Origin: Bacteroidota bacterium
GTDB taxonomy: Bacteria; Bacteroidota; Bacteroidia; Flavobacteriales_F; PHOS-HE28
NCBI GenBank assembly: GCA_018267055.1
Contig: JAFDZF010000014.1
Coordinates: 1 to 64,000, forward strand
Direction of reading: 5' to 3'
Length of the DNA: 64,000 nucleotides
Shown here: positions 1 to 64,000 of the stretch, piece by piece
How positions within the stretch are numbered: the first letter of the stretch is position 1
Layout of the letters: every line of letters begins with the position of its first letter
The notes under the pieces: generated by a model
Database searches by the model: none
Seen by the model: the letters and a program-made list of their open reading frames with translations, nothing else
What the model was told of the DNA's origin: nothing
Program-made: the position numbers and the translations under genes

Positions 1-1
1 C

Positions 2-2026
2 GGCTCCACCACGGACCTCATGATCAACGTGGATTGTGTCCCCACGCACTACCTAGTGACCGTTTCAGGCCACATCAGCCCCTGTGCACTGCTGAACAAC
101 ACCGTAACGCTACGTTGCACGTCCACCACCCCGTGGACGGAACTCGTGGTGCCGGTGGATGCTGACTGCAATTACACCGCTACGCTGGACCTCCCGTTCG
201 TCAGCGGCATCATCGAGGTCACTACCGGCTGCTCCAATGGTTCCGTGCCCGTCGAGAACGTATGGTACGAAGTCCCTTCGGGAGAGCAGGAGGTCTCCTA
301 TACGCGGGACCTGAGCTGCACTGCCGCCCCCGCAGAGGCCTGCTTCACGGTGGAGCAACAAGCGCCCTTCACGGCGTGGTTCCTCAACTGCAGCATGGGC
401 TGCAATGCGCCCTACACATACCTGTGGGATATCAGTGGACCAGGTGGTGGTACGCAAACGGGTGACGCGGTGCTCTACACCTTCCCCGGCCCGGGCGTCT
501 ATGCGGTATGCCTCAACTTTAGCGGCGCGGACGGATGTGCCTCCAGCATCTGTCACTCGGTCGTGGTCGCCATCGATGGTACCATCAACCCCGATTCACC
601 CTGCCACGCCTGCTTCACTTTCGAGCCGACCGCACCGTTCACGGCCGTGGCGACCACCTGTAGCACGGGCGGCACCGAGCCCTATACCTACCTGTGGGAC
701 TTCTCGAACGGCATCACGATATCCGGCCAGCCGATGCAGTACACGCTCACGTTCGCTGGTCCCGGAACGTACTCCATCTGTCACACGTTCTCCAATGCGG
801 ACGGTTGCGTGTCCGATACCTGTCAGGAAGTGATCGTGAACGACGACGGCACGATCATGCCACTCACCTCGGCCACGTATCAAGTGCACGTCTCCGGCCA
901 CGTGAGCCCCTGCACCCTGCTGGACAATACCGTCACCGTGCGGTGCACCAGCTGCACGCCCTGGGTGGAGCAGGTGGTGACCGTGGACGCCAACTGCGAT
1001 TACAACGCTACGCTGACCGTGGATGAGCTCGAAGGCGTCGTCGTGGTGGCCACCGGCTGCTCGAACGGCTCGGTCCCCAACAACACCATGCACTACATCG
1101 TGAACCCCTCCGTGGGCGAGACGTCGCTGACGCTGAACCTGAACTGCGACCCCGGTCCTTCCCAAGCCTGCTTCACCGTGGAACAGACCGCTCCCTTCAC
1201 GGCCACGTTCTCCAACTGCAGCACGGGCTGCCTGCCGCCCTTCACCTTCGTGTGGGACTTCAGCGATGCGGGGGCGGTCGAAGGGGATGAGGTGACGCAC
1301 ACCTTCCCCGGTCCGGGCGTCTATGCCGTATGCCTCAATGTCACGGGGGCCGACGGCTGCATAGGCCAGAGCTGCCAGGAGGTGGTCGTAGGTGCGGACG
1401 GCACCATCAACCCCGACCCGAACCCCTGCGAAGCGAGCTTCTGGGTGCTTCAGGCCTATGAGAACGACCCCTCCAGCGGCGATCCCATCCCCGTCCCCGG
1501 CGTGCTGTGGGTATGGAACCTGAGCAGCGGCAACGGCCCCTTCACCTTCGCCTGGGACTTCGGTGATGGCACCTCCTCCACGGACCCCTTCCCCACGCAT
1601 GTGTATGAAGGCATGGGCCCCTACAACCTCTGCCTCACCATCACCGGCGGCGGCTGCACCAACACCTATTGCGACAGCGTGGAAGTGGACGAGGAAGGCT
1701 TCCTGCGCGAGGGCGGCTTCACCATCAGCGTGCTGCACGAGATGCCCACCGGCATCGCCGACGTGGCCGCGGTCAGCGACATCAAGGCCTGGCCGAACCC
1801 GGTCGTGGACGAGCTGAACATCGCGGTGAGCAGCACCCTGAAAGGCGTGGTGGACGTGCTGGTGACCGACCTCAGCGGCCGCACCATCCTGAGCGAGCCC
1901 CGCGCACTGAACACCGGATCGAACACCCTCCGCCTGGCGACGAACACCCTTGAGCCCGGCATGTACGTCGTACGCGTGGGCGACAAGGCCCATGGTGTGA
2001 CCCAGCGCTTCGTGAAGACCCGATAA
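2..2026 (+). CDS. Secreted PKD-repeat protein with T9SS C-terminal sorting domain (5' partial)
   Basis: The frame is open to the window edge, so the N-terminus and signal peptide lie outside; residues here are counted from the first ATG at 20. Two related Cys-rich modules with the core VSGHxSPCxLL (about 11-85 and 290-375) alternate with PKD-like domains (about 105-190, 197-280, 383-465 and 475-560), the last with a canonical WDFGDGTSS. Residues about 587-668 form a type A T9SS sorting domain (AWPNPVVDELNI, then LEPGMYVVRVG). The product is therefore probably exported by T9SS and released or anchored at the cell surface as an adhesin-like or structural protein. A strong terminator follows directly. 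The overall class is well supported; the ligand is unknown. Confidence 0.9.
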   Translation, partial: GSTTDLMINVDCVPTHYLVTVSGHISPCALLNNTVTLRCTSTTPWTELVVPVDADCNYTATLDLPFVSGIIEVTTGCSNGSVPVENVWYEVPSGEQEVSYTRDLSCTAAPAEACFTVEQQAPFTAWFLNCSMGCNAPYTYLWDISGPGGGTQTGDAVLYTFPGPGVYAVCLNFSGADGCASSICHSVVVAIDGTINPDSPCHACFTFEPTAPFTAVATTCSTGGTEPYTYLWDFSNGITISGQPMQYTLTFAGPGTYSICHTFSNADGCVSDTCQEVIVNDDGTIMPLTSATYQVHVSGHVSPCTLLDNTVTVRCTSCTPWVEQVVTVDANCDYNATLTVDELEGVVVVATGCSNGSVPNNTMHYIVNPSVGETSLTLNLNCDPGPSQACFTVEQTAPFTATFSNCSTGCLPPFTFVWDFSDAGAVEGDEVTHTFPGPGVYAVCLNVTGADGCIGQSCQEVVVGADGTINPDPNPCEASFWVLQAYENDPSSGDPIPVPGVLWVWNLSSGNGPFTFAWDFGDGTSSTDPFPTHVYEGMGPYNLCLTITGGGCTNTYCDSVEVDEEGFLREGGFTISVLHEMPTGIADVAAVSDIKAWPNPVVDELNIAVSSTLKGVVDVLVTDLSGRTILSEPRALNTGSNTLRLATNTLEPGMYVVRVGDKAHGVTQRFVKTR

Positions 2027-2045
2027 CCGACGACACCCTTGGCGT

Positions 2046-2075
2046 GGAAGGGCGGCCGGTGACGGCCGCCCTTCC
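2046..2075 (+). terminator. Hairpin terminator after the T9SS cargo gene
   Basis: A perfect 13-bp GC-rich stem (GGAAGGGCGGCCG with its complement) and a 4-nt loop begin about 20 bp after the stop codon. There is no long T tract. It separates the cargo gene from the sigma-factor gene that starts 11 bp later. Confidence 0.65.
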
Positions 2076-2086
2076 GCTCATCACCG

Positions 2087-2647
2087 ATGGTCCGTGACGC
2101 GCTCATAGCCGACTGCATCCGCGGGGAACCGCGTGCCGAGGAAGAGCTCTATCGGGCCCTGCATCCCCTGATGATGTCGATCTGCACGCGCTATGAACGC
2201 AACCGCCAGGATGCAGCGGCCCGCATGAACCAGGGCTTCCTCAAGGTGCTCCGGAACCTGCACAAGCGCAAGCCCGATGTGCCCTTCGAACCCTGGGTGC
2301 GGCGGATCATGATCAACACCGTGATCGATGGGTTCCGCAAGGACCGCAGCCGCCGGACGACCGAGACCCTGGACATGCCCGAGGACACCACCGGAAGCAG
2401 CGACGTGAACGAATACCTGCAGCACATGGAAGCCGAAGCCTTCGCGGACCTGTTGCACCGCGTCCCCCCGATGTCGCGGAACGTGTTCAACCTTTTCGCC
2501 ATCGACGGGTTCAGCCACGCCGAGATCGCCGGGCAGCTCGGCATCAGTGAAGGCACGTCCAAGTGGCACGTGGCCCACGCACGCACCATCCTGCAACGGG
2601 CCATCGCGCAGCTCGCCCTCAACAACGTCCATCTCGTGAAGCCATGA
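2087..2647 (+). CDS. ECF-type RNA polymerase sigma factor
   Basis: This 186-residue protein has the two-domain ECF layout. A region 2 helix set (residues about 10-85, with MNQGFLKVLRNLHK and WVRRIMINTVIDGFRKDRSR) is joined by a short linker to a region 4 helix-turn-helix (about 125-178, FSHAEIAGQLGISEGTSKWHVAHAR). It would direct RNA polymerase to a small regulon. Its stop overlaps the start of the next gene (ATGA), so the two are probably translated together and functionally linked, the neighbour being a likely membrane-bound regulator. Family assignment is secure; the signal and targets are not visible. Confidence 0.9.
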   Translation: MVRDALIADCIRGEPRAEEELYRALHPLMMSICTRYERNRQDAAARMNQGFLKVLRNLHKRKPDVPFEPWVRRIMINTVIDGFRKDRSRRTTETLDMPEDTTGSSDVNEYLQHMEAEAFADLLHRVPPMSRNVFNLFAIDGFSHAEIAGQLGISEGTSKWHVAHARTILQRAIAQLALNNVHLVKP

Positions 2648-4455
2648 GCAAGCAGAACCACTTCGACGAACTCGCCCGGCGCAAGCTGGAGGAGCGGCAG
2701 TTCCCTTTCGATGAGGCGCAGTGGCAGGCCGCACGACAGGCGATCCGGGCCGAGCGCAACAAACGGCGCGCCGGCGGCTGGGCCCTGGCCGGCTGCGTGG
2801 TGCTCCTCGCCGGGCTGGCCCTGCTCTGGTGGCCGGCGGGCGAAGGGGACGAACACACCATCACCGCCACGGACATCCCCGGCCAGGCGCCTCCCGAAGC
2901 CCTCGCCCCGAACAGCACCTGGACCGACGGCACGGATGAACGTACGGCCACCACGCACGCACCGGGATCGCCGGTGACCACCGCGGAAGAGCTGGCGGCC
3001 CCGACGCCGATGACCCCGCCTGTCAGCGATGCCTCCTCCACTGAAAAAGCCGCAGCCAAGTCAACGACTGTCGCGCTCCGAACCTCCCCCGCACCTGCCG
3101 GATCGCCGATGCCGCAGCATCCGGGCGAACACCCGTCCACCACGACGGTCCACGCCGCACCCGCGATCACCGGCACTTCGACCATGGACGTGACGCGGCC
3201 TGCGTCCCCGGAGGCGGAGCACACCAGCGTGGCCCATGTACCCGCCAGCAGCGATGCCGGACCTGGAACGGAGGCCGCACCACAGCCCACCGTCGGGGGA
3301 TCGATCGCGGCCGCAACGGAGCCGTCCCTCGCGAACGATCCGCCGCAGGATCCGCTGGGACCACCGGCGAAAGAAGCAGTGCAACAGCCGGGAACGGTCG
3401 GCACACCGGCGGAGACCCCGCTCGCCATCGTGGATAGCGAAGCCCCCACCGTGGAAGCAACGGCCACCATCGCACAAGAGGCCACCGCCAGGCACACGAC
3501 GGACGAAAACGCGGACCCCGCCACCCCGTCCACGACGGAACGCACCCCGCCCCCGGCCACGCAGGACACGATACAGCCCGGATCGCTTGCCACCGCCGCT
3601 GCGGACAGCCTGCCGCCCGCTCCCGGCACACCGAACGACACGACCCAGGCTGCGCTCCCACCGGCCCTGATGCTGCCCCTGGTCGCCGCGCCATCGCCCT
3701 GGGAGCTCACCGCCTGGGGTGGTGCGCTGTCCTCCACCAGCCGTTACACCGGCCCGGACAGCGAGGAGTGGAACAACGCCAGTTCCGGCGCGCGTTCCTC
3801 CGCCTTCGGCCTGGAGCTGATGCACATGGGCCGGCACTTCGGCATCGGCACCGGCGTGCATTACGTCACCTATGCCGAGCAGTTCGATGCGGAGGCCGCC
3901 TACCGCCTGAGCGAAAGCTGGCGCCGGGTGTACTTCCTGACGCCGGTGGACACGGCCATCTTCTTCATCACCGACACCATCGACCAAGGCGGCGAGCTGG
4001 TGTACCAGGGGATCTCCCGGGACACCACGGTGCTGGTGCTGGGCTCGCGGATGGAGAACACCGTGACGGCCACCAAGCAGCGCGATGCGCGCCGGCAGCT
4101 GAACCGGGTGAGCTACGTGGAGGTGCCGCTGCTGCTGGACGCCCACGTGGTGTGCGGCCGCTGGAGCTTCGGCCTCATCGGCGGGCCCACCATCGGCCTG
4201 CTGTCCGGGCGGTACGGTGCTTTGCCGAACCAGGCGAACGATGGCTACAGCGACCTCGGCGATCGCGCGTTCCGCTCGCTGATGTTCGGCTATACGGCAC
4301 GCGTCTATGCCCGCTTCCGGGTGGGCGACCGGTGGTCGCTCGGGCTGGAGCCCTCCCTGCGCGGCCAGCTGGCGTCGGCCTTCAGCGATGGGGTGCTCAC
4401 ACGGCGCACGCAGGCCCTCGGCGGACTATTGAGCTTCACGTACCGGCTGCGGTAG
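2644..4455 (+). CDS. Membrane-anchored protein with long Pro/Thr/Ala linker and C-terminal outer-membrane beta-barrel
   Basis: This 603-residue protein starts at the ATG overlapping the sigma-factor stop; an upstream in-frame extension lies inside the sigma gene and is rejected. Residues 1-43 are charged and cytoplasmic-looking (DELARRKLEERQFPFDEAQW). Residues 44-63 form one membrane helix. About 70-350 is a low-complexity Pro/Thr/Ala/Ser segment long enough to cross the periplasm. About 355-603 alternates like an outer-membrane beta-barrel (WELTAWGGALSSTSRYTG, then FTYRLR at the C-terminus). The coupling to the ECF sigma factor and the short cytoplasmic N-terminus suggest an anti-sigma or sensor role spanning both membranes. 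That role is inferred from gene order and topology only. Confidence 0.75.
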   Translation: MSKQNHFDELARRKLEERQFPFDEAQWQAARQAIRAERNKRRAGGWALAGCVVLLAGLALLWWPAGEGDEHTITATDIPGQAPPEALAPNSTWTDGTDERTATTHAPGSPVTTAEELAAPTPMTPPVSDASSTEKAAAKSTTVALRTSPAPAGSPMPQHPGEHPSTTTVHAAPAITGTSTMDVTRPASPEAEHTSVAHVPASSDAGPGTEAAPQPTVGGSIAAATEPSLANDPPQDPLGPPAKEAVQQPGTVGTPAETPLAIVDSEAPTVEATATIAQEATARHTTDENADPATPSTTERTPPPATQDTIQPGSLATAAADSLPPAPGTPNDTTQAALPPALMLPLVAAPSPWELTAWGGALSSTSRYTGPDSEEWNNASSGARSSAFGLELMHMGRHFGIGTGVHYVTYAEQFDAEAAYRLSESWRRVYFLTPVDTAIFFITDTIDQGGELVYQGISRDTTVLVLGSRMENTVTATKQRDARRQLNRVSYVEVPLLLDAHVVCGRWSFGLIGGPTIGLLSGRYGALPNQANDGYSDLGDRAFRSLMFGYTARVYARFRVGDRWSLGLEPSLRGQLASAFSDGVLTRRTQALGGLLSFTYRLR

Positions 4456-4487
4456 CCAGCAAGCAGAGCCACCAGGTCGGAACGATC

Positions 4488-4495
4488 TACTTTCG
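4488..4495 (+). promoter_or_regulatory. -7-type promoter box upstream of the pyrophosphatase gene
   Basis: TACTTTCG matches the Bacteroidota -7 consensus TAnnTTTG except for one C. It lies 14 nt before the ATG at 4510. No convincing -33 TTTG element is visible. Confidence 0.5.
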
Positions 4496-4509
4496 TCGGC
4501 GCTTCGTTC

Positions 4510-5178
4510 ATGGGATCCGACCTGCTCCTCCTGACCGTATCCGTCCTATTGCTCGGACACTCCAGCATGGCCCAGAACACCACCCCCGATCCAAGCGCGG
4601 AGGATGCAGCGATGCACCGGAGCTTGCCCGATGGGACAGGACAGGTCACCGACCTGGAGCACCTGCCGGCCATCGTTCGTCCCGGCGTGGTCCGCACGGT
4701 GATCGAGATCCCCGCCGGCACCAGCGACAAGCGGCAGTACGACGCCGCCACCAATACCTTCCCGGTGGACCTGCGCGAAGGCGAGCCGCGCCGCATCAAG
4801 TTCCTGCCCTATCCGGCCAATTACGGCTTCATTCCGAGCACCCGGATGGACAAGGCCCGGGGCGGCGATGGGGATGCGCTCGACGTGTTCGTCCTCTGCT
4901 CCGCCCTGCCGAGCGGAACAGTGATCGAGGTGGAGCCGATCGGCATCATCGACCTGCTGGACGCGGGCGAGCGGGACGACAAGGTGATCGCCCTGCCGGC
5001 GGACCCCGCCTTGCGCACCGTGGACGCCAAGGATATCCGGGAGCTCCCGGCCGCGGCGCGCGACATCCTGGTGACCTGGCTGCTCCACTACGACCCCGAG
5101 AACACCGCCCAACTGGTCGGCGTGCGCGGGCGCGAGGACGCGTGGGAAGCGGTACAGCACTGGCACGTGGGCCGATAG
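4510..5178 (+). CDS. ppa: Family I inorganic pyrophosphatase with an N-terminal signal-like segment
   Basis: This 222-residue protein would hydrolyse pyrophosphate to two phosphates. The family I signature DGDALDVFV is present (about residues 119-127), as are YPANYGFIPSTR and GERDDKVIALP. Residues 1-22 (MGSDLLLLTVSVLLLGHSSM, then AQ) look like a cleavable signal peptide ending at an Ala-x-Ala-like site, which is unusual for a normally cytoplasmic enzyme; export to the periplasm is inferred. The ATG at 4510 sits 14 nt after a -7 promoter box. Starting further inside would remove the signal but leave no better start before the catalytic domain. Enzyme family is secure; location is moderate. Confidence 0.88.
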   Translation: MGSDLLLLTVSVLLLGHSSMAQNTTPDPSAEDAAMHRSLPDGTGQVTDLEHLPAIVRPGVVRTVIEIPAGTSDKRQYDAATNTFPVDLREGEPRRIKFLPYPANYGFIPSTRMDKARGGDGDALDVFVLCSALPSGTVIEVEPIGIIDLLDAGERDDKVIALPADPALRTVDAKDIRELPAAARDILVTWLLHYDPENTAQLVGVRGREDAWEAVQHWHVGR

Positions 5179-5189
5179 GAAAAGAACAA

Positions 5190-5207
5190 GGCGGCCCGTA
5201 GGCCGCC
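5190..5207 (-). terminator. Rho-independent terminator of the second sigma operon
   Basis: A perfect 7-bp stem (GGCGGCC/GGCCGCC) with a 4-nt loop is followed on the minus strand by a T-rich run (TTGTTCTTTT). It lies between convergent genes and fits best as the end of the minus-strand operon from 6682 to 5230. Confidence 0.6.
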
Positions 5208-5229
5208 CCGTTCACCAAAGCGATGGCGA

Positions 5230-5397
5230 TCAGTTCCCGGTCGCTCCATCGGTGGAGCGGGCCTCGTCGTTGTGCCAGCAGGCGTGGTGGTGGCCGCAGC
5301 CGTGGCCGGCCCAGCGCGGGCCGAGGGTGAAGCGGAGGGTGGCGAAAGTGGCCACCGCGAAGGCGAGGACGATCAGGCCTCGTGTCGAGCGTCTCAT
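5230..5397 (-). CDS. Small His/Cys-rich single-pass membrane protein
   Basis: This 55-residue protein starts at the ATG at 5397; a longer in-frame extension overlaps the upstream gene and is rejected. It has one hydrophobic segment (about residues 8-24) followed by a compact cluster GHGCGHHHACWHNDE (about 30-44), which looks able to bind a transition metal. It begins 10 bp after the preceding gene and is the last member of an ECF sigma operon. I do not recognise a family. A role in metal sensing or buffering is inferred only from the His/Cys cluster and the operon. Confidence 0.55.
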   Translation of the reverse strand: MRRSTRGLIVLAFAVATFATLRFTLGPRWAGHGCGHHHACWHNDEARSTDGATGN

Positions 5398-5407
5398 GGT
5401 CGTGGGA

Positions 5408-5698
5408 TCAGGTACGTTCAGCAGTGTTCGGCGGCTCCTGCCAGGGACGGCCGCAGCGCCAGGCGCGGTCCGCGCGGAAGCGGGCACGCTCTTCGTCGCT
5501 CATCGCGTGCCACCGCGCAGCGAACGCCGGACGCCTTCGGGCCCCGAAGCCGAACACCAGCCGGAACAGCAGTCCCAGCAGGAGGATGAGCGCCACCGCG
5601 GGCAGAAGGAAGGGGAAGAAGTAGAGCGCTGCACCGGCGAGCACGCCGCCCAGCGCGAGCCTCCAGAAGGGAGGCCTGTAGGGCATGTACGGTTCCAT
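5408..5698 (-). CDS. Small membrane protein with C-terminal MSDEERxRFR motif
   Basis: This 96-residue protein starts at ATG 5698 (MEPYMPYRPPFWRLALG). Two adjacent hydrophobic stretches (about 11-45) are followed by a basic tail with MSDEERARFRADRAWRCG. The upstream neighbour carries a matching motif, MTDEQRQQMREEWQRRCG, so the two look like paralogues or two halves of one protein. The reading frame of the neighbour runs through almost all of this gene in another frame. A fusion by a single-base shift is possible, because this frame stays open back to 5812. No family or function is recognised. Confidence 0.55.
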   Translation of the reverse strand: MEPYMPYRPPFWRLALGGVLAGAALYFFPFLLPAVALILLLGLLFRLVFGFGARRRPAFAARWHAMSDEERARFRADRAWRCGRPWQEPPNTAERT

Positions 5699-6134
5699 GG
5701 TATTGAAGACGAACGCCCACCGCCGATACTTCGATCCAGCGACGCGAACAGCCGCTGAACCGGGAGCCGCAGCGCCGCTGCCACTCTTCGCGCATCTGCT
5801 GGCGCTGTTCATCGGTCATGTTCTTGCACTTCTCGCGCCACGAGGCGCCCAGGCCGGGGCCTTCACCGTCCGGGGGACCGCCCCACCGGCGCCAGTGCAC
5901 ACCGCCCGGCCCGCCACGCCGGCCATGGAAGCCGCCGAACAGCAGCTTGCACAGCACCAGCAGGCCGACCGCCTTGGGCCACGTGAGCATGGCCCAGCCG
6001 GTGATGCCCGGCACGATCGCGTTCCAGAGCAGCATCACCACCACGCCCAGCACGGCGACGATGGCGATGACGAAGAATGGGATGAGGAAGCGCTTCTTCG
6101 AACGCATCTTCCTCCAGGCTTGAGTGTCCTTCAT
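5418..6134 (-). CDS. Membrane protein of the ECF operon; C-terminal end uncertain (overlaps next gene out of frame)
   Basis: ATG 6134 overlaps the sigma-factor stop (ATGA), which argues for translational coupling. Residues about 12-65 contain two hydrophobic segments, then a Gly/Arg/Trp-rich stretch and the motif MTDEQRQQMREEWQRRCG (about 106-123). From about residue 125 the frame becomes Arg/Ala-rich and runs 281 bp through the next gene in a different frame, with no earlier stop. The natural protein probably ends near residue 130, or is fused to the next product by a frameshift that is either an assembly error or real. The first 125 residues are the reliable part. Function unknown. Confidence 0.5.
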   Translation of the reverse strand: MKDTQAWRKMRSKKRFLIPFFVIAIVAVLGVVVMLLWNAIVPGITGWAMLTWPKAVGLLVLCKLLFGGFHGRRGGPGGVHWRRWGGPPDGEGPGLGASWREKCKNMTDEQRQQMREEWQRRCGSRFSGCSRRWIEVSAVGVRLQYHGTVHALQASLLEARAGRRARRCSALLLPLPSARGGAHPPAGTAVPAGVRLRGPKASGVRCAVARDERRRACPLPRGPRLALRPSLAGAAEHC

Positions 6135-6682
6135 CGGTCTCCGATCAATTCATTGTACAGTGTCCCCAACCGCTCGCGGAGGCGCTGCACCGCGTAGCGC
6201 TTGCGGGATATGATGGTCTTCAGGTTCTCTCCCTGTTCATCCGCGATGGTCTGCAGCGTCTTGTCCTCCAGCTCGTTCTGGATGAAGACGAGGCGCTGCT
6301 TCTCGGGCATCTCCTCCAGCCCGGTCCGCAGCTCTTCCCAGAAGAGGTCGCGCAACATATGCATGTCCGGGTCATCGTCCACGGCGAGCAGGATCTCCTT
6401 GAAGCCGATCCCGCCCTCGTCGTCCTCATAGGCCAGGTCCTCCAGCGCGGCCGTGCGCTTCTTGCGGTAGCGGTCGGTGATCTTGTTCCGGGCCACGCGG
6501 TACAGCCAGCCGCTCACCTGTTCGATCGCCTCGATCTCCGGCTGGTTGCTGAACTGCATCCAGACATCCTGCAGCACGTCCTCCGCATCCGCGTCGGTCG
6601 GTACGCGCCCGCGGATGAAGCCGAACAGCGCACTGCCGTACTGCTTCACCACCCGAGCAATGCCCACTTGTCGTTCGGTCAT
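6131..6682 (-). CDS. ECF-type RNA polymerase sigma factor
   Basis: The ATG at 6682 (MTERQVGIARVVKQYG) gives 183 residues; a GTG at 6709 would add nine. Region 2 is clear (DAEDVLQDVWMQFSNQ, then SGWLYRVARNKITDRYRKKR). An acidic linker (about 75-110, LAYEDDEGGIGF) leads to region 4 (LEEMPEKQRLVFIQNELEDK, then a helix-turn-helix with GENLKTIISRKRYAVQRLRERL). It heads a minus-strand operon with three small membrane proteins, the first overlapping by ATGA. Such operons usually respond to an envelope signal. The His/Cys-rich last gene makes a metal signal a reasonable guess. Confidence 0.9.
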   Translation of the reverse strand: MTERQVGIARVVKQYGSALFGFIRGRVPTDADAEDVLQDVWMQFSNQPEIEAIEQVSGWLYRVARNKITDRYRKKRTAALEDLAYEDDEGGIGFKEILLAVDDDPDMHMLRDLFWEELRTGLEEMPEKQRLVFIQNELEDKTLQTIADEQGENLKTIISRKRYAVQRLRERLGTLYNELIGDR

Positions 6683-6748
6683 TGCGTGGTCCACGGGATC
6701 CCTCGCCACTCTGGGAGGGTTGACGGACGAATCGGGAAATTACTTCAG

Positions 6749-9187
6749 CTACCCCCGCAGCTCGGCCCCGGCCTCCTGCTCCAGCGCCTTGCGGATGCGG
6801 CCCATCGCCTTCTCCACCTGGTCGTCGGTCAGGGTCTTCGCGGGGTCCTGGAACACGAAGCTCAGCGCATAGCTCTTCCGGCCCTGGGGCAGCTTGTCGC
6901 CCTCGTACACGTCGAAGAGCCCCACGGAGCGGAGCAGGGTGCGCTCGGCCTTGAACGCGAGCGCCTCCAGCTGGGCATAGGTCACGCCCTGGTCCAGCAG
7001 CAGGCTCAGGTCGCGGCGCACCGCGGGGAAGCGGCCCACCTCGGCGAACGTGGTCCGCTGCGCACGGAGGGCTTCCAGGAAAGCGGTCTCGGCCAGCTCC
7101 GCGTACAGCACGGGCTGATCGATGCCGAAGGCCTTCAGCACGTCCTGGCGCACATCGCCCATCACGGCGAAGAGGACGCCCTGGCGCCGCAGCTCCACCG
7201 CCTCCTCCAGCAGGGGATGTTCGGCCGGCAGAGTGGACAGCCCGGCCAGCAGGCCGGCCCGTTCGGCGAAGGCGGTGACCTCCTCGCGCAGGTCGGCGGC
7301 GTCCACACGGGCATCATCGGTGCGCCACTGCTCGCGCCGGCGGCGGCCGGTGAGCAGCAGGCCGAGGCGTTCGTGCTCCTGCGTGCCGTCCTTGGTGCGG
7401 CCATAGATGCGTCCCCGCTCGAAGAAGCGCAGGTCGCGCTGCTGGCGGGCCAGGTTATGCGCGGTGGCGGCGAGCATGCCGAAGAGCAGGGTGGGCCGCA
7501 GCACGTCGAGCTCCGCGCTGAGCGGGTTCTTCAAGCGGATCAGGCCGCCTTCCGCAGCGGCGCCGAGCTTCACGGCCTGCCCCCCGTTCACCAGCGAAGG
7601 GGTCATCACCTCGCGGAAGCCGCGCGCGGCCAGGTGGCCGGCCAGCTGGCGCTGGAACCCTTCCGCCGTGACCTCGGGCTGGTGCACCGGCGGGCACATC
7701 AGCCGTTCGGGCAGGGGCACGCGGTCGAACCCGTGGATGCGCAGCACCTCTTCGACCAGGTCGGCCTCGCGGTGCACGTCCACCCGGTAGGGCGGCACCT
7801 GCACGAGCAGGGTCTGGGCCGTGCGCTCCGCGATGCGGCAGTCCAGCAGCTCGAGGATGCGCACCACGTCGTCCGCAGCGATGGGCATGCCGCACAGGCG
7901 TTCCAGGGTGGCGAGGTGCAGGCGCACCTCCTTCCACGGGCGCGGATGGGGATGGAGATCGGTGACCTCCGAGCTGATGCGTGCGCCGGCCACCTCCTTC
8001 AGCAGCAGGGCGGCGCGCTTCAGCGCGTACACCGTGGCCTCCGGGTCGACGCCGCGCTCGAACCGGAACGAGGCGTCGGTGTTCAGGCCGTGCCGCCGTG
8101 CCATGCGGCGAACGATGATCGGCTCGAAGCAGGCGCTCTCCAGGAAGACGCGCGTGGTGGAGCCGGACACGCCGCTGTGCGCCCCGCCGAAGACACCGGC
8201 CAGGCAGGCGCCCTCCTCGGCATCGGCGATCAGCAGGTCCTCGCTCGACAACGTGCGCTCCTTGCCGTCCAGGGTGGTGAAGCGCTCGCCTTCCTTTGCT
8301 TGGCGCACGATGATGCGCCCGCCGCGCAGCTTGTCCGCATCGAAGGCGTGCAGGGGCTGGCCAAGCTCGTGCTGGACGAAGTTGGTCACGTCCACCACGT
8401 TGTTGATGGGCTTCAGCCCGAGGACCTTCAGGCGGTCCTGCAGCCAGGCAGGCGAAGGCCCCACCCGCACCTCGGTGAGCGTGAGGCCCGCATAGCGCGG
8501 GCAGGCATGGGGGGCATCCACCTGCACGGGAACGGTCAGCGCGTGGTCGTCCGGCCGGAACGCCTGGACATCGGGCAGATGGAGCGGCATCTCCGCATGG
8601 GTGCGGTAGCGCACCGCGGCGGCCAGGTCGCGGGCCACGCCCCAGTGGCCCATGGCGTCGGCGCGGTTGGGCGTCAGGCCGATCTCGAACACGTGGTCGC
8701 CCTTCAGGCCCAGGTGGTCGCTGGCCGAGGTGCCCACCACGGCGGAGGGATCGAGCACGAGGATGCCATCATGGTCCTCGCCCAGGCCCAGCTCGTCCTC
8801 CGCACAGATCATCCCGTTGCTTTCCACGCCGCGGATCTTGGTCCGCTTGATGGTGATGCGCGTGCCATCGGGCAAGGGGAGCACCGCGCCCACCGTGGCC
8901 ACGAGCACCTTCTGCCCGGCCGCCACGTTGGGCGCCCCGCAGACGATCTGCGAGGGCTTGTCCTGGCCGATGTCGACCATGCACACGCTCAGGCGGTCGG
9001 CATCGGGGTGCTTGGCGCAGGTGAGCACATGGCCCACCACCACGCCGTCCAGTGCTCCTTTCGCCAGGCCTACGGCCTGCACGCTCTCCACCTCGAGCCC
9101 GGTGCTGGTGAGCACGGCGGCCACGTCCGCCGGTGAACGTCCGTCGAGGTCGACCAAGGTGCTCAGCAGGTCCCAGGAGATGCGCAT
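6749..9187 (-). CDS. pheT: Phenylalanine-tRNA ligase beta subunit
   Basis: At 812 residues it matches the family length. With PheS (not in this window) it charges tRNA-Phe in the cytoplasm. Domains in order are an N-terminal tRNA-binding OB fold (about 40-150, GVVVGHVLTCAKHPDADRL and QIVCGAPNVAAGQKV), the B3/B4 editing region (about 210-385), a B5 domain, the class II-like core, and a C-terminal FDX-ACB domain (about 718-812, FAEVGRFPAVRRDLSLLLDQ). The ATG at 9187 (MRISWDLLSTLVDLDG) is chosen because the upstream in-frame extension runs through the promoter. A -7 box (TACCTTCG) lies 20 nt upstream on the minus strand, mirrored by one for the divergent gene. Confidence 0.97.
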   Translation of the reverse strand: MRISWDLLSTLVDLDGRSPADVAAVLTSTGLEVESVQAVGLAKGALDGVVVGHVLTCAKHPDADRLSVCMVDIGQDKPSQIVCGAPNVAAGQKVLVATVGAVLPLPDGTRITIKRTKIRGVESNGMICAEDELGLGEDHDGILVLDPSAVVGTSASDHLGLKGDHVFEIGLTPNRADAMGHWGVARDLAAAVRYRTHAEMPLHLPDVQAFRPDDHALTVPVQVDAPHACPRYAGLTLTEVRVGPSPAWLQDRLKVLGLKPINNVVDVTNFVQHELGQPLHAFDADKLRGGRIIVRQAKEGERFTTLDGKERTLSSEDLLIADAEEGACLAGVFGGAHSGVSGSTTRVFLESACFEPIIVRRMARRHGLNTDASFRFERGVDPEATVYALKRAALLLKEVAGARISSEVTDLHPHPRPWKEVRLHLATLERLCGMPIAADDVVRILELLDCRIAERTAQTLLVQVPPYRVDVHREADLVEEVLRIHGFDRVPLPERLMCPPVHQPEVTAEGFQRQLAGHLAARGFREVMTPSLVNGGQAVKLGAAAEGGLIRLKNPLSAELDVLRPTLLFGMLAATAHNLARQQRDLRFFERGRIYGRTKDGTQEHERLGLLLTGRRRREQWRTDDARVDAADLREEVTAFAERAGLLAGLSTLPAEHPLLEEAVELRRQGVLFAVMGDVRQDVLKAFGIDQPVLYAELAETAFLEALRAQRTTFAEVGRFPAVRRDLSLLLDQGVTYAQLEALAFKAERTLLRSVGLFDVYEGDKLPQGRKSYALSFVFQDPAKTLTDDQVEKAMGRIRKALEQEAGAELRG

Positions 9188-9207
9188 GGTATAGGGAAAA
9201 AGGCTGG

Positions 9208-9215
9208 CGAAGGTA
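9208..9215 (-). promoter_or_regulatory. -7-type promoter box of pheT
   Basis: On the minus strand this reads TACCTTCG, 20 nt before the pheT ATG. It is one arm of a 10-bp perfect inverted repeat whose other arm is the -7 box of the divergent gene at 9260-9267. Confidence 0.5.
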
Positions 9216-9259
9216 GGCACCCGAAGGCGCAGGGAACGGTGCGCGCGGACCGGGCATCC

Positions 9260-9267
9260 TACCTTCG
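9260..9267 (+). promoter_or_regulatory. -7-type promoter box of the lysoplasmalogenase-like gene
   Basis: TACCTTCG lies 11 nt before the ATG at 9279. It is the mirror image of the pheT box, with 44 nt between the two, so this is a compact divergent promoter region. Confidence 0.5.
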
Positions 9268-9278
9268 GGACCTCTCCG

Positions 9279-10010
9279 ATGGACCCGCTGAAGGACCGCA
9301 CGATCAACTGGACGGCCTACGTCCTGGCCACCCTCGGCGTGTGCATCGCCGACCTCCAGGGGTGGCACCTGCTGGGCTATGTGTGCAAGCCCCTGCTGAT
9401 GATCGTCCTCTCATCCTGGTTCTTCTTCAACAGCCGGCGGGTGGGCGACCGGTTCACGCTGCTGGTGCAAGGCGGGCTCTTCTTCTCGCTGGTGGGCGAC
9501 ATCGCGCTCATGCTCCAGCACCTGGACGCGTTCAACTTCCTCATCGGGCTGGGGGCCTTCTTCCTGGCGCAGCTCTGCTATGCCATGGCGTTCGCTCACA
9601 ACGTCTTCGACGAGGGCGGCCTCGAAGGCTGGCTGGTGTCGGTGCTCCTGGCCTTCGTGGTCGCGGTGTACGTCCTGTTCTTCACCTGGGACCTGGTGCC
9701 GCTGCTGGACGACGGGCTTTCGCTCCCGGTGATCGCCTGCATCTGCGGCAGCGGACTGATGGCGATGATGGCGGCCTTCCGCTACCGGCGCACCTATGCG
9801 CGCAGTTTCTGGGCGGTGTTCGCCGGGACGGTGCTCTTCCTGGCCTCGGACAGCGTGCTGACCATCGACCGGTTCCGGCGGCCGCTGCCGCATGCGGGGA
9901 CCATCATCGTCCTCACTTATGCCGGTGCGCAGTTCCTGATCGCCTGGGGCTGCCTGATGCACGTGCTCGATCCCGACAACCTCCGCCGGCGGGAGGCCCT
10001 CACCACGTAA
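9279..10010 (+). CDS. YhhN/TMEM86 family membrane protein (lysoplasmalogenase-like)
   Basis: This 243-residue protein is strongly hydrophobic, with about eight predicted membrane helices. It carries the family's spaced acidic motifs: VGDIALML (about residues 71-78) and ASDSVLTIDRF (about 188-198). Characterised relatives hydrolyse the vinyl-ether bond of lysoplasmalogens; whether this one does is unknown. It sits alone between divergent pheT and convergent recG, with its own promoter box 11 nt upstream. The family call is good and the substrate is inferred. Confidence 0.85.
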   Translation: MDPLKDRTINWTAYVLATLGVCIADLQGWHLLGYVCKPLLMIVLSSWFFFNSRRVGDRFTLLVQGGLFFSLVGDIALMLQHLDAFNFLIGLGAFFLAQLCYAMAFAHNVFDEGGLEGWLVSVLLAFVVAVYVLFFTWDLVPLLDDGLSLPVIACICGSGLMAMMAAFRYRRTYARSFWAVFAGTVLFLASDSVLTIDRFRRPLPHAGTIIVLTYAGAQFLIAWGCLMHVLDPDNLRRREALTT

Positions 10011-10024
10011 GCCGGTCCCGGGCC

Positions 10025-12127
10025 TTAACCGATCCGTCCCCAGATCGGGCCGGCGCGCATCTGTTCCGCCAGCGTGCCGGCGATGGGCGCATGGCGCGGG
10101 TCCTGCAGGTGGGGGTCCTCGTCCAACAGCCGCTGCGCCATGCGCCGTGCGTATTGCAGCAGCTCGGCGTCCTGCACCAGGTCGGCCAGGTGCAGCTCGG
10201 GGATGCCGCTCTGCTGCGTGCCCATCAGGTCGCCCGGGCCGCGCAGGCGAAGGTCCACCTCGCTGATCTCGAACCCGTCCTGCGTGCGCACCATGGTGGC
10301 GATGCGCGTGCGGGAGTCGTTCCCCAGCTTGTCGCCGGTCATCAGGATGCAATAGCTGTGCTCGGCACCGCGCCCCACCCGGCCACGCAGCTGGTGCAGC
10401 TGGGATAGGCCGAAGCGCTCCGCGTTCTCGATCACCATCACGCTGGCGTTGGGCACGTCCACGCCCACCTCGATCACCGTGGTGGCCACCATGATGTCGG
10501 TCTCGCCCTTCACGAAGCGGGCCATCTCGAAGTCCTTGTCCTCCGGCGGCATGCGGCCATGCACGATGCTCACGGCGTACTTCGGCAGCGGGAACCGCCG
10601 CGTGATGCTCTCATAGCCGTCCATCAGGTGCTTGAGGTCGCTCTTCTCGCTCTCCTCGATGAGCGGATAGACCACATAGACCTGGCGCCCGCGGGCGATC
10701 TCCTCTTCCAGGAAGCCGAACACCGCGTTGCGCGCGTGGTCATCGCGGTGCACCGTCTTGATCGGCTTGCGGCCCGGCGGTAGCTCGTCGATCACGCTCA
10801 CGTCAAGGTCGCCATAGAGCGTCATCGCCAGGGTGCGCGGGATGGGCGTGGCCGTCATCACCAGCACATGCGGCGGCACCACGCTCTTCGCCTGCATGCG
10901 CGCGCGCTGCGCCACGCCGAAGCGGTGCTGCTCGTCGATGACCACCAGCCCCAGGTGGTGGAACACCACACGGTCCTCCAGCAGGGCGTGCGTGCCCACG
11001 AGGATGTGCACCTCGCCCAGCCGCAGTGCGGTGAGCAGGCTCTTCCGCTCCGCGGCCTTGGTGCTTCCGGTGAGCAGGCGCACCACGATGGGGAGGCCCT
11101 CCACGAAGCGCGCGATGCTCTTGAAGTGCTGCTGCGCGAGGATCTCCGTCGGCGCCAGCAAGGCCGCCTGGAAGCCATTGTCCAGGGCGATCAGCATGCT
11201 CAGCAGCCCCACCAGCGTCTTGCCGCTCCCCACGTCCCCTTGCAGCAGGCGGTTCATCTGGTGCCCGCTGCCCATGTCCTTGCGGATCTCCTTCACCACC
11301 CGCTTCTGCGCCCCGGTGAGGGGGAACGGCAGGTGCGTATTGTAGAAGGCGTTGAAGCGGTCGCCGACGTGCGCGAAGATGTTGCCTTTCACGTCCTGCT
11401 GCATCAGCTGCTTCTGCTTCAGGAGGCGGAGCTGGACGAAGAACAGCTCCTCGAACTTCAGGCGGCGCAGGGCCCGGTCGAGGCGGGCCTGGTCGTGCGG
11501 GGCGTGCACCTCGAGCAGCGCTTCCTCCCGGGCGACACCGCCGAGCGTATCAATGAGGTCGCGGCTGAGCGTCTCGGGCAGCTGCCCTTCCAACTGCGGC
11601 AATAGGGCCTGTACGAGCTTGCCGATGCCCCGGCTGTGGAAGCCTTTCGCAGCGGCCTTCTCCGAGGTGCTGTACACGGGCTGCAGGCGGGCGGGCGGGT
11701 GCTGGTCCCAGGCCGCCGCAGGCTCGATCTCGGGATGCGCGATGTTGTACTTGTCGCGGAACACCGTGGGCTTGCCGAAGACGATGAGCTCCAGGCCCTC
11801 CTTGAGCACCGGCTGCAACCACCGGATGCCCTTGAACCACACCAGCTCGATGCTGCCCGTGGCATCGACCAGCTTCGCGGTGAGGCGGCGTGCCTGCTTC
11901 TCCCCCACGATGCGCACGTCGCGGAGGACGCCGCGCAACTGCACCTGCGGCAGGTCCTCCCGGACCTCGCGCACGGTATGGAACCGCGTGCGGTCCACGT
12001 ACCGGAAGGGGTAGTGCCACAGCAGGTCGCCGTAGGTGGCGATGCCCAGCTCCTTCCGCAGCAGCTCGCCCCGCTGCGGGCCCACGCCCTTCAAGTAATC
12101 GATGGGGGTATCGAGCACGGACCGCAC
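10025..12127 (-). CDS. recG: ATP-dependent DNA helicase RecG
   Basis: At 700 residues this is typical RecG, which remodels stalled forks and branched DNA. It has an N-terminal wedge/OB domain (from LKGVGPQRGELL), Walker A in LLQGDVGSGKTLVGL, a DEQH box (VVIDEQHRFGVAQR), TATPIPRTLAM, and motif VI within QLHQLRGRVGRG. No ATG precedes the conserved N-terminus. The start is taken as GTG 12127 (MRSVLDTPIDYLKGVGP) with a second GTG at 12118; the longer frame overlaps the upstream methyltransferase gene and is rejected. A TATTTTG-like promoter box ends about 6 nt before this GTG. Confidence 0.96.
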   Translation of the reverse strand: MRSVLDTPIDYLKGVGPQRGELLRKELGIATYGDLLWHYPFRYVDRTRFHTVREVREDLPQVQLRGVLRDVRIVGEKQARRLTAKLVDATGSIELVWFKGIRWLQPVLKEGLELIVFGKPTVFRDKYNIAHPEIEPAAAWDQHPPARLQPVYSTSEKAAAKGFHSRGIGKLVQALLPQLEGQLPETLSRDLIDTLGGVAREEALLEVHAPHDQARLDRALRRLKFEELFFVQLRLLKQKQLMQQDVKGNIFAHVGDRFNAFYNTHLPFPLTGAQKRVVKEIRKDMGSGHQMNRLLQGDVGSGKTLVGLLSMLIALDNGFQAALLAPTEILAQQHFKSIARFVEGLPIVVRLLTGSTKAAERKSLLTALRLGEVHILVGTHALLEDRVVFHHLGLVVIDEQHRFGVAQRARMQAKSVVPPHVLVMTATPIPRTLAMTLYGDLDVSVIDELPPGRKPIKTVHRDDHARNAVFGFLEEEIARGRQVYVVYPLIEESEKSDLKHLMDGYESITRRFPLPKYAVSIVHGRMPPEDKDFEMARFVKGETDIMVATTVIEVGVDVPNASVMVIENAERFGLSQLHQLRGRVGRGAEHSYCILMTGDKLGNDSRTRIATMVRTQDGFEISEVDLRLRGPGDLMGTQQSGIPELHLADLVQDAELLQYARRMAQRLLDEDPHLQDPRHAPIAGTLAEQMRAGPIWGRIG

Positions 12128-12153
12128 CGGGCCAAAATACGTGCGGGCCCGCC

Positions 12154-12897
12154 CTAGCGCCGCACCTCGTAGAGCGGCTCCTCGGCCCGGAGGCCCATGC
12201 GGAAGCGTTCCTCTGCGCTCGATACCGCGCCGGGATACAGGGTCTCCACACGCAGGCCCTCGGCTTGCAGGCGCTCCACCAGATCGCGTCCATAAAGGCG
12301 CACGTGGTCGAACTGGCCGAACAGCCGGAGGCGCTCCCGTGGATCGGTCACCGTAGGGTCCTCGAAGGTCGCCGCACACTCCAGGTCCTGCGGCACCAGG
12401 ACGAGGCCCACCCCATCCGGCGCAAGCACGCGGCGCAGCTCACGCATGGCCTGGCGGTCGTCGGGCACATGCTCCAGCACATGGGAGCAGATCACCAGGT
12501 CGAACGCGCCTTCGGGAAAAGGCATCGCGGTGATGTCCAGATCGATGGTGCCGGCCGGATACCGGTAGCCCGGCTCGTGCTTGTCCCCAGCCGTGTAGAC
12601 CACCCCCGGCATCGCGGCGATGCGCCGTCCCAGCCCCTTTTCCGGTGCGATGTGCAGCACCCGCACACCTGGCCGGAGCATCTCCCTTCGTTGGAGGTGG
12701 AGCCACATCATGCGACCGCGCTCCAGCGACCCGCAGAACGGGCACAGGGCATGGGCACGGGGCGGTGTCCCTGCGGGCAGGAAGGCGATGGCCCCCTGGC
12801 CGCACAGCGGGCAACGGACCTGGTCGCCCCGCATGAAATAGCGGCGCGCACGGATCTTCATCGAACCGGGCAACAGGCGCTTGAGCAGGGCGAGCAT
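12154..12897 (-). CDS. Class I SAM-dependent methyltransferase with N-terminal zinc ribbon
   Basis: This 247-residue protein has a Cys-pair zinc ribbon (CPLCG near residues 29-33 and CPFCG near 52-56), followed by a Rossmann methyltransferase domain (VLHIAPEKGLGRRI as motif I, AGTIDLDITAMPFPEGAFDL, then ICSHVLEHVPDD and a Leu/Val-rich strand). The substrate is not evident; relatives are found both as small-molecule and polymer methyltransferases. The ATG at 12897 is the only sensible start. It lies upstream of recG on the same strand, 26 bp away, but recG has its own promoter-like box. Confidence 0.85.
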   Translation of the reverse strand: MLALLKRLLPGSMKIRARRYFMRGDQVRCPLCGQGAIAFLPAGTPPRAHALCPFCGSLERGRMMWLHLQRREMLRPGVRVLHIAPEKGLGRRIAAMPGVVYTAGDKHEPGYRYPAGTIDLDITAMPFPEGAFDLVICSHVLEHVPDDRQAMRELRRVLAPDGVGLVLVPQDLECAATFEDPTVTDPRERLRLFGQFDHVRLYGRDLVERLQAEGLRVETLYPGAVSSAEERFRMGLRAEEPLYEVRR

Positions 12898-12968
12898 GAG
12901 GTCCGGCGAAGATGCGCCATGGTCGCGAACCGGAAAGAAAAAGGAGTGGCCCTGCTTTTGTGGCGCCG

Positions 12969-12976
12969 TAACTTTC
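12969..12976 (+). promoter_or_regulatory. -7-type promoter box
   Basis: TAACTTTC lies 10 nt before the ATG at 12987. It matches the -7 consensus less well at the last base. Confidence 0.35.
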
Positions 12977-12986
12977 CCGTATCACC

Positions 12987-13637
12987 ATGAAGATCCTGTC
13001 CACCCTCCTGCTGCTGCCGATCGCCTTCTCCGCCAGGGCCCAGGCCGATGAGGACCGCGAGGTGCACTCCCTCTTCGGGGCACTGGCCGAAAAGGCCCTG
13101 GGCGGCTACATCGCTGTCGGCGGCAAGAACTTCCAGGCGCTCGGTGCGGACGGCTTCCTGATGGGCGGGCGCGCCGGTGTGGTGTTCGACCATCGCCTGA
13201 CGCTCGGCATCGCGGGCTATGGCCTGTGCACCCCCCTGGCCAACCGGGCCTACAACGACCGGCGCGCGGACAACGGCCTGTCCGTGCCCGACGGCCTCGC
13301 GCTCCGCATGGGCTACGGGGGGCTCTTCATCGAGCCCGTGTTCTTCGACGCCTCGGTGGTCCATTTCAGCCTGCCCATCACGTTCGGGGTGGGGGGCGTC
13401 TCCTACGGCTATCCGCCGGGCGATGGGGGCCTTTACCCCCGCGTGATCCGCACCGATGCCCAGGCGTTCTTCTTCGTGGAGCCCGGCGTGGAGATGGAGG
13501 TGAACATCCTGACCAACGTGCGCCTCGGCCTGGGCGCGGCGTACTTCCATACGACCGACATCGACCTGCCGGCCACCGACAGCAATGTGCTGCGCCGCGC
13601 GATGCTCCAGTTCACGGTGAAGATCGGCGAGTTCTGA
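12987..13637 (+). CDS. Exported protein, probable outer-membrane beta-barrel
   Basis: This 216-residue protein has a clear signal peptide (MKILSTLLLLPIAFSARAQA, cleaved near residue 19). The mature part is rich in alternating aromatic and hydrophobic strands separated by Gly and Asn turns (GGYIAVGGKNFQALG, VRLGLGAAYFHTTDID), ending in Phe, which is typical of a small outer-membrane barrel. No named family is recognised. It stands alone between divergent and tandem neighbours with its own promoter-like box. Confidence 0.7.
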   Translation: MKILSTLLLLPIAFSARAQADEDREVHSLFGALAEKALGGYIAVGGKNFQALGADGFLMGGRAGVVFDHRLTLGIAGYGLCTPLANRAYNDRRADNGLSVPDGLALRMGYGGLFIEPVFFDASVVHFSLPITFGVGGVSYGYPPGDGGLYPRVIRTDAQAFFFVEPGVEMEVNILTNVRLGLGAAYFHTTDIDLPATDSNVLRRAMLQFTVKIGEF

Positions 13638-13663
13638 ACCGGCGCAGCGACCGGAGCGTTGGG

Positions 13664-13671
13664 TACTTTTC
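13664..13671 (+). promoter_or_regulatory. -7-type promoter box of the antiporter gene
   Basis: TACTTTTC lies only 6 nt before the ATG at 13678, so the transcript would begin at or almost at the start codon. Confidence 0.45.
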
Positions 13672-13677
13672 CCACGC

Positions 13678-14856
13678 ATGAGCACCTACACTGCCCTGGT
13701 CGTCCTCAGCTCGCTGGTCATCTTCTCCTACCTGTTCGACCTCTTCGCCAAGCGGACCCGCTTCCCTTCGGTCCTGCTGCTGCTGGTCACGGGCATCGCG
13801 CTCCGGCTCCTCACCGGCTGGCTGGGCGTCCGAATGTTCGACCCCATGCTGATGCTGGCCGTGCTAGGCAACGTGGGCCTCATCCTCATCGTACTCGAAG
13901 GGGCGCTGGAGATCCGGTTCGAACCGGCCAAGCTGGGGCTCATCCGCCGCGCCTTCCTCTCGGCGCTGCTGGTGATGCTGGCGAGCACCCTCCTCATCGC
14001 GGGACTGCTGCATTTCCTGGGCGGCATGCGGTGGTACATCTGCCTGCTGAACGCCGTGCCCTTCAGCATCATCAGCTCGGCCATCGCCATCCCCAGCGCG
14101 GCCGGACTGCCCCCGCACGACCGGGAGTTCGTGATCTATGAATCCTCCTTCTCGGACATCCTGGGCATCGTGCTCTTCGATTTCCTGCTGTACAACCAGG
14201 CGTTCACCTCCCGCTCGTTCGTGGCCCTGGGGTACGATGTCATCGCCATCCTGGCGATCGCGGCGGTATGCTGCCTGGCCTTGATGTGGCTGATGGGCGT
14301 GATCCAGCACCACATCAAGTTCTTCCTCATCATCTCGGCGCTCATCCTGGTGTACGCCCTCGCCAAGGAGGTCCACCTCAGCTCGCTCATCATCGTGCTG
14401 GCGTTCGGCCTTCTGCTGAACAATGCCGACAGCCTGCGGCACCGGCTGTTCCAGCGCTACATCCATTACGAGCGCCTGCCCGCGGACCTGGAGCAGATGA
14501 AGATGCTGACCGCGGAGAGCGCCTTCCTCATCCGCACCTTCTTCTTCCTGCTCTTCGGCTTCAGCATGGAGATCGGCGAACTGGCCCGGATACCGGTGCT
14601 CGCGCTCGGCGCCCTCATCGTGGGGGCCATCTACCTGGCCCGCATCGGATCGATGGCCCTGGTGGCGCCCCGCGAAGGCGACCGGGCGGGGTTCATCGCG
14701 CCGCGCGGGCTGATCAGCATCCTGCTGTTCTTCTCCATCCCCACCCAGCAGATGCATCCCCTGATGCAGGACGGCGTGCTCTTCGTGGTGATCCTGTGCA
14801 CCAGCGTCATCATGTCGTTCAGCCTGCTCGCTTCACGCCGGCGGGCGATCGCGTGA
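13678..14856 (+). CDS. Cation:proton antiporter, CPA family
   Basis: This 392-residue integral membrane protein has about 12 hydrophobic segments. The first half follows the CPA1 (NhaP-type) pattern, with FDLFAKRTRFPSVLLLLVTG, GNVGLILIVLEGALEIRF and SSAIAIPSAAGLP. A conserved acidic pair in the middle (VIYESSFSDILGIVLFDFL) is where the exchange site lies in relatives. It would exchange Na+ or K+ for H+ across the inner membrane. No C-terminal regulatory domain (TrkA-C or similar) is present. The ion specificity cannot be read from sequence. Confidence 0.88.
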   Translation: MSTYTALVVLSSLVIFSYLFDLFAKRTRFPSVLLLLVTGIALRLLTGWLGVRMFDPMLMLAVLGNVGLILIVLEGALEIRFEPAKLGLIRRAFLSALLVMLASTLLIAGLLHFLGGMRWYICLLNAVPFSIISSAIAIPSAAGLPPHDREFVIYESSFSDILGIVLFDFLLYNQAFTSRSFVALGYDVIAILAIAAVCCLALMWLMGVIQHHIKFFLIISALILVYALAKEVHLSSLIIVLAFGLLLNNADSLRHRLFQRYIHYERLPADLEQMKMLTAESAFLIRTFFFLLFGFSMEIGELARIPVLALGALIVGAIYLARIGSMALVAPREGDRAGFIAPRGLISILLFFSIPTQQMHPLMQDGVLFVVILCTSVIMSFSLLASRRRAIA

Positions 14857-14954
14857 AGCTGGACCGAGGTCCTGAGCGTCCGCGATCACCGCTTACCCCT
14901 TACGACCACAAGGCCCAGCCCTGGCCCCCGGCTGCGTCAGCCTCGACGCCAGCA

Positions 14955-15899
14955 CTACTTCTCCACATAGGTCGCCCGGAGCGTGACCATCGAGCGCTTG
15001 CTGAGAGCAGCCTCACTGATGATCGTCCGGACCTCATCCATGGATATCTTGATGGCATTGTTCTCGGGCCGGACGGTGAACTCCGCTTTCTTCAGGACCT
15101 GCCAGCGCGTGTGGCCCTTGGGCTTTTTGAGCGGCCACACGACCTCCACCGCTGCCTCATACCCCGCATCGGGAGGCGAAGGGATGGTCATGTGGTAATT
15201 GTTCCGGATCAATGCGATATCCGACACCTTCAGCTCTTTCGTCACGGTCTTCCGGACCCCATCCTGGATGGGCTTCAACGCATACTGAGGAAGGGCCACT
15301 TCCTTGGTGTGGAAGATGGGCACCGCGTTCTTCTCCGCGATACCACGGATGTACACCTTGCTTTCGGTCAGCAAGGCCCTGAACTCCTCCGAGACCACCT
15401 CGAGCAGGAACTTCCCATCGATGACGATCCCCTTGGGTCTTGCGTAATCGTTCAACCGCGAAGCGAGGTTGACGATCGCCCCGGAATAATCGATGATGGT
15501 CTTGCCGGCGTATAAGCACGAAGCCGAACCACGTGCCACGCCGATGCCGATCGCCCCGGGAATGGCATAGTTGATCATGGGGTCGCGATCGAACATGGAA
15601 TGATACTGCTCCAACGCCCGGAAACAGGCATCCAGGACCTCCTGGGAAACGGCTTTCAGCGTTCGCTCGGAGTAGCGATAGATCACCAGCAACCCGTCAC
15701 CGGCGGGCTTGGCGAAGACGGCGTTCTTGAAATAATTGTCCAGCAGCTCGATATAGAACCGCCGGATGAACATGGCCGTATCCGTCGCTTCGTTCTGGGC
15801 GCTGAAGGCCGAGAACCCACGAATATCACAGAATACGGCGATGATGAACTCGGATCGACCTTCCGCATCGACCAATTTCTTCTTCAACGTCCTCATCAT
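14955..15899 (-). CDS. Class III adenylate/guanylate cyclase domain protein
   Basis: This 314-residue soluble protein has a class III cyclase domain at residues about 16-165. All catalytic positions are present: metal-binding Asp25 (FCDIRGFS) and Asp68 (KPAGDG), base-selecting Lys64 and Asp137 (IDYSGAIVNLASRL), and transition-state Asn144 and Arg148. The Lys/Asp pair favours ATP, giving cAMP. Residues about 165-314 form a C-terminal domain with no recognised family. There are no membrane helices or attached sensor domain. It sits alone between convergent neighbours. An active enzyme is likely; signal and receptor are unknown. Confidence 0.85.
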   Translation of the reverse strand: MMRTLKKKLVDAEGRSEFIIAVFCDIRGFSAFSAQNEATDTAMFIRRFYIELLDNYFKNAVFAKPAGDGLLVIYRYSERTLKAVSQEVLDACFRALEQYHSMFDRDPMINYAIPGAIGIGVARGSASCLYAGKTIIDYSGAIVNLASRLNDYARPKGIVIDGKFLLEVVSEEFRALLTESKVYIRGIAEKNAVPIFHTKEVALPQYALKPIQDGVRKTVTKELKVSDIALIRNNYHMTIPSPPDAGYEAAVEVVWPLKKPKGHTRWQVLKKAEFTVRPENNAIKISMDEVRTIISEAALSKRSMVTLRATYVEK

Positions 15900-15923
15900 G
15901 GGACGCTGAAGCTAGACGAAATC

Positions 15924-17249
15924 TCAAATCGCCCCCGCCCCCAGGAAGAGCACCGGCTCCTCCAGGTAACTGCGCAGGGTGCCCATGAAAGCCGCGCCCG
16001 TAGCGCCATCCACCACGCGGTGGTCGCAGCTCAGCGTCAGCTTCATGATGTGGCCCGGCACGATGGCCCCGTTCTTCACCACGGGCTTTTCCACGATGCT
16101 CCCCACGGCCAGGATGCAGGCGTCCGGCGGGTTGATGATCGCGGTGAACTCGTCGATGCCGAACATGCCCAGGTTGGAGATGGTGAAGGTGTTGCCCTCC
16201 CAGTCCTGCGGCTGCAGCTTCTTGTCCTTCGCGCGCTTGGCGTAGTCGCGCACCTCGGCGCCGATGCGGCGCAGGCCCTTCGTGTTGGCGAAGCGCACCA
16301 CGGGCACCAGCAGGCCCTCTTCCACCGCCACGGCCACGCCGATGTGCACGTGCTCGTTGTAGCGGATGCGGTCGCCCAGCCAGCTGCTGTTCACCTTGGG
16401 GTGCTGCATCAGGGCGTGGGCCGCGGCCTTGATCACCAGGTCGTTGAAGCTGATCTTCTCCGGCTCGATGGCCTTGTTCACGCTCTCCCGCATCTGCATC
16501 GCGCGGCCCATGTCCACCTCGATGGTGAGGTAGAAGTGCGGCGCGGAGAACTTGCTCTCGGCGAGCCGGCGCGCGATGGTCTTGCGCATCTGGCTCACGG
16601 GCACCTCGGTGAAGCGCTCCTCCTGCGGGATGAAGCCGGAGGCTTCGCCGCCGCCGGTGTAGTTCTCGATGTCCTTGCGCACCACGCGGCCTTCGTCACC
16701 GGTGCCGCGCACGCGGGCGATGTCGATGCCCTTCTCGTCGGCCAGGCGCTTCGCCAGGGGGCTGGCCTTCACGCGCCCGTTGCTGGTGGGCGGCTCCGCC
16801 AGGCGTGCCGCCGGGGATGCGCTGAACGCAGGGGCGGGCTTGGGGACCGACGTGCCTTGGGCGGGGGCCTTCGCCACGGGTGCGGGAGCGGCCTTCTCCT
16901 CCGCAGGCGCGGCGGCCGGCTCCGGCTTCGGGGCCGCTGGGGCCTCGGCCTTGGGCGCCTCCTTCTTGGCCGGTGCGGCGGACGACGCCAGCAGCGCGCT
17001 GATGTCCTCCCCTTCCTTGCCGATGATGGCCAGCAGCGCGTCCACGGGAGCGGCCTGCCCCTGGGGGACGCCGATGTGCAGCAGCGTGCCGTCGCTGAAG
17101 CTCTCGAACTCCATGGTGGCCTTGTCCGTCTCGATCTCCGCGAGGATGTCCCCGCTCTTCACCTTGTCGCCCACCTTCTTGTGCCAGGCGGCCACCACCC
17201 CTTCGGTCATGGTGTCGCTGAGCTTGGGCATATGTACGATCTCGGCCAT
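15924..17249 (-). CDS. pdhC: Pyruvate dehydrogenase complex E2, dihydrolipoamide acetyltransferase
   Basis: This 441-residue protein transfers the acetyl group from lipoamide to CoA. It has one N-terminal lipoyl domain (lipoyl-Lys43 in EIETDKATMEFES), an Ala/Pro/Lys-rich flexible linker (about 80-145), an E3/E1-binding domain (about 155-195, ASPLAKRLADEKGIDIARVRG), and the catalytic domain with HRVVDG (His410, Asp414). Many Bacteroidota E2 proteins have two lipoyl domains; only one is seen here. E1-alpha lies upstream on the same strand, but a lipoprotein gene separates them. E1-beta is not in this window. Confidence 0.94.
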   Translation of the reverse strand: MAEIVHMPKLSDTMTEGVVAAWHKKVGDKVKSGDILAEIETDKATMEFESFSDGTLLHIGVPQGQAAPVDALLAIIGKEGEDISALLASSAAPAKKEAPKAEAPAAPKPEPAAAPAEEKAAPAPVAKAPAQGTSVPKPAPAFSASPAARLAEPPTSNGRVKASPLAKRLADEKGIDIARVRGTGDEGRVVRKDIENYTGGGEASGFIPQEERFTEVPVSQMRKTIARRLAESKFSAPHFYLTIEVDMGRAMQMRESVNKAIEPEKISFNDLVIKAAAHALMQHPKVNSSWLGDRIRYNEHVHIGVAVAVEEGLLVPVVRFANTKGLRRIGAEVRDYAKRAKDKKLQPQDWEGNTFTISNLGMFGIDEFTAIINPPDACILAVGSIVEKPVVKNGAIVPGHIMKLTLSCDHRVVDGATGAAFMGTLRSYLEEPVLFLGAGAI

Positions 17250-17252
17250 CCG

Positions 17253-17678
17253 TCAATGCTTGTAACCTGTGAAACTGGAATTCCACGACGCCATCGGGCT
17301 GGAGCTGTTCGAGCTCACCTGCAGGACGATCGTGTCACCGGGAACGAAACGCCCGGTGCATGGGTTGGAAGGACCGCTGTGGTAGAGCGGTGAAAGTCGA
17401 AAGGTCAGATCATCCGCCAACAGCAGGTGGTCCCGATACCCCACGATATTGAAGCACCCTTCAACAGCGTCCAGCTCGACCACGAACGTCCGTTCCGCCA
17501 TGGAGCTGTTGCTCCCCCATTCAGGGTTGTAGCTCGACGAGGAAAGTGTCCCCGTGTACGTACCCATGAGGGCCGCACGCGGGTCCGAAGCGCTCGTGGG
17601 CGGTGCCGGGACCTCCTCCTCCTTGGAGCATCCCGAGAGCAGGACAGCGACCAGCATAGGGCACAGCGCGCTCCGCAT
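17253..17678 (-). CDS. Small lipoprotein inserted between pdhA and pdhC
   Basis: This 141-residue protein has a signal sequence and lipobox (VLLSGC, lipidated Cys16). The mature part is Ser/Asn-rich and beta-strand-like (LMGTYTGTLSSSSYNPEWG), resembling small extracytoplasmic lipoproteins of this phylum. The gene starts 3 bp after the pdhA stop and ends 3 bp before the pdhC start, so it must be co-transcribed. No family is recognised and the reason for its position is unknown. Confidence 0.75.
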   Translation of the reverse strand: MRSALCPMLVAVLLSGCSKEEEVPAPPTSASDPRAALMGTYTGTLSSSSYNPEWGSNSSMAERTFVVELDAVEGCFNIVGYRDHLLLADDLTFRLSPLYHSGPSNPCTGRFVPGDTIVLQVSSNSSSPMASWNSSFTGYKH

Positions 17679-17681
17679 GGG

Positions 17682-18713
17682 TCAGTCCTTCACGAACGGG
17701 TAATCCTTCTGCTTGTACACGTCGATGTAGAGCTCGTCCACCGGGGGATAGGGGCTCTCTTCCGCGAACTTCACCGCTTCGCCCACCTCGGCCTTCACCG
17801 CCTCGTCCATCGCCTCCAGCTCGGCCTCGGTGGCCCACTTGTTCGTGAGCAGTTTCCGGCGCACGTCCTCGATGGGGTCCTGCAGCTTGTACTCCTCCAC
17901 CTCCTCCTTGCTGCGGTACTTCTGCGGGTCGCTCATGCTGTGGCCGCGGTACCGGTAGGTCTTGATCTCGAGCAGGTACGGCCCGTTGCCGGCGCGGCAA
18001 TGGGCGGCGGCCTTCGCGATGGCGGTATGCACGTCCTCGCAGCGCATGCCGTTCACGGGCTCGCCGGGCATGTCGTAGCTCTCGCCCAGGGTGTAGAGGT
18101 CGTGCACGTTGCTGGTGCGCTCCACGCTGGTGCCCATGGCGTACTCGTTGTTCTCGATGATGAAGATCACCGGGAGCTTCCACGTCATGGCGATGTTGAA
18201 CGTCTCGTGGAGGATGCCCTGCCGCACGGCGCCGTCGCCCATGGAGCACAGGGTCACATGGTCCTCGCCGCGGTACTTGTCGGCGAAGGCGATGCCGGCG
18301 CCCAGGCCGATCTGCCCGCCCACGATGCCGTGGCCCCCGAAGAGGTTGCGGCCCTTGTCGAAGTAGTGCATGCTGCCGCCCTTGCCCTTGCTGGTGCCGG
18401 TGATGCGGCCGAAGAGCTCGGCCATCACGTTCTTGGGGGGAGTGCCCAGCACCAGCGGGTGGGCGTGGTCGCGGTAGCCGGTGATGATGCGGTCGCTGGG
18501 GCGGATGGCGGTGATCATGCCCGCCAGGATGGCCTCCTGGCCGATGTACAGGTGGCAGAAGCCGCCGAACTTCTGCATGGTGTAGAGCTGGCCGGTCTTC
18601 TCCTCGAAGCGGCGCATCAGGAGCATCTCCTTGAACCAGCGGAGGTAGGTGTCCTTGCCGAAGGTGGCGGCATCCCCGGACTTCTTCTTGGACGGTGCGG
18701 TCTTCGTGGTCAT
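17682..18713 (-). CDS. pdhA: Pyruvate dehydrogenase E1 component, alpha subunit
   Basis: This 343-residue protein binds thiamine diphosphate and, with E1-beta, decarboxylates pyruvate. The ThDP motif runs from Gly159-Asp160-Gly161 (GDGAVRQGILHE) to Asn188-Asn189. The phosphorylation-loop-like regions (GYRDHAHPLVLG; MHYFDKGRNLFGGHGIVGG) are conserved. Start ATG 18713 has a near-perfect -7 box (TATCTTTG) 22 nt upstream. The order pdhC-pdhA-cdd next to porV/porU is a recurring Bacteroidota arrangement as I recall it. Confidence 0.95.
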   Translation of the reverse strand: MTTKTAPSKKKSGDAATFGKDTYLRWFKEMLLMRRFEEKTGQLYTMQKFGGFCHLYIGQEAILAGMITAIRPSDRIITGYRDHAHPLVLGTPPKNVMAELFGRITGTSKGKGGSMHYFDKGRNLFGGHGIVGGQIGLGAGIAFADKYRGEDHVTLCSMGDGAVRQGILHETFNIAMTWKLPVIFIIENNEYAMGTSVERTSNVHDLYTLGESYDMPGEPVNGMRCEDVHTAIAKAAAHCRAGNGPYLLEIKTYRYRGHSMSDPQKYRSKEEVEEYKLQDPIEDVRRKLLTNKWATEAELEAMDEAVKAEVGEAVKFAEESPYPPVDELYIDVYKQKDYPFVKD

Positions 18714-18735
18714 TCAGCAGCGCATCAGGGCGCGC

Positions 18736-18743
18736 CAAAGATA
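18736..18743 (-). promoter_or_regulatory. -7 promoter box of the pdh operon
   Basis: On the minus strand this reads TATCTTTG, a full match to TAnnTTTG, 22 nt before the pdhA ATG. Confidence 0.6.
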
Positions 18744-18762
18744 GACCGCGGAGCCGAGGCGT

Positions 18763-19260
18763 TCAGGCCTTGCGGCGACGGGCCAGGTGCGAACTGTCGA
18801 AGGACAGGGGCAGGAGGGTGTCGGCGCTGAAGGTCTCGATCACCGGTCCGCGCATCACGCCCATGAGCAGGCGGATGGGCCCCTTCTGGCGGCGCTCCTG
18901 CTCCACCAGCGCCTGCCGGCAGATGCCGCACGGCGTCACCGGGCGCGAGCCGCGCACCTGGGGCACCACGATGGCCATGCACTCCACCGTGCTGTCGGGC
19001 ATCACGGCCAGGGCCGCATGCAGGGCCGTGCGCTCGGCGCAGATGCCCGCGGGGAAGCTGGCGTTCTCCTGGTTGCTGCCGGGCACCACCTCGCCCTCCT
19101 CCATCCGCAGGGCCGCGCCCACCTTGAACTTCGAGTACGGCGCGTAGGCGTTCCGCGCGGCCTTGGCGGCCAGCTCCAGCAATTGGCGGTCCTCCTTGGG
19201 CAGGGCGGACCAGGACGGGTGCTGCAGGTAATGCAGCGCGATCTTGCGGTTGGCGGCCAT
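18763..19260 (-). CDS. cdd: Cytidine deaminase
   Basis: This 165-residue protein deaminates cytidine or deoxycytidine in pyrimidine salvage. The zinc site is intact: Cys74-Ala-Glu76 (GICAERTALHAAL) and PCGIC with Cys111 and Cys114. The substrate loop FKVGAALRM is also present. ATG 19260 (MAANRKIALHYLQHPSW) is chosen; the longer frame passes through the promoter and into the divergent gene. A -7 box lies 14 nt upstream. Confidence 0.93.
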   Translation of the reverse strand: MAANRKIALHYLQHPSWSALPKEDRQLLELAAKAARNAYAPYSKFKVGAALRMEEGEVVPGSNQENASFPAGICAERTALHAALAVMPDSTVECMAIVVPQVRGSRPVTPCGICRQALVEQERRQKGPIRLLMGVMRGPVIETFSADTLLPLSFDSSHLARRRKA

Positions 19261-19274
19261 GGGCGAAAGGGCGT

Positions 19275-19282
19275 CGAAAGTA
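19275..19282 (-). promoter_or_regulatory. -7-type promoter box of cdd
   Basis: On the minus strand this reads TACTTTCG, 14 nt before the cdd ATG. It faces the divergent box at 19318-19325 across a perfect palindrome. Confidence 0.5.
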
Positions 19283-19295
19283 CGATGCCCGGGGC

Positions 19296-19313
19296 CTCCG
19301 CGGGCCCGCGGAG
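19296..19313. promoter_or_regulatory. 18-bp perfect palindrome between divergent promoters (candidate operator)
   Basis: CTCCGCGGGCCCGCGGAG is its own reverse complement. It lies midway between the cdd and polyphosphate-polymerase -7 boxes, where the -33 elements of both would fall. A dimeric repressor or activator site is inferred. In such GC-rich DNA a chance palindrome cannot be excluded. Confidence 0.4.
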
Positions 19314-19317
19314 ACCC

Positions 19318-19325
19318 TAGATTTG
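19318..19325 (+). promoter_or_regulatory. -7 promoter box of the VTC-domain gene
   Basis: TAGATTTG fully matches TAnnTTTG and ends 8 nt before the ATG at 19334. Transcription would begin at or next to the start codon. Confidence 0.6.
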
Positions 19326-19333
19326 GCCTTCCC

Positions 19334-20092
19334 ATGCCCGCGCACGACCTGGACGCGATCATCGCCCGCTTCGACCCCATCGGCCTGGCCGAGATGGACG
19401 GCGTGAAGCTGCAGACGCGGATGGACTCGAAGTACCTGTTCGAGGAGGCCCGGCTCCCGGCCATCCTGGAGGCCCTGCTGCCCGCATACCGCATCCTGGA
19501 GGTGGACGGCGTACGCGGCGCCGACTACCGCACGCTCTACTTCGACACCGCCGGGCACAAGCACTACCTCGACCACCAGAACGGCCGCACGTTCCGCAGC
19601 AAGGTGCGCTACCGCGAGTACGTGGGCAGCGGGCTCTGCTTCCTGGAGGTGAAGCGCAAGACCGGCCGGGGGGGCACCGACAAGGTGCGCAGGCCCGTGG
19701 CGGGCATCCCCGGGCAGCTGGACGTGGAGGCCCAGGCCTTCGTCCGCGAGGCGAGCGGCTGCACGGAGCCCCATGCGGCGGTGCTCTGGAACGGCTTCTC
19801 GCGACTCACGTTCGTGCACCGCACGCGCCCGGAGCGCCTCACCATCGACCGCGACCTGCGGTTCGCCGACGGCACCGCCTCGGCCGCGCTGGAGGGCATC
19901 TGCGTGGCGGAGCTGAAGGAAGGGCGCACCGGCCATGGCTCCCCGTTCACCGCCCTGATGCGCGCCGGCGGCATGCGGGCCTCGGGCCTCAGCAAATACT
20001 GCATCGGCCTGGTATTGCTGGGCCGCACCACCAAGTACAACTCCTTCAAGGCCACCCTGCTGCAGGTGGAGCGCCTGCGCCGCGCGGCCTGA
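19334..20092 (+). CDS. VTC-domain polyphosphate polymerase-like protein
   Basis: This 252-residue protein carries the VTC/triphosphate-tunnel pattern: KLQTRMDSKYLFEE near the N-terminus, YRTLYFDTAGHKHYLDHQNG, then paired basic strands RSKVRYREYV and FLEVKRKTGRG, and a late acidic strand VAELKEGR. Relatives make or bind polyphosphate inside a charged tunnel. The following DUF4956 membrane-protein gene starts 21 bp downstream; this pairing is common in bacteria and suggests a membrane-associated polyphosphate unit. ATG 19334 is chosen from the promoter box 8 nt upstream. Activity is inferred from the family. Confidence 0.82.
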   Translation: MPAHDLDAIIARFDPIGLAEMDGVKLQTRMDSKYLFEEARLPAILEALLPAYRILEVDGVRGADYRTLYFDTAGHKHYLDHQNGRTFRSKVRYREYVGSGLCFLEVKRKTGRGGTDKVRRPVAGIPGQLDVEAQAFVREASGCTEPHAAVLWNGFSRLTFVHRTRPERLTIDRDLRFADGTASAALEGICVAELKEGRTGHGSPFTALMRAGGMRASGLSKYCIGLVLLGRTTKYNSFKATLLQVERLRRAA

Positions 20093-20097
20093 CCTCG

Positions 20098-20105
20098 TAT
20101 ACTTG
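20098..20105 (+). promoter_or_regulatory. -7-like box of the DUF4956 gene
   Basis: TATACTTG ends 8 nt before the ATG at 20114, within the 21-bp gap after the VTC gene. It differs from TAnnTTTG at one position. Confidence 0.4.
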
Positions 20106-20113
20106 GTCCCATC

Positions 20114-20767
20114 ATGGTGAAGATCTTCGGCATGCGCCTCTTCCACGAGGACCTGTGGGAGCTGCTGTTCAAGTTCACGCTGGACGCGCTCGTGCTGTTC
20201 GTCCTCATCCGGCTCATCTACTACCCGATCCACCGGAAGAAGGAGAACCTCTTCACCTACTTTGTCTTCAACGTCCTCATCTTCTTCCTGTGCATCCTGA
20301 TGAACAACGTGAAGCTGAGCATGGGCTTCGGCTTCGGCCTGTTCGCGGTGTTCAGCATCATGCGCTACCGCACCGAGCAGCTCTCGGTGAAGGACATGAC
20401 CTACCTCTTCGCCGTGATCACCCTGGCGGTGATCAATGCATTGGTGAGCAAGAAGGTGAGCCTGGCCGAGCTGGTCTTCACCAACGGCATGATCCTCGCG
20501 CTGGTGTACGTGCTGGAGCACGTCTGGCTCACGCGGCACGAGGCCATGCGGCAGCTCATCTATGAGCGCATCGAACTGATCAAGCCCGAGAACCGCGCCC
20601 TGCTCTTCGAGGACCTGAAGCAGCGCCTCGGCATCAAGGTGAGCCGGGTGGAGATCGGCCGCATCGACCTGCTGCGCGACACGGCCCAGCTGCGCGTGTT
20701 CTACTTCGAGGACGAGCAGGCCCACACCACCTTCGTGGAGCTGCCGCCGGACGACAACGACGATTGA
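20114..20767 (+). CDS. DUF4956 domain membrane protein
   Basis: This 217-residue protein has about four membrane helices in the first 140 residues (FTLDALVLFVLIRLIYYPI, YFVFNVLIFFLCILMNNVKL). The conserved family core MGFGFGLFAVFSIMRYRTEQ (about 76-95) is followed by a soluble C-terminal alpha/beta domain (about 150-217). It is the usual partner of VTC-type polymerases and sits directly downstream of one here. It may anchor or regulate polyphosphate synthesis at the membrane; the biochemical role is unknown. Confidence 0.83.
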   Translation: MVKIFGMRLFHEDLWELLFKFTLDALVLFVLIRLIYYPIHRKKENLFTYFVFNVLIFFLCILMNNVKLSMGFGFGLFAVFSIMRYRTEQLSVKDMTYLFAVITLAVINALVSKKVSLAELVFTNGMILALVYVLEHVWLTRHEAMRQLIYERIELIKPENRALLFEDLKQRLGIKVSRVEIGRIDLLRDTAQLRVFYFEDEQAHTTFVELPPDDNDD

Positions 20768-20777
20768 TCGTTCGATC

Positions 20778-21263
20778 CTAGGAAGCCGCCTTCTCGATCA
20801 GCGCCACCGCGTAGGCGCACACCCCTTCCTCGCGGCCCACGAAGCCGAGCTGCTCATTGGTGGTGGCCTTGATGGAGACGGCGCCCAGGTCAATGCCCAG
20901 CAGCGGGGCGATCACGGCGCGCATGGCCTCGATGTGCGGCTTGATCTTCGGCCGCTCCAGCACCAGGGTGCTGTCCACGTTGCCCACGCGCCAGCCGCGC
21001 CCGGCCAGCAGGGCCATCACCTGCTTCAGCAGCACCTTGCTGTCGGCATCCTTCCAGCGCGCGTCCGTATCGGGGAAATGGTGGCCGATGTCGCCCAGTC
21101 CGGCCGCGCCGAGCAGCGCGTCGCAGATGGCGTGCAGCAGCACATCGGCGTCGCTGTGCCCCAGGGCGCCGGTCACATGCGGCACCTGCACACCGCCGAG
21201 CCAGAACGCTCGGCCTTCCACAAGGCGGTGGGTATCGAAGCCGAAGCCGACGCGGACGGTCAT
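20778..21263 (-). CDS. ispF: 2-C-methyl-D-erythritol 2,4-cyclodiphosphate synthase
   Basis: This 161-residue enzyme catalyses the fifth step of the MEP isoprenoid pathway, supplying precursors for the carotenoids encoded at the window's right end. The metal ligands are present: Asp10 and His12 (GFGFDTHRL) and His44 ([19 protein letters not shown]). The C-terminal [17 protein letters not shown] is also intact. Its ATG overlaps the porV stop by 4 bp, so it is translated from the porV transcript. Confidence 0.96.
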
Positions 21264-22564
21264 TCCGTGACGCCTTCCGCCTTCTTCTTCGCCTTGCCGT
21301 CGAACTTGAAGCCGAGGGTGAACCGCAGCGTATTGGCCAGCGGGCTGCGCTGCGTGTTGGCGATCAGATAACTGAAATCGAGCGAGAAGATGCTGTACCG
21401 CACGCCCAGGCCCACGGTGAAGTACTTGCGGTTGCCCTTGGTGGCGTGCTCCCAGAAATAGCCGGTGCGGAAGGCGAACTGCTTGGCGTACCAGTACTCG
21501 AAACCGCCGCCGAAGTAGAACTCACGCAGCTCCTCCTTGAAGCGGCTGCCGGGGGTCACGTGCACGGCGCCGTTCTCGTCCACGTACACATCGCCCGGCG
21601 CGTCGCTGAACGAGCCGAAGATGCCCGCGGCCACGCCCCGGTTCGGATCCTCGCCGCTGGCGATGAGGTAGTTGCCCTGGTCGTCCTTCACCGGGGTGCC
21701 GGTGCTGTCCTGGAAGTACACCGGCGGGGTGGGCACCAGCAGCTTGTTGATGTCGGCGTTGAAGGTGATGCTGTTGTACTCGTCCAGCTCCACGGTCAGG
21801 GCCGGGCCCAGGCGCATATTGATGGGGATGAAGTCCACGCGCGAGGTCTCGCTGTAGGACATCCGGTTGCCGATGTTCGAGATGTTCAACCCGAAGGCGA
21901 AGGTGGCGTCGCGGTCGCCCAGGGTCATGTCGTCCTTGTGGTAGAAGAACGAGACATCGGCCGCCACGGCCTGGCCGGCCTTGGTGTTGGCGCCGTTCAC
22001 GTTGAGGCCGCCGGTGAGGTTGCTGTTGATGTAGCGCAGCGCGATGCCGCCCGAGAAGCGGTCGCTGAACTGCTGGGCGAAGGCCACGTCCACCGCGAAC
22101 TCAGCGGGCTTGAAGTCGCGGATGACCCCGCCGTTGATGTCGGTGAAGGTGATGCTGCCCAGGTTGAAATACCGCAGCGAGCCGCCGATGGCGCTGCGCT
22201 TGTTCTTCAGCTTCTTGAAGCCCGCCAGGTAGGCCAGGCTCATGTCGGGCACCAGGTTGCGGAGCCAGGGCGAGACCGAGATGCTGAACTCCCCTTCGTT
22301 CTCGGCGAACGCGAGCTTGCTGGGGTTCCAGTGGATGGCATTGGCATCGGCCGGCAGGGCCACCCCCGCGTCGCCCATGCCGCCCGAGCGCGAGTCGGGG
22401 CCGATCATGAGGAAGGGCACCGCCGTGGTGATCGTGTTGAGCCGCTTGCCGCACTCCTGGCCGCTGAGCTCGGTGAGGCACCCGGTGCCCACCTGGGCAC
22501 GCATCAGGGAAGGCAGGGCCAGTGCGGTGCCGAGCACGGCCAGCGAGCGGGTAACGGACGTCAT
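21260..22564 (-). CDS. porV: Type IX secretion outer-membrane protein PorV
   Basis: This 434-residue FadL-like beta-barrel has a signal peptide (ending near MRAQ, residue 23). The family N-terminus is present: [20 protein letters not shown], then [18 protein letters not shown]. PorV carries T9SS substrates from the translocon to the PorU sortase at the outer membrane. The ATG at 22564 is preceded 35 nt upstream by a perfect -7 box. porU lies immediately upstream on the same strand and ispf overlaps the end. Confidence 0.93.
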
Positions 22565-22599
22565 CGGCAGGCGAAAGGGGTCGTTCGAGGAAAGGGCGG

Positions 22600-22607
22600 C
22601 AAATATA
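22600..22607 (-). promoter_or_regulatory. -7 promoter box of porV-ispF
   Basis: On the minus strand this reads TATATTTG, a full match to the consensus, 35 nt before the porV ATG and downstream of the porU stop. Confidence 0.55.
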
Positions 22608-22635
22608 CGCCGGTCCACCCCCGCTTATTGTCCGG

Positions 22636-25600
22636 TCAGCGCAGGATCACCAGCTTCTCGAACTTATCGGCGGACTCTCCCGAGGGGGTGGCGATGCTGA
22701 GGCGGTACACGTACACCCCCCGCCCGATCCGGTCCCCGTTGTCGTCCAGGCCGTCCCAGGCCAGCGGCTCGGAGCGGAACCCGTCGCAGTCCAGGCGGCG
22801 GCTCAGGGTCTTCACCAGGCGCCCGCCCACGGTGAACACCTGCACCTGGCAGTCCAGGGTGGTGCAGGGGCGGTTGTGCTCGAAATAGAACTCGGTGTGG
22901 GTGGTGAAGGGGTTGGGGTAGTTCAGCACGTGCTCCAGGGCCAGCTCCGCCGAGGGGGCCACCACGAACTCGGTGCTCTTCTGGCTGCTGTTGTTGAACA
23001 CGTCCCAGGCCTTCAGGTCCAGGGTGTGGCGGCCTTCGGCCACCTTGCTCAGGCGGTAGCGCACTTTCCCGCTCTTGTAGGTGTCCTGGTCGGCCTCGTA
23101 CACGTCGTTCAGCACGATGGCGTTCTCGGTGTTGGCGTCCAGGGTGGCCACCAGGTCGTGCCCGATGCTGCTGCCCAGGGTGTTGATGCCGTTGTCGTCG
23201 AAGAGCTTGGCGTACAGCAGGGGGGTCTCGTTCGTGATCCCGCCGGGGACGAACCGCTCATCGTTCAGATACAGTTCGATGCGCGGGCCCTGCTCATCGA
23301 CCACCACGTTGTTGTTGGAGCCGCCGACGAGGGGCGTCTCCGTGTAGCCGCAGGCATTGCGCGCCAGGCTCTCCGCGTACACCCCGATGCGCCCCGGTCC
23401 CACCTGGTAATTGATGTCCTTGGGCACCACGAAGGTGAAACTGAACACCCCGTTCACCACCGAGGCCCGGCCGCGGTAGATGATGCTCTTGCGGAGCAGG
23501 AAGCTGAAGGGTTCGCCCGGGGGGTCGTTCATCAGGGCGTTCACCGTCACCTTCTTGTCGAACACCGTGGGCACCACCACCCCGTTGAAGCCCGCATCGG
23601 GCACGCCGCCCTCGCCCACGTAGCCGTTGACCCGCACCGTGGACAGGGCCGTGATGGTGTCCACCGGGTTGCCCAGGGTGTCGGTGATGGCCGTGATGTA
23701 GGCATTGTCCCGGGCCATGGCCAGGCGCGTGGTGGGGTCGCCCAGCAGGGCGAAGTTGCGGTGGTTGGTGCTCGACGGGTTGCTGGTGGAGATCGCCACC
23801 TTGGTCTGGCGGTACACGTCACCCAAGCGCTGGTCGCGGCCCTGCTCGTCGTGCTGCTTGAACACGTTGTCGTAGAAGTCCATCGAGAGCGTCTGGTTCT
23901 GGGCGCTGAAGGCGATGCGCGTGGTGGTCATCAGCGCGATGCCGCCGCCGTTGGGGTTCAGGAACACGTTCTCCCCCGCCGAGGTGCGGGCCGGGTCGTC
24001 CCAGCGGCTGAACTCGCAGGTGGCCGTCATGAACAGGGGCAGGCGCTCCAGGTTGGTCCAGCCCAGGATGGTGCTGTTGTCCAGCAGGTCCTCATGCGCC
24101 CAGCCGGTCTCGCCACCGTGGCCCACGTAGTTCACCACCAGCATGCCCTTCTGCACGCGGTCGCGCAGCTCGTTCTCCGCATCAGGATAGCGGTCGCCGC
24201 CCAGGCCGCCCGTCTGCACGTAGGCGTCCAGGTAGATCTTGCTCTGGTCCAGGCAGGGATGCTCGCTTTCCACCTTCCGGGCCAGCCGGTCGCTGTTGTC
24301 CATGTGCAGGTCGCCCTCGAAGCCGTCCCCGTTCTGGTCGTCGCTGCAGAAGAGCACCCAGTTGCGCCAGTCGCCCGCGCCCCCGTCGCTGCCGGTGGTG
24401 CACGAGGTGCCCGCCGGCGACAGCAGGGTGAAGCGGTCGTAGGCCAGCAGCTTGTCCACCGCCTGCTGCGCCTGCGTCAGGTCGCTCACCGGCAGGCGGC
24501 CGACGCCGATGTCCACCAGGTCGCCGGTGCCTTCGCCCTCCGTGTCGTCCAGCAGCCCGAAGTAGTCGTCCGAGGTGTAGGTGGCCGAGCTCCACGAATC
24601 GGCGGTCTGGTAGGTGGGGATCAGGTTCTGGTTGCTGGGCAGCAGGTTGATGTTGTTGTACGAGCCGTCGCCGAACAGCAGCAGATAGCGCGGCATCAGC
24701 GCCGGATCGCTGCCCGCGCGGTCGTACAGCATCTTCATGTAGCGCTTGATCGCCGTGCCGTCACGCTGGCCCGAGGAGAACTCGTTGAAGACCTGCTGCG
24801 GGCTCACCATCACCACCGAGAGGCCCTCGTTGGCACGGGCTTCCGCCAGGCGCGCCGCCTGCGACTGGAACTGCGGGGGGCACACGATCACCAGGTCCGT
24901 GGGCAGCGGGGTGCCGTGGAGGTCCTGCGGGGCCACGCGGCCCACGGCCGTCGGCTCCAGGAAGCCGGTGTTCTTGAAGGCGATGAACTCGTGCAGGTCG
25001 TCCGTGGCCATGCGGAAGACCTTCTGGTTGCCGTTGTCCGTGAAGGGCACCGCACGCGCCTCGGTGGGGTCGGTGATGTCCCAGATGCCCTGCACCCCCG
25101 CCGCGAAGTCCAGCGTGAACTCCCCCACCCGGCCCGGGCCCGCCGTGCGCGGATCGCGGAAGGCCAGCTGGTTGCCGGCCATCTTCAGGTCGCGACGCGC
25201 GTTCACCTCCAGGTAGTTCATATACCCCAGCGACGTCACCGGGTCGAACTTGTTGAAGGTCACCGTCACCAGCAGGTTGTTGTCGGTGTGCAGCACCGGG
25301 ATGGTGAGCTTCTTCACCACCCCATAGGGCGAGGCCGGGCTGGTGCCCACGCCGGTCACATTGATGTTGGTCACCGAGCTGCCGGCCTGCACGCGGAACG
25401 AGCTCGTGGCATTGATGGTGCGGCCGAGCACTTCCACGGTGAGGTAGAGCGAATCCGCGGTGTGCAGGAAGGGCAGGGCGAAGTTGTAGTTGTAGGTGGT
25501 CACCAGGTCGTACACCTCGGCGAACCACGTGCGGCCCGACTTCAGCAGGTTCACCGCGTCCTTGTCGATCGTCTGCCGGTCGCTGAAGGCGGTCACCTGG

Positions 25601-26559
25601 TCCGTGGCCGGGTCGGCGGTCAGCGCCGCGGTGCCGATGCGCTTGGGCAGGTCCGTGTCGATGCCCACGAAGTAGCTGGCCGAATCGGAGTACACGTTCT
25701 TCACGTGGGTGAAGCGGTCGGTGCCCGGCGTGCGCTCCCAGCGCTGGCCCCCGGAGGCGTAGAACAGCACGTAGTCGTCCGGGCCGAACTGGCCGTCCCC
25801 CCCGTCCACCACGGTGATCGCGTTCTGCCGCAGGTCCGTGGGCAGCAGCGGGGTGTTCTTGAAGGGCAGCATCCCCGCGTGGTTGCCGTAGACGTTGATC
25901 GCGTTCGAGCTCAGCCCGCTCACGTCCACCCCGAGCCGTTGCAGGAAGGCATAGGACAGCTTGTACACGCCGTCCTGGGGCACCGTGAAGCGGAACCAAT
26001 CACCGGAGGCCAGCTTGGAGTGGTCCGGATAGGTGTTGGCCTTCGTGTGGCCCACCGCCCCCACCTCATCCACCAGCTGCAGGGTATAGTCCAGCAGCTG
26101 CTCCACCCGGCCCGTGGCGGGGTCGCGGCGGTACGGGTAGATGTCCACCTGGGCGAACGGCTGTTTGCGCGAAATGCCCAGGCCGGTCCGGATCTCGGGC
26201 TCGGGGCCGGGCGTGCCCAGGCCGGGCAGGGCGGCCAGCTCGGCCGCGGAGAGCGGGGCGTAGGTGGCGCCCGTCAGGTGCGCTGTGAAGCTCCGGGTGC
26301 CTGGCGTCAGGGGACGCACTTCGTGGATGAAAGGCAGGTCCTGTCGGGCCGCGTCCAGCATGCGCCGATCGGCCCAGGCGACCTGCGGCCCGGCGGCGGG
26401 CGCCGTGGCCTGGCGGCCTGCGGGCTGGGGGGCGGTACCTGCCGGCGATGCCTCACGCGCGGCCGTCGCCGTCCGCTTCGCGGAAGGGGCCACCTGGGCG
26501 GCCGCCGGGGCGGAGAACAGCAGGGCCAGACAGGCGATCGGGGTCAGGTAGGAACGCAT
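22636..26559 (-). CDS. porU: Type IX secretion sortase PorU (C25 gingipain-type peptidase)
   Basis: This 1307-residue protein cleaves the C-terminal sorting domain from T9SS cargo and attaches many cargoes to surface lipopolysaccharide. A signal peptide (MRSYLTPIACLALLFSAPAAA) is followed by an Ala-rich segment, then an N-terminal beta region. The C25 caspase-like domain is in the middle, with catalytic His814 (YVGHGGETGWAHEDLL) and Cys848 (MTATCEFSRWDDP). Ig-like and C-terminal domains with YPNPFTTHTEF and GRGVYVYRL close the protein. ATG 26559 is chosen; a -7 box lies 35 nt upstream. Confidence 0.94.
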   Translation of the reverse strand: MRSYLTPIACLALLFSAPAAAQVAPSAKRTATAAREASPAGTAPQPAGRQATAPAAGPQVAWADRRMLDAARQDLPFIHEVRPLTPGTRSFTAHLTGATYAPLSAAELAALPGLGTPGPEPEIRTGLGISRKQPFAQVDIYPYRRDPATGRVEQLLDYTLQLVDEVGAVGHTKANTYPDHSKLASGDWFRFTVPQDGVYKLSYAFLQRLGVDVSGLSSNAINVYGNHAGMLPFKNTPLLPTDLRQNAITVVDGGDGQFGPDDYVLFYASGGQRWERTPGTDRFTHVKNVYSDSASYFVGIDTDLPKRIGTAALTADPATDQVTAFSDRQTIDKDAVNLLKSGRTWFAEVYDLVTTYNYNFALPFLHTADSLYLTVEVLGRTINATSSFRVQAGSSVTNINVTGVGTSPASPYGVVKKLTIPVLHTDNNLLVTVTFNKFDPVTSLGYMNYLEVNARRDLKMAGNQLAFRDPRTAGPGRVGEFTLDFAAGVQGIWDITDPTEARAVPFTDNGNQKVFRMATDDLHEFIAFKNTGFLEPTAVGRVAPQDLHGTPLPTDLVIVCPPQFQSQAARLAEARANEGLSVVMVSPQQVFNEFSSGQRDGTAIKRYMKMLYDRAGSDPALMPRYLLLFGDGSYNNINLLPSNQNLIPTYQTADSWSSATYTSDDYFGLLDDTEGEGTGDLVDIGVGRLPVSDLTQAQQAVDKLLAYDRFTLLSPAGTSCTTGSDGGAGDWRNWVLFCSDDQNGDGFEGDLHMDNSDRLARKVESEHPCLDQSKIYLDAYVQTGGLGGDRYPDAENELRDRVQKGMLVVNYVGHGGETGWAHEDLLDNSTILGWTNLERLPLFMTATCEFSRWDDPARTSAGENVFLNPNGGGIALMTTTRIAFSAQNQTLSMDFYDNVFKQHDEQGRDQRLGDVYRQTKVAISTSNPSSTNHRNFALLGDPTTRLAMARDNAYITAITDTLGNPVDTITALSTVRVNGYVGEGGVPDAGFNGVVVPTVFDKKVTVNALMNDPPGEPFSFLLRKSIIYRGRASVVNGVFSFTFVVPKDINYQVGPGRIGVYAESLARNACGYTETPLVGGSNNNVVVDEQGPRIELYLNDERFVPGGITNETPLLYAKLFDDNGINTLGSSIGHDLVATLDANTENAIVLNDVYEADQDTYKSGKVRYRLSKVAEGRHTLDLKAWDVFNNSSQKSTEFVVAPSAELALEHVLNYPNPFTTHTEFYFEHNRPCTTLDCQVQVFTVGGRLVKTLSRRLDCDGFRSEPLAWDGLDDNGDRIGRGVYVYRLSIATPSGESADKFEKLVILR

Positions 26560-26594
26560 GAAAGAGTATGAACAGGTTTTCAACAGGCAAGGAC

Positions 26595-26602
26595 CGAAAG
26601 TA
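26595..26602 (-). promoter_or_regulatory. -7-type promoter box of porU
   Basis: On the minus strand this reads TACTTTCG, 35 nt before the porU ATG. Confidence 0.45.
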
Positions 26603-26739
26603 CTATCTTCGGCCCTCGTGTTCAGGGACACGCGAACAACGACCTCGACCAAGCCTTATTGCGGGATGATGGGAGGCAACCTGTGCGTGTGCACTTCGTA
26701 TACTTGGCGCTCGCACAGCGACTCAGAACGACCGGGAGC

Positions 26740-27717
26740 ATGATGAGATGGACCGTTAGGCGTGCATCCCTCGGGATCGCACTGGGGTTGATGGGGACCC
26801 TCTCCGCGTTCGCGCAGGACCCGCAGTTCACGCAGTTCTATGCGAACCCGCTGTACCTGAACCCGGCCTTCGCCGGTACGGCCCGCTGCCCGCGCGTCTC
26901 GCTCAACTACCGCAACCAGTGGCCGGCCCTCAGCGGCACCTTCGTCACCACCAGCGCCAGCTATGACCAGGACGTGCGCGGCATCATGGGGGGCCTGGGC
27001 CTGCTGGTCACCAACGACCAGGCCGGCAAGGGCACGCTGAACACCACCACGGTGAGCGGCATCTACTCCTACACGCAGGCCCTCACCCGCAAGTTCTCCA
27101 TCAAGGCGGGCTTCCAGGCCACCTACTTCCAGAAATCGCTGGACTGGAACAAGCTCACCTTCGGTGACATGATCGACCCGCACCGCGGCTTCGTGTACAC
27201 CACGAACGACGTGCCGCGCGGGGGCAACGTGAGCAACGCGGACTTCTCGGCGGGCCTCCTGGGGTATACGGACGTCTTCTTCGTGGGTTTCGCCGCGCAC
27301 CACCTCACGGAACCCAATGAGTCGCTTATCGTAGGAACGAGCAAGATGCCCATGAAACTGACGGCGCATGCCGGGGCGGCCATCCCCCTGGGCATGAAAG
27401 GCAAGTACGGCACGCCGAAGACGCGACTGTCGCCGAACATACTTTACCAGCAGCAGGCGGCGTTCCGCCAGTTGAACCTGGGGATGTACGTGGACCATGG
27501 GCCGATCATGGCCGGTGTATGGTACCGCTCACGCGATGCGTTCATCGCATTGATCGGCTTCCACACCGAGCGATTCAAGTTCGGCTACAGCTACGACATC
27601 ACCACCAGCAAGCTCACCACTGCAACGGCCGGCTCCCACGAGGTCAGCCTGACGATGCAGTTCGACTGCAAGAAGAAACGGCGCCGGGTAAGGACCGTGC
27701 CCTGCCCCACGTTCTAG
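26740..27717 (+). CDS. PorP/SprF family type IX secretion outer-membrane protein
   Basis: This 325-residue protein begins with a signal peptide (MMRWTVRRASLGIALGLMG, ending near SAFAQ). The family N-terminal motif QDPQFTQFYANPLYLNPAFA follows. The rest is a beta-barrel pattern ending in a basic tail. PorP/SprF proteins work in assembly of the T9SS translocon or in secretion of particular adhesins. A TTG further upstream is in frame but no signal peptide would fit it. It is divergent from porU and precedes gldJ by 46 bp. Confidence 0.9.
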   Translation: MMRWTVRRASLGIALGLMGTLSAFAQDPQFTQFYANPLYLNPAFAGTARCPRVSLNYRNQWPALSGTFVTTSASYDQDVRGIMGGLGLLVTNDQAGKGTLNTTTVSGIYSYTQALTRKFSIKAGFQATYFQKSLDWNKLTFGDMIDPHRGFVYTTNDVPRGGNVSNADFSAGLLGYTDVFFVGFAAHHLTEPNESLIVGTSKMPMKLTAHAGAAIPLGMKGKYGTPKTRLSPNILYQQQAAFRQLNLGMYVDHGPIMAGVWYRSRDAFIALIGFHTERFKFGYSYDITTSKLTTATAGSHEVSLTMQFDCKKKRRRVRTVPCPTF

Positions 27718-27763
27718 GACCATTCCCTGCAAGGAACCTGAAGGACCGATCAAGCGAAGGACC

Positions 27764-29521
27764 ATGAAAACCGAACGAAACCTCGGCCTCCTCACCCTCG
27801 GCGCCGCCGTGCTGCTCAGCAGCTGCCGGTTCGAGCAGAGCGGTGCCACGGGCTGGAACTACAACGACTCGAAGAACGGCGGCTTCGAGAAGGCCCCCTT
27901 CGAGGACCAGGAGACCGGCCCCGGGCTGGTCCTGGTGGAAGGCGGCCAGTTCACCATGGGCCGCGTGGTGGACGACCTCACCCACGAGTGGAACAACATC
28001 CCCCGCACGGTGACGGTCTCCTCCTACTACATCGACGAGACGGAGGTCACCAACTTCTACTGGCTGGAATACCTCTACTGGCTGGACCGCGTCTACGGCG
28101 CCGACTTCCCCGAGATCTACACCAAGGCCCTGCCCGACACCCTGGTGTGGCGGAGCAAGCTGGCCTTCATGGAGCCGAAGGTGGAATACTACCTGCGCCA
28201 CCCGGCCTACCGCGATTACCCGGTGGTGGGCGTGAACTGGCTGCAGGCCAATGACTACTGCGCCTGGCGCGGGGACCGCGTGAACGAGGCCATCCTCATC
28301 CGCGAGGGCCTGTTCGAGCACTACCCGAACCAGATCAACGAGGACCACTACACCACCGACAGCTACCTCGCCGGCCAGTACGAGAGCGGCAAGAAGGTGG
28401 ACGGCATCCAGGACTTCAACCCCAACCGCGACACGCGCAACGTGCGCATCGAGGACGGCATCCTCCTGCCCCGCTACCGCCTCCCGACCGAGGCCGAATG
28501 GGAGTACGCCGCCTATGGCCTCGTGGGCAACACCGTGGACGAACGCATCGTGGAGCGCCGCATCTATCCCTGGAACGGCCACTGGGTGCGCTACGACAGC
28601 CGCAAGAAGGGCGGCGCCTTCTACGGCGACTTCCGCGGGAACTTCATGCGCGGCCGGGGCGACTACATGGGCGTGGCCGGCAGCCTGAACGACAACGCCG
28701 ACATCACCGCACCGGTGTTCAGCTACTGGCCCAACGACTACGGCCTGTACAACATGGCCGGCAACGTGAGCGAATGGGTGATGGACGTGTACCGCCCGCT
28801 GAGCCCCGAGGACAAGGACGACCTGCAGCCCTTCCGCGGCAGCGTGTTCAAGACCAAAGTGCTGAACAGCGACGGGGCCATCGCCGACAAGTACGACAAG
28901 GTGATCTACGACGTGGAGGGCATCAAGTACTGGCTCACCGAGTTCCAGACCAAGATGCAGGGCCGCGCCTCGGACGAGGAGGCCAAGCTCATCGACGACC
29001 TGATGACCAAGATCGATCAGGCCGTGGAGTTCCACAACGCCCGCAAGTTCGACCCCTCCAACCAAGCCGTGCAGGAGATGGTGGACATGATCAAGGGCCA
29101 GGACCTGGAGATCTGCCCGAAGCTGCTCGCCGGCCTGAGCGAATACCAGGACCAGCAGCCGGGTGAGGTGAAGATGCGCAACGTGACGGTGGAGGAGAAC
29201 ATCGACCGCCGCAACTACCGCCAGTCGGACAACATCGACTTCCGCGACGGCGACATCGAGAGCAGCATCTACTACGACCAGCCGGACTATGAGGGCAACC
29301 CGATGTACGACTGGGGCAAGACCTCGCTGATCAACGACCACGCCCGCGTGTACAAGGGCGCCAGCTGGGCCGATCGCATCTACTGGGCCAACCCCGGCAC
29401 GCGCCGCTTCCTCGACGAGCGCCAGAGCACGGCCACCATCGGCTTCCGCTGCGCGATGACCCGCGTGGGCTCGCCGGTGGGCCTGGGCGACGAGAAGCGC
29501 CGCAAGAACCTGAAGAAATAA
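27764..29521 (+). CDS. gldJ: Gliding/T9SS lipoprotein GldJ (formylglycine-generating-enzyme fold)
   Basis: This 585-residue lipoprotein has its lipobox at LLSSC (Cys21). It has a sulfatase-modifying-factor fold: an N-terminal part LVEGGQFTMGRVVDDLTHEW and SYYIDETEVTNFYWLEYLYW, a middle RLPTEAEWEYAAYG, and a C-terminal YKGASWADRIYWANPGTR with IGFRCAMTR. An insertion of about 160 residues (around 345-510) separates the halves. GldJ and GldK are paralogues. GldJ is preferred because of the length, the gene order porV-porU-gldJ-murF, and the absence of gldL/M/N. It stabilises the gliding/T9SS machinery in the periplasm. Confidence 0.85.
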   Translation: MKTERNLGLLTLGAAVLLSSCRFEQSGATGWNYNDSKNGGFEKAPFEDQETGPGLVLVEGGQFTMGRVVDDLTHEWNNIPRTVTVSSYYIDETEVTNFYWLEYLYWLDRVYGADFPEIYTKALPDTLVWRSKLAFMEPKVEYYLRHPAYRDYPVVGVNWLQANDYCAWRGDRVNEAILIREGLFEHYPNQINEDHYTTDSYLAGQYESGKKVDGIQDFNPNRDTRNVRIEDGILLPRYRLPTEAEWEYAAYGLVGNTVDERIVERRIYPWNGHWVRYDSRKKGGAFYGDFRGNFMRGRGDYMGVAGSLNDNADITAPVFSYWPNDYGLYNMAGNVSEWVMDVYRPLSPEDKDDLQPFRGSVFKTKVLNSDGAIADKYDKVIYDVEGIKYWLTEFQTKMQGRASDEEAKLIDDLMTKIDQAVEFHNARKFDPSNQAVQEMVDMIKGQDLEICPKLLAGLSEYQDQQPGEVKMRNVTVEENIDRRNYRQSDNIDFRDGDIESSIYYDQPDYEGNPMYDWGKTSLINDHARVYKGASWADRIYWANPGTRRFLDERQSTATIGFRCAMTRVGSPVGLGDEKRRKNLKK

Positions 29522-29549
29522 CGGCGGATCGTTCACGATCCCTCGATCG

Positions 29550-29583
29550 ACGAAGCCCCGGACCACCGGGGCTTCGTTCTTTT
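29550..29583 (+). terminator. Rho-independent terminator after gldJ
   Basis: A perfect 12-bp stem (ACGAAGCCCCGG with its complement) and a 4-nt loop are followed by TCTTTT. It ends 7 bp before murF, so murF must have its own promoter or rely on read-through. Confidence 0.85.
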
Positions 29584-29589
29584 GGTGCG

Positions 29590-30885
29590 ATGATCGGCAC
29601 CGAAGCGCTGCACGCCCGCTTCCTCGGCACCGCCGGGGCCTGCACCGATACGCGCGCGCTCGTCCCCGGCGGCATGTTCTTCGCGCTGAAGGGGCCGAGC
29701 TTCGACGCCAACGCCTTCGCGGCCCAGGCGCTCGACGGGGGCTGCGCCTGCGTCGTGGTGGACGCCCCCGGCGTGGTCCGCGACGAGCGTTACCTGCTGG
29801 TGCCCGACGTGCTGGCGGCCTTGCAGGACCTGGCCCGCCACCACCGCCGGACCTTCGCGCAGCCGGTGATCGCCATCACGGGCACCAACGGCAAGACCAC
29901 CACCAAGGAGCTGGTGCATGCCGTGCTGGGCGCGGACCGTCCGGTGCTGGCCACCGCGGGCAACCTGAACAACCACATCGGCGTGCCGCTGACCCTGCTG
30001 CGGCTCACCCCCGCGCACCGCATCGCGGTGATCGAGATGGGGGCCAACAAGCCGGGCGACATCGCCGAGCTCTGCGCCATCGCGGAGCCCACGCACGGGC
30101 TCATCACCAACATCGGGCGCGCCCACCTCGAAGGGTTCGGCAGCTACGAAGGCGTCATCGCCACCAAGACGGAGCTCTACGCCGACCTCCGCAAGCGGCA
30201 CGGCACGGCCTTCGTGCATGCGGACGATCCCCTGCTGATGGACCGGAGCATGGGCCTGCGGCGCGTCACCTACGCCGCGACCGCCCCGGCCGATACCAAT
30301 GGTGGCACCGCGGACCACGGCCCCTTCCTGGGCGTCCGCTTCACCGGCGCGCAGGGCGGCGGGCCACACACCGCGCATACGCAGCTGATCGGCGCGTACA
30401 ACCTGCCCAACGCCCTGGCGGCCATATGCATCGGCCAGCATTTCGGCGTTCCCGATGCCACCATCGTCCGTGCGCTCGAAGGATACCGCCCCGGCAACAG
30501 CCGCTCGCAGTTCCTGGACACGGGCCGCAACCACGTGGTGCTCGACGCCTACAACGCCAACCCCAGCAGCATGAAGGCGGCGCTGGAGAACTTCGCCGGC
30601 ATCCGCACCGACCGGCCCAAGCTGGCGATCCTGGGCGACATGCTCGAACTGGGCGCGGAAAGCGCGGCCGAGCATCAGCGCATCGTGGACCTGCTGGGCA
30701 CGCTCGGCCTGGAAGCCATGCTCGTGGGACCCGAATTCCAGCGCACCAGCGGCGACGGACCGACCCGCCATGCTTCCGCACAAGCGGCGCTCGCCGCGCT
30801 GGAGCAGCAGCGGCCCGAAGGACGGCTCCTCCTGGTGAAGGGGTCGCGCGGCATCAAGCTGGAGACGGTGGTCCCGGCGCTTTAG
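29590..30885 (+). CDS. murF: UDP-N-acetylmuramoyl-tripeptide--D-alanyl-D-alanine ligase
   Basis: This 431-residue cytoplasmic enzyme adds D-Ala-D-Ala to the peptidoglycan precursor. It has the Mur ligase P-loop ITGTNGKTTTKEL (about residues 97-109), the following AVIEMGANKPGDI, the central domain LIGAYNLPNALAAI, and the C-terminal VLDAYNANPSSMKAAL. Length and motifs are normal. It starts directly after the gldJ terminator, matching the gldJ-murF order of other Bacteroidota as I recall it. Confidence 0.95.
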   Translation: MIGTEALHARFLGTAGACTDTRALVPGGMFFALKGPSFDANAFAAQALDGGCACVVVDAPGVVRDERYLLVPDVLAALQDLARHHRRTFAQPVIAITGTNGKTTTKELVHAVLGADRPVLATAGNLNNHIGVPLTLLRLTPAHRIAVIEMGANKPGDIAELCAIAEPTHGLITNIGRAHLEGFGSYEGVIATKTELYADLRKRHGTAFVHADDPLLMDRSMGLRRVTYAATAPADTNGGTADHGPFLGVRFTGAQGGGPHTAHTQLIGAYNLPNALAAICIGQHFGVPDATIVRALEGYRPGNSRSQFLDTGRNHVVLDAYNANPSSMKAALENFAGIRTDRPKLAILGDMLELGAESAAEHQRIVDLLGTLGLEAMLVGPEFQRTSGDGPTRHASAQAALAALEQQRPEGRLLLVKGSRGIKLETVVPAL

Positions 30886-30891
30886 CCATAA

Positions 30892-30916
30892 GGCTGCCGG
30901 CCTGAGGCCAGCGGCC
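30892..30916. terminator. Hairpin between convergent murF and acyl-CoA dehydrogenase genes
   Basis: An 11-bp stem with two G-U-type positions and a 3-nt loop (GGCTGCCGGCC / GGCCAGCGGCC) fills the 34-bp gap between the two stop codons. There is no T tract. Confidence 0.4.
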
Positions 30917-30919
30917 GGA

Positions 30920-32086
30920 TCACTTCAGCACGCTGCGGCTGATCACGATGCGCTGCACCTCGCTGGTGCCCTCGTAGATCTGCGTGATCTTGGCGTCGCG
31001 CATCAGGCGCTCCACGTGGTACTCCTTCACGTAGCCGTAGCCGCCATGGACCTGCACGGCTTCCACGGTGGTGCGCATGGCCACCTCGCTGGCGAACACC
31101 TTGGCCATGGCGCCGGCCTGGTCGTAGTTGAGGTGCTGGTCCTTCAGCCACGCCGCGCGCAGGCAGAGCAGGCGCGCCGCTTCGATCTCCGTGGCCATGT
31201 CGGCCAGCTTGAAGGCGATGGCCTGGTGCTCGCAGATGGGCTTGCCGAAGGCCTTGCGCTCCTTGGAATAGGCGAGGGCCAGCTCATAGGCGCCGCTGGC
31301 GATGCCGAGCGCCTGGGAGGCGATGCCGATGCGGCCGCCGCTGAGCGTCTTCATGGCGAAGGTGAAGCCGAAGCCGTCCTCGCCGATGCGGTTGGCCTTG
31401 GGCACCTTCACGTCCTGGAACATCAGCGTGTGGGTATCGCTGCCGCGGATGCCCAGCTTGTCCTCCTTGGCCCCCACCACGAAGCCGGGCATGCCCTTCT
31501 CCACGATGAGGCAGTTGATGCCCTTATGACCTTTGGACGCATCGGTCTGCGCCATCACCAGGTAGGTGCTGGCGGTGCCGCCGTTGGTGATCCAGTTCTT
31601 GGTGCCGTTCAGGAGGTAGTGGTCCCCCATGTCGATGGCGGTGGTGCGCTGGCTGGTGGCGTCGCTGCCCGCCTCAGGCTCGCTCAGGCAGAAGGCCCCG
31701 ATCACCTCCCCTTTCGCCAGGGGCACCAGGTACTTCCGTTTCTGCTCCTCGGTGCCGAAGGCCTCCAGGCCCCAGCATACCAGGCTGTTGTTCACGCTCA
31801 TCACCACCGAGCAGCTCGCGTCGATCTTGCTGATCTCCTCCATCGCGAGCACATAGCTGATGGTGTCCATGCCGCCGCCGCCGTACTTCGGGTCCACCAT
31901 CATCCCCAGGAAGCCGAGCTCACCCAGCTGCTTGATCTCCGCGGCGGGGAACTTCTGGTCGCGGTCGCGCTCGATCACACCGGCTTTCAACACGTTCTGG
32001 GCGAAGTCGCGGGCGGCGTCCCGGACGGCTTTCTGTTCTTCCGACAGTTCGAAGTTCAATCCGGACAGGGTGGCGGTCTCTTGCAT
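30920..32086 (-). CDS. Acyl-CoA dehydrogenase (short-chain type)
   Basis: This 388-residue flavoenzyme oxidises acyl-CoA to the 2-enoyl form, passing electrons to ETF. Family signatures are GAFCLSEPEAGSDATSQ (about 130-146), WITNGGTAS, the RIGIASQALGIASGAYELAL helix, and the C-terminal QIYEGTSEVQRIVISR, whose Glu is the catalytic base. Highest similarity by eye is to butyryl/short-chain members. ATG 32086 (MQETATLSGLNFELSEEQ) is chosen. It is divergent from anmK; a role in fatty- or branched-amino-acid breakdown is inferred. Confidence 0.93.
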   Translation of the reverse strand: MQETATLSGLNFELSEEQKAVRDAARDFAQNVLKAGVIERDRDQKFPAAEIKQLGELGFLGMMVDPKYGGGGMDTISYVLAMEEISKIDASCSVVMSVNNSLVCWGLEAFGTEEQKRKYLVPLAKGEVIGAFCLSEPEAGSDATSQRTTAIDMGDHYLLNGTKNWITNGGTASTYLVMAQTDASKGHKGINCLIVEKGMPGFVVGAKEDKLGIRGSDTHTLMFQDVKVPKANRIGEDGFGFTFAMKTLSGGRIGIASQALGIASGAYELALAYSKERKAFGKPICEHQAIAFKLADMATEIEAARLLCLRAAWLKDQHLNYDQAGAMAKVFASEVAMRTTVEAVQVHGGYGYVKEYHVERLMRDAKITQIYEGTSEVQRIVISRSVLK

Positions 32087-32151
32087 GATGCGGTACGGTC
32101 GATGTGCTGGCCAAATGTAGCCGATACCTTCGCCCGACGCTGGGAAAGCGC

Positions 32152-33213
32152 ATGACCATGGACCGAACGATGCGGGTGATCGGAGCGATGAGCGGCAGTT
32201 CATTGGACGGGATCGATGTGGCCCGCTGTGCCTTCCACCAGGACGACGGGCGCTGGCACTTCACCGTGGAGGCCGCGCTGACCGTGCCGTACGCGGAGGA
32301 TGTGCGCACGCGCCTGCTGCGGGCGGCGGACGCCACCGCACTGGAGCTGGCCCGCCTGCACCGCGACATCGGCCGCCTGATCGGCGAGGCCTGCCTGCGA
32401 CTTCCGCCGGGCAAGGTGGATCTGGTCTCCTCCCACGGCCATACGGTCTTCCACCAGCCCGGCGAAGGCCTGACCACGCAGGTGGGCTGCGGCGCGCGCA
32501 TCGCGGCCATCACAGGCCTTCCGGTGGTCTGCGACCTGCGCTCGAAGGACGTGGCCCTGGGCGGCCAGGGCGCCCCCCTGGTACCCCTCGGCGAGCGCCT
32601 GCTCTTCCCCGGCCTGCATGCCTTCGTCAACCTGGGTGGCATCAGCAACATCGCCGTGCACCGCGGCGGGCGAAGCACCGGCCATGACATCGGGCCCTGC
32701 AACCAGGCCCTGGACGTGCTGGCGCGCGAGGGCGGCCAGCCCTACGATGCCGGCGGGCGCATGGCGCGGGCCGGCCGCGTGGACGAGGACCTGCTGGCCC
32801 GGCTGGACGCGCTGGACTTCTACCGCCTGCCGCCGCCCCGCTCCCTCGGCCGGGAATGGTTCGATGCCGCGATGCGCCCTTTGATCACCGATGCGCGCAT
32901 CGCCCTGGCCGACCGCCTGCGGACCGTCACCGAACATTGCGCGCGCAGGGTGGGCGCCGCCCTGGAAGCCGCCGGTATGGACCGGGCGCTGATCACCGGC
33001 GGCGGGGCGCACAATGACCTGCTGGTGGAGCGCATCGGCGCCTGGACCCGGACCGGGCTCGTACGACCCGAAGGCGGCCTGATCGACCACAAGGAGGCGC
33101 TGGTCTTCGCGCTGCTCGGCCTGCTGCGTTACCGGGGCGAACCGAACGTGCTGGCCAGCGTGACCGGGGCGGCGCACGACAGCATCGGGGGGGCGCTGTA
33201 CCTGCCCAATTAA
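32152..33213 (+). CDS. anmK: Anhydro-N-acetylmuramic acid kinase
   Basis: This 353-residue ATP-dependent kinase recycles 1,6-anhydro-MurNAc from peptidoglycan turnover. It has the ATP-binding start VIGAMSGSSLDGIDVA, LVSSHGHTVFHQPGEG, VAITG-like AAITGLPVVCDLRSKD, and the C-terminal ITGGGAHNDLLVERI. Several ATGs cluster at the 5' end (32152, 32158, 32170); the first is annotated. Divergent from the dehydrogenase gene, with 65 bp between. Confidence 0.93.
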   Translation: MTMDRTMRVIGAMSGSSLDGIDVARCAFHQDDGRWHFTVEAALTVPYAEDVRTRLLRAADATALELARLHRDIGRLIGEACLRLPPGKVDLVSSHGHTVFHQPGEGLTTQVGCGARIAAITGLPVVCDLRSKDVALGGQGAPLVPLGERLLFPGLHAFVNLGGISNIAVHRGGRSTGHDIGPCNQALDVLAREGGQPYDAGGRMARAGRVDEDLLARLDALDFYRLPPPRSLGREWFDAAMRPLITDARIALADRLRTVTEHCARRVGAALEAAGMDRALITGGGAHNDLLVERIGAWTRTGLVRPEGGLIDHKEALVFALLGLLRYRGEPNVLASVTGAAHDSIGGALYLPN

Positions 33214-33268
33214 CAGGCGGTGCATGAAAACCCCAGGTCCGGCGGGGGCCGCCCGGGTGGGGTGCGGC

Positions 33269-33276
33269 TACTTTTG
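33269..33276 (+). promoter_or_regulatory. -7 promoter box of the amino-acid dehydrogenase gene
   Basis: TACTTTTG fully matches the consensus. It is 8 nt before a GTG at 33285 and 23 nt before the ATG at 33300. The 8-nt spacing equals that at 19334 and 20114, so the GTG may be the true start. Confidence 0.55.
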
Positions 33277-33299
33277 ACCCCATTGTGGCCGCGACCGGC

Positions 33300-34523
33300 A
33301 TGAGAGAGGCACTGAAGAAGTTCGAGGAGCGCACACCGGAGATCGTGTTCGAGTGGAGCGATCCGCCCACCGGCGCGCGCGGGTGGGTGGTGATCAACAG
33401 CCTGCGGGGCGGCGCGGCCGGCGGCGGCACACGCATGCGCAAGGGCCTCGACCGCCGCGAGGTGGAGAGCCTCGCGAAGACCATGGAGGTCAAGTTCACC
33501 GTGAGCGGTCCCGCCATCGGTGGCGCCAAGAGCGGCATCGACTTCGACCCCGCCGACCCCCGCAAGCGCGAAGTGCTCGACCGGTGGTACAAGGCGGTGA
33601 TCCCCCTGCTGAAGACCTATTACGGCACCGGCGGCGACCTCAACGTGGACGAGCTCCACGAGGTGATCCCCATCACCGAGCACTACGGCCTGTGGCACCC
33701 GCAGGAAGGCGTGGTGAACGGCCACTTCGCCAACGAGAAGGGGGCCAAGGTGCGCATCCTGGGCCAGCTGCGCTCCGGCGTGAGCAAGCTGGTGGAGGAC
33801 CCCGCCTTCACCCCCATCGTGGGGCGCTATGCGGTGGCCGACATGATCACCGGCTGGGGCGTGGCGGAAAGCGTCCGCCACTTCTACGGCACCTATGGCG
33901 GCGAGCTGCACGGCAAGCGTGTGATCATCCAGGGCTGGGGCAACGTGGCTTCCGCGGCGGCCTATTACCTGGCGCAGCGCGGCGCGCGCATCACCGGCAT
34001 CATCGACCGCGCGGGCGGGCTCATCGCACCGGAGGGCCTGGACGCGGAACGTGTGCGCGACCTCTTCGTCAACAAGAGCGGCAACGCCCTGAACACCCCG
34101 GAGATGATCCCCTTCGCCGAGGCCGACCGGCGGATCTGGGACAGCGGTGCGGAGGTGTTCCTCCCCTGCGCGGCCTCCCGCCTGGTGACGCAGGACCAGA
34201 TCGACCGGCTCTGCGCCAACGGCCTGGAAGTGATCGCCTGCGGGGCCAACGTGCCCTTCGCCGATCCCGAGATCTTCTACGGCCCCATCGCCGAATACGC
34301 CGACGGCCGGGTGAGCGTGATCCCCGACTTCATCGCCAACTGCGGGATGGCGCGCGTGTTCGCCTACTGCATGCAGGACGGATCGGCCCTGACGGACCAG
34401 GCCATCTTCGCCGACGTGAGCACCGTGATCGGCCGCGCGCTGGAACGCACCTTCGCCCGGCACCAGGGGCGCACCGCGCTCACCCGCACGGCCTTCGCGA
34501 TCGCCCTCGAACAACTGAACTGA
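33300..34523 (+). CDS. Glu/Leu/Phe/Val dehydrogenase
   Basis: This 407-residue (412 from GTG 33285) NAD(P)-dependent amino-acid dehydrogenase has the substrate-binding stretch GGAAGGGTRMRKGLD, the catalytic Lys in PAIGGAKSGID, GGDLNVDELHEV, and a Rossmann GWGNVASAAAYYLAQRGA. Whether it acts on glutamate, leucine or phenylalanine is not decidable by eye. It is followed at 45 bp by the ExbB gene but is probably a separate transcription unit. Confidence 0.9.
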   Translation: MREALKKFEERTPEIVFEWSDPPTGARGWVVINSLRGGAAGGGTRMRKGLDRREVESLAKTMEVKFTVSGPAIGGAKSGIDFDPADPRKREVLDRWYKAVIPLLKTYYGTGGDLNVDELHEVIPITEHYGLWHPQEGVVNGHFANEKGAKVRILGQLRSGVSKLVEDPAFTPIVGRYAVADMITGWGVAESVRHFYGTYGGELHGKRVIIQGWGNVASAAAYYLAQRGARITGIIDRAGGLIAPEGLDAERVRDLFVNKSGNALNTPEMIPFAEADRRIWDSGAEVFLPCAASRLVTQDQIDRLCANGLEVIACGANVPFADPEIFYGPIAEYADGRVSVIPDFIANCGMARVFAYCMQDGSALTDQAIFADVSTVIGRALERTFARHQGRTALTRTAFAIALEQLN

Positions 34524-34568
34524 AATTTCCGGGGCCGCTCCACCGTTCCCCAGTAACCGACCAGACCG

Positions 34569-35297
34569 ATGCCCTTCCCCCTCTTCGCCCAAGTGCAACA
34601 GACCGTGGACGCCGCCCGCCAGGTGGCGCAGCAGGCCGCGGCCGCGCCCGCCGTGGTGAACACCCCCACGCAGGACACCCTCACCCTCTGGGACCTCATC
34701 AGCTTCGGCAGCTGGTGGATCATGGGCCCGCTGGCGCTGATGAGCCTGGTCACGGTGTACGTGGTGATCGAGCGCTCCATGGCCCTGCGCAAGGCCCTGC
34801 GGCAGGACAAGGACTTCATCCCCAAGGTGCGCGACTACATCCACGATGGCAAGATCGACAGCGCCCTGAACCTCTGCGCCCAGAGCGGATCGCCCAGCGC
34901 ACGCATGGTGGAGAAGGGGATCCAGCGCATGGGCAAGCCCTCCAAGGAGATCGAGAGCGCCATGGAGGCGGCCGGGCGCCTGGAGATGACCCGCTTGGAG
35001 CGCGGGACCTCGCTGCTCAGCCTCTTCGCCAAGCTGGCGCCGATGTTCGGCTTCATCGGGACCATCATCGGCGTGATCAAGATCTTCTACGACATCTCGC
35101 TCACCGACAACATCAGCATCTCGGTCATCTCCCAGGGCCTCTACCAGAAGATGGTGACCAGCGCCGGCGGCCTCATCGTGGGCATCATCGCCTTCACGGG
35201 CTACCACATGCTGAACAGCCTGCTCGACCGCGTGAGCGCCCGCATGGAGGAGACCAGCCTGTCCTTCATGGACCTCCTGCACGCCCCGACCAAATAA
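34569..35297 (+). CDS. MotA/TolQ/ExbB proton channel subunit
   Basis: This 242-residue inner-membrane protein has three helices: one near 45-70 (WWIMGPLALMSLVTVYVVIE) and two near 150-215 (LAPMFGFIGTIIGVIKIF; AGGLIVGIIAFTGYHML). The cytoplasmic loop between carries the conserved helix. With ExbD it uses the proton gradient to energise TonB-dependent outer-membrane transport. It leads a tight exbB-exbD-tonB cluster. Confidence 0.92.
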   Translation: MPFPLFAQVQQTVDAARQVAQQAAAAPAVVNTPTQDTLTLWDLISFGSWWIMGPLALMSLVTVYVVIERSMALRKALRQDKDFIPKVRDYIHDGKIDSALNLCAQSGSPSARMVEKGIQRMGKPSKEIESAMEAAGRLEMTRLERGTSLLSLFAKLAPMFGFIGTIIGVIKIFYDISLTDNISISVISQGLYQKMVTSAGGLIVGIIAFTGYHMLNSLLDRVSARMEETSLSFMDLLHAPTK

Positions 35298-35306
35298 GCC
35301 GGTCCC

Positions 35307-35705
35307 ATGCAACTGCGACGCAAGTCCCGCGAGCATGCCGAGGTGAGCACGGAGTCGCTCAACGACATCATGTTCTTCCTGCTGCTGTTCTTCCTGATCA
35401 TCAGCACGCTGGCCAACCCGAACGTGATCAAGTTGATGCTGCCCAAGAGCGCCAACAACGAGACGGCCTACAAGCTGCCCGTGAACCTGTCGGTGACCAA
35501 GGAGAAGCAGTACTTCATCAACAAGGAGCCCGTACCGTTCGATGGGTTGGAAGCCGCCCTGCAAAGCGCGGTGAACGGGATGGACGAGCCGACGGTCATT
35601 TTGAACTTCGACCGGGAACTGAGTGTACAGGACCTCGTGGACGTGATGCAGATCGGCGCCAAGCTGAAGATCAAGATGGTGCTGGGCACGCAGAAGAACG
35701 CCTGA
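35307..35705 (+). CDS. ExbD/TolR biopolymer transport protein
   Basis: This 132-residue protein has a short cytoplasmic N-terminus, one membrane helix (about 18-40) bearing the essential Asp in STESLNDIMFFLLLFFLII, and a periplasmic domain. It starts 9 bp after exbB and completes the proton channel. Confidence 0.92.
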   Translation: MQLRRKSREHAEVSTESLNDIMFFLLLFFLIISTLANPNVIKLMLPKSANNETAYKLPVNLSVTKEKQYFINKEPVPFDGLEAALQSAVNGMDEPTVILNFDRELSVQDLVDVMQIGAKLKIKMVLGTQKNA

Positions 35706-35708
35706 CGC

Positions 35709-36533
35709 ATGTACATCGCCGCAGCACCACCGGACGGCCGCACCGAACGCCGCAGTGTGGCGCTCATCGTCACCCTGGTGCTGCACGGCGGCCTGCTCGC
35801 CTTCCTGCTGCTCTGGAAGATCATCACGCCCATCCCGCCGTTCCCGGACAACACCGGTGGCGGCAGCGGCCTGGAGCTGGCCCTGGGCTTCACCGAGCTG
35901 GGCATGGGCGACAATGCGGCCAGCCAGGACCCCAGCCCGCCGGCCTCGCAGGCCCAGCCGGAAACGCAGCCCGAACAGGAGGAGACCACCCTCACCGGCG
36001 TGGACGAGGAGAGCGTGCCGGTGAAGGAGCAGCCGAAGCCGGAGAAGCCCAAGACCGACAAGCCCAAGCCGAAGGAACCGGTGAAGCCCAAGGAGCCCAC
36101 CGTGAGCAAGGGCCTGCAGAACGCCTTGAACGCCTGGAACACCACGGGCAACGGCAGCGAGGGTAAAGGCGCCTCCGATACGCCCGGCAATGCGGGCGGC
36201 CCCACGGGATCGCCCACCGGCAATGGCATCGGCAACGGCTCCGGTTCGTACCGCGGCGACGGCTGGAGCGTGGACCTCGCCGGCCGCAACATCCGCAAGA
36301 AGCCGGTCATCAACGACAAGCCCAGCGTGGGCGGCAAGGTGGTGATGGACATCTGGGTGGACGCGGACGGGAAGGTGATGCGCGTGGTGCAGAACACCAG
36401 CAAGAGCACCACGCTGGACCAGAACCTGGTGAGCATCGCCAAACGCGCCGCGCTGGAAAGCTCCTTCTACCCGAACCCCAAGGCCACGGGCGAACAGAAG
36501 GGCACCATGACCTTCATCTTCACGCTGGAGTAA
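35709..36533 (+). CDS. TonB-like energy transducer
   Basis: This 274-residue protein has one N-terminal membrane anchor (about 18-38, LIVTLVLHGGLLAFLLLW), a long Pro/Lys/Glu-rich periplasmic spacer with KPKPEKP-type repeats (about 75-135), a Gly/Asn-rich segment, and a TonB C-terminal-like domain (about 190-274, GGKVVMDIWVDADGKVMRV). It starts 3 bp after exbD and ends 1 bp before folC. It would couple ExbBD energy to outer-membrane receptors. Confidence 0.9.
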   Translation: MYIAAAPPDGRTERRSVALIVTLVLHGGLLAFLLLWKIITPIPPFPDNTGGGSGLELALGFTELGMGDNAASQDPSPPASQAQPETQPEQEETTLTGVDEESVPVKEQPKPEKPKTDKPKPKEPVKPKEPTVSKGLQNALNAWNTTGNGSEGKGASDTPGNAGGPTGSPTGNGIGNGSGSYRGDGWSVDLAGRNIRKKPVINDKPSVGGKVVMDIWVDADGKVMRVVQNTSKSTTLDQNLVSIAKRAALESSFYPNPKATGEQKGTMTFIFTLE

Positions 36534-36534
36534 G

Positions 36535-37752
36535 GTGGACTACGAACGGACGCTGGCGTACCTCTACGCCCGGCTTCCGATGTTCTCGCGCATCGGCAAG
36601 GCCGCCTACAAGGCCGACCTCTCGAACACGCAGGCCCTCATGGACGTGCTCGGCCATCCCGAGCGGGACCTGAAGTGCGTCCACGTGGCCGGCACCAATG
36701 GCAAGGGCAGCACGAGCCACATGCTCGCCAGCATCCTCCAGGAGGCCGGCCTGCGGACCGGCCTGCACACCTCCCCGCACCTGAAGGACTTCCGTGAGCG
36801 CATCCGCATCAACGGTGAAATGGTCCCGCAGGAGGCGCTGGTGGAGTTCGTGGACCGCTACCGGGACCGCTTCGAACCGATCCAGGCCTCGTTCTTCGAA
36901 TGGAGCGTGGCCTTCACCTTCCATTGGTTCCGCGAACAGCAGGTGGATATCGCCGTGATCGAGACCGGGCTGGGCGGCCGGCTGGACAGCACCAACGTGG
37001 TGACCCCGGAGGTGAGCGTGATCACGAACATCGGCTGGGACCACGCCGACCTGCTGGGCGGCAGCCTGGCGGCCATCGCCACGGAGAAGGCCGGCATCAT
37101 CAAGCCCGGTGTTCCCGCCGTGATCGGGGAAGCGTCACCGGACCTCGCGGACCTCTTCCGGGCCAAGGCCGCAGCCGTCGGGGCACCGCTCCATCCCGTG
37201 GACCAGCAGGCCCCCCTCCCCTATGCCCTGGACCTCGCCGGCCCCCACCAGGAGCGCAATGCCCGGACCGCCCTCGCCGCCGTGCACCTCCTCCAGCAGC
37301 GTGGCTGGCCGATCACCGAGGAGGCCATCGCCCGGGGTCTGGCGCACACCCGTGCCAACACCGGCTTCGCCGGCCGCTGGCAGACCATCGGCCAAGGGCC
37401 GCTGACCATCGTGGACGTGGGCCACAACGAGGACGGCCTCCGGGTGGTGAACGACATGCTGGGCCGCACCCCGCATGAACACCTGCACATCGTGCTCGGC
37501 ACCGTGAACGACAAGGACATCACCCGGATGTTCGCCCGGCTGCCCCGGAACGCGACCTATCACTTCTGCAAGGCCGACATCCCCCGCGGGCTGGACGCCA
37601 TGGAACTGCGCGACCGCGCGCGGGAAGCGGGCTTGCAGGGCGAGGCCCACGCGAGCGTGCGGACGGCCTTGGAGGCGGCCCGCGCACAGGCCGGGGCGAA
37701 GGACCTGGTGCTGGTCACCGGCAGCGTGTTCGTGGTGGCCGAGGCCCTGTGA
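36535..37752 (+). CDS. folC: Bifunctional folylpolyglutamate/dihydrofolate synthase
   Basis: This 405-residue Mur-ligase-like enzyme adds glutamate to folates. It has the P-loop VAGTNGKGSTSHMLASIL (about 46-63), TSPHLKDFRERI, AVIETGLGGRLDSTNVV, and NIGWDHADLLGG. The start is GTG 36535, 1 bp after the tonB stop; the next in-frame ATG would cut into the conserved N-terminus. A terminator follows at once, then the left end of the integrated element. Confidence 0.93.
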   Translation: MDYERTLAYLYARLPMFSRIGKAAYKADLSNTQALMDVLGHPERDLKCVHVAGTNGKGSTSHMLASILQEAGLRTGLHTSPHLKDFRERIRINGEMVPQEALVEFVDRYRDRFEPIQASFFEWSVAFTFHWFREQQVDIAVIETGLGGRLDSTNVVTPEVSVITNIGWDHADLLGGSLAAIATEKAGIIKPGVPAVIGEASPDLADLFRAKAAAVGAPLHPVDQQAPLPYALDLAGPHQERNARTALAAVHLLQQRGWPITEEAIARGLAHTRANTGFAGRWQTIGQGPLTIVDVGHNEDGLRVVNDMLGRTPHEHLHIVLGTVNDKDITRMFARLPRNATYHFCKADIPRGLDAMELRDRAREAGLQGEAHASVRTALEAARAQAGAKDLVLVTGSVFVVAEAL

Positions 37753-37756
37753 ACGA

Positions 37757-37782
37757 AAAAGCCCCGGATCACCGGGGCTTTT
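37757..37782. terminator. Bidirectional terminator of folC and, originally, the tRNA-Val operon
   Basis: A perfect 11-bp stem (AAAAGCCCCGG / CCGGGGCTTTT) with a 4-nt loop has A and T tracts on the two sides. It abuts the left attachment repeat. Before insertion it would have followed tRNA-Val(CAC) on the minus strand. Confidence 0.85.
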
Positions 37783-37830
37783 GTGGGACGTACTGGATTC
37801 GAACCAGTGACCTCATGCGTGTGAAGCATG
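37783..37830. repeat. Left attachment site (attL): 48-bp direct repeat of the tRNA-Val 3' end
   Basis: This 48-bp block is identical to 57113-57160. It comprises the last base outside the tRNA plus the T arm, variable loop and anticodon arm of tRNA-Val(CAC), read on the minus strand. After it the sequence diverges and no D arm or 5' acceptor strand follows, so it is a remnant, not a tRNA gene. The tyrosine recombinase gene begins 143 bp to the right. Confidence 0.93.
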
Positions 37831-37945
37831 GACTCGGGCTTTTCCAGCAGTACTCCTTGCTCTTCCTATCCTTCGATTAACACTCAAAAGCAGCGCCCAT
37901 AGGGTAAAATGGGTGAGCGCTTGATCTTCCCGTTTTTCACCTCTA

Positions 37946-37967
37946 CATTTACCCCATCATTTACCCC
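37946..37967 (+). repeat. Tandem CATTTACCCC repeats (candidate recombinase arm sites)
   Basis: CATTTACCCC occurs twice with a 12-bp period, ending 5 bp before the recombinase ATG. An inverted GGGTAAA is at 37902-37908, TTTTACCCC recurs at 39277-39285, and ATTTACCCC is near the right end at 57050-57058. Placement at both ends fits arm-type recombinase sites. Confidence 0.45.
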
Positions 37968-37972
37968 GCATC

Positions 37973-39226
37973 ATGGCAGGCGCAAGTATCAACCTGAATC
38001 CGAAAGCCAAGGCTCACGGTTTCAGCGCCCGATTCGTGTGTCTCACCGGAAAGGACGTGAAGGGAGGGAAGCATCCGATACGCCTCCAGCTGATCCACAA
38101 CTTGAAGGTGAAGCGATTCAGCACAGGTGAGGCCTGTGCGATCGACCACTGGGATGCAGAGGCGGGAAGGATGAAGCCCCGAGCTGTAGGTGCTGCTCAA
38201 ATCAATGGGGTCCTGAATGCCCTCGAGGCACAGGTCGTTGGAATAGTGGACGCCTTGGTGGTGCACCGCTCCTTGACTTTGGACGGCTTCGAGGCACGAT
38301 ATCGAAGACCCAAGGCCTCAGAAGATGTGCTGGCCTTCATGGATGAGGTGGTCGATGAGATGGAAAGGGCGGGCAAGGTCGGGAACGCCGCCACCTATCG
38401 CAACACTGCACGTATCCTTCGCCGGTTCACCGGACGCAAGCCGCTGCCCTTCGTGGATCTGACGCCTGCTAAGCTTGAGAAGCTTGAATATCAGTTGCGA
38501 TCGGAGGGATGTACCGGGGGGGGCATTTCCGTCTACATGCGAACCCTCCGAGCAGTGGTCGGCAAGGCGATGAAGGCAGGGCTGATGCACCGCGACCAGT
38601 ACCCGTTTGAAACGGGTACCCAAGCAGGCTACTCGCTGACCGACCTGAAGAGCGAACGTAATCCGCGAGCGCTCACTGAAGAGAATATGGACAAGCTCAA
38701 GCGGTTTCCCTTCGCAGATCATCCGCATTTGGAGCAGGCTGTCCGTCTCTTCCTGTTCAGCTACTACGCCCGAGGCATGAACTTCGCCGACATCGCACGA
38801 TTGAAACGGTCGGATGTCTACGACGGCCGCATTTTCTATCGCCGGAGCAAGACCAAAGAGCCGTTCGCTATCCCGGTGAGTGCCCCCTTGGCCGAAATCC
38901 TGGCCAACTTCGATAGCAGCGATCCGACCTATTTGTTCCCGATCTTGACGGGAGACCATGCAACTGAAAAGCAACAGTGGTACCGGATCCAGAAATGCCT
39001 GAAACGAATGAACCTTGAGCTGAAGGAGGCTGGCGACATCGTGGGCATCACTGTTCCATTGACCTCATACGTGGCCCGGCATACGTTCGCCACCACGTTG
39101 AAGCGTAAGGGCGTTGACGTCGCGGTCATTTCAGAGAGCATGGGTCATGAGAGCATCAATACGACCCGCGCTTACCTCAAACGATTCGGTAGCGAGGTCC
39201 TGGATGCTGCCGACACTCTGCTTTGA
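37973..39226 (+). CDS. Tyrosine recombinase (integrase) of the island
   Basis: This 417-residue protein has the Bacteroidota integrase plan: an N-terminal arm-binding domain (about 10-65), a SAM-like core-binding domain (about 115-215), and a catalytic domain (about 230-417). Catalytic residues are Arg267 (YARGMNFADIARLK), Lys293 (RRSKTKEP), Arg369 (YVARHTFATTL), His392 (MGHESINTT) and nucleophile Tyr401 (RAYLKRF). It would integrate and, with an excisionase, excise the island between the 48-bp repeats. It is read away from attL. Confidence 0.94.
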   Translation: MAGASINLNPKAKAHGFSARFVCLTGKDVKGGKHPIRLQLIHNLKVKRFSTGEACAIDHWDAEAGRMKPRAVGAAQINGVLNALEAQVVGIVDALVVHRSLTLDGFEARYRRPKASEDVLAFMDEVVDEMERAGKVGNAATYRNTARILRRFTGRKPLPFVDLTPAKLEKLEYQLRSEGCTGGGISVYMRTLRAVVGKAMKAGLMHRDQYPFETGTQAGYSLTDLKSERNPRALTEENMDKLKRFPFADHPHLEQAVRLFLFSYYARGMNFADIARLKRSDVYDGRIFYRRSKTKEPFAIPVSAPLAEILANFDSSDPTYLFPILTGDHATEKQQWYRIQKCLKRMNLELKEAGDIVGITVPLTSYVARHTFATTLKRKGVDVAVISESMGHESINTTRAYLKRFGSEVLDAADTLL

Positions 39227-39518
39227 ACCCTGGATGGGACCCCTTTCCCAGCGGCGGCATGAGGCACAAGACACATTTTACCCCTCCCCGGGTGGGTGCC
39301 GGGATAATAGTGGGTACCCTTCCCAGCAGGTGGTTTTCAGGTTTCTCGGCTCGCATGCACCGCGCGCACGCGCATACAGCTGGCCAGATAACCAGTGGTG
39401 TGAGGCGGTTCGAAATTCTCATGCGGAGTTCACAATCCTCTACCCCCGCGAAGTATTTCTCCCCGGGGGGGAGGGAGCCCGACGGAGATGATAATCACGT
39501 TGCAGTTCTGTCAGCGGT

Positions 39519-40370
39519 ATGAAGCAACCCGAAAGGACGTTTGAGCGCGAGCTGGACCGACTGACCCTAGCTCTATCACGTCATTTTACAGACATCTACA
39601 CTGCCTCTGTTCGATGGTCCAGGTATCAGCATGAAGGTGGTAACATCGTTGTAGAGGTGGCTTTTGGCGCGTTTCTCCCAGACGTCCAACAATTCGCTCG
39701 ACGCTTTGAACATTCACCTGGGCTGCCAGATGCATTGGAACTACTCGAGATCATGGTCGACGACTATGAATTCTTGGACGCTCCTGTTTGGAATGAAGAC
39801 GGCACCTTGAACGTTGGGCTCGGTGGAAGCTCCGTGCGCCATGGTTTTCGATCCGGCGATCCTTCAAGAGCGCAGATCGAAAAGAATGGCATCGAGGATG
39901 TGCGCGACCGTGAAGTCGTCCTACTCCAGTATCGCAACTCTCTCGCCCAGAGCATTAAGGCTATACGAGTTGCGTTGCCTGATTGGGGAGATGTCCAGAA
40001 GACCGGCTTGACATCGAAGACAATCCGTGCACCTGAAGCTCCTCCTCTGATCCCGTTACGCGATCGATTTCGATCTCCTCAACAGTTCGAGAGGTTCATT
40101 GCCCTCTTGGTGGAACGCCGGATAGTCGATGTCGATGGGGCGTTCCTTGCAGGTCATGGCCAGAAGAGCCGGTTATGGGGCGCGTACGAAGGCGCGAGTG
40201 AAAACCGGACGTTGAAAATCGCGATCGGGACAGATGCTGAGATCGTAGCTACGTTGAACGACGCCTTCCCCTCACTCACGCTCTCCGCTGCACGCCCTCA
40301 GGACTTGCGGGGAACCAAAGCGCATGCAGCGATGCGGGCCGCCTTTCAAGTGGCTCGCTTTCCTCCATAA
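39519..40370 (+). CDS. Hypothetical protein of the island
   Basis: This 283-residue soluble protein has no signal peptide or membrane helix. The N-terminal half is acidic and aromatic (FERELDRLTLALSRHFTDIY). The C-terminal part (about 185-283) has RFRSPQQFERFIALLVERRI followed by DGAFLAGHGQKSRLWGAYEG, which looks like a folded helical module. I do not recognise it. It lies between the integrase and the helix-turn-helix gene, a position often held by regulatory or accessory genes in such islands. Confidence 0.6.
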   Translation: MKQPERTFERELDRLTLALSRHFTDIYTASVRWSRYQHEGGNIVVEVAFGAFLPDVQQFARRFEHSPGLPDALELLEIMVDDYEFLDAPVWNEDGTLNVGLGGSSVRHGFRSGDPSRAQIEKNGIEDVRDREVVLLQYRNSLAQSIKAIRVALPDWGDVQKTGLTSKTIRAPEAPPLIPLRDRFRSPQQFERFIALLVERRIVDVDGAFLAGHGQKSRLWGAYEGASENRTLKIAIGTDAEIVATLNDAFPSLTLSAARPQDLRGTKAHAAMRAAFQVARFPP

Positions 40371-40471
40371 GTTCCTCAGTTCCCTCTTTGCTGAGGATGA
40401 TGTAGGAACTGCATGTGCTGCGCCGGCATCCTTTGCCCAGCCATCGGCCATTTCGCCGTGGCAGGAGCAAA

Positions 40472-40777
40472 ATGAACAATCCATTTGAGGAGATCACCGC
40501 CAAGTTGGAGGCCTTGGCGGCAGACGTGCGGATCCTGAAGGCCAGGACCACTGGTGAGAAGCCTGTTGATGAGTTGGGGGGATTGGACTTGGCTGTGAGC
40601 GTCACAGGGCTCGCACGCCGTACGATCTACAAGTTGACCCATCGACGGTCCATACCACATCGGCGGGTAGGTGGGCGTCTGTATTTCCGCCGTTCCGAGT
40701 TGGAGCAGTGGATCGACTCCGGGCGTCGCCAGACGGCTGAGGAAGTTGCGATCGACCGAATGGAAGGCAGCAGGTAG
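40472..40777 (+). CDS. Helix-turn-helix DNA-binding protein (excisionase-like)
   Basis: This 101-residue protein has an N-terminal coiled-coil-like helix (NPFEEITAKLEALAADVRIL) and a MerR/Xis-type winged helix (about 45-85: LAVSVTGLARRTIYKLTHRR, then SIPHRRVGGRLYFRRSELEQ). Such proteins in Bacteroidota islands act as recombination directionality factors or regulators. ATG 40472 is chosen over an upstream in-frame extension lacking family features. Role in excision is inferred. Confidence 0.75.
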   Translation: MNNPFEEITAKLEALAADVRILKARTTGEKPVDELGGLDLAVSVTGLARRTIYKLTHRRSIPHRRVGGRLYFRRSELEQWIDSGRRQTAEEVAIDRMEGSR

Positions 40778-40816
40778 GTCGAACTATGACTTCAGACCGG
40801 CAACTACTCCGGGCTT

Positions 40817-41716
40817 ATGTTCGACGGGTTGAAGCTTCGTGTGTCGTCGGAGAGGGATCAACGACGTTTGCGCGACCACCCACGGCTGGATTTCGTTCCC
40901 GACCGAACTGGAAGGTTCCAGGCGCGCTGGGGGCACCTTCGCCTGATCGGCGATGAGATTCGGTGCTGGGAGATACGCGGCTCGTTCCACCATCTGCATC
41001 ACGGCAACAACGCGACCGATTTCCTGCATGGTGAGTTCGTGCAGGTCGTCACGGATTTTTGTTTGGACTTGGGTCTCCATGCCTCAACATTGATGCTGAC
41101 GAATCTGGAAGTCGGGGTGAACATCGTCCCCTCAGTGCCCACCCGACAGGCCCTTCAGCAGATCATCCTGCATCGGACGAAACACGCTACTGGAATGGGG
41201 AGGGGTGCCGTGGGGATAGAGTTCCGGCACGCGATGTACCTCATCAAGATCTACGACAAAGCGCTCCATGCCAATGTCGAGGGAGAGATACTGCGGTTCG
41301 AGGTCGCCGTGAAGAAGATGCGCGAGCTGGAGATGTTCAATATCAGGACCTTGCATGATCTGTTCGAGGTCAGCGTTTGGGCTGATATGAGGACCTACTT
41401 GCTCCGCCGGTTCGATGAGCTATTCATCGCAGAGCCGGAGGTGCCACTGCATGGGCTGCGTCCGGCGCAGCGGATGCTGGTGGAGCTAGGTCGGGATCCC
41501 CAAAGGTTGATCGGGTTGGACCCACGCCGCAGGTGGGAGAAATTGAGGGTGCTCCGACGGATATACGCCCGTCATGCCACCAGCAGCTTGAGGGCTGAGC
41601 TGCGTGCAGCCATCGAAGCGAAGGCAACGGCCGTTGGACCGCCTATGGGGGCACATTGCAGGGTTGTGGGCCCTGCACTCGGAGGGGCGGGGGCACGAGG
41701 GGCATACCTCGGATGA
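40817..41716 (+). CDS. Replication-initiator-like protein (phage X/gene II type)
   Basis: This 299-residue protein contains LTNLEVGVNIVPS (about 94-106) and IKIYDKALHANVEGEILRFE (about 145-164), continuing with VAVKKMRELE. This resembles the K-x-YDK then R-x-E pattern of filamentous-phage and plasmid replication proteins. An N-terminal FHHLHHGNNATDFLHGEF could hold metal-binding His residues. If right, the excised island could replicate as a circle. Assignment is by motif recollection only and is tentative. It follows the helix-turn-helix gene by 39 bp. Confidence 0.5.
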   Translation: MFDGLKLRVSSERDQRRLRDHPRLDFVPDRTGRFQARWGHLRLIGDEIRCWEIRGSFHHLHHGNNATDFLHGEFVQVVTDFCLDLGLHASTLMLTNLEVGVNIVPSVPTRQALQQIILHRTKHATGMGRGAVGIEFRHAMYLIKIYDKALHANVEGEILRFEVAVKKMRELEMFNIRTLHDLFEVSVWADMRTYLLRRFDELFIAEPEVPLHGLRPAQRMLVELGRDPQRLIGLDPRRRWEKLRVLRRIYARHATSSLRAELRAAIEAKATAVGPPMGAHCRVVGPALGGAGARGAYLG

Positions 41717-42116
41717 ACGCACCGCTAGCAGTAAGAGGTGAGAACATCCGGGGTACTGTCCTGCAGCGAGTGGTCCCTGCCACCCATGGACTGCTCATTG
41801 CTTTGTTCCAAAGCGTCCATGGCCACGGCGGAAGAGGTTATCGTCAGCCAGAACGGAACGGCAGTATGACCACTTGGGTGGCGCTCTAGTGGGGCTCCAT
41901 CCTTCACATCGCACGGAAGCCTCTAAATTGGGACCACATACAGGCGGGTAACCGCCGGTCCTCTGAGACGGAAGTAGGACACCATCTCAAAGCGGAGGAT
42001 CAATGCACGGCTGTGCCTATGGCGCGGGCCGCTGCCTTGGTCCATGCTTAGGGCTGTCCTACGCCCCGTCTCGTGGCCTGGTGGTGTGTCCGCGCCACCA
42101 CTTGAAGTCACAGCCA
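41717..42116. other. 400-bp gap with no supported gene
   Basis: Short reading frames on both strands here lack signal peptides, domains or coding character. No hairpin, tRNA or long repeat is seen. It separates the replication module from the cargo. Confidence 0.5.
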
Positions 42117-42489
42117 ATGCGAACTCAACTCTTGCTCGCCACTCTCCTTTTTGCCGCGTCTGTCACCGCCCAACAACAATCCACATCCATCTACGGGAAC
42201 GACGCCCAAGAGACGATCGTGAACAAGCAGGTCCCAGCGGATCAGAAGTGGGCGCTCATCTCCGTAGGTGCAGGGAGCGCCGTCTACCTCAATTATGGAA
42301 CGGGAATGGAGGTCATGGTCTCTCAGTTCCGTGGAGGATGTGGTGAATCTTCTCCTGTGGAATGGACAAGATGACAAGAACGGGATGCACTTGACCGTGA
42401 AGCTGCCCATGGGCCTTGCAGCAGGCACGCCCGTATCAATAGTCTGTAGCATTGATTCATATGTGGTGGTGGGCGAGTATGGGAAATAG
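42117..42489 (+). pseudogene. Small secreted protein gene broken by a frameshift
   Basis: ATG 42117 starts a signal peptide (MRTQLLLATLLFAASVTAQQ) and a short mature region up to GSAVYLNYGTGMEVM. In that frame the sequence then becomes nonsense and stops at 42374. One frame over, a coherent stretch SVEDVVNLLLWNGQDDKNG, then HLTVKLPMGLAAGTPVSIVC, runs to a stop at 42489. A single-base shift near 42310-42330 would join them into a protein of about 123 residues. It is either a decayed gene or a sequencing error. No family recognised. Confidence 0.55.
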
Positions 42490-42616
42490 CTTGGCCAGCG
42501 ACGACGGGGCCTCACATGACGCGATAACCCAAAGGGTGAAGAGGCAGATGAAATCTGCATTCGTGAGCGAAGTAGACTCCATTACTCCGAGCAGAAATGA
42601 GAAGGACCTGCAAACG

Positions 42617-42641
42617 AAAAAGCCCCTTGAGGGGGCTTTTT
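42617..42641. terminator. Bidirectional terminator
   Basis: A perfect 10-bp stem (AAAAAGCCCC / GGGGCTTTTT) with a 5-nt loop lies between the frameshifted gene and the convergent HicB-linked gene. It serves both strands. Confidence 0.85.
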
Positions 42642-42657
42642 CTGAAAGGACAGAGGA

Positions 42658-42957
42658 CTACTGGTCGTCAGGTTTCTTTTCACCGGCGAGCCGCTTGGCA
42701 AGTTCACGATGCCGCATCGATGTGAGTTGGTCAAAGTTCTTTTTATGGTCTGCGGGTGCCTCAATGCCCAAGCTTATGCACAGCTTGACCACGAAGGGGA
42801 ATAGGTAGCGGCTATGCAATGGCATGGGAAAGGTGACATCGCCCTTTTTCAGGATCAGCCGATCGAAACGCTCCCAGTACTCATCCGAGCAAACTGTCCA
42901 ACCGTGTTGGGCAAGAAACTCTATCAGTTCCTGGTGGGTGAATAGAGGTGCTTGCAT
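42658..42957 (-). CDS. Putative toxin partner of a HicB-like antitoxin
   Basis: This 99-residue protein starts 1 bp after the stop of the HicB-like gene. The sequence LIEFLAQHGWTVCSDEYWERF, then RLILKKGDVTFPMPLHSRYL and CISLGIEAP, loosely follows the HicA order: a GW strand, a strand with FP, and a final helix. The catalytic His of HicA's SHH segment is not seen where expected. It may be a divergent HicA or an unrelated partner. The C-terminus is a charged tail (KRLAGEKKPDD). Toxin activity is inferred from gene pairing. Confidence 0.5.
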   Translation of the reverse strand: MQAPLFTHQELIEFLAQHGWTVCSDEYWERFDRLILKKGDVTFPMPLHSRYLFPFVVKLCISLGIEAPADHKKNFDQLTSMRHRELAKRLAGEKKPDDQ

Positions 42958-42958
42958 T

Positions 42959-43231
42959 TCACGCTTCGATTAGGTCCAGCTTCAGGTCATTCTCACAAGG
43001 CTCCTCATCTTCTACCTGAGCATGCTCACTGAGCATCTTGCTTTTCAAGTCGTCAATCTTCAAACCGTAGTCGTAAGCAATCTTGACTTTCAACGATGTG
43101 ATGAGTTCTTGCTTGGCCTCCTCAATCGAAGCCGCTTGGACTACTAGCCCCGGCATAGATGGGATGGAAGCGATGTAGCCGTACTCACCCACCGGTTCGA
43201 TGTGGGCTTTGACAAGCATTTTCATGTCCAT
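42959..43231 (-). CDS. HicB-like antitoxin
   Basis: This 90-residue protein has the HicB N-terminal fold pattern: VKAHIEPVGEYGYIASIPSM, then PGLVVQAASIEEAKQELITS. That is a partially degraded RNase-H-like sheet followed by a helix. The acidic C-terminus (EHAQVEDEEPCENDLKLDLI) lacks an obvious helix-turn-helix. ATG 43231 is used; ATG 43225 is an alternative. A -7-like box lies 36 nt upstream. It should bind and neutralise the downstream product. Confidence 0.65.
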   Translation of the reverse strand: MDMKMLVKAHIEPVGEYGYIASIPSMPGLVVQAASIEEAKQELITSLKVKIAYDYGLKIDDLKSKMLSEHAQVEDEEPCENDLKLDLIEA

Positions 43232-43267
43232 GGTGTGGTTGCGTTGGTCACCAGGCGGTGGTTAAGG

Positions 43268-43275
43268 CGAATATA
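43268..43275 (-). promoter_or_regulatory. -7-like promoter box of the HicB-like pair
   Basis: On the minus strand this reads TATATTCG, one base off TAnnTTTG, 36 nt before the ATG at 43231. Confidence 0.4.
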
Positions 43276-43420
43276 GCCGCTCCATTTTGCTGGCGAGAGG
43301 TTTGTTGAAAGACGACGATGCACAGGGTCTTGTTCGCGGCAAGGACCGAAATTCCGGCTAACAGGGCGCGAGTTCAAACTGAGACACTACCCCAAGCACG
43401 CCGTGGAATACCTTGTGCTC

Positions 43421-44140
43421 ATGCATCGCACGAGCCAATTGGTCCTCGTACAATCAATGCTGTTGTTCGGCTCTGCGGCGCATGCGCAAAACCTAGTGCC
43501 CAACCCAGGGTTCGAGGAGTATACGAAGCGCCCAAGCGGGTTCTCACAATCCAGCTTGGATTGGAGGAGTGTGAAGGGATGGCGCTCACCCACTCAGGGA
43601 ACATCCGACCATTTCTGTCGCAATGCCGCGAGCTGGACCTCTGGCGTTCCGCGCAACGCGGTGGGAATACAAGAGCCCGTGTCTGGTGCCGCCTATTGCG
43701 GCATCCTCCAAACCAAGGCGGGATGGCGTGAATACTTGCAATGCATCTTGACCGAGCCCCTAATGGGGGACAGCATCTACACACTGGACCTTTGGGTGGC
43801 CCTGGCGGAAGCGAGTACGCACAGCTTCACGGGCCGTATGGGCCTCCTGTTGCTTGGTGAGGACGAGGAACTACCGTACAAGACCCGCCTTAGCGCACGC
43901 TGCATCGGTCTACCGCCACAGGTGATACTGGAAGGCGTCATACCGGAGGACCATGGCTGGGTGCACTTGTCGGGCACCTATCGCGCGCGTGGAGGTGAGC
44001 GCAAGCTGATCCTCGGGTTTTTCTGTGGTCGCTCGTCGCGCATGCAGCGTCTTAGCACGAAGCCGCGCTTACCGAAGCAGAAGGGTGCCTACTACTTGGT
44101 GGATGATGTCTCGGTGGTGTTGCGGCATGCTAGTCGGTAG
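43421..44140 (+). CDS. Secreted NPGFE-type protein, first of a tandem pair
   Basis: This 239-residue protein has a signal peptide (MHRTSQLVLVQSMLLFGSAA, cleaved near HAQ). The mature start NLVPNPGFEEY resembles the jelly-roll-like carbohydrate-binding module found at the N-terminus of some Bacteroidota OmpA proteins. The module ends GAYYLVDDVSVVL. No OmpA domain, lipobox or T9SS sorting domain follows, so it probably stays in the periplasm or on a partner. ATG 43421 is chosen over GTG 43403 by alignment with the next gene. Function unknown. Confidence 0.7.
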   Translation: MHRTSQLVLVQSMLLFGSAAHAQNLVPNPGFEEYTKRPSGFSQSSLDWRSVKGWRSPTQGTSDHFCRNAASWTSGVPRNAVGIQEPVSGAAYCGILQTKAGWREYLQCILTEPLMGDSIYTLDLWVALAEASTHSFTGRMGLLLLGEDEELPYKTRLSARCIGLPPQVILEGVIPEDHGWVHLSGTYRARGGERKLILGFFCGRSSRMQRLSTKPRLPKQKGAYYLVDDVSVVLRHASR

Positions 44141-44168
44141 CCTGCCCGCAGGGTTCCCGTCTAAGGCC

Positions 44169-44891
44169 ATGCATACCACGCGTGTACTGGCCGTCCTGGT
44201 CCTGTCCGTTCTCGCTCATGAGGTCTGCGCCCAAGAGCTTGTTCCGAATCCGGGGTTCGAGATATACCTCAAATGCCCGACCGGAACCACCCCATATGGT
44301 GAGCGGATGACAAACGCCCCTGGCTGGACCAGCGCCACTTCTGCCACGCCCGACCATTTCCACCGTTGCGCCAAGCGGTGGGAGGCCAAGGTGCCGATTA
44401 ACTTTGCTGGTCGCCAGGAACCGCATGCAGGCGATGCTTATGCTGGTATACTGCTAGAGAAGAAGAGCGGCTGGAGCGAGTACCTGACCTGCGCGCTCGC
44501 AGCCCCATTAGTGAAGGACAGCACCTACGAGGTATCGTTCTGGTTGTGCCTGAGCACGGGCAGCAAGTACCGTTGGACCGGTATGGCTGGGATGCTGTTC
44601 ACTTCCACTGTTCCAGAGCAGGACGCCATCCTGAAGACGCCATACACCTGCATAGACCGGCTTCCTCAGGTGAGCGCCAGCGAAGTGCTTCAGGAGCGAG
44701 GCCGCTGGGTGCGCATCCAAAAGACCTACACAGCCACTGGTGAAGAGCGCTTCCTCTCAATTGGTTTCTTCTGCACCGATGCAGGCGCCTGGGAGAAGAA
44801 TAGGGGCACACTCCAAAGGCCTGTAATGAAGCGCGGTGCTTACTACTATCTGGATGATGTTTCGGTTTTGCCCCAGGCTCCAAGACGCTGA
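44169..44891 (+). CDS. Secreted NPGFE-type protein, second of a tandem pair
   Basis: This 240-residue protein is a recognisable paralogue of the previous product along its full length. Shared features are ELVPNPGFEIY, DHFHRCAKRWEAKVP, GRQEPHAGDAYAGIL, GWSEYL, GRWVRIQKTYTATGEERFL and GAYYYLDDVSVL. It has a signal peptide (MHTTRVLAVLVLSVLAHEVC, then AQ). It starts 28 bp after the first copy, so a local duplication is the simplest origin. Neither carries an anchoring or sorting domain. Confidence 0.7.
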   Translation: MHTTRVLAVLVLSVLAHEVCAQELVPNPGFEIYLKCPTGTTPYGERMTNAPGWTSATSATPDHFHRCAKRWEAKVPINFAGRQEPHAGDAYAGILLEKKSGWSEYLTCALAAPLVKDSTYEVSFWLCLSTGSKYRWTGMAGMLFTSTVPEQDAILKTPYTCIDRLPQVSASEVLQERGRWVRIQKTYTATGEERFLSIGFFCTDAGAWEKNRGTLQRPVMKRGAYYYLDDVSVLPQAPRR

Positions 44892-45244
44892 TTATGCGTT
44901 GACCATCGGGCCGGAAATACACGGATGAGGACTTAGCGATGGAAGGTCAAGTTTGGTGATATCCGATATTCTATCATCAAGGTTGCTTCGGGTCACCAAC
45001 GACATGCGATGACCGAGATGTACTCACTATCCACGCCCACGGCTCGATTTATCTCCCCCAACATCTTGAGCCTGAGGTGGGCCTCCATGGCATTCTTCCT
45101 TCGGCGAGCATGGTGAACACACACACGCACAGCCTGAGACTACCTCAGACGCGTTTCACCGCCAAACAATTCTAGGAAATGAAGAAGCCTCATCGGTCAG
45201 ATGAGGCTTCTTTTCGACGCGCGGTTGAGTTATCAACCCCTTAG
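44892..45244. other. 353-bp gap with a terminator but no gene
   Basis: No reading frame of coding character is seen on either strand. The only structure noted is the hairpin at 45182-45214. It separates the secreted pair from the convergent metal operon. Confidence 0.5.
45182..45214. terminator. Terminator between the secreted pair and the metal operon
   Basis: A perfect 11-bp stem (GAAGCCTCATC / GATGAGGCTTC), extended by A-T pairs, with a 5-nt loop is followed on the plus strand by TTTT. It lies between convergent units and could serve both. Confidence 0.75.
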
Positions 45245-45988
45245 TTACTCGACCTCCAAGGCTGTCGTCAGGTTGTCCATCAGTTGTGCATTGATGGCCT
45301 CGTAGCCCATGCCGCTCTGCGTGGTGAGCATATCCACCCCGGAGACGATTACGTTCATGCGGACTTCCATATGCCCCTCCAAAATGCCACCTGCAGCTGC
45401 GGAAGCGTTGAACGGTAAGGTGATGTTCCGCAAGGCATCGTCCGTTGCGCAGTGGTAGGTGAATACGGGGTCATTGTCATCGACGACACCATTTCCGTCA
45501 TCGTCGATGCGTCCCTCCAGCACAAGGAATTTGTATCCGACCTCAGGGTTCCATGACCAGTGCATGTCGGGGTCGTTTAGGGGTGCCTCGGCCAGCGTAG
45601 GGTCCGCGTGATTGGTGGCGCTATCCAGACCGATCACGATGCCCAGTTCATCATATGAGCCCGCAGGCACGGTGCCTATGGTGTACTCACCTTCTTCTGC
45701 GGCGTCGGCTAGAATGAAGCTGTGATGAAAGTCCGCTATCGTACTTGCTCCATTGTTCAAGTGGGTCTCGCTCAGGTAGAACCGAACGGCCGTGAACTTG
45801 ATCGCGTTGCCAGCCCCATCCGCGTAGGTGTTGGCGATGTCGAAATCGTCGCCCTGCCAATGGAATCCAATGCCCAGCCTGAACGTGGCCGTGGTGGAGT
45901 CGGATGGTGTGGGCTCGGGCTCCTTGTCCTTCTTGCAACCGGTCGCCAGCACCAAAAGTGCAGCAGACAGGATCATGTTGTTCTTCAT
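45245..45988 (-). CDS. MbnP-like lipoprotein (copper-binding family)
   Basis: This 247-residue protein has a lipobox (LLVLATGC, Cys18). The domain has the MbnP pattern: FHWQGDDFDIANTYADGAGN, IKFTAVRFYLSETHL, and the hallmark PDMHWSWNPEVGYKFLVLEG. MbnP relatives bind copper or copper-chelate compounds in the periplasm. It is last in the minus-strand metal operon, 13 bp after an outer-membrane gene. The metal bound here is not known; the operon's pumps look Zn/Cd/Co-type. Confidence 0.85.
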   Translation of the reverse strand: MKNNMILSAALLVLATGCKKDKEPEPTPSDSTTATFRLGIGFHWQGDDFDIANTYADGAGNAIKFTAVRFYLSETHLNNGASTIADFHHSFILADAAEEGEYTIGTVPAGSYDELGIVIGLDSATNHADPTLAEAPLNDPDMHWSWNPEVGYKFLVLEGRIDDDGNGVVDDNDPVFTYHCATDDALRNITLPFNASAAAGGILEGHMEVRMNVIVSGVDMLTTQSGMGYEAINAQLMDNLTTALEVE

Positions 45989-46001
45989 GTGATGTCGTTG
46001 T

Positions 46002-46946
46002 TCAGTTGTTCTTGAGGAAATACGAAAGCCCCGCGACCACCCGGGTGTCCGTGGCGGTCATCTCATCGCCGATGTTCCACCCAAGGGCTTTCTGGTAGGT
46101 GGCGGAGAGCATCCAGTTCTTCCAATATGCGCGGAGACCGGCGCTTCCGAACCAAGTGGTTCCGCCGGTCTGCTCCTGCTCCGTTCCTTTCAAGTCGTCG
46201 TGACCCGCTGTTTCCAAATAAGCCCCAAGAGAGGGCATCACTTGCACGGCCCCTAACTTGAATGTCCGGAACAGCTCCAAGGTCCCGCTGGCGGTATGGC
46301 CTAGGCGTACCCCGTGCGTATCGGCCGTATTCAGCCGCCCGAGAGCGGTGAAGAGCAGGCCGTTCCGGCCGCTGCGAACCGCATACTCCAGGCTCACCAG
46401 AGCATCCCACGAGCCGGTGCCCGGTTGGGCGTCGGGATGCAAGCGCTCGCCCAAGTAGGTCACATCACTTCGTCCTAACGGAGCTTTAACGCCTGCACCC
46501 ACGAGGAGCCGGTGTATGAGCAGGCCGGTAGTATCCGGCGACAGGCACTTCGTGTTGACCAATTGATAGCGCAGGATGGCGAATGGGTCGCCGAGGCCAT
46601 ATGCGTCGTAGCGGACATAGCCGTTCACGCTCTGGTACGTGTTCACCACAGGCGCTGCAGCCAGCAGCACCCAGCGCTCAGCCAAGCGGATGTCGGCGCG
46701 CAGCTCGAGCGCCTGCATCAATTCGCGCACCTTGCGTTCTTCGAGGGGTGCGACGGTGCCGCCATGTTTGAGCAATGTGATGCCGGCAGCACTGAAATCG
46801 CGGGATAACGCCCGAGTGCGATAGAGAAGACCGAACTGCGTGCTTCGGTCGTTGGGCTGGACGTTGAGGAAGATTCCGCACACGTCACAGCCCATGGATC
46901 GGAGCGCTAGACAAAGCAGCGCTCCGATCATGAGAGATCGGATCAT
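46002..46946 (-). CDS. Outer-membrane barrel with N-terminal CDVCG motif, MbnP partner
   Basis: This 314-residue protein has a signal peptide ending just before CDVCGIFLNVQPNDRSTQFG. The Cys pair at the mature N-terminus is typical of the outer-membrane protein that accompanies MbnP genes in Bacteroidota and could hold a metal. The rest is a beta-barrel pattern (GLLYRTRAL, AILRYQLV, VSLEYAVRSG, AGLSYFLKNN). Partner function is inferred from pairing with the MbnP gene 13 bp downstream. Confidence 0.75.
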   Translation of the reverse strand: MIRSLMIGALLCLALRSMGCDVCGIFLNVQPNDRSTQFGLLYRTRALSRDFSAAGITLLKHGGTVAPLEERKVRELMQALELRADIRLAERWVLLAAAPVVNTYQSVNGYVRYDAYGLGDPFAILRYQLVNTKCLSPDTTGLLIHRLLVGAGVKAPLGRSDVTYLGERLHPDAQPGTGSWDALVSLEYAVRSGRNGLLFTALGRLNTADTHGVRLGHTASGTLELFRTFKLGAVQVMPSLGAYLETAGHDDLKGTEQEQTGGTTWFGSAGLRAYWKNWMLSATYQKALGWNIGDEMTATDTRVVAGLSYFLKNN

Positions 46947-46994
46947 GGGTTCAGGTTTGAGGTTTGAGAAAAGCGGTCCAAAACCGTGCTTAGC

Positions 46995-47369
46995 TCAAAC
47001 CCATGGGACAACTCTCGGGCTTGCAGGATAACCAGCGAGCAAACCTGCATTCCATGCCAAAGGACCGATCGCGGGCAATCCAGCTGGAACGCTCATCGCA
47101 AAATCCATCAGAGCTTCTACAAATTCCTGTTCAAACCGCAGCATGGGTAAGGCGCGTGTCCCTTCATCCTTATCGCCTTGGGCTTCCTTGAGCTGTCGGG
47201 CCAAGTGGCACTGTCCGTGGCAGGTACGCCGCCCTTCGGGCACCATACGCTGCACGCAAACTTCACGTACGATACGGTCCCGCTGTGCAAGGAAGTTCAC
47301 CAGTATGGCAGCTGGCAAACACACGGACATCAAGTAGGTCACGAACAGCAAACGGGCGGCGGTCAGCAT
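46995..47369 (-). CDS. Small membrane protein with CxGxCxLxxxL motif
   Basis: This 124-residue protein starts at ATG 47369 with one membrane helix (MLTAARLLFVTYLMSVCLPA). The sequence VREVCVQRMVPEGRRTCHGQ, ending in CHL, contains spaced Cys residues (C, then CxGxC) that resemble a family I recall beside Bacteroidota copper/MbnP genes. The C-terminus is hydrophobic. A metal-binding or chaperone role is inferred from the Cys residues and the operon only. Confidence 0.6.
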   Translation of the reverse strand: MLTAARLLFVTYLMSVCLPAAILVNFLAQRDRIVREVCVQRMVPEGRRTCHGQCHLARQLKEAQGDKDEGTRALPMLRFEQEFVEALMDFAMSVPAGLPAIGPLAWNAGLLAGYPASPRVVPWV

Positions 47370-47383
47370 CTGGTGGGGATGAT

Positions 47384-47947
47384 CTATTCCGCCTCTGTGT
47401 AGTGATCGCGGAACATGCGACGCATCCCCCACCAACCAGCAACGATCAAAGGCAACGCCGTTGCCATTCCAGGGAAGTAGCTGTATGTATCATCTCCAAG
47501 GAAAGGGAACACGAGAAAATGCGCCAGCTCAGTAATGCCCATCGAAGCGAAGAAGGTCCAGGCGAAATAGGCAGACCACGCCGGTGTGCGGCGCCAAAGC
47601 AACGGTACCAATAGCCACGGCAGCACGCCGAGAAGGAGCAAGCCCAGAAGAGCGGGTGAGGTGAGTTCGGGAACCGGCATTCCGGTCAGTGTAGCCACCA
47701 CATCCTGGAACCGGGTCCGGTTCTCCTCCACCTTGTGCAATGCGAAAAGCAGCAGCGTCACCAAGAACGGTGTGCGTATCGAACGGACATCGAGGCCGAG
47801 GCCGAGACCGAAGAAGCACCACCCGATGAGCCCGGCCACATAGCCCGATGCGAGCACGGAGCCTGTAATATGGCCGAACGCCGTGTACGCAGCAATGACG
47901 ACAGCCAGCGTCATAGCCGTGGCGAGCACTGCTTCATGCGCCTTCAT
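47384..47947 (-). CDS. HXXEE-motif membrane protein
   Basis: This 187-residue protein has about five membrane helices. The signature His71-x-x-Glu74-Glu75 (LLFALHKVEENRTRF) and a later TELAHFLVFPFLGDDTYSYF with GMATALPLIVAGWWGM match the HXXEE family. Function of the family is unknown; conserved His and Glu in the membrane may bind a metal. The gene overlaps the upstream MgtC-like gene by 14 bp and so belongs to the same transcript. Confidence 0.75.
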   Translation of the reverse strand: MKAHEAVLATAMTLAVVIAAYTAFGHITGSVLASGYVAGLIGWCFFGLGLGLDVRSIRTPFLVTLLLFALHKVEENRTRFQDVVATLTGMPVPELTSPALLGLLLLGVLPWLLVPLLWRRTPAWSAYFAWTFFASMGITELAHFLVFPFLGDDTYSYFPGMATALPLIVAGWWGMRRMFRDHYTEAE

Positions 47948-48386
47948 CGGTCGGTGGCTTGCCTTTGGGCAGCTTGTCGCGAAGGAGCAGCAGGCCTCCG
48001 ATGATGAGCGCGGTCAGCGCGCCCAGCACGTACATGCCGTAGGCGATGGACATTCCCATGGCCGCGGTCGCCCAGACGGTGGCCGCCGTGGTCAGCCCCG
48101 CGATACGGTCGCTCTGTTTGATGATCATGCCCGCCCCGAGGAAACCAACCCCGACGACGATGTTGGCCGCGATGCGTGTGTCGATGGTCTGGCCGCCCAC
48201 ATGCACGCCCACCAGCGCAAACGTGCAGGCACCGAGCGCTACGGCCGCATAGGTGCGAACGCCTGCGTCCTTGCCCTTCAGCTGCCGTTCCAGTCCGATG
48301 AGCGCTCCCAATCCGCTGGCGATGAGCGTGCGGACGATCAGGGTCGATTCCGTACCCCAATCAATGGTATGTGCATCAAGGTCCAT
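47934..48386 (-). CDS. MgtC/SapB family membrane protein
   Basis: This 150-residue protein has four to five membrane helices with the family core SGLGALIGLERQLKGKDAGV, RTYAAVALGACTFALVGVHV and NIVVGVGFLGAGMIIKQSDR. MgtC relatives affect Mg2+ homeostasis and ATP synthase under stress. It lacks the C-terminal cytoplasmic domain of Salmonella MgtC. ATG 48386 is chosen; the longer frame overlaps the ATPase gene. In this operon it may offset ion imbalance caused by metal stress. Confidence 0.83.
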   Translation of the reverse strand: MDLDAHTIDWGTESTLIVRTLIASGLGALIGLERQLKGKDAGVRTYAAVALGACTFALVGVHVGGQTIDTRIAANIVVGVGFLGAGMIIKQSDRIAGLTTAATVWATAAMGMSIAYGMYVLGALTALIIGGLLLLRDKLPKGKPPTDEGA

Positions 48387-48390
48387 GGCG

Positions 48391-50289
48391 TTATGGTTTG
48401 CTGATGGATGGACGACCGCCCCAACGCAACAACTGTAGGCTGGTGAGGATGACGATGAGCGTGACTCCGACATCGGCGGCGATGGCCAACACCAGGTGAC
48501 TGCGTCCAAAGAGGGCCAGTACAAGGAACGTGAACTTGACCAGGACCGCCAAGGTGGTGTTGATGCGGATGCGCCGTAGCGTGGTCCGGGCCAGCCGCAC
48601 GAGATACGGGATGGTGCGCAGGTCGTCATTCATCAAAGCAACGTGCGCCGTCTCTATCGCCGTGTCGCTGCCCAAGGCACCCATGGCGATGCCGACCGTG
48701 GCCGTGGCGAGCGCAGGCGCATCGTTTACTCCGTCGCCGACGTGGGCGGTAGGCCCCATGGAGCGTTGCAGATCGGCTATCAGAGCCGCCTTGTCCTCGG
48801 GGAGCAGTCCACCATACGCTCTTTTGATACCCACCGCCTGCGACACGTTGTTCGCCGCGAGCTGATTGTCGCCCGTCAGCATCACGGGCACCAGGTCGGC
48901 CGCTTTCATGTCGGCTATGGATACGACGCTTTCCGGCTTGATGGCGTCCGTGAGGCCGAGCACGCCAGCCACTTGGTCGGAGAAGCTGACAACCACGGCG
49001 GTCTTGCCTTCCTTCTCCAGTTCCTCGACGGTGCGTACCGCCTCGGCCTGCGCCTTCCGGTGGGCGGTGATGAACGCCAGCTTGCCGATGAGGATATCGT
49101 CGTGGTCGCAGACCATGCACTCTGCTTGGATGCCTTTGCCCATGGCGCTACTGAACCCCTTCACTTGGTGGGGTGTGTAGCCGCGCTCCTTGCTCTTCTC
49201 CACAATGGCCTGCGCGAGCGGATGCTCACTAAAAGCCTCCGCCCCTGCGGCGCAGGCCAGCAGTTCCTCCTCGCTCACCTCGCCGAAGGGGACCACATCG
49301 CTCACTACGGGCCGTCCGCTGGTGAGGGTGCGCGTTTTGTCCAGCCCGATGACCTTCAGTGAAGCGAGCGCCTCGAGGTATTTCCCGCCCTTGACCACCG
49401 CACCGTGCGCGCCCGCGTTGCCGATGGCGCTGTAGATGGCCACGGGGGTGCTGATAACCAGGGCGCAAGGACAGGCGATCACCAGGATGGTGATCGCCTG
49501 TTGCAACCAGATGTCCAGCGGGCGGCCGAGCAGGAGCACCGGCACCACCACCAATGCCACGGCGATGATGAGGATGCTCGGCGTGTAGATACGTGCGAAC
49601 TGCTCGATGAACTTCTGTGTGTCGCTGCGGTTGGCCTGCGCTTGGAAGGTGAGCTGCACGATGCGGGTGAGCGTGGTGTCCTTGTATGCCTTCGTGGTAC
49701 GCACTTCCAGGACACCGTGCTTGTTCAAGGTGCCGCCATATACCGTATCATCGGCTCGCTTGTCCTTGGGCAGCGGTTCGCCGGTGATGGTGGCCTCGTC
49801 CACCGCGCTCTGCCCGCTCACCACCACGCCGTCCAGCGGTACCATATCGCCGGGCTTCACCACGATAAGACTGCCCACCGGCACCTGGTCGATGGGCATG
49901 TCCGCTCCACCGTCCTTCAGCACGACGGTCTTCGGCATGCTACTCACCAAGCGGTCCAGCGCGCTCTTGCTGCGCTCAATGCCGATGTCCTCCAACTTCT
50001 CACCCAGTGCGTAGAGCGTGATCACCACGGCGGCCTCGGGGTATTCACCCAGGTAGAAGGCGCCGATCACCGCGATCACCATCAGCAGGTTGATGCTGCT
50101 GAAGCGCAACTTCACCAAGGCTTGCAGCCCCTTCCACAACACCTGCCAGCCCACGGCCAGGATGAAGGCGCCGAATACGATGGGCGCCCAAGGCATGGGC
50201 AGATGATACCCGAGCAGGCTCAGGACCTCCATGGTCACGACGATGAGGACGGCGGTCAGGAGGAAGAGGAACTTACGATCGCGCAGCAT
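48391..50289 (-). CDS. P1B-type heavy-metal ATPase with DKTRT in place of DKTGT
   Basis: This 632-residue pump has the P1B core: TGEP (169-172), CPC (about 273-275, IACPCALVIS), SEHPLAQA, MLTGDNQLAANN and GDGVNDAPAL. The last helix, AADVGVTLIVILTSLQLL, resembles the Zn/Cd/Pb (P1B-2) group. There is no N-terminal metal-binding domain. The phosphorylation motif reads Asp317-Lys-Thr-Arg320-Thr: the nearly invariant Gly is Arg (codon CGC at 49330-49332). The nucleophilic Asp is kept, but activity may be changed or lost. It is mid-operon between CzcB and MgtC-like genes. Confidence 0.92.
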   Translation of the reverse strand: MLRDRKFLFLLTAVLIVVTMEVLSLLGYHLPMPWAPIVFGAFILAVGWQVLWKGLQALVKLRFSSINLLMVIAVIGAFYLGEYPEAAVVITLYALGEKLEDIGIERSKSALDRLVSSMPKTVVLKDGGADMPIDQVPVGSLIVVKPGDMVPLDGVVVSGQSAVDEATITGEPLPKDKRADDTVYGGTLNKHGVLEVRTTKAYKDTTLTRIVQLTFQAQANRSDTQKFIEQFARIYTPSILIIAVALVVVPVLLLGRPLDIWLQQAITILVIACPCALVISTPVAIYSAIGNAGAHGAVVKGGKYLEALASLKVIGLDKTRTLTSGRPVVSDVVPFGEVSEEELLACAAGAEAFSEHPLAQAIVEKSKERGYTPHQVKGFSSAMGKGIQAECMVCDHDDILIGKLAFITAHRKAQAEAVRTVEELEKEGKTAVVVSFSDQVAGVLGLTDAIKPESVVSIADMKAADLVPVMLTGDNQLAANNVSQAVGIKRAYGGLLPEDKAALIADLQRSMGPTAHVGDGVNDAPALATATVGIAMGALGSDTAIETAHVALMNDDLRTIPYLVRLARTTLRRIRINTTLAVLVKFTFLVLALFGRSHLVLAIAADVGVTLIVILTSLQLLRWGGRPSISKP

Positions 50290-50294
50290 GGGGT

Positions 50295-51731
50295 TCAGTG
50301 TTCGTGTTCGCCAGTGTTCGTCATCATGCTCATCAGGTAAAAGGCTCCACCCGTCACCACCTCGGCATTAGAAGGTACCGGCTGTAGGAAGGTGATGGCG
50401 GTGTAGCCGCCCTTAGTGACGCCACGTTTTACCTGCACACGCTGAAAGTGCATGGGTCCAGTATGGTCGTGGCCTTCGCCATCGGTATGCTTGGAACCTT
50501 CCTTCGCATGGTCGTGCGCGTCACTGCTCGTGTGCGCTTGGCCTTGGGCATGCGCATGGGCCGCTCCGTCAGCGTGCTCATGAGCCTCGTCCTCTTGGTG
50601 GCCCGTCCCTTCCTTAGCGTGGTCGTGCTCCTCCGCATGGGCATGGCCTTTCTCACCGCCGTGGCCATCGCCTTCCTCTGCCTCGGTGTGCAGGAAGACA
50701 TAGTCGTTGCCGTTGTTGCTCACGATGGCCTCCGTGGGCACTGCCGGTACCTTGGCATTGCCCAGGTCGATCATGGCCGTTACGCCCATGCCCTCGATCA
50801 GCCCGCCCTTGTCACCGGTAATGCGCGCATGGACGGGCAAGGTCTTGGTCTCGCTCTCGAAGGCGCTGCCGATCGCGAACACTTCTGCCGTGTAGGTGCG
50901 CCCGGGCACATTGGTGAGGACAAGATCGATCTGCTGGCCCGCCTTCACCTTGGCGATGTCCTGCTCGTACACGAACACGTCCACGTGCAGCTCCTGGTTG
51001 TTCACCACGCGGATCATGGGAACCTCGCCACCAACTCTGCTCCCCACGTTCACGTCGATGCTCGCCACGGCCCCGTCGATCGGGCTGGGCACGTTGATGG
51101 TGGTGCGGATGTCGTCCGCCGTGAGCTTCGTTGGATCGAGGCCCCAGAGACGAAGCACCTGCTCGTCGGACCGGACGTCGGCCAGTAGACCGGCATGGTC
51201 GGCTGTCGCCTGTTGCAGGGTCTTCTGGGCGTTCACGTTCGTGCGCGCCAGTTCCGTCTGCCGTTCGAGGTCGGCCTGTGCATAGGTGAGGCGCGCGCGG
51301 GCGTCGAGGTAGTCGCGCTGTAGTTGAGCGATTGACTGGTCGGCGAGCGTGACCAACGTTTGACCCTTGCGCACATGGTCGCCTTCCTGAACCAGCACTT
51401 CCCGCACGGTGGCGGGGACCGAGGCGCTCACGTCGGCGATGTTCTGCGGTGGCACTTTCAGGAAACCCGTGGCTTGCAGGGACGTGGCGAGGTCCTTCAT
51501 TTCCACGAGGCCCAACTTGCCTTCGATGGCCAAGAACTGCTCGGGGCTCACCTCGGGCGACTCCCCCAGGTGTTCTTCATGGCCGTGGCCATGGCCCTCT
51601 TCCTCTTCGCCCTGTTCCGGGGGAGCGGCGGCGCCTCCGCAGGCGGCCAGTGAGAAAAGGAGCAGCACAGCGAAAAGGGAGCGGACATGCGGCAGGGCCT
51701 TGATGCCCCGGTTGAAAAAGGTGACGTTCAT
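50295..51731 (-). CDS. czcB: RND efflux periplasmic adaptor (CzcB/CusB type) with His-rich insertion
   Basis: This 478-residue lipoprotein has its lipobox at LAAC (Cys31), a first His/Glu-rich segment (GEEEEGHGHGHEEHLGE), then the adaptor fold: barrel-sandwich and alpha-hairpin parts (VREVLVQEGDHVRKGQTLVT; LQRDYLDARARLTYAQADLE) and a beta-barrel. Residues 348-424 insert 17 His among 77 residues into the C-terminal domain. It links the inner-membrane CzcA pump to the outer-membrane channel and may pass metal to it. It ends 13 bp before czcA's position upstream on the operon and is followed by the ATPase gene 5 bp later. Confidence 0.9.
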   Translation of the reverse strand: MNVTFFNRGIKALPHVRSLFAVLLLFSLAACGGAAAPPEQGEEEEGHGHGHEEHLGESPEVSPEQFLAIEGKLGLVEMKDLATSLQATGFLKVPPQNIADVSASVPATVREVLVQEGDHVRKGQTLVTLADQSIAQLQRDYLDARARLTYAQADLERQTELARTNVNAQKTLQQATADHAGLLADVRSDEQVLRLWGLDPTKLTADDIRTTINVPSPIDGAVASIDVNVGSRVGGEVPMIRVVNNQELHVDVFVYEQDIAKVKAGQQIDLVLTNVPGRTYTAEVFAIGSAFESETKTLPVHARITGDKGGLIEGMGVTAMIDLGNAKVPAVPTEAIVSNNGNDYVFLHTEAEEGDGHGGEKGHAHAEEHDHAKEGTGHQEDEAHEHADGAAHAHAQGQAHTSSDAHDHAKEGSKHTDGEGHDHTGPMHFQRVQVKRGVTKGGYTAITFLQPVPSNAEVVTGGAFYLMSMMTNTGEHEH

Positions 51732-51744
51732 GGTGAACGGTGGT

Positions 51745-54700
51745 TTAGGGATTGAGGAGGTAATTGAGCTGCACCACGGCCCGGTCGTACTGGTGCAAGG
51801 CGCCGAGGTAGCGATCGCGCAGGCCGATGGCCTGGGTGATCAGCGCCGTGTATTCGATGTATCCGATCTCGCCGCTGGGATAGGCGATGCCCGCCGAGCG
51901 TAGTAGTTCGTCCGCCTGTCGCAGGCCGTTGCCTTCAAGGGCGGACAGGGCTTGGCGATCGGCCTCCAGCCGTTGCTGGGCAGCCGTGGTCTCACTGGTC
52001 AACCGCAAGCGGGCGTTGAGCGCTTCCTGTTCCGCTGCCTGCCGGGCGAAGTCCGCCGAGCGTATGCGGCTGCGGAAGCTCCAGAAGCCGAGCGGTATGC
52101 CGATACCCACGCTGTACCCGTAGAACTCTTCCTGCACGCCGTAGAGACGCTGGTCGAACACACGGGCGTTCAGGTCGGGCAGCAGTCGGTTCTTCTCCAC
52201 GCGCTTCTGACGGTCGAGCAGGTCCACGTTGCGCTGATACACGTCCAGCATCGGGTGGGATGCCGGAGGACCGGTACTGGCGGGTGCTTGCAGCTTGGGC
52301 AGATCGGCTTCCACCGGCACCACGTCCATGGCGCTGTTCATCCATTGCCGCAGTGTGGCTTGGGCGATGTACATCTCGGCCTGGGCTTGGGCCATCGCTA
52401 CGGTGGCTTCGCTGCGGCGGGCTTGCACGCTGAGCCGCTCCAGCCCGCTGCTCTCGCCGGTGCTGAAGCGCAGCTCGCCGCTGCGTTCCAGTTCGGCCAT
52501 GGTGCTGTCCTGCCGTTGCATCAAGCGTAGACGGTCGGTGGCGTACAGCAGGCCCAAATAGGCCAGACGCACCTCGCGTGCCAGCTCTCGCTCGGTGAGC
52601 GCTTGGCGGCTTTTCGCCAGCTCGATGCCGGCCTTCGCAGCCTTGCTTTGGGCCATGTACACCGTGGGGAAGCGGATGGATTGCGCGAGGCCCACCTTCA
52701 GGATGCCGTCGCTCTCGGGGTTCGCTCGCGTAAGGTCCTCGTTCTCGTAGAACAGGGTTGTCTGTCCGATATCCACCGCGTTCCCCTTCGCCGCCTCGGC
52801 CTGCCGGACTTGCAGGCGTGCGGCTTCGGCCATCGGCGCGTTACGCAACGCCATCGCCACGCAACTATCGATGGTCAAGGGTACCGGGGCTTGAGCGTTT
52901 GCCTTCGAACCGATGAGCACCGCGATCATCGTAGCTACGACAACGGCCGCTTTGGGCGCGCGCGGTCGGCCGATGCGCAGGAAGAGGAGATAAAGCACAG
53001 GCAGCACCACCAAGGTGAGCGCGGTCGCGCTGACGAGACCGCCGATGACGACGGTGGCCAACGGTCGCTGAACTTCCGCACCGGCACTGCCGCTGAGGGC
53101 CATGGGCAGGAAGCCGAGCGAGGCCACGGCCGCTGTCATCAAGACCGGGCGCAAGCGCATTCGGGTACCCTTGAGCACGCGCTCCTTCAGATCCGTAATG
53201 CCTTCCTTCTCCAATTGGTCGAACGTGGCGATGAGCACAATGCCGTTGAGCACCGCCACACCGAAGAGCGCGATGAAGCCCACACCCGCGCTGATGCTGA
53301 ACGGCATGTCGCGGAGCAAGAGCGCGGCCACCCCGCCGATGGCGCTCATGGGAATGGCGGTGTAGATCAGCAGCGCCCGCTTCGCACTGGCGAAGGTGAA
53401 GTACAGCAGCAGGTAGATGAGCGCCAGCGCCACGGGCACGGCCACCATCAGCCGCTTGTTCGCGGCGCGCAGGTTCTCGAAGGTGCCGCCGAAGGTGTAG
53501 TAGTAGCCGGACGGCAGTTTGACCTCCGCATCCATCTTGCGCATCACCTCCTCCACGAAGCTCTCCACGTCGCGACCCCGCACGTTCACGCCGATCACGA
53601 TGCGGCGCTTCGCGTTCTCCCGGCCGATCTGGGCCGGTCCGCTCACCAGTTCCACGCGGGCCAACTGCTTCAGCGCTATCTGGCCGCCACGGGGCATGGC
53701 CACGAGCAGGTTGCTCACGTCATCGATGCTTTGGCGCTGCTCTTGGGGCATGCGTACCACCAGGTCGAAGCGTCGTTCGTTCTCGTAGATCGCCCCTGCG
53801 GTCTCGCCCGCGAAGGCCGTGCGCAGGGTCCGGTTCAGGTCGCGCACGTTCAGGCCGTACTGCGCCACGCGCGCACGGTCGTACGTGACGGTGATCTGCG
53901 GAAGGCCTGCCACGCGTTCCACTTGGGGCTCGCCCGCACCTTCCACGCCCCCCACGATTGCAGCGACCTTGTCCGCCACCACCGCTAGGCTGTCCATGTT
54001 CTCGCCGTAGATCTTCACGGCCACGTCCTGGCGGATGCCGGTCATCAGCTCATTGAAGCGCATCTGGATGGGCTGCGTGGCCTCGAAGAAGACGCCCGGC
54101 ACCTGGCGCAAGGCGTTGAGCATGGTGTCCTGCAAGGCCTCGCGGTCGTGTGCCGTCACCCACTCGTCCTTCTCTTTCAGGATGATTAGCAGGTCGGTAG
54201 CCTCAGGAGGCATGGGATCCGTAGGGATCTCTGCACTGCCTGTGCGCCCCACCACCTGCTTCACCTCGGGGAACTTCATCAGAATCTTCTCCACCTTCTC
54301 GTTGTTGGCGATGCTCATGCTCAGCGAGGCCCCTTGTGGCAGGATGCTGTGGAAGGCGAAGTCGCCCTCCTCCAGTGTGGGGATGAACTCGCCGCCCATT
54401 CGCGAGAACGCGAACGCGCTGGCGATGAAGAGCAATACGGCTACCGTGATCACCTTCAACTGATTGCGCAGGGCGAACCAGATGATGGGGTCATACCAGC
54501 GCTGGAAACGTTCCATCATGCGGTCGCTGAAATTCCGCTTGTGCGATGTGTTGCGCGAGAGCGCCAATGCGCTCATCATCGGCACGTAGGTGAGGCTCAG
54601 TAGCAGGGCGCCGAGGATGGCGAAGCTGACCACCGTGGCCATCGGGCGGAACATCTTGCCCTCGATGCCGATGAGGGTGAGGATGGGGATGTACACGATG

Positions 54701-56070
54701 AGGATGATGATCTCACCGAAGGCCGCGCTGCTGCGGATCCGGCTCGCGCTCACGTAGACCTCGCGGTCCATTTCCTTGCGCGTGAGCGTGCGGCCCTTGA
54801 AGTGCGTCTGCAAGTGGTGGAGGGTGGCCTCCACGATGATGACCGCCCCGTCCACGATGAGGCCGAAGTCGATGGCGCCGAGGCTCATCAGGTTGCCGCT
54901 CACCCCGAAGAGGTTCATCAGGATGATGGCGAACAGCATGCTCAGCGGGATCACACTGGCCACGATGAGGCCCGCGCGCCAGTTGCCCAGGAAGAGCACC
55001 AGAACGAAGATCACGATCAAGGCCCCCTCGACCAGGTTCTTCTTCACCGTGCCGATGGCGCGGTCCACCAGGCTGGTGCGGTCGAGGTAGGGCTCGATCA
55101 TCAACCCCTCCGGCAGGGACTTCTGGATCATTGGGATCCGTTCCTTCACGGCCGCCACCACGTTAGAGCTGTTTCCGCCTTTCAGCATCAGCACCATGCC
55201 GCCCACCACTTCGCCTTCGCCGTTGCGGGTGAGCGCACCGTAGCGCGGTGCGCTGCCGTAACCCACGGTGGCCACGTCGCGCACCAGCAAGGGCACACCG
55301 TTACTACCGTTCTTCACCACCACTTGGCCAATGTCTTCAGGCGTACGCAACAGACCATTACCACGGATGCTGTAGCTGTTCGGGCGCTTGTCGATGTAAG
55401 CCCCGCCCGTGTTTTCGTTGTTGCTTTCCAGCGCGGTGAAGACCTCGCCGATGGTCACGCCCATACTCTGCAGCCGCTTGGGGTCCACGCTCACCTCGTA
55501 CTGCTTCACCACCCCGCCGAAGCTGTTCACCTCGGCCACGCCGGGCGTGCCGATGAGCTGCCGCGCCACCACCCAGTCCTGGATGGTGCGCAACTCGGCC
55601 GGGGAAAACTTCTCCTCGAACCCCTCTTGCGGATGAAGCGCGTACTGGTAGATCTCGCCCAGCCCCGTGCTCACCGGCGCGAGGAACGGGTCGCCCACAC
55701 CGGCCGGTATTTGCCCGATGGCTTCCGCCAGCCGTTGGTCCACCAACGTGCGCGCGAAGTAGATGTCCACCTTCTCATCGAAAACGATGGTGACCAAGCT
55801 GAGCCCGAAGCGGCTGATGGAACGGATCTCCACCAGATCGGGCAGCGAGGCCATGCTGCGCTCGATGGGCGCCGTGACGAACTGCTCCACCTCCTGCGCC
55901 GCGAGGGTGGGTGTGTTGGTGATCACCTGCACCTGGTTGTTGGTGATGTCGGGCACCGCGTCGATGGGCAGCTGCGTGAGCGAATAGCCGCCGTAGACGA
56001 GGAGCACGACCGTGAACAGACCGATGATGGCCTTGTTCCGTATGGAGAACTGGATGATCCTGTCGATCAT
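51745..56070 (-). CDS. czcA: CzcA-type heavy-metal RND pump fused to a TolC-like channel domain
   Basis: This 1441-residue protein has a full RND pump (about 1-1040) with helix 4 motif DFGLIVDGAVIIVE (401-414), which is the Zn/Co/Cd-type signature rather than the Cu/Ag one. Residues about 1060-1441 form an outer-membrane-factor (CzcC/TolC-like) domain: VPLTIDSCVAMALRNAPMAE and helical repeats with AKAGIELAKSRQALTERELA. Such fusions occur in Bacteroidota. How one chain reaches both membranes is unclear; processing between the domains is possible. ATG 56070 (MIDRIIQFSIRNKAIIGLF) is chosen. Confidence 0.93.
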   Translation of the reverse strand: MIDRIIQFSIRNKAIIGLFTVVLLVYGGYSLTQLPIDAVPDITNNQVQVITNTPTLAAQEVEQFVTAPIERSMASLPDLVEIRSISRFGLSLVTIVFDEKVDIYFARTLVDQRLAEAIGQIPAGVGDPFLAPVSTGLGEIYQYALHPQEGFEEKFSPAELRTIQDWVVARQLIGTPGVAEVNSFGGVVKQYEVSVDPKRLQSMGVTIGEVFTALESNNENTGGAYIDKRPNSYSIRGNGLLRTPEDIGQVVVKNGSNGVPLLVRDVATVGYGSAPRYGALTRNGEGEVVGGMVLMLKGGNSSNVVAAVKERIPMIQKSLPEGLMIEPYLDRTSLVDRAIGTVKKNLVEGALIVIFVLVLFLGNWRAGLIVASVIPLSMLFAIILMNLFGVSGNLMSLGAIDFGLIVDGAVIIVEATLHHLQTHFKGRTLTRKEMDREVYVSASRIRSSAAFGEIIILIVYIPILTLIGIEGKMFRPMATVVSFAILGALLLSLTYVPMMSALALSRNTSHKRNFSDRMMERFQRWYDPIIWFALRNQLKVITVAVLLFIASAFAFSRMGGEFIPTLEEGDFAFHSILPQGASLSMSIANNEKVEKILMKFPEVKQVVGRTGSAEIPTDPMPPEATDLLIILKEKDEWVTAHDREALQDTMLNALRQVPGVFFEATQPIQMRFNELMTGIRQDVAVKIYGENMDSLAVVADKVAAIVGGVEGAGEPQVERVAGLPQITVTYDRARVAQYGLNVRDLNRTLRTAFAGETAGAIYENERRFDLVVRMPQEQRQSIDDVSNLLVAMPRGGQIALKQLARVELVSGPAQIGRENAKRRIVIGVNVRGRDVESFVEEVMRKMDAEVKLPSGYYYTFGGTFENLRAANKRLMVAVPVALALIYLLLYFTFASAKRALLIYTAIPMSAIGGVAALLLRDMPFSISAGVGFIALFGVAVLNGIVLIATFDQLEKEGITDLKERVLKGTRMRLRPVLMTAAVASLGFLPMALSGSAGAEVQRPLATVVIGGLVSATALTLVVLPVLYLLFLRIGRPRAPKAAVVVATMIAVLIGSKANAQAPVPLTIDSCVAMALRNAPMAEAARLQVRQAEAAKGNAVDIGQTTLFYENEDLTRANPESDGILKVGLAQSIRFPTVYMAQSKAAKAGIELAKSRQALTERELAREVRLAYLGLLYATDRLRLMQRQDSTMAELERSGELRFSTGESSGLERLSVQARRSEATVAMAQAQAEMYIAQATLRQWMNSAMDVVPVEADLPKLQAPASTGPPASHPMLDVYQRNVDLLDRQKRVEKNRLLPDLNARVFDQRLYGVQEEFYGYSVGIGIPLGFWSFRSRIRSADFARQAAEQEALNARLRLTSETTAAQQRLEADRQALSALEGNGLRQADELLRSAGIAYPSGEIGYIEYTALITQAIGLRDRYLGALHQYDRAVVQLNYLLNP

Positions 56071-56172
56071 GGAATGAGGTCGATTGCCCGCAATACGACG
56101 GGCTGGTGGAACAGGAAAAAACCGAGAACGCACGGGGCGAAGCCTCGCCGTGCGGGAGCGCTCAGCGCCGTA

Positions 56173-56532
56173 TCAGGCGCGAGGCGGGTTCCACTTGGAA
56201 CCGGAGAAAGAAGCGATGTCTCCTGATTCTTGGAATGCTTCCAAGGTCATCAGCGGACCACGCAAGTCCGTCACGATCAGCTGCGGCCGCGTGGCGATCA
56301 GAGCTGGGACATTACATGCACAGAAATGGTCCCGGCAATCCTTACTCATAGGCTCATGGCCATGTTGGTGCTCCTCCGACTGTCCGGTATGAGCAGCATC
56401 GTCATGATGGCCGAAGTCGCTATGATGCTCCACGAAGTGGATCACCACCTCTGGAAGACGCACCCATTCATGCAGCTCGAGCGCACTCCAGGCATAGAGC
56501 CCGAGGGTGAGGAGGAATAGCGCTCGTCGCAT
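56173..56532 (-). CDS. Small His-rich exported protein at the head of the metal operon
   Basis: This 119-residue protein has an N-terminal hydrophobic segment (MRRALFLLTLGLYAWSALEL), then EWVRLPEVVIHFVEHHSDFG and a His/Asp cluster HHDDAAHTGQSEEHQHGHE, followed by CRDHFCACN. It resembles a small family often found directly before czcA genes in Bacteroidota. It probably binds metal in the periplasm, as buffer or sensor. It is the first gene of the nine-gene unit, 102 bp before czcA. Confidence 0.65.
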   Translation of the reverse strand: MRRALFLLTLGLYAWSALELHEWVRLPEVVIHFVEHHSDFGHHDDAAHTGQSEEHQHGHEPMSKDCRDHFCACNVPALIATRPQLIVTDLRGPLMTLEAFQESGDIASFSGSKWNPPRA

Positions 56533-56585
56533 GGGGGCAATCTACGACGAGTCCAAGGTCGAAGTTTGCAGCCCCCCAGAGAGCG

Positions 56586-56990
56586 TTAACAATTAATATC
56601 GAAAAGGAGCTTTGCTACCGAAGCTAGTAAGGCGACGATGGACACGAAAAGGGCCCAACCCGAGCGCACAGAAGCTTGCGCTGCACGGCGCTCATCCCGA
56701 GCGGAACGAGTTGCTCGAATAGCGTATCGCTGGTCAAGAGTGTCATCTCCGGCCAACGCAGCGACCCATGCCGCTGTATCCAAATCCTCATTGAGTTCGA
56801 TCCACTTGTCATCGTACAGTTCCTTGCATACAACCAACACCTCGTGGGGGCGTCTGCCCAATGCATTGGTGACCGAGGATACGGAAGCCCAGCTACCATT
56901 CGGGCCAAACCCCCTCCGTAGCAGGTGAGCTAGCACTTGCTGCCTTAAACGCTCCGCACCACTAAGTTCATCGGCCTTTGTCATAATCAT
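56586..56990 (-). CDS. Hypothetical protein with C-terminal membrane helix
   Basis: This 134-residue protein has an N-terminal winged-helix-like region (LRQQVLAHLLRRGFGPNGSW, ASVSSVTNALGRRPHEVLVV), a middle acidic stretch, and one C-terminal membrane helix (WALFVSIVALLASVAKLLFD). ATG 56990 or 56984 may be the start. It is the last gene before the right end of the island and is separated from the metal operon by 53 bp. No family recognised. Confidence 0.5.
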   Translation of the reverse strand: MIMTKADELSGAERLRQQVLAHLLRRGFGPNGSWASVSSVTNALGRRPHEVLVVCKELYDDKWIELNEDLDTAAWVAALAGDDTLDQRYAIRATRSARDERRAAQASVRSGWALFVSIVALLASVAKLLFDINC

Positions 56991-57049
56991 GAAGCTAGTC
57001 GTACCGCAAGCCGGGATTGGAGTGCCGGGCTGGCCCGATTTGCTCCATT

Positions 57050-57058
57050 ATTTACCCC
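57050..57058 (+). repeat. ATTTACCCC near the right end of the island
   Basis: It matches 9 of the 10 bases of the tandem repeats beside the integrase (37946-37967) and lies 55 bp from the right attachment repeat. It is a candidate recombinase arm site. Confidence 0.35.
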
Positions 57059-57070
57059 TGGCTGAAATAG

Positions 57071-57101
57071 GCAGGCCCCCCATTTTGGCTGGAGGGCCTG
57101 C
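57071..57101 (-). terminator. Hairpin downstream of tRNA-Val(CAC), supplied by the island
   Basis: An 8-bp perfect stem (GCAGGCCC / GGGCCTGC), extendable by two pairs past a bulge, lies 13 bp beyond the tRNA 3' end on the minus strand. Insertion moved the original terminator 19 kb away; this could replace it. Confidence 0.45.
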
Positions 57102-57112
57102 TGTTCTAGGGA

Positions 57113-57160
57113 GTGGGACGTACTGGATTCGAACCAGTGACCTCATGCGTGTGAAGCATG
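57113..57160. repeat. Right attachment site (attR): 48-bp direct repeat within tRNA-Val(CAC)
   Basis: It is identical to 37783-37830. It covers the 3' part of the intact tRNA from the anticodon arm to the discriminator base. The recombinase therefore rebuilt the tRNA gene on insertion. Confidence 0.93.
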
Positions 57161-57188
57161 CGCTCTGAACCAGCTGAGCTAACATCCC
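57114..57188 (-). tRNA. tRNA-Val (anticodon CAC)
   Basis: The 75-nt minus-strand gene folds as a full cloverleaf: acceptor GGGATGT with ACGTCCC, a D arm GCTC..GAGC, anticodon stem CATGC/GCATG with loop TTCACAC, and T arm with GGTTCGAATCC-type core. Anticodon CAC reads GUG. CCA is not encoded. Its 3' 47 bases belong to attR. Confidence 0.95.
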
Positions 57189-57213
57189 ATGGGTGCAAAA
57201 GAACGGAACTTTG

Positions 57214-57288
57214 TGGAAGCAGCCGGATTCGAACCAGCGACCCTCTGCTTGTAAGGCAGATGCTCTGAACCAGCTGAGCTATGCTTCC
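57214..57288 (-). tRNA. tRNA-Val (anticodon TAC)
   Basis: The 75-nt minus-strand gene has acceptor GGAAGCA with TGCTTCC, anticodon stem TCTGC/GCAGA with loop CTTACAA, and T arm GCTGG/CCGGC around TTCGAAT. Anticodon TAC reads GUA and, modified, GUG. It lies 25 bp upstream of tRNA-Val(CAC) in the same unit. Confidence 0.95.
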
Positions 57289-57298
57289 AAAAGGGCCG

Positions 57299-57306
57299 CG
57301 AAGATA
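57299..57306 (-). promoter_or_regulatory. -7-type promoter box of the tRNA-Val operon
   Basis: On the minus strand this reads TATCTTCG, 10 nt before the mature 5' end of tRNA-Val(TAC). Confidence 0.5.
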
Positions 57307-57388
57307 GATCTTCATCCGACTTGGTGACGGGAACGTTCCAAGATGTCCGGGAAAGCAGGCGGGCCCTGATCTTCGCGTCGCCGTTCCC

Positions 57389-58579
57389 ATGCTGCTGGCC
57401 CGCCTCCGCCCCTTCCTGCTCATCGCCTCGGCGCTGCTGCTGCTGGTGCTGGCCCTGGAGCACCTGAACGGGCGCTTCTGGCTGAACGACTTCCGGGTGT
57501 ACTACATGGCCGCCGACGCCATGTGCCACGGACGGCCCATGTACGGCGTGGCCTTCGGCGAGGACACCGGCCTTTACAAGTACGTGCCCGTGGGGCTGTA
57601 CTTCTTCGTGCCGTACACCCTGCTGGAGTTCCACACGGCGGCGGTCATCCACTTCCTGCTCATGGGCGCGGTGCTCCTGGCCTGCTTCGTCGTGATGGAG
57701 TACATCCTGGGCCGTTACATCGTGGGCGACTTCCTGCCGCGGTCCTCGCTGCGCGCGGGCCTGGGGCTGCTGTGCATCGTGGTGCTGCTCTCGCGGGAGC
57801 TCCACCTGGGGAACATCAACCTGGGCCTCGTCCTCCTGGTAGTGGCCGGCACCGAGCGCTACCTCGCGGGCAAGCGCTGGCAGGCGGGCATCTGCTTCGG
57901 CACCATCTGGCTCATCAAGCCCTACCTGTTGCTGATGCTGGTGCCGCTGGTGGTCCGGCGCGACCGGCGGGTGCTCGGCAGCGCGGGGATCACCATGGCC
58001 GTGGGGTTGCTGATCCCCATGCTCTTCGAGGGCCCTGTCGGATGGGTCGAGCAACTGCAGGCCTGGGTGGCCTCGATGGCCCACCACACCAAGGTGCTGG
58101 ACAGCCCGGACCGCGTGGGCGCCCTCTTGGGGCATGCGCTGGGCGCGCTGCCTCCGCTGATGGACCGCCTCTTCATCGCCCTGGCGGGACTGGCGTTGGC
58201 GGGATGGACCCGGCACCACGTCCGTACGGCCCCCACGGTGCAGGCCATGCGGATGGACCAGGCCGTGGAACTATGGATGGCGTTCGCCTGTGTGCCCAAC
58301 CTGGTGATCACCGACCAGGAGCACTTCCTGTTCGCCCTGCCGCTGATGCTCTTCGTGCTGGCCTATCTCTTCACCCATCGCGACCGGACGGTACTTATGG
58401 CCTTCATAGGGGCCATGCTGCTGCACGCCACCCGGAGCACGGACCTCTGGGGCTCGCCGATCGAGAACAAGCTGGTGGGGTGGGGCGTTCTCGGAATGGG
58501 GAATATTCTCCTGATGGCCACCGCGCTGCTGGCGGGCCATCGCTGGCGCAGGAACGCCGCCGCCCCGCTACGGTCTTGA
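57389..58579 (+). CDS. GT87-like integral membrane mannosyltransferase (DUF2029)
   Basis: This 396-residue protein has about ten membrane helices. Its periplasmic loop after helix 1 carries WLNDFRVYYMAADAMCHGRP, the Asp-containing motif of DUF2029/GT87 glycosyltransferases. Later KRWQAGICFGTIWLIKPYLL and VPNLVITDQEHFLFALPLML fit the family. Characterised GT87 members transfer mannose from polyprenyl phosphate; the acceptor here is unknown. It starts about 100 bp from the divergent tRNA operon. Confidence 0.75.
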   Translation: MLLARLRPFLLIASALLLLVLALEHLNGRFWLNDFRVYYMAADAMCHGRPMYGVAFGEDTGLYKYVPVGLYFFVPYTLLEFHTAAVIHFLLMGAVLLACFVVMEYILGRYIVGDFLPRSSLRAGLGLLCIVVLLSRELHLGNINLGLVLLVVAGTERYLAGKRWQAGICFGTIWLIKPYLLLMLVPLVVRRDRRVLGSAGITMAVGLLIPMLFEGPVGWVEQLQAWVASMAHHTKVLDSPDRVGALLGHALGALPPLMDRLFIALAGLALAGWTRHHVRTAPTVQAMRMDQAVELWMAFACVPNLVITDQEHFLFALPLMLFVLAYLFTHRDRTVLMAFIGAMLLHATRSTDLWGSPIENKLVGWGVLGMGNILLMATALLAGHRWRRNAAAPLRS

Positions 58580-58667
58580 AGGCGGGCGGGGGACCCGTGA
58601 CCGGACGGCCGATAGAGCACCCAGGGCAGGAATGCCCTTTGCTGCCGATGCGGCAATCCGACCGACC

Positions 58668-59174
58668 ATGTCCACGTTCGAGTTCCAGCAGCAACTGATC
58701 GGCCTTCACCACCAGCTCTACTACTTCGCCCTGAGCCTGACGCGGGACCGGGAGAACGCATCCGACCTGGTGCAGGAGAGCATCCTGCGGGCGCTCACCT
58801 ACCGCGACAAGTTCCGCGACAACACCAACTTCAAGGCGTGGCTGTACACGATCGTGAAGAACACCTTCATCAACGGCCATCGGCGGAACAAGCGCACCGA
58901 TGCCTTGATGGGCCGCGTGGAGCGTGAGCGCGCCACCGTGAGCCGCGTGGAGACGCCGGCCACCGCCGAATCCACCGTCCGCATGGGCGAGATCCAGGGC
59001 GCCCTGGGCAGGCTGGAGGACATCTTCCGCCAACCCTTCGAGATGCACCACGACGGGTATAAGTACCACGAGATCGCCGAGCATCTGGAGATCCCCGTGG
59101 GCACCGTCAAGAGCCGCATCCACCAGGCCCGGCACCGGCTGATGGGCATGCTGTCCGACGGCCCGTACAACTGA
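58668..59174 (+). CDS. ECF-type RNA polymerase sigma factor
   Basis: This 168-residue protein has region 2 (LTRDRENASDLVQESILRAL, then NFKAWLYTIVKNTFINGHRR) and region 4 (FEMHHDGYKYHEIAEHLEIP, VGTVKSRIHQARHRLMGML). ATG 58668 (MSTFEFQQQLIGLHHQ) is chosen. It lies 45 bp before crtI. ECF sigma factors commonly control carotenoid genes in response to light or singlet oxygen, so regulation of the crt cluster is a reasonable inference. No anti-sigma gene is adjacent. Confidence 0.9.
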   Translation: MSTFEFQQQLIGLHHQLYYFALSLTRDRENASDLVQESILRALTYRDKFRDNTNFKAWLYTIVKNTFINGHRRNKRTDALMGRVERERATVSRVETPATAESTVRMGEIQGALGRLEDIFRQPFEMHHDGYKYHEIAEHLEIPVGTVKSRIHQARHRLMGMLSDGPYN

Positions 59175-59204
59175 TCCCTCCCGATAGGCGCATCGCGCGC
59201 GGAG

Positions 59205-59212
59205 TACCTTGC
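59205..59212 (+). promoter_or_regulatory. -7-like promoter box of crtI
   Basis: TACCTTGC lies 7 nt before the crtI ATG at 59220. The last two bases depart from the consensus, so it is a weak match. Confidence 0.35.
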
Positions 59213-59219
59213 CCGGGGA

Positions 59220-60698
59220 ATGGGCAAGCGCTGCGTGGTCATCGGTTCCGGCTTCGCCGGGTTGGCGGGTGCCGCAGTGCTGGCACAGGCCGGCCTCGAC
59301 GTCACCATCGTGGAACGGAACGCCACGCCGGGCGGCCGGGCGCGCACGTGGACCGCGGACGGCTTCACCTTCGACATGGGGCCCAGCTTCTACTGGATGC
59401 CCGAGGTGTTCGACCGGTTCTTTGCCCGCTTCGGGCACCGCACCGCGGACCAGTACCGGCTGGTGCGCCTGGACCCGTCCTACCGCGTGATCTTCGGCCG
59501 GGATGACGCCTGGTCGCTCCCCGCCGGCACAGCGGCCGTGGCCCGCCTGTTCGAAGCCGAGGAACCCGGCGCCGCGGCCGCCTTGGGGCGGTACCTGCAG
59601 GAAGCACAGGCGAAGTACGACCTCGGCATGGGCGACCTCGTCCACCGTCCGTCATTGAGCTGGGCCGAATACGCCCGTCCCCGCGTGCTCACGGGGCTGA
59701 TGCGCACTACGGTGTTCCGCTCCTTCCGCACCCACGTGCGGCGCCACTTCCGGAGCGAGCGCATCCGGCGGGTGATGGAGTTCCCGGCGCTCTTCCTTGG
59801 CGCTTCGCCGCAGCGCACGCCAGCGCTCTACAGCCTGATGAGCCATGCCGACATCGCGCTGGGCACCTGGTACCCGATGGGCGGCATGGGCCGCGTGGTG
59901 GATGCCTTCGCGCGCCTGGCGCAGGAGCAGGGGGCGGTGCTGCGAACGAACGAGGCCGTTCACCACATCCGGGTGGCGGACGGCCGGGTCGTGGGCGTCG
60001 ACACCGCCAATGGCCCCATCGACGCGGACATCGTGCTGGCCACCGCCGACCACCACCACGTGGAGACGGCCCTGCTGGAACCCGGACAACGCATGTACGA
60101 CGAGCGGTACTGGGCTTCGCGCACCATGGCCCCCAGTGTCCTGCTCTTCTTCCTCGGCCTGGACCGCCGCCTGGAACAGCTGGCCCACCACACGCTCTTC
60201 TTCGACGCATCGCTCGACGCGCACATCGCGGCCATCCATGAGCGCCGCACCGGACCGGAACGGCCCCTCTTCCATGTGAGCCGCACCTCCGCCACGGATC
60301 CCTCCGTGGCCCCGCCCGGTGGCGATGCCCTGGTGGTGCTGATCCCCATCGCCAGCGGGTCGCCCGACGACGAGGCCCTGCGCGCGCGTTACTTCACCCG
60401 CGTGATGGACCGCATGACGGAGCACCTGGGCATCGACCCGCGCCCGCACATCGTGGTGCAGCGGAGCTACGGGGTGAACGACCTCGCCCACGACCACAAC
60501 GCCTACCTCGGCAACGCGTACGGCCTGGCCAGCACCCTGCGCCAGACCGGCCCCGGGCGGCCGCGCATGAAAAGCCGAAAGGTGGCGGGGCTGTACCACG
60601 CCGGCCAGCTGAACGTGCCCGGTCCGGGCGTGCCGCCCGCCATCATCAGCGGGCAGGTGGCGGCGGACCTCATCCTCCGCGAACACGCCGGGGCATGA
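59220..60698 (+). CDS. crtI: Phytoene desaturase
   Basis: This 492-residue FAD enzyme converts phytoene to lycopene. The N-terminal Rossmann motif VVIGSGFAGLAGAAVLAQAG and RNATPGGRARTW bind FAD. The C-terminal GLYHAGQLNVPGPGVPPAII is the hallmark of bacterial CrtI. Middle motifs (TFDMGPSFYWMPEVF, YPMGGMGRVVDAFARL) fit. It overlaps crtB by 4 bp (ATGA) and opens the carotenoid cluster. Confidence 0.95.
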   Translation: MGKRCVVIGSGFAGLAGAAVLAQAGLDVTIVERNATPGGRARTWTADGFTFDMGPSFYWMPEVFDRFFARFGHRTADQYRLVRLDPSYRVIFGRDDAWSLPAGTAAVARLFEAEEPGAAAALGRYLQEAQAKYDLGMGDLVHRPSLSWAEYARPRVLTGLMRTTVFRSFRTHVRRHFRSERIRRVMEFPALFLGASPQRTPALYSLMSHADIALGTWYPMGGMGRVVDAFARLAQEQGAVLRTNEAVHHIRVADGRVVGVDTANGPIDADIVLATADHHHVETALLEPGQRMYDERYWASRTMAPSVLLFFLGLDRRLEQLAHHTLFFDASLDAHIAAIHERRTGPERPLFHVSRTSATDPSVAPPGGDALVVLIPIASGSPDDEALRARYFTRVMDRMTEHLGIDPRPHIVVQRSYGVNDLAHDHNAYLGNAYGLASTLRQTGPGRPRMKSRKVAGLYHAGQLNVPGPGVPPAIISGQVAADLILREHAGA

Positions 60699-61522
60699 AC
60701 ACGATGGCCCTGTACGATGCGGTATGCCGGACGGCCAACGGCCAGGTGGTGCGCGGCTACAGCACCACCTTCTCCCTGGGCATCCGCCTGCTCGACCGCC
60801 GGTACCGCGCGCCGATCAAGGCCATCTACGGCTTCGTGCGCTTCGCCGACGAGATCGTGGACACCTTCCATGGCCATGACCAGCCTGCGCTCCTGGCCCG
60901 CTTCGCAGAGGACACCGACCGCGCGATCGCCGAAGGCATCAGCCTGAACCCGGTGCTGCACAGCTTCCAGCAGGTCGTGCACCGTTATGGGATCGCACCC
61001 GCCTGGATCGCCGCCTTTTTCCGGAGCATGCGCATGGACCTGCAGCGCCGCGAGCACGATACCGAGAGCTTCGCCGCCTACGTGCAGGGCTCCGCGGAAG
61101 CGGTGGGCCTGATGTGCCTGGCCGTGCTCGCCGATGGGGACCACGCCCTGCAGGAACGGCTGCGGCCGGCAGCGCAACGCCTGGGCGCCGCCTACCAGAA
61201 GATCAATTTCCTGCGCGACCTCCGCGACGACCGCGATGCATTGGGGCGGAGCTACTTCCCCGCCTTCGGCCCGGGCGCGAAACAGCGCGTGGAGGCGGAT
61301 ATCAGGGCCGACCTGGAGGCGGCCCTGGACGGCATACGCGCCCTGCCGCGCGGGGCCCGCTTCGGGGTGTACATGACCTATGTGTACTACCGTGCGCTCC
61401 TGCGGAAGATCCAGCTGGCCCCGCTGGACCGCCTGCTGGCCCAGCGCATCCGGCTCACGGACCGGCGCAAGTTCTCCCTGCTCACCGCGGGCTACCTCCG
61501 CCACCGGACCGGCCTGCTCTGA
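60695..61522 (+). CDS. crtB: Phytoene synthase
   Basis: This 275-residue prenyltransferase joins two geranylgeranyl diphosphates. The two Asp-rich motifs are present: YGFVRFADEIVDTFHG and YQKINFLRDLRDDRDALGRS. The N-terminal YSTTFSLGIRLLDRRYRAPI is typical. ATG 60695 overlaps the crtI stop, so the pair is translationally coupled. idi follows 5 bp later. Confidence 0.95.
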   Translation: MNTMALYDAVCRTANGQVVRGYSTTFSLGIRLLDRRYRAPIKAIYGFVRFADEIVDTFHGHDQPALLARFAEDTDRAIAEGISLNPVLHSFQQVVHRYGIAPAWIAAFFRSMRMDLQRREHDTESFAAYVQGSAEAVGLMCLAVLADGDHALQERLRPAAQRLGAAYQKINFLRDLRDDRDALGRSYFPAFGPGAKQRVEADIRADLEAALDGIRALPRGARFGVYMTYVYYRALLRKIQLAPLDRLLAQRIRLTDRRKFSLLTAGYLRHRTGLL

Positions 61523-61527
61523 CCCCC

Positions 61528-62058
61528 ATGCATCCGCACAGCGAGGAACTGGTGGTGTTGGTGGACGAGCAGGACGAGCCGCTGGGCATCCTGGGCAAGC
61601 TGGAGGCGCACCGCCAAGGCCTGCTGCACCGCGCCTTCAGCGTGTTCCTGTTCGATGGGGAAGGGCGGCTGCTCCTGCAGCAGCGGGCGCTGGGCAAATA
61701 CCACAGCGGCGGCCTCTGGACGAACACCTGCTGCAGCCATCCCCGTCCCGGTGAACCGGTGCGGCAGGCCGCCGAGCGCCGGTGCCGGGAAGAGATGGGC
61801 ATCCGCTGCATCCTGGAGGAGCGCTTCTCGTTCATCTACCGCGCCGAGCTGGCCGACGGCCTCATCGAGCACGAGTTCGACCACGTGCTGTTCGGGCGCT
61901 TCGATGGAACGCCACGGCCCGATCCGCAGGAGGTGATGGCCACCACCTGGGTCCACCGCGATGCCCTGGGTGCGGAACTGCACGGAACACCCGAACGCTT
62001 CACCGCCTGGCTGCACCGGTGCTGGCCGGAGATCGCCCGTCACTGGCCTCCCCGATGA
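61528..62058 (+). CDS. idi: Isopentenyl-diphosphate delta-isomerase, type I
   Basis: This 176-residue Nudix-fold enzyme interconverts IPP and DMAPP. Catalytic Cys lies in LWTNTCCSHPRPGE, the Nudix-like helix in RQAAERRCREEMGI, and catalytic Glu in ADGLIEHEFDHVLFG. Start ATG 61528 (MHPHSEELVVLVDEQ) is the first conserved one. It supplies the precursor balance for carotenoid synthesis and overlaps the photolyase gene by 4 bp. Confidence 0.95.
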   Translation: MHPHSEELVVLVDEQDEPLGILGKLEAHRQGLLHRAFSVFLFDGEGRLLLQQRALGKYHSGGLWTNTCCSHPRPGEPVRQAAERRCREEMGIRCILEERFSFIYRAELADGLIEHEFDHVLFGRFDGTPRPDPQEVMATTWVHRDALGAELHGTPERFTAWLHRCWPEIARHWPPR

Positions 62059-63374
62059 GCCAGCGTCCCGCCATCGCCGTGCATTGGTTCCGCCGGGACC
62101 TCCGCCTGGAGGACAACCACGGCCTCTTCCGCGCACTGACGGAGCACGGCCGGGTATTGCCGCTCTTCATCTTCGACACGGCGATCCTGGACCGGCTGGA
62201 GGACAAGGCCGATCGTCGGGTGGACCTGATCCACCGCACGCTGGGGGACCTGAAACGGAAGCTGGAAGCCGCCGGCAGCAGCCTCCTGGTGGAACACGGT
62301 GACCCGGAAACCATCTGGACCCGGCTCGTGCAGCGGTACCGCATCACCGCCGTAACGGCCGCACGCGACCATGAGCCCTACGGACGCAAGCGCGACGCGG
62401 CGGTCCACGCGCTCCTTCAACGCCATGGCATCCCTTTCCGGACCTACAAGGACATCAGCATCTTCGAGCGCGATGAGGTGGTGAAGGACGATGGGCGGCC
62501 GTATTCCGTCTTCACGCCCTACAGCCGCAAGTGGAAAGCCCTCTTCACGCCGGACCACGCGAAGGCCTTCCCGAGCGAGACCGGCCTGGACGCCCTGTTC
62601 CCCTCGGATCCCTTGCCGTTCCCCTCGCTCCGCGCCCTCGGCTTCCAGCCGACGGACCTCGTCGTTCCCCGCCCCGTCCTCACCCCACGATCGCTCCAGG
62701 CGTACCACCGCACCCGGGACCTCCCCGGCCTGGCGGACGGTACTTCCCATATGAGCACGCACCTGCGGTTCGGGCTGGTGAGCGTCCGGGAACTGGTGCG
62801 GCAGGCACTGCGCCACAGCCCGGTCTACCTCAACGAATTGATCTGGCGGGAGTTCTTCATGCAGATCCTCTGGCATTTTCCGCACGTGGAGCATGGTCCG
62901 TTCCGGCCTGCCTTCGACAGGATCGCCTGGCGGAACGACGAGGCGCACTTCCAGGCATGGTGCGAGGGGCGCACGGGCTACCCCTTGGTGGACGCAGGAA
63001 TGCGAGAATTGAACGCCACCGGCCTCATGCACAACCGGGTCCGCATGGTCACGGCCAGCTTCCTGACCAAGCACCTCCTGACAGATTGGCGGTGGGGCGA
63101 GGCTTATTTCGCGCAAAAGCTGCTGGACTTCGAGCTGAGCAGCAATAATGGCAATTGGCAGTGGGCCAGCGGAAGCGGCTGTGATGCGGTGCCGTGGTTC
63201 CGCATCTTCAATCCAGCCCTGCAGATCCAGCGGTTCGATCCCTCGTTAACGTATGTTAATCGGTGGGTGGAAGAATACGGTGGTACGAACTATGCATCGC
63301 CGATCGTCGTTCACAAGGAGGCTCGCCACCAAGCCCTACAGGCCTACAAGCAAGGAATGGCCGGGGTGGAATGA
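62055..63374 (+). CDS. phrB: Deoxyribodipyrimidine photolyase / cryptochrome family
   Basis: This 439-residue protein begins AVHWFRRDLRLEDNHGLF (photolyase domain), with an FAD-binding C-terminal half: STHLRFGLVSVRELV, WREFFMQILWHFPHVE, TGYPLVDAGMRELNATGLMH, and NWQWASGSGCDAVPWFRIFN. The layout fits a class I CPD photolyase, though cryptochrome-like members are hard to exclude by eye. It overlaps idi (ATGA), tying light-driven DNA repair to carotenoid expression. Confidence 0.92.
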   Translation: MSQRPAIAVHWFRRDLRLEDNHGLFRALTEHGRVLPLFIFDTAILDRLEDKADRRVDLIHRTLGDLKRKLEAAGSSLLVEHGDPETIWTRLVQRYRITAVTAARDHEPYGRKRDAAVHALLQRHGIPFRTYKDISIFERDEVVKDDGRPYSVFTPYSRKWKALFTPDHAKAFPSETGLDALFPSDPLPFPSLRALGFQPTDLVVPRPVLTPRSLQAYHRTRDLPGLADGTSHMSTHLRFGLVSVRELVRQALRHSPVYLNELIWREFFMQILWHFPHVEHGPFRPAFDRIAWRNDEAHFQAWCEGRTGYPLVDAGMRELNATGLMHNRVRMVTASFLTKHLLTDWRWGEAYFAQKLLDFELSSNNGNWQWASGSGCDAVPWFRIFNPALQIQRFDPSLTYVNRWVEEYGGTNYASPIVVHKEARHQALQAYKQGMAGVE

Positions 63375-63407
63375 TGGAACCAACTGACGATCAAAAGATT
63401 AAAGAAA

Positions 63408-63569
63408 ATGCCACGTAAAAAGCCCCAGCTCATCCTCACCCAGCCGGTGAAGGTGGGTGTCAAAGCCATCAAAGTGAGGTTGGATGCCCGAACGGTCATC
63501 ACCCTCTCCGATCTGAAGAAGCTGGCGTTCTGGAAGGAGCGCTACCCGCACGCGGTCGTCATCAGCTGA
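63408..63569 (+). CDS. Small basic protein, 53 residues
   Basis: A short frame begins at ATG 63408 after an A-rich leader and ends at 63569. The sequence MPRKKPQLILTQPVKVGVKA, then IKVRLDARTVITLSDLKKLA and FWKERYPHAVVIS, has two probable strands and a helix. Codon use matches the neighbours. It starts 33 bp after the photolyase stop in the same direction and may be co-transcribed. No family is recognised. Confidence 0.5.
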   Translation: MPRKKPQLILTQPVKVGVKAIKVRLDARTVITLSDLKKLAFWKERYPHAVVIS

Positions 63570-63585
63570 TCGCCGTCACCGTACC

Positions 63586-63642
63586 ACGCACCAGGCGCGT
63601 ACCACGTCCCATCCATGGGCTTGTGGTACGCGCCTGGTGCGT
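63586..63642. repeat. Perfect 20-bp inverted repeat
   Basis: The arms 63586-63605 and 63623-63642 are exact reverse complements separated by 17 nt, which themselves contain CCCATCCATGGG. No T tract follows. It lies in the 114-bp gap between the 53-residue gene and crtZ, so it may terminate transcription or act as a protein-binding or RNA-processing site. Confidence 0.65.
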
Positions 63643-63666
63643 TCAGGCCCCGCAGGCCGCGCTGCC

Positions 63667-63674
63667 TAGTTTTG
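63667..63674 (+). promoter_or_regulatory. -7 promoter box of crtZ
   Basis: TAGTTTTG fully matches TAnnTTTG and ends 9 nt before the crtZ ATG. Confidence 0.55.
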
Positions 63675-63683
63675 CGAAGCATC

Positions 63684-64000
63684 ATGGACGCCTGGACGAT
63701 CATCCCCGTCGTGCTGCTGGCCTTCGTCGCCATGGAAGGCGTGGCCTGGGCCACCCATAAGTATGTGATGCACGGGTCGCTCTGGCGCCTGCACAGCGAC
63801 CACCACCGGAAGGACCACGGCGGCTTCTGGGAACGCAACGACCTCTTCTTCCTGGTCTTCGCCCTGCCCTCCATGACCCTGTTCGTCGTGGGCGCACGCA
63901 CGGGACCGGCCGCCCCCTGGGGCTGGATCGGCCTGGGCATCCTGCTCTATGGCGTGGCCTACGCCGTCGTGCATGAGGGGTTCATCCACCGGCGCATCCC
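63684..64000 (+). CDS. crtZ: Beta-carotene 3-hydroxylase (3' end beyond window)
   Basis: The first 105 codons are present. The protein is a fatty-acid-hydroxylase-type membrane enzyme with the di-iron His clusters THKYVMHG, RLHSDHHRKDHGG, and a later VVHEGFIHRR, matching CrtZ. It would hydroxylate the beta-ionone ring to give zeaxanthin-type pigments. Its own -7 box lies 9 nt upstream. Lycopene cyclase (crtY) is not in the window. Confidence 0.9.
   Translation, partial: MDAWTIIPVVLLAFVAMEGVAWATHKYVMHGSLWRLHSDHHRKDHGGFWERNDLFFLVFALPSMTLFVVGARTGPAAPWGWIGLGILLYGVAYAVVHEGFIHRRI

Follow-up and report, generated by a model that had tools for sequence, protein, structure and literature searches.

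A four-gene operon in the window (the whole stretch of 64,000 nucleotides of Bacteroidota DNA analysed here) encodes an ECF sigma factor which, together with the small proteins beside it, is a conserved module of Bacteroidota. On balance, we consider it probable that this is an autoregulated stress module in which one membrane protein, MP1, would hold the sigma factor, while a second membrane protein (MP2), a His/Cys-rich peptide and a small heat-shock protein (Hsp20) would constitute the output. The operon lies on the minus strand directly behind pheT, the latter named by eye from the sequence, and its parts are the following.

6722..6747, minus strand: ECF-type promoter TGAAGTAA-N14-CGTC, upstream of the sigma gene and right after the pheT stop (weight-matrix score 24.5)
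6131-6682, minus strand: ECF sigma factor, 183 aa, ATG at 6682 (Pfam Sigma70_r2 and Sigma70_r4)
5766..6134, minus strand: conserved part of MP1, 123 aa, predicted transmembrane hairpin and tail; the open frame continues to 5418
5766..5819, minus strand: MP1 copy of the common tail motif, MTDEQR...RCG (from sequence and hhalign)
5408..5698, minus strand: MP2, membrane protein, 96 aa
5450..5503, minus strand: MP2 copy of the common tail motif, MSDEER...RCG (from sequence and hhalign)
5230..5397, minus strand: HIS peptide, 55 aa, one N-terminal transmembrane stretch and a predicted periplasmic His/Cys-rich tail

Every element of the initial annotation, which had described a sigma factor followed by paired membrane proteins and a His/Cys-rich peptide, was recovered in place on the minus strand. 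The genes are one operon with a single promoter in front, and the sigma stop and the MP1 start overlap by 4 nt (ATGA) at 6134. The M(S/T)DE(E/Q)R...RCG tails proposed earlier are indeed common to both membrane proteins (NMTDEQRQQMREEWQRRCG in MP1, AMSDEERARFRADRAWRCG in MP2), but the MP1 open frame does not end at RCG: it continues for another 115 residues, crossing MP2 in a different frame as far as 5418. The conserved parts end in MTDEQRQQMREEWQRRCG (MP1) and MSDEERARFRADRAWRCG (MP2), and the 55-aa peptide contains GHGCGHHHACWHNDE. In the two closest relatives MP1 stops 4-12 residues past RCG. Over most of 5418-5765 (minus strand), where the window's MP1 is without its usual stop, three frames are all open. 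Because the tail similarity is significant and the four genes reappear as a set in numerous genomes, the combination is not a chance assembly. Elsewhere in the window, the plus strand carries another ECF sigma gene with the gene of a 608-aa protein behind it (2087-4455) and, at 4510-5178, an inorganic pyrophosphatase (Pfam E 1.3e-28) that is possibly exported, given its N-terminal signal-like stretch. The 608-aa protein has a short N-terminal segment, a single membrane helix and a long region rich in Pro, Ala and Thr, and it weakly matches the outer-membrane beta-barrel family OMP_b-brl_2 (E 5.8e-5); it might be an anti-sigma factor that extends to the outer membrane.

The sigma factor of the operon scores above the Pfam cut-offs for Sigma70_r2 (45.1 bits; cut-off 24) and Sigma70_r4 (27.7 bits; cut-off 24.1) and matches the solved RpoE, SigW and SigH. 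Its 183 residues agree with the ECF (group IV) architecture of sigma2 and sigma4 only at about 180 aa, and the autoregulated promoter with a CGT-type -10 element expected of that group is predicted here from sequence conservation. The protein search with this sigma factor returned 77 loci in species genomes and more from 58 relatives. Examined by HMM were 94 loci (the window, L002-L078, L080-L094 and L107), with the weak sigma matches L095-L106 and L108 (E 1e-11 to 1e-14) and L079, which is the window itself, excluded; since L083 repeats L003 and L107 repeats L076 (identical upstream sequence), the distinct loci number 92.

Conservation of the linkage is strongest for MP1, which the HMM places at most 100 nt behind the sigma gene in 85 of the 94 loci. 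In four additional loci MP1 had escaped the filter (L016, L027 and L033) or is interrupted by a frameshift (L015), and MP1 adjoins sigma in 88 of the 92 distinct loci. At L090 the sequence ends 147 nt past sigma, and the same genome has an MP1 on another contig; at L076 with its repeat L107 (one species), L077 and L078, Hsp20 stands in the place of the adjacent MP1. The genomes of L077 and L078, both Rhodothermales/Rhodothermia MAGs, gave no MP1 match anywhere, so the sigma factor is able to exist without MP1. In the reciprocal direction, a profile built from 62 MP1s and run on 395 genomes of the phylum yielded 62 matches in 61 genomes, each of which was inspected: 61 of the 62 adjoin a sigma gene (sigma HMM E below 1e-4), with the order swapped to MP1 before sigma in L192, L198 and L203, and the sole exception, L217, is a weak match. 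Five of these partners (L204, L206, L208, L209, L213) belong to a distant sigma subfamily (E about 1e-18 to 1e-22), hence the sigma-MP1 partnership is wider than the window's sigma factor. A second or third MP1-like membrane protein is encoded behind sigma-MP1 at L007, L021 and L075, which suggests tandem duplication.

The remaining genes are distributed differently. Among the 94 loci the His peptide occurs in 36, always behind a second membrane protein, Hsp20 in 25 (an assignment confirmed by Pfam in both proteins tested) and a small protein with the motif WNFDLED.D.ILRV, here termed WNF, in 7. A close sigma factor (E about 1e-80 or better) is present in 8 of the 35 genomes of the window's genus, its own included, and six of these eight loci are of the WNF type, with the tail motif doubled and neither MP2 nor peptide. 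The WNF protein, which had no Pfam match in two sequences tested, replaces MP2 and peptide in L080, L081, L082, L084, L085, L086 and L068 and is present also behind more distant sigma-MP1 pairs. Homologous sigma factors lacking these neighbours, named at the outset as what would speak against the association, thus exist for one half of it: MP1 is kept almost always, whereas MP2 and peptide are present at only a minority of the sigma loci, and most same-genus relatives with the sigma factor have another protein in their place. The notion of paired membrane proteins likewise holds for the common tail but not for the arrangement, MP1 being nearly always beside sigma and MP2 usually behind a promoter copy of its own. 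The evidence separates MP1 as a regulator-like partner from MP2 as a sigma-driven product.

That separation involves a conserved promoter and its placement. At least 150 nt before sigma was available for 92 of the 94 loci, and AGTA-N15-CGT is found in 56 of these 92 upstream regions, compared with a mean of 1.06 and a maximum of 5 in 200 mononucleotide shuffles. The consensus before sigma homologs is TTAAAGTAA-N14-CGTCTTC, the spacing being nearly always 14, and the window's site, TGAAGTAATTTCCCGATTCGTCCGTC (6722-6747), is the sole exact match in its genome. L077 and L078 retain a TAGAGTAA/TAAAGTAA-N15-CGTC site. No promoter pattern was found at the spacings tried in 32 of the 92 regions, including several from Spirosoma and the WNF-type loci of the same genus; the latter show, by eye, a similar yet different box (TTAGCGTA...CCGT). 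A weight matrix built from 41 sigma sites and run on all 94 loci (727,754 bases) located 64 sites ahead of sigma, largely a consequence of how the matrix was built, and 51 ahead of MP2, of an MP1-like second protein or of Hsp20, these in 46 of the 94 loci. This second promoter copy is found about 1 kb further downstream, as a rule 20-50 nt ahead of MP2. Just 5 other sites were obtained, and the opposite strand gave 1 in 727,754 bases; three of the 5 belong to Elizabethkingia loci (L022, L023, L028), at a distance of some 390 nt from the Hsp20 gene downstream, and the L066 sigma promoter, its gene start misplaced, accounts for another. Situated behind the second promoter, the optional genes are understood as the output of the system. 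In the window, no second promoter site was found.

The strict pattern gave 40 sites in 29 genomes as against 6 with the reversed pattern, and the downstream genes were read in 14 stretches. Single sites precede genes for an ABC transporter, a nitroreductase and a metallo-beta-lactamase-fold protein; two more, named by eye, involve a glycosyltransferase-like protein and the inside of an aconitase-like gene. Given 6 hits in the reversed control, some of these single sites are due to chance. FtsH was considered as a core target and rejected: of 27 rsfS loci, a single one, in one genome, has a strong site ahead of rsfS-ftsH, and another, L238, has a weaker score of 15.9 at a plausible position. 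A regulon allowing one mismatch in the window's genome was likewise discarded, the 6 matches comparing with 18 in the reversed control, so that only the exact site counts there. None of the three hsp20 genes in that genome carries the promoter site and no second promoter was found there; control of Hsp20 is therefore unsupported for this particular organism.

The relationship between MP1 and MP2 is confined to the tail. Because early iterated HMMs for the two proteins had merged via this common segment, it was retested with separate alignments, of which hhalign aligned the tail only (30 columns, probability 97.9%, E 4e-13). The AlphaFold model of MP1 (pLDDT 73.5, pTM 0.34) predicts two membrane-length helices and a helix-turn-helix tail, with helices at 17-44, 52-66, 95-104 and 108-122; that of MP2 has a tail resembling MP1's and one 40-residue helix, which could cross the membrane once or twice. 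Of 85 MP1 sequences, 84 carry a net positive charge at the N-terminus and 83 where the tail begins, and the mean loop charge is 0.1; from this pattern both termini are predicted to be inside (cytoplasmic). Known families offer little to compare. The window's MP1, MP2 and peptide have no Pfam family above cut-off and no NCBIfam family, and none of 25 MP2s matches any Pfam family at E 0.01. Against the PDB, the MP1 structure model found nothing at E below 5 and the MP1 profile gave chance HMG-box matches only. Anti-sigma families are absent from the Pfam and NCBIfam matches of 62 MP1 sequences: MP1 has neither a recognisable class I anti-sigma domain nor HxxxCxxC in the family consensus, and set against class II (CnrY-like) proteins it presents a predicted two-helix tail with no PDB relative. 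As the near-obligate, translationally coupled membrane partner within the sigma operon, MP1 is most simply read as an anti-sigma factor; it is probably a candidate membrane-bound anti-sigma factor from a family absent from Pfam and NCBIfam.

One alternative that we regard as unlikely makes MP1, MP2 and the peptide all stress effectors that stabilise the inner membrane, with sigma activity set by its own level or by a factor encoded elsewhere. The tail common to MP1 and MP2, though MP2 usually lies behind its own promoter, would fit this, as would the sigma factors without MP1 in Rhodothermia; and amplification could come from autoregulation alone. MP1 is, however, near-obligate in both search directions where MP2, peptide and Hsp20 are optional, which is the pattern expected for a regulator. 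A different doubt concerns the window itself, in which MP2 and peptide might be decaying or unexpressed and only sigma-MP1 functional. The MP1 frame that crosses MP2 without its usual stop, the same-genus sigma relatives mostly devoid of MP2 and peptide, and the missing second promoter all point that way; but both proteins retain the family consensus and the hydrophobic stretch (53-55% identity to L002/L003 for MP2, 51-52% for the peptide, which also keeps its conserved Cys), and we judge such decay highly improbable.

The chemistry of the peptide bears on a further alternative. All 36 peptides have a positive start and one hydrophobic stretch, from which a periplasmic His/Cys tail is predicted; the tails average 15% His and 6% Cys, and one Cys column is at least 90% conserved among 26 sequences. 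In the N-terminal arms of linked Hsp20s (n=25), His amounts to 11% compared to 2% in other Hsp20s (n=31; Mann-Whitney p 1.4e-6), with the qualification that the sequences are related and the arm ends were set slightly differently between the sets; 3 of the 31 are regulon copies (L274, L275, L283), which works against the reported difference. The His content suggests metal or pH chemistry, and a dedicated metal response could be envisaged, by analogy to CnrYXH, wherein the peptide senses or binds periplasmic Zn, Cu or Ni. Weak matches to Pfam Metal_resist in 5 of 62 MP1s (best 8.4e-5) would be in line with it; DUF3106 gave a weak match in 1 of the 62. Against it stand the 58 of 94 loci without the peptide, the window's MP1, which like its MP2 is not matched by Metal_resist at E 0.01 (the peptide had no match at E 0.1), and the MP1 tail, predicted cytoplasmic rather than periplasmic. 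Among the predicted targets read there is, moreover, no metal transporter or CnrX-type sensor. A dedicated metal response seems somewhat unlikely. Of the two signals suggested by the initial annotation, an envelope-responsive system fits the output of membrane proteins and Hsp20; a metal-responsive one has its basis in the His/Cys content of the exported peptide and in the His-rich arms of the linked Hsp20s, but lacks a linked metal transporter or known metal sensor.

From the conserved linkage, the promoter with its placement and the common tail, we infer that the stress module operates as follows. Co-translated with sigma, MP1 would span the inner membrane as a hairpin of two helices and expose both termini to the cytoplasm; most likely it captures and retains the sigma factor through the helical hairpin at its C-terminus (FREKW..M[ST]DEER..FK..W..RC). 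Sigma would be set free by stress on the membrane or on protein folding, possibly caused by metal ions. It could then drive its own operon at the TTAAAGTAA-N14-CGTC promoter, and in many species it would use the second promoter copy to express MP2, the His/Cys peptide and the small heat-shock protein. MP2, sigma-driven and with the same tail as MP1, may be a feedback copy. In its boldest form, to which we give tentative credence somewhat short of even, the proposal makes MP1 the founding member of a new, Bacteroidota-wide anti-sigma class, whose transmembrane hairpin carries a cytoplasmic C-terminal helical hairpin that docks sigma, and MP2 a sigma-induced second dock for delayed negative feedback.

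Our study has importance in delineating what appears to be a stress switch found across a whole phylum and undescribed as a system. No account of the module exists in the literature searched, although the current ECF classification lay outside that search and the group may already be numbered there; the earlier inability to match the operon to a named system is borne out by the family libraries and papers covered. In one survey, a class I anti-sigma domain adjoins only 6% of Bacteroidetes ECFs as against 32% over all phyla (PMC7406223), and a review notes that ECFs with unknown neighbours exist (PMC8103513). If true, the new MP1 class would help explain the rarity of recognised anti-sigma neighbours among Bacteroidetes ECFs. 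Throughout the phylum it is possible to name the sigma factor, its near-obligate membrane partner, the promoter sequence and the probable targets, which makes the control of such ECFs a directly testable question, and a single stress signal would tie together a His-armed small heat-shock protein and an exported His/Cys peptide.

Among known systems, CpxP/Spy and the DUF3106 LTxxQ proteins share an LTxxQ/MSxEER-like helical motif with MP1 and MP2. CpxP and Spy are periplasmic and soluble, whereas MP1 and MP2 are membrane proteins with tails predicted to be cytoplasmic. The SM6 promoters and ECF regulons of Flavobacterium psychrophilum differ in that their targets include T9SS and Band-7 genes, and Hsp20 is never named in the main text of that study (PMC9723704). 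CnrYXH of Cupriavidus metallidurans (class II, metal sensing) resembles the module in that a small membrane protein bears a short anti-sigma-like segment, and in a possible link to metals; in the window, however, no CnrX-type periplasmic metal sensor is encoded with sigma, and the soluble segment of MP1 is at the opposite protein end. With regard to RpoE-RseA type pairs, MP1 is distinct in having no recognised class I domain and in that conservation of its soluble portion lies in a short helical hairpin at the C-terminus instead of an N-terminal domain; the common features are an ECF sigma gene, here with predicted autoregulation, that has the gene of a membrane protein behind it, the logic of envelope stress and a chaperone output.
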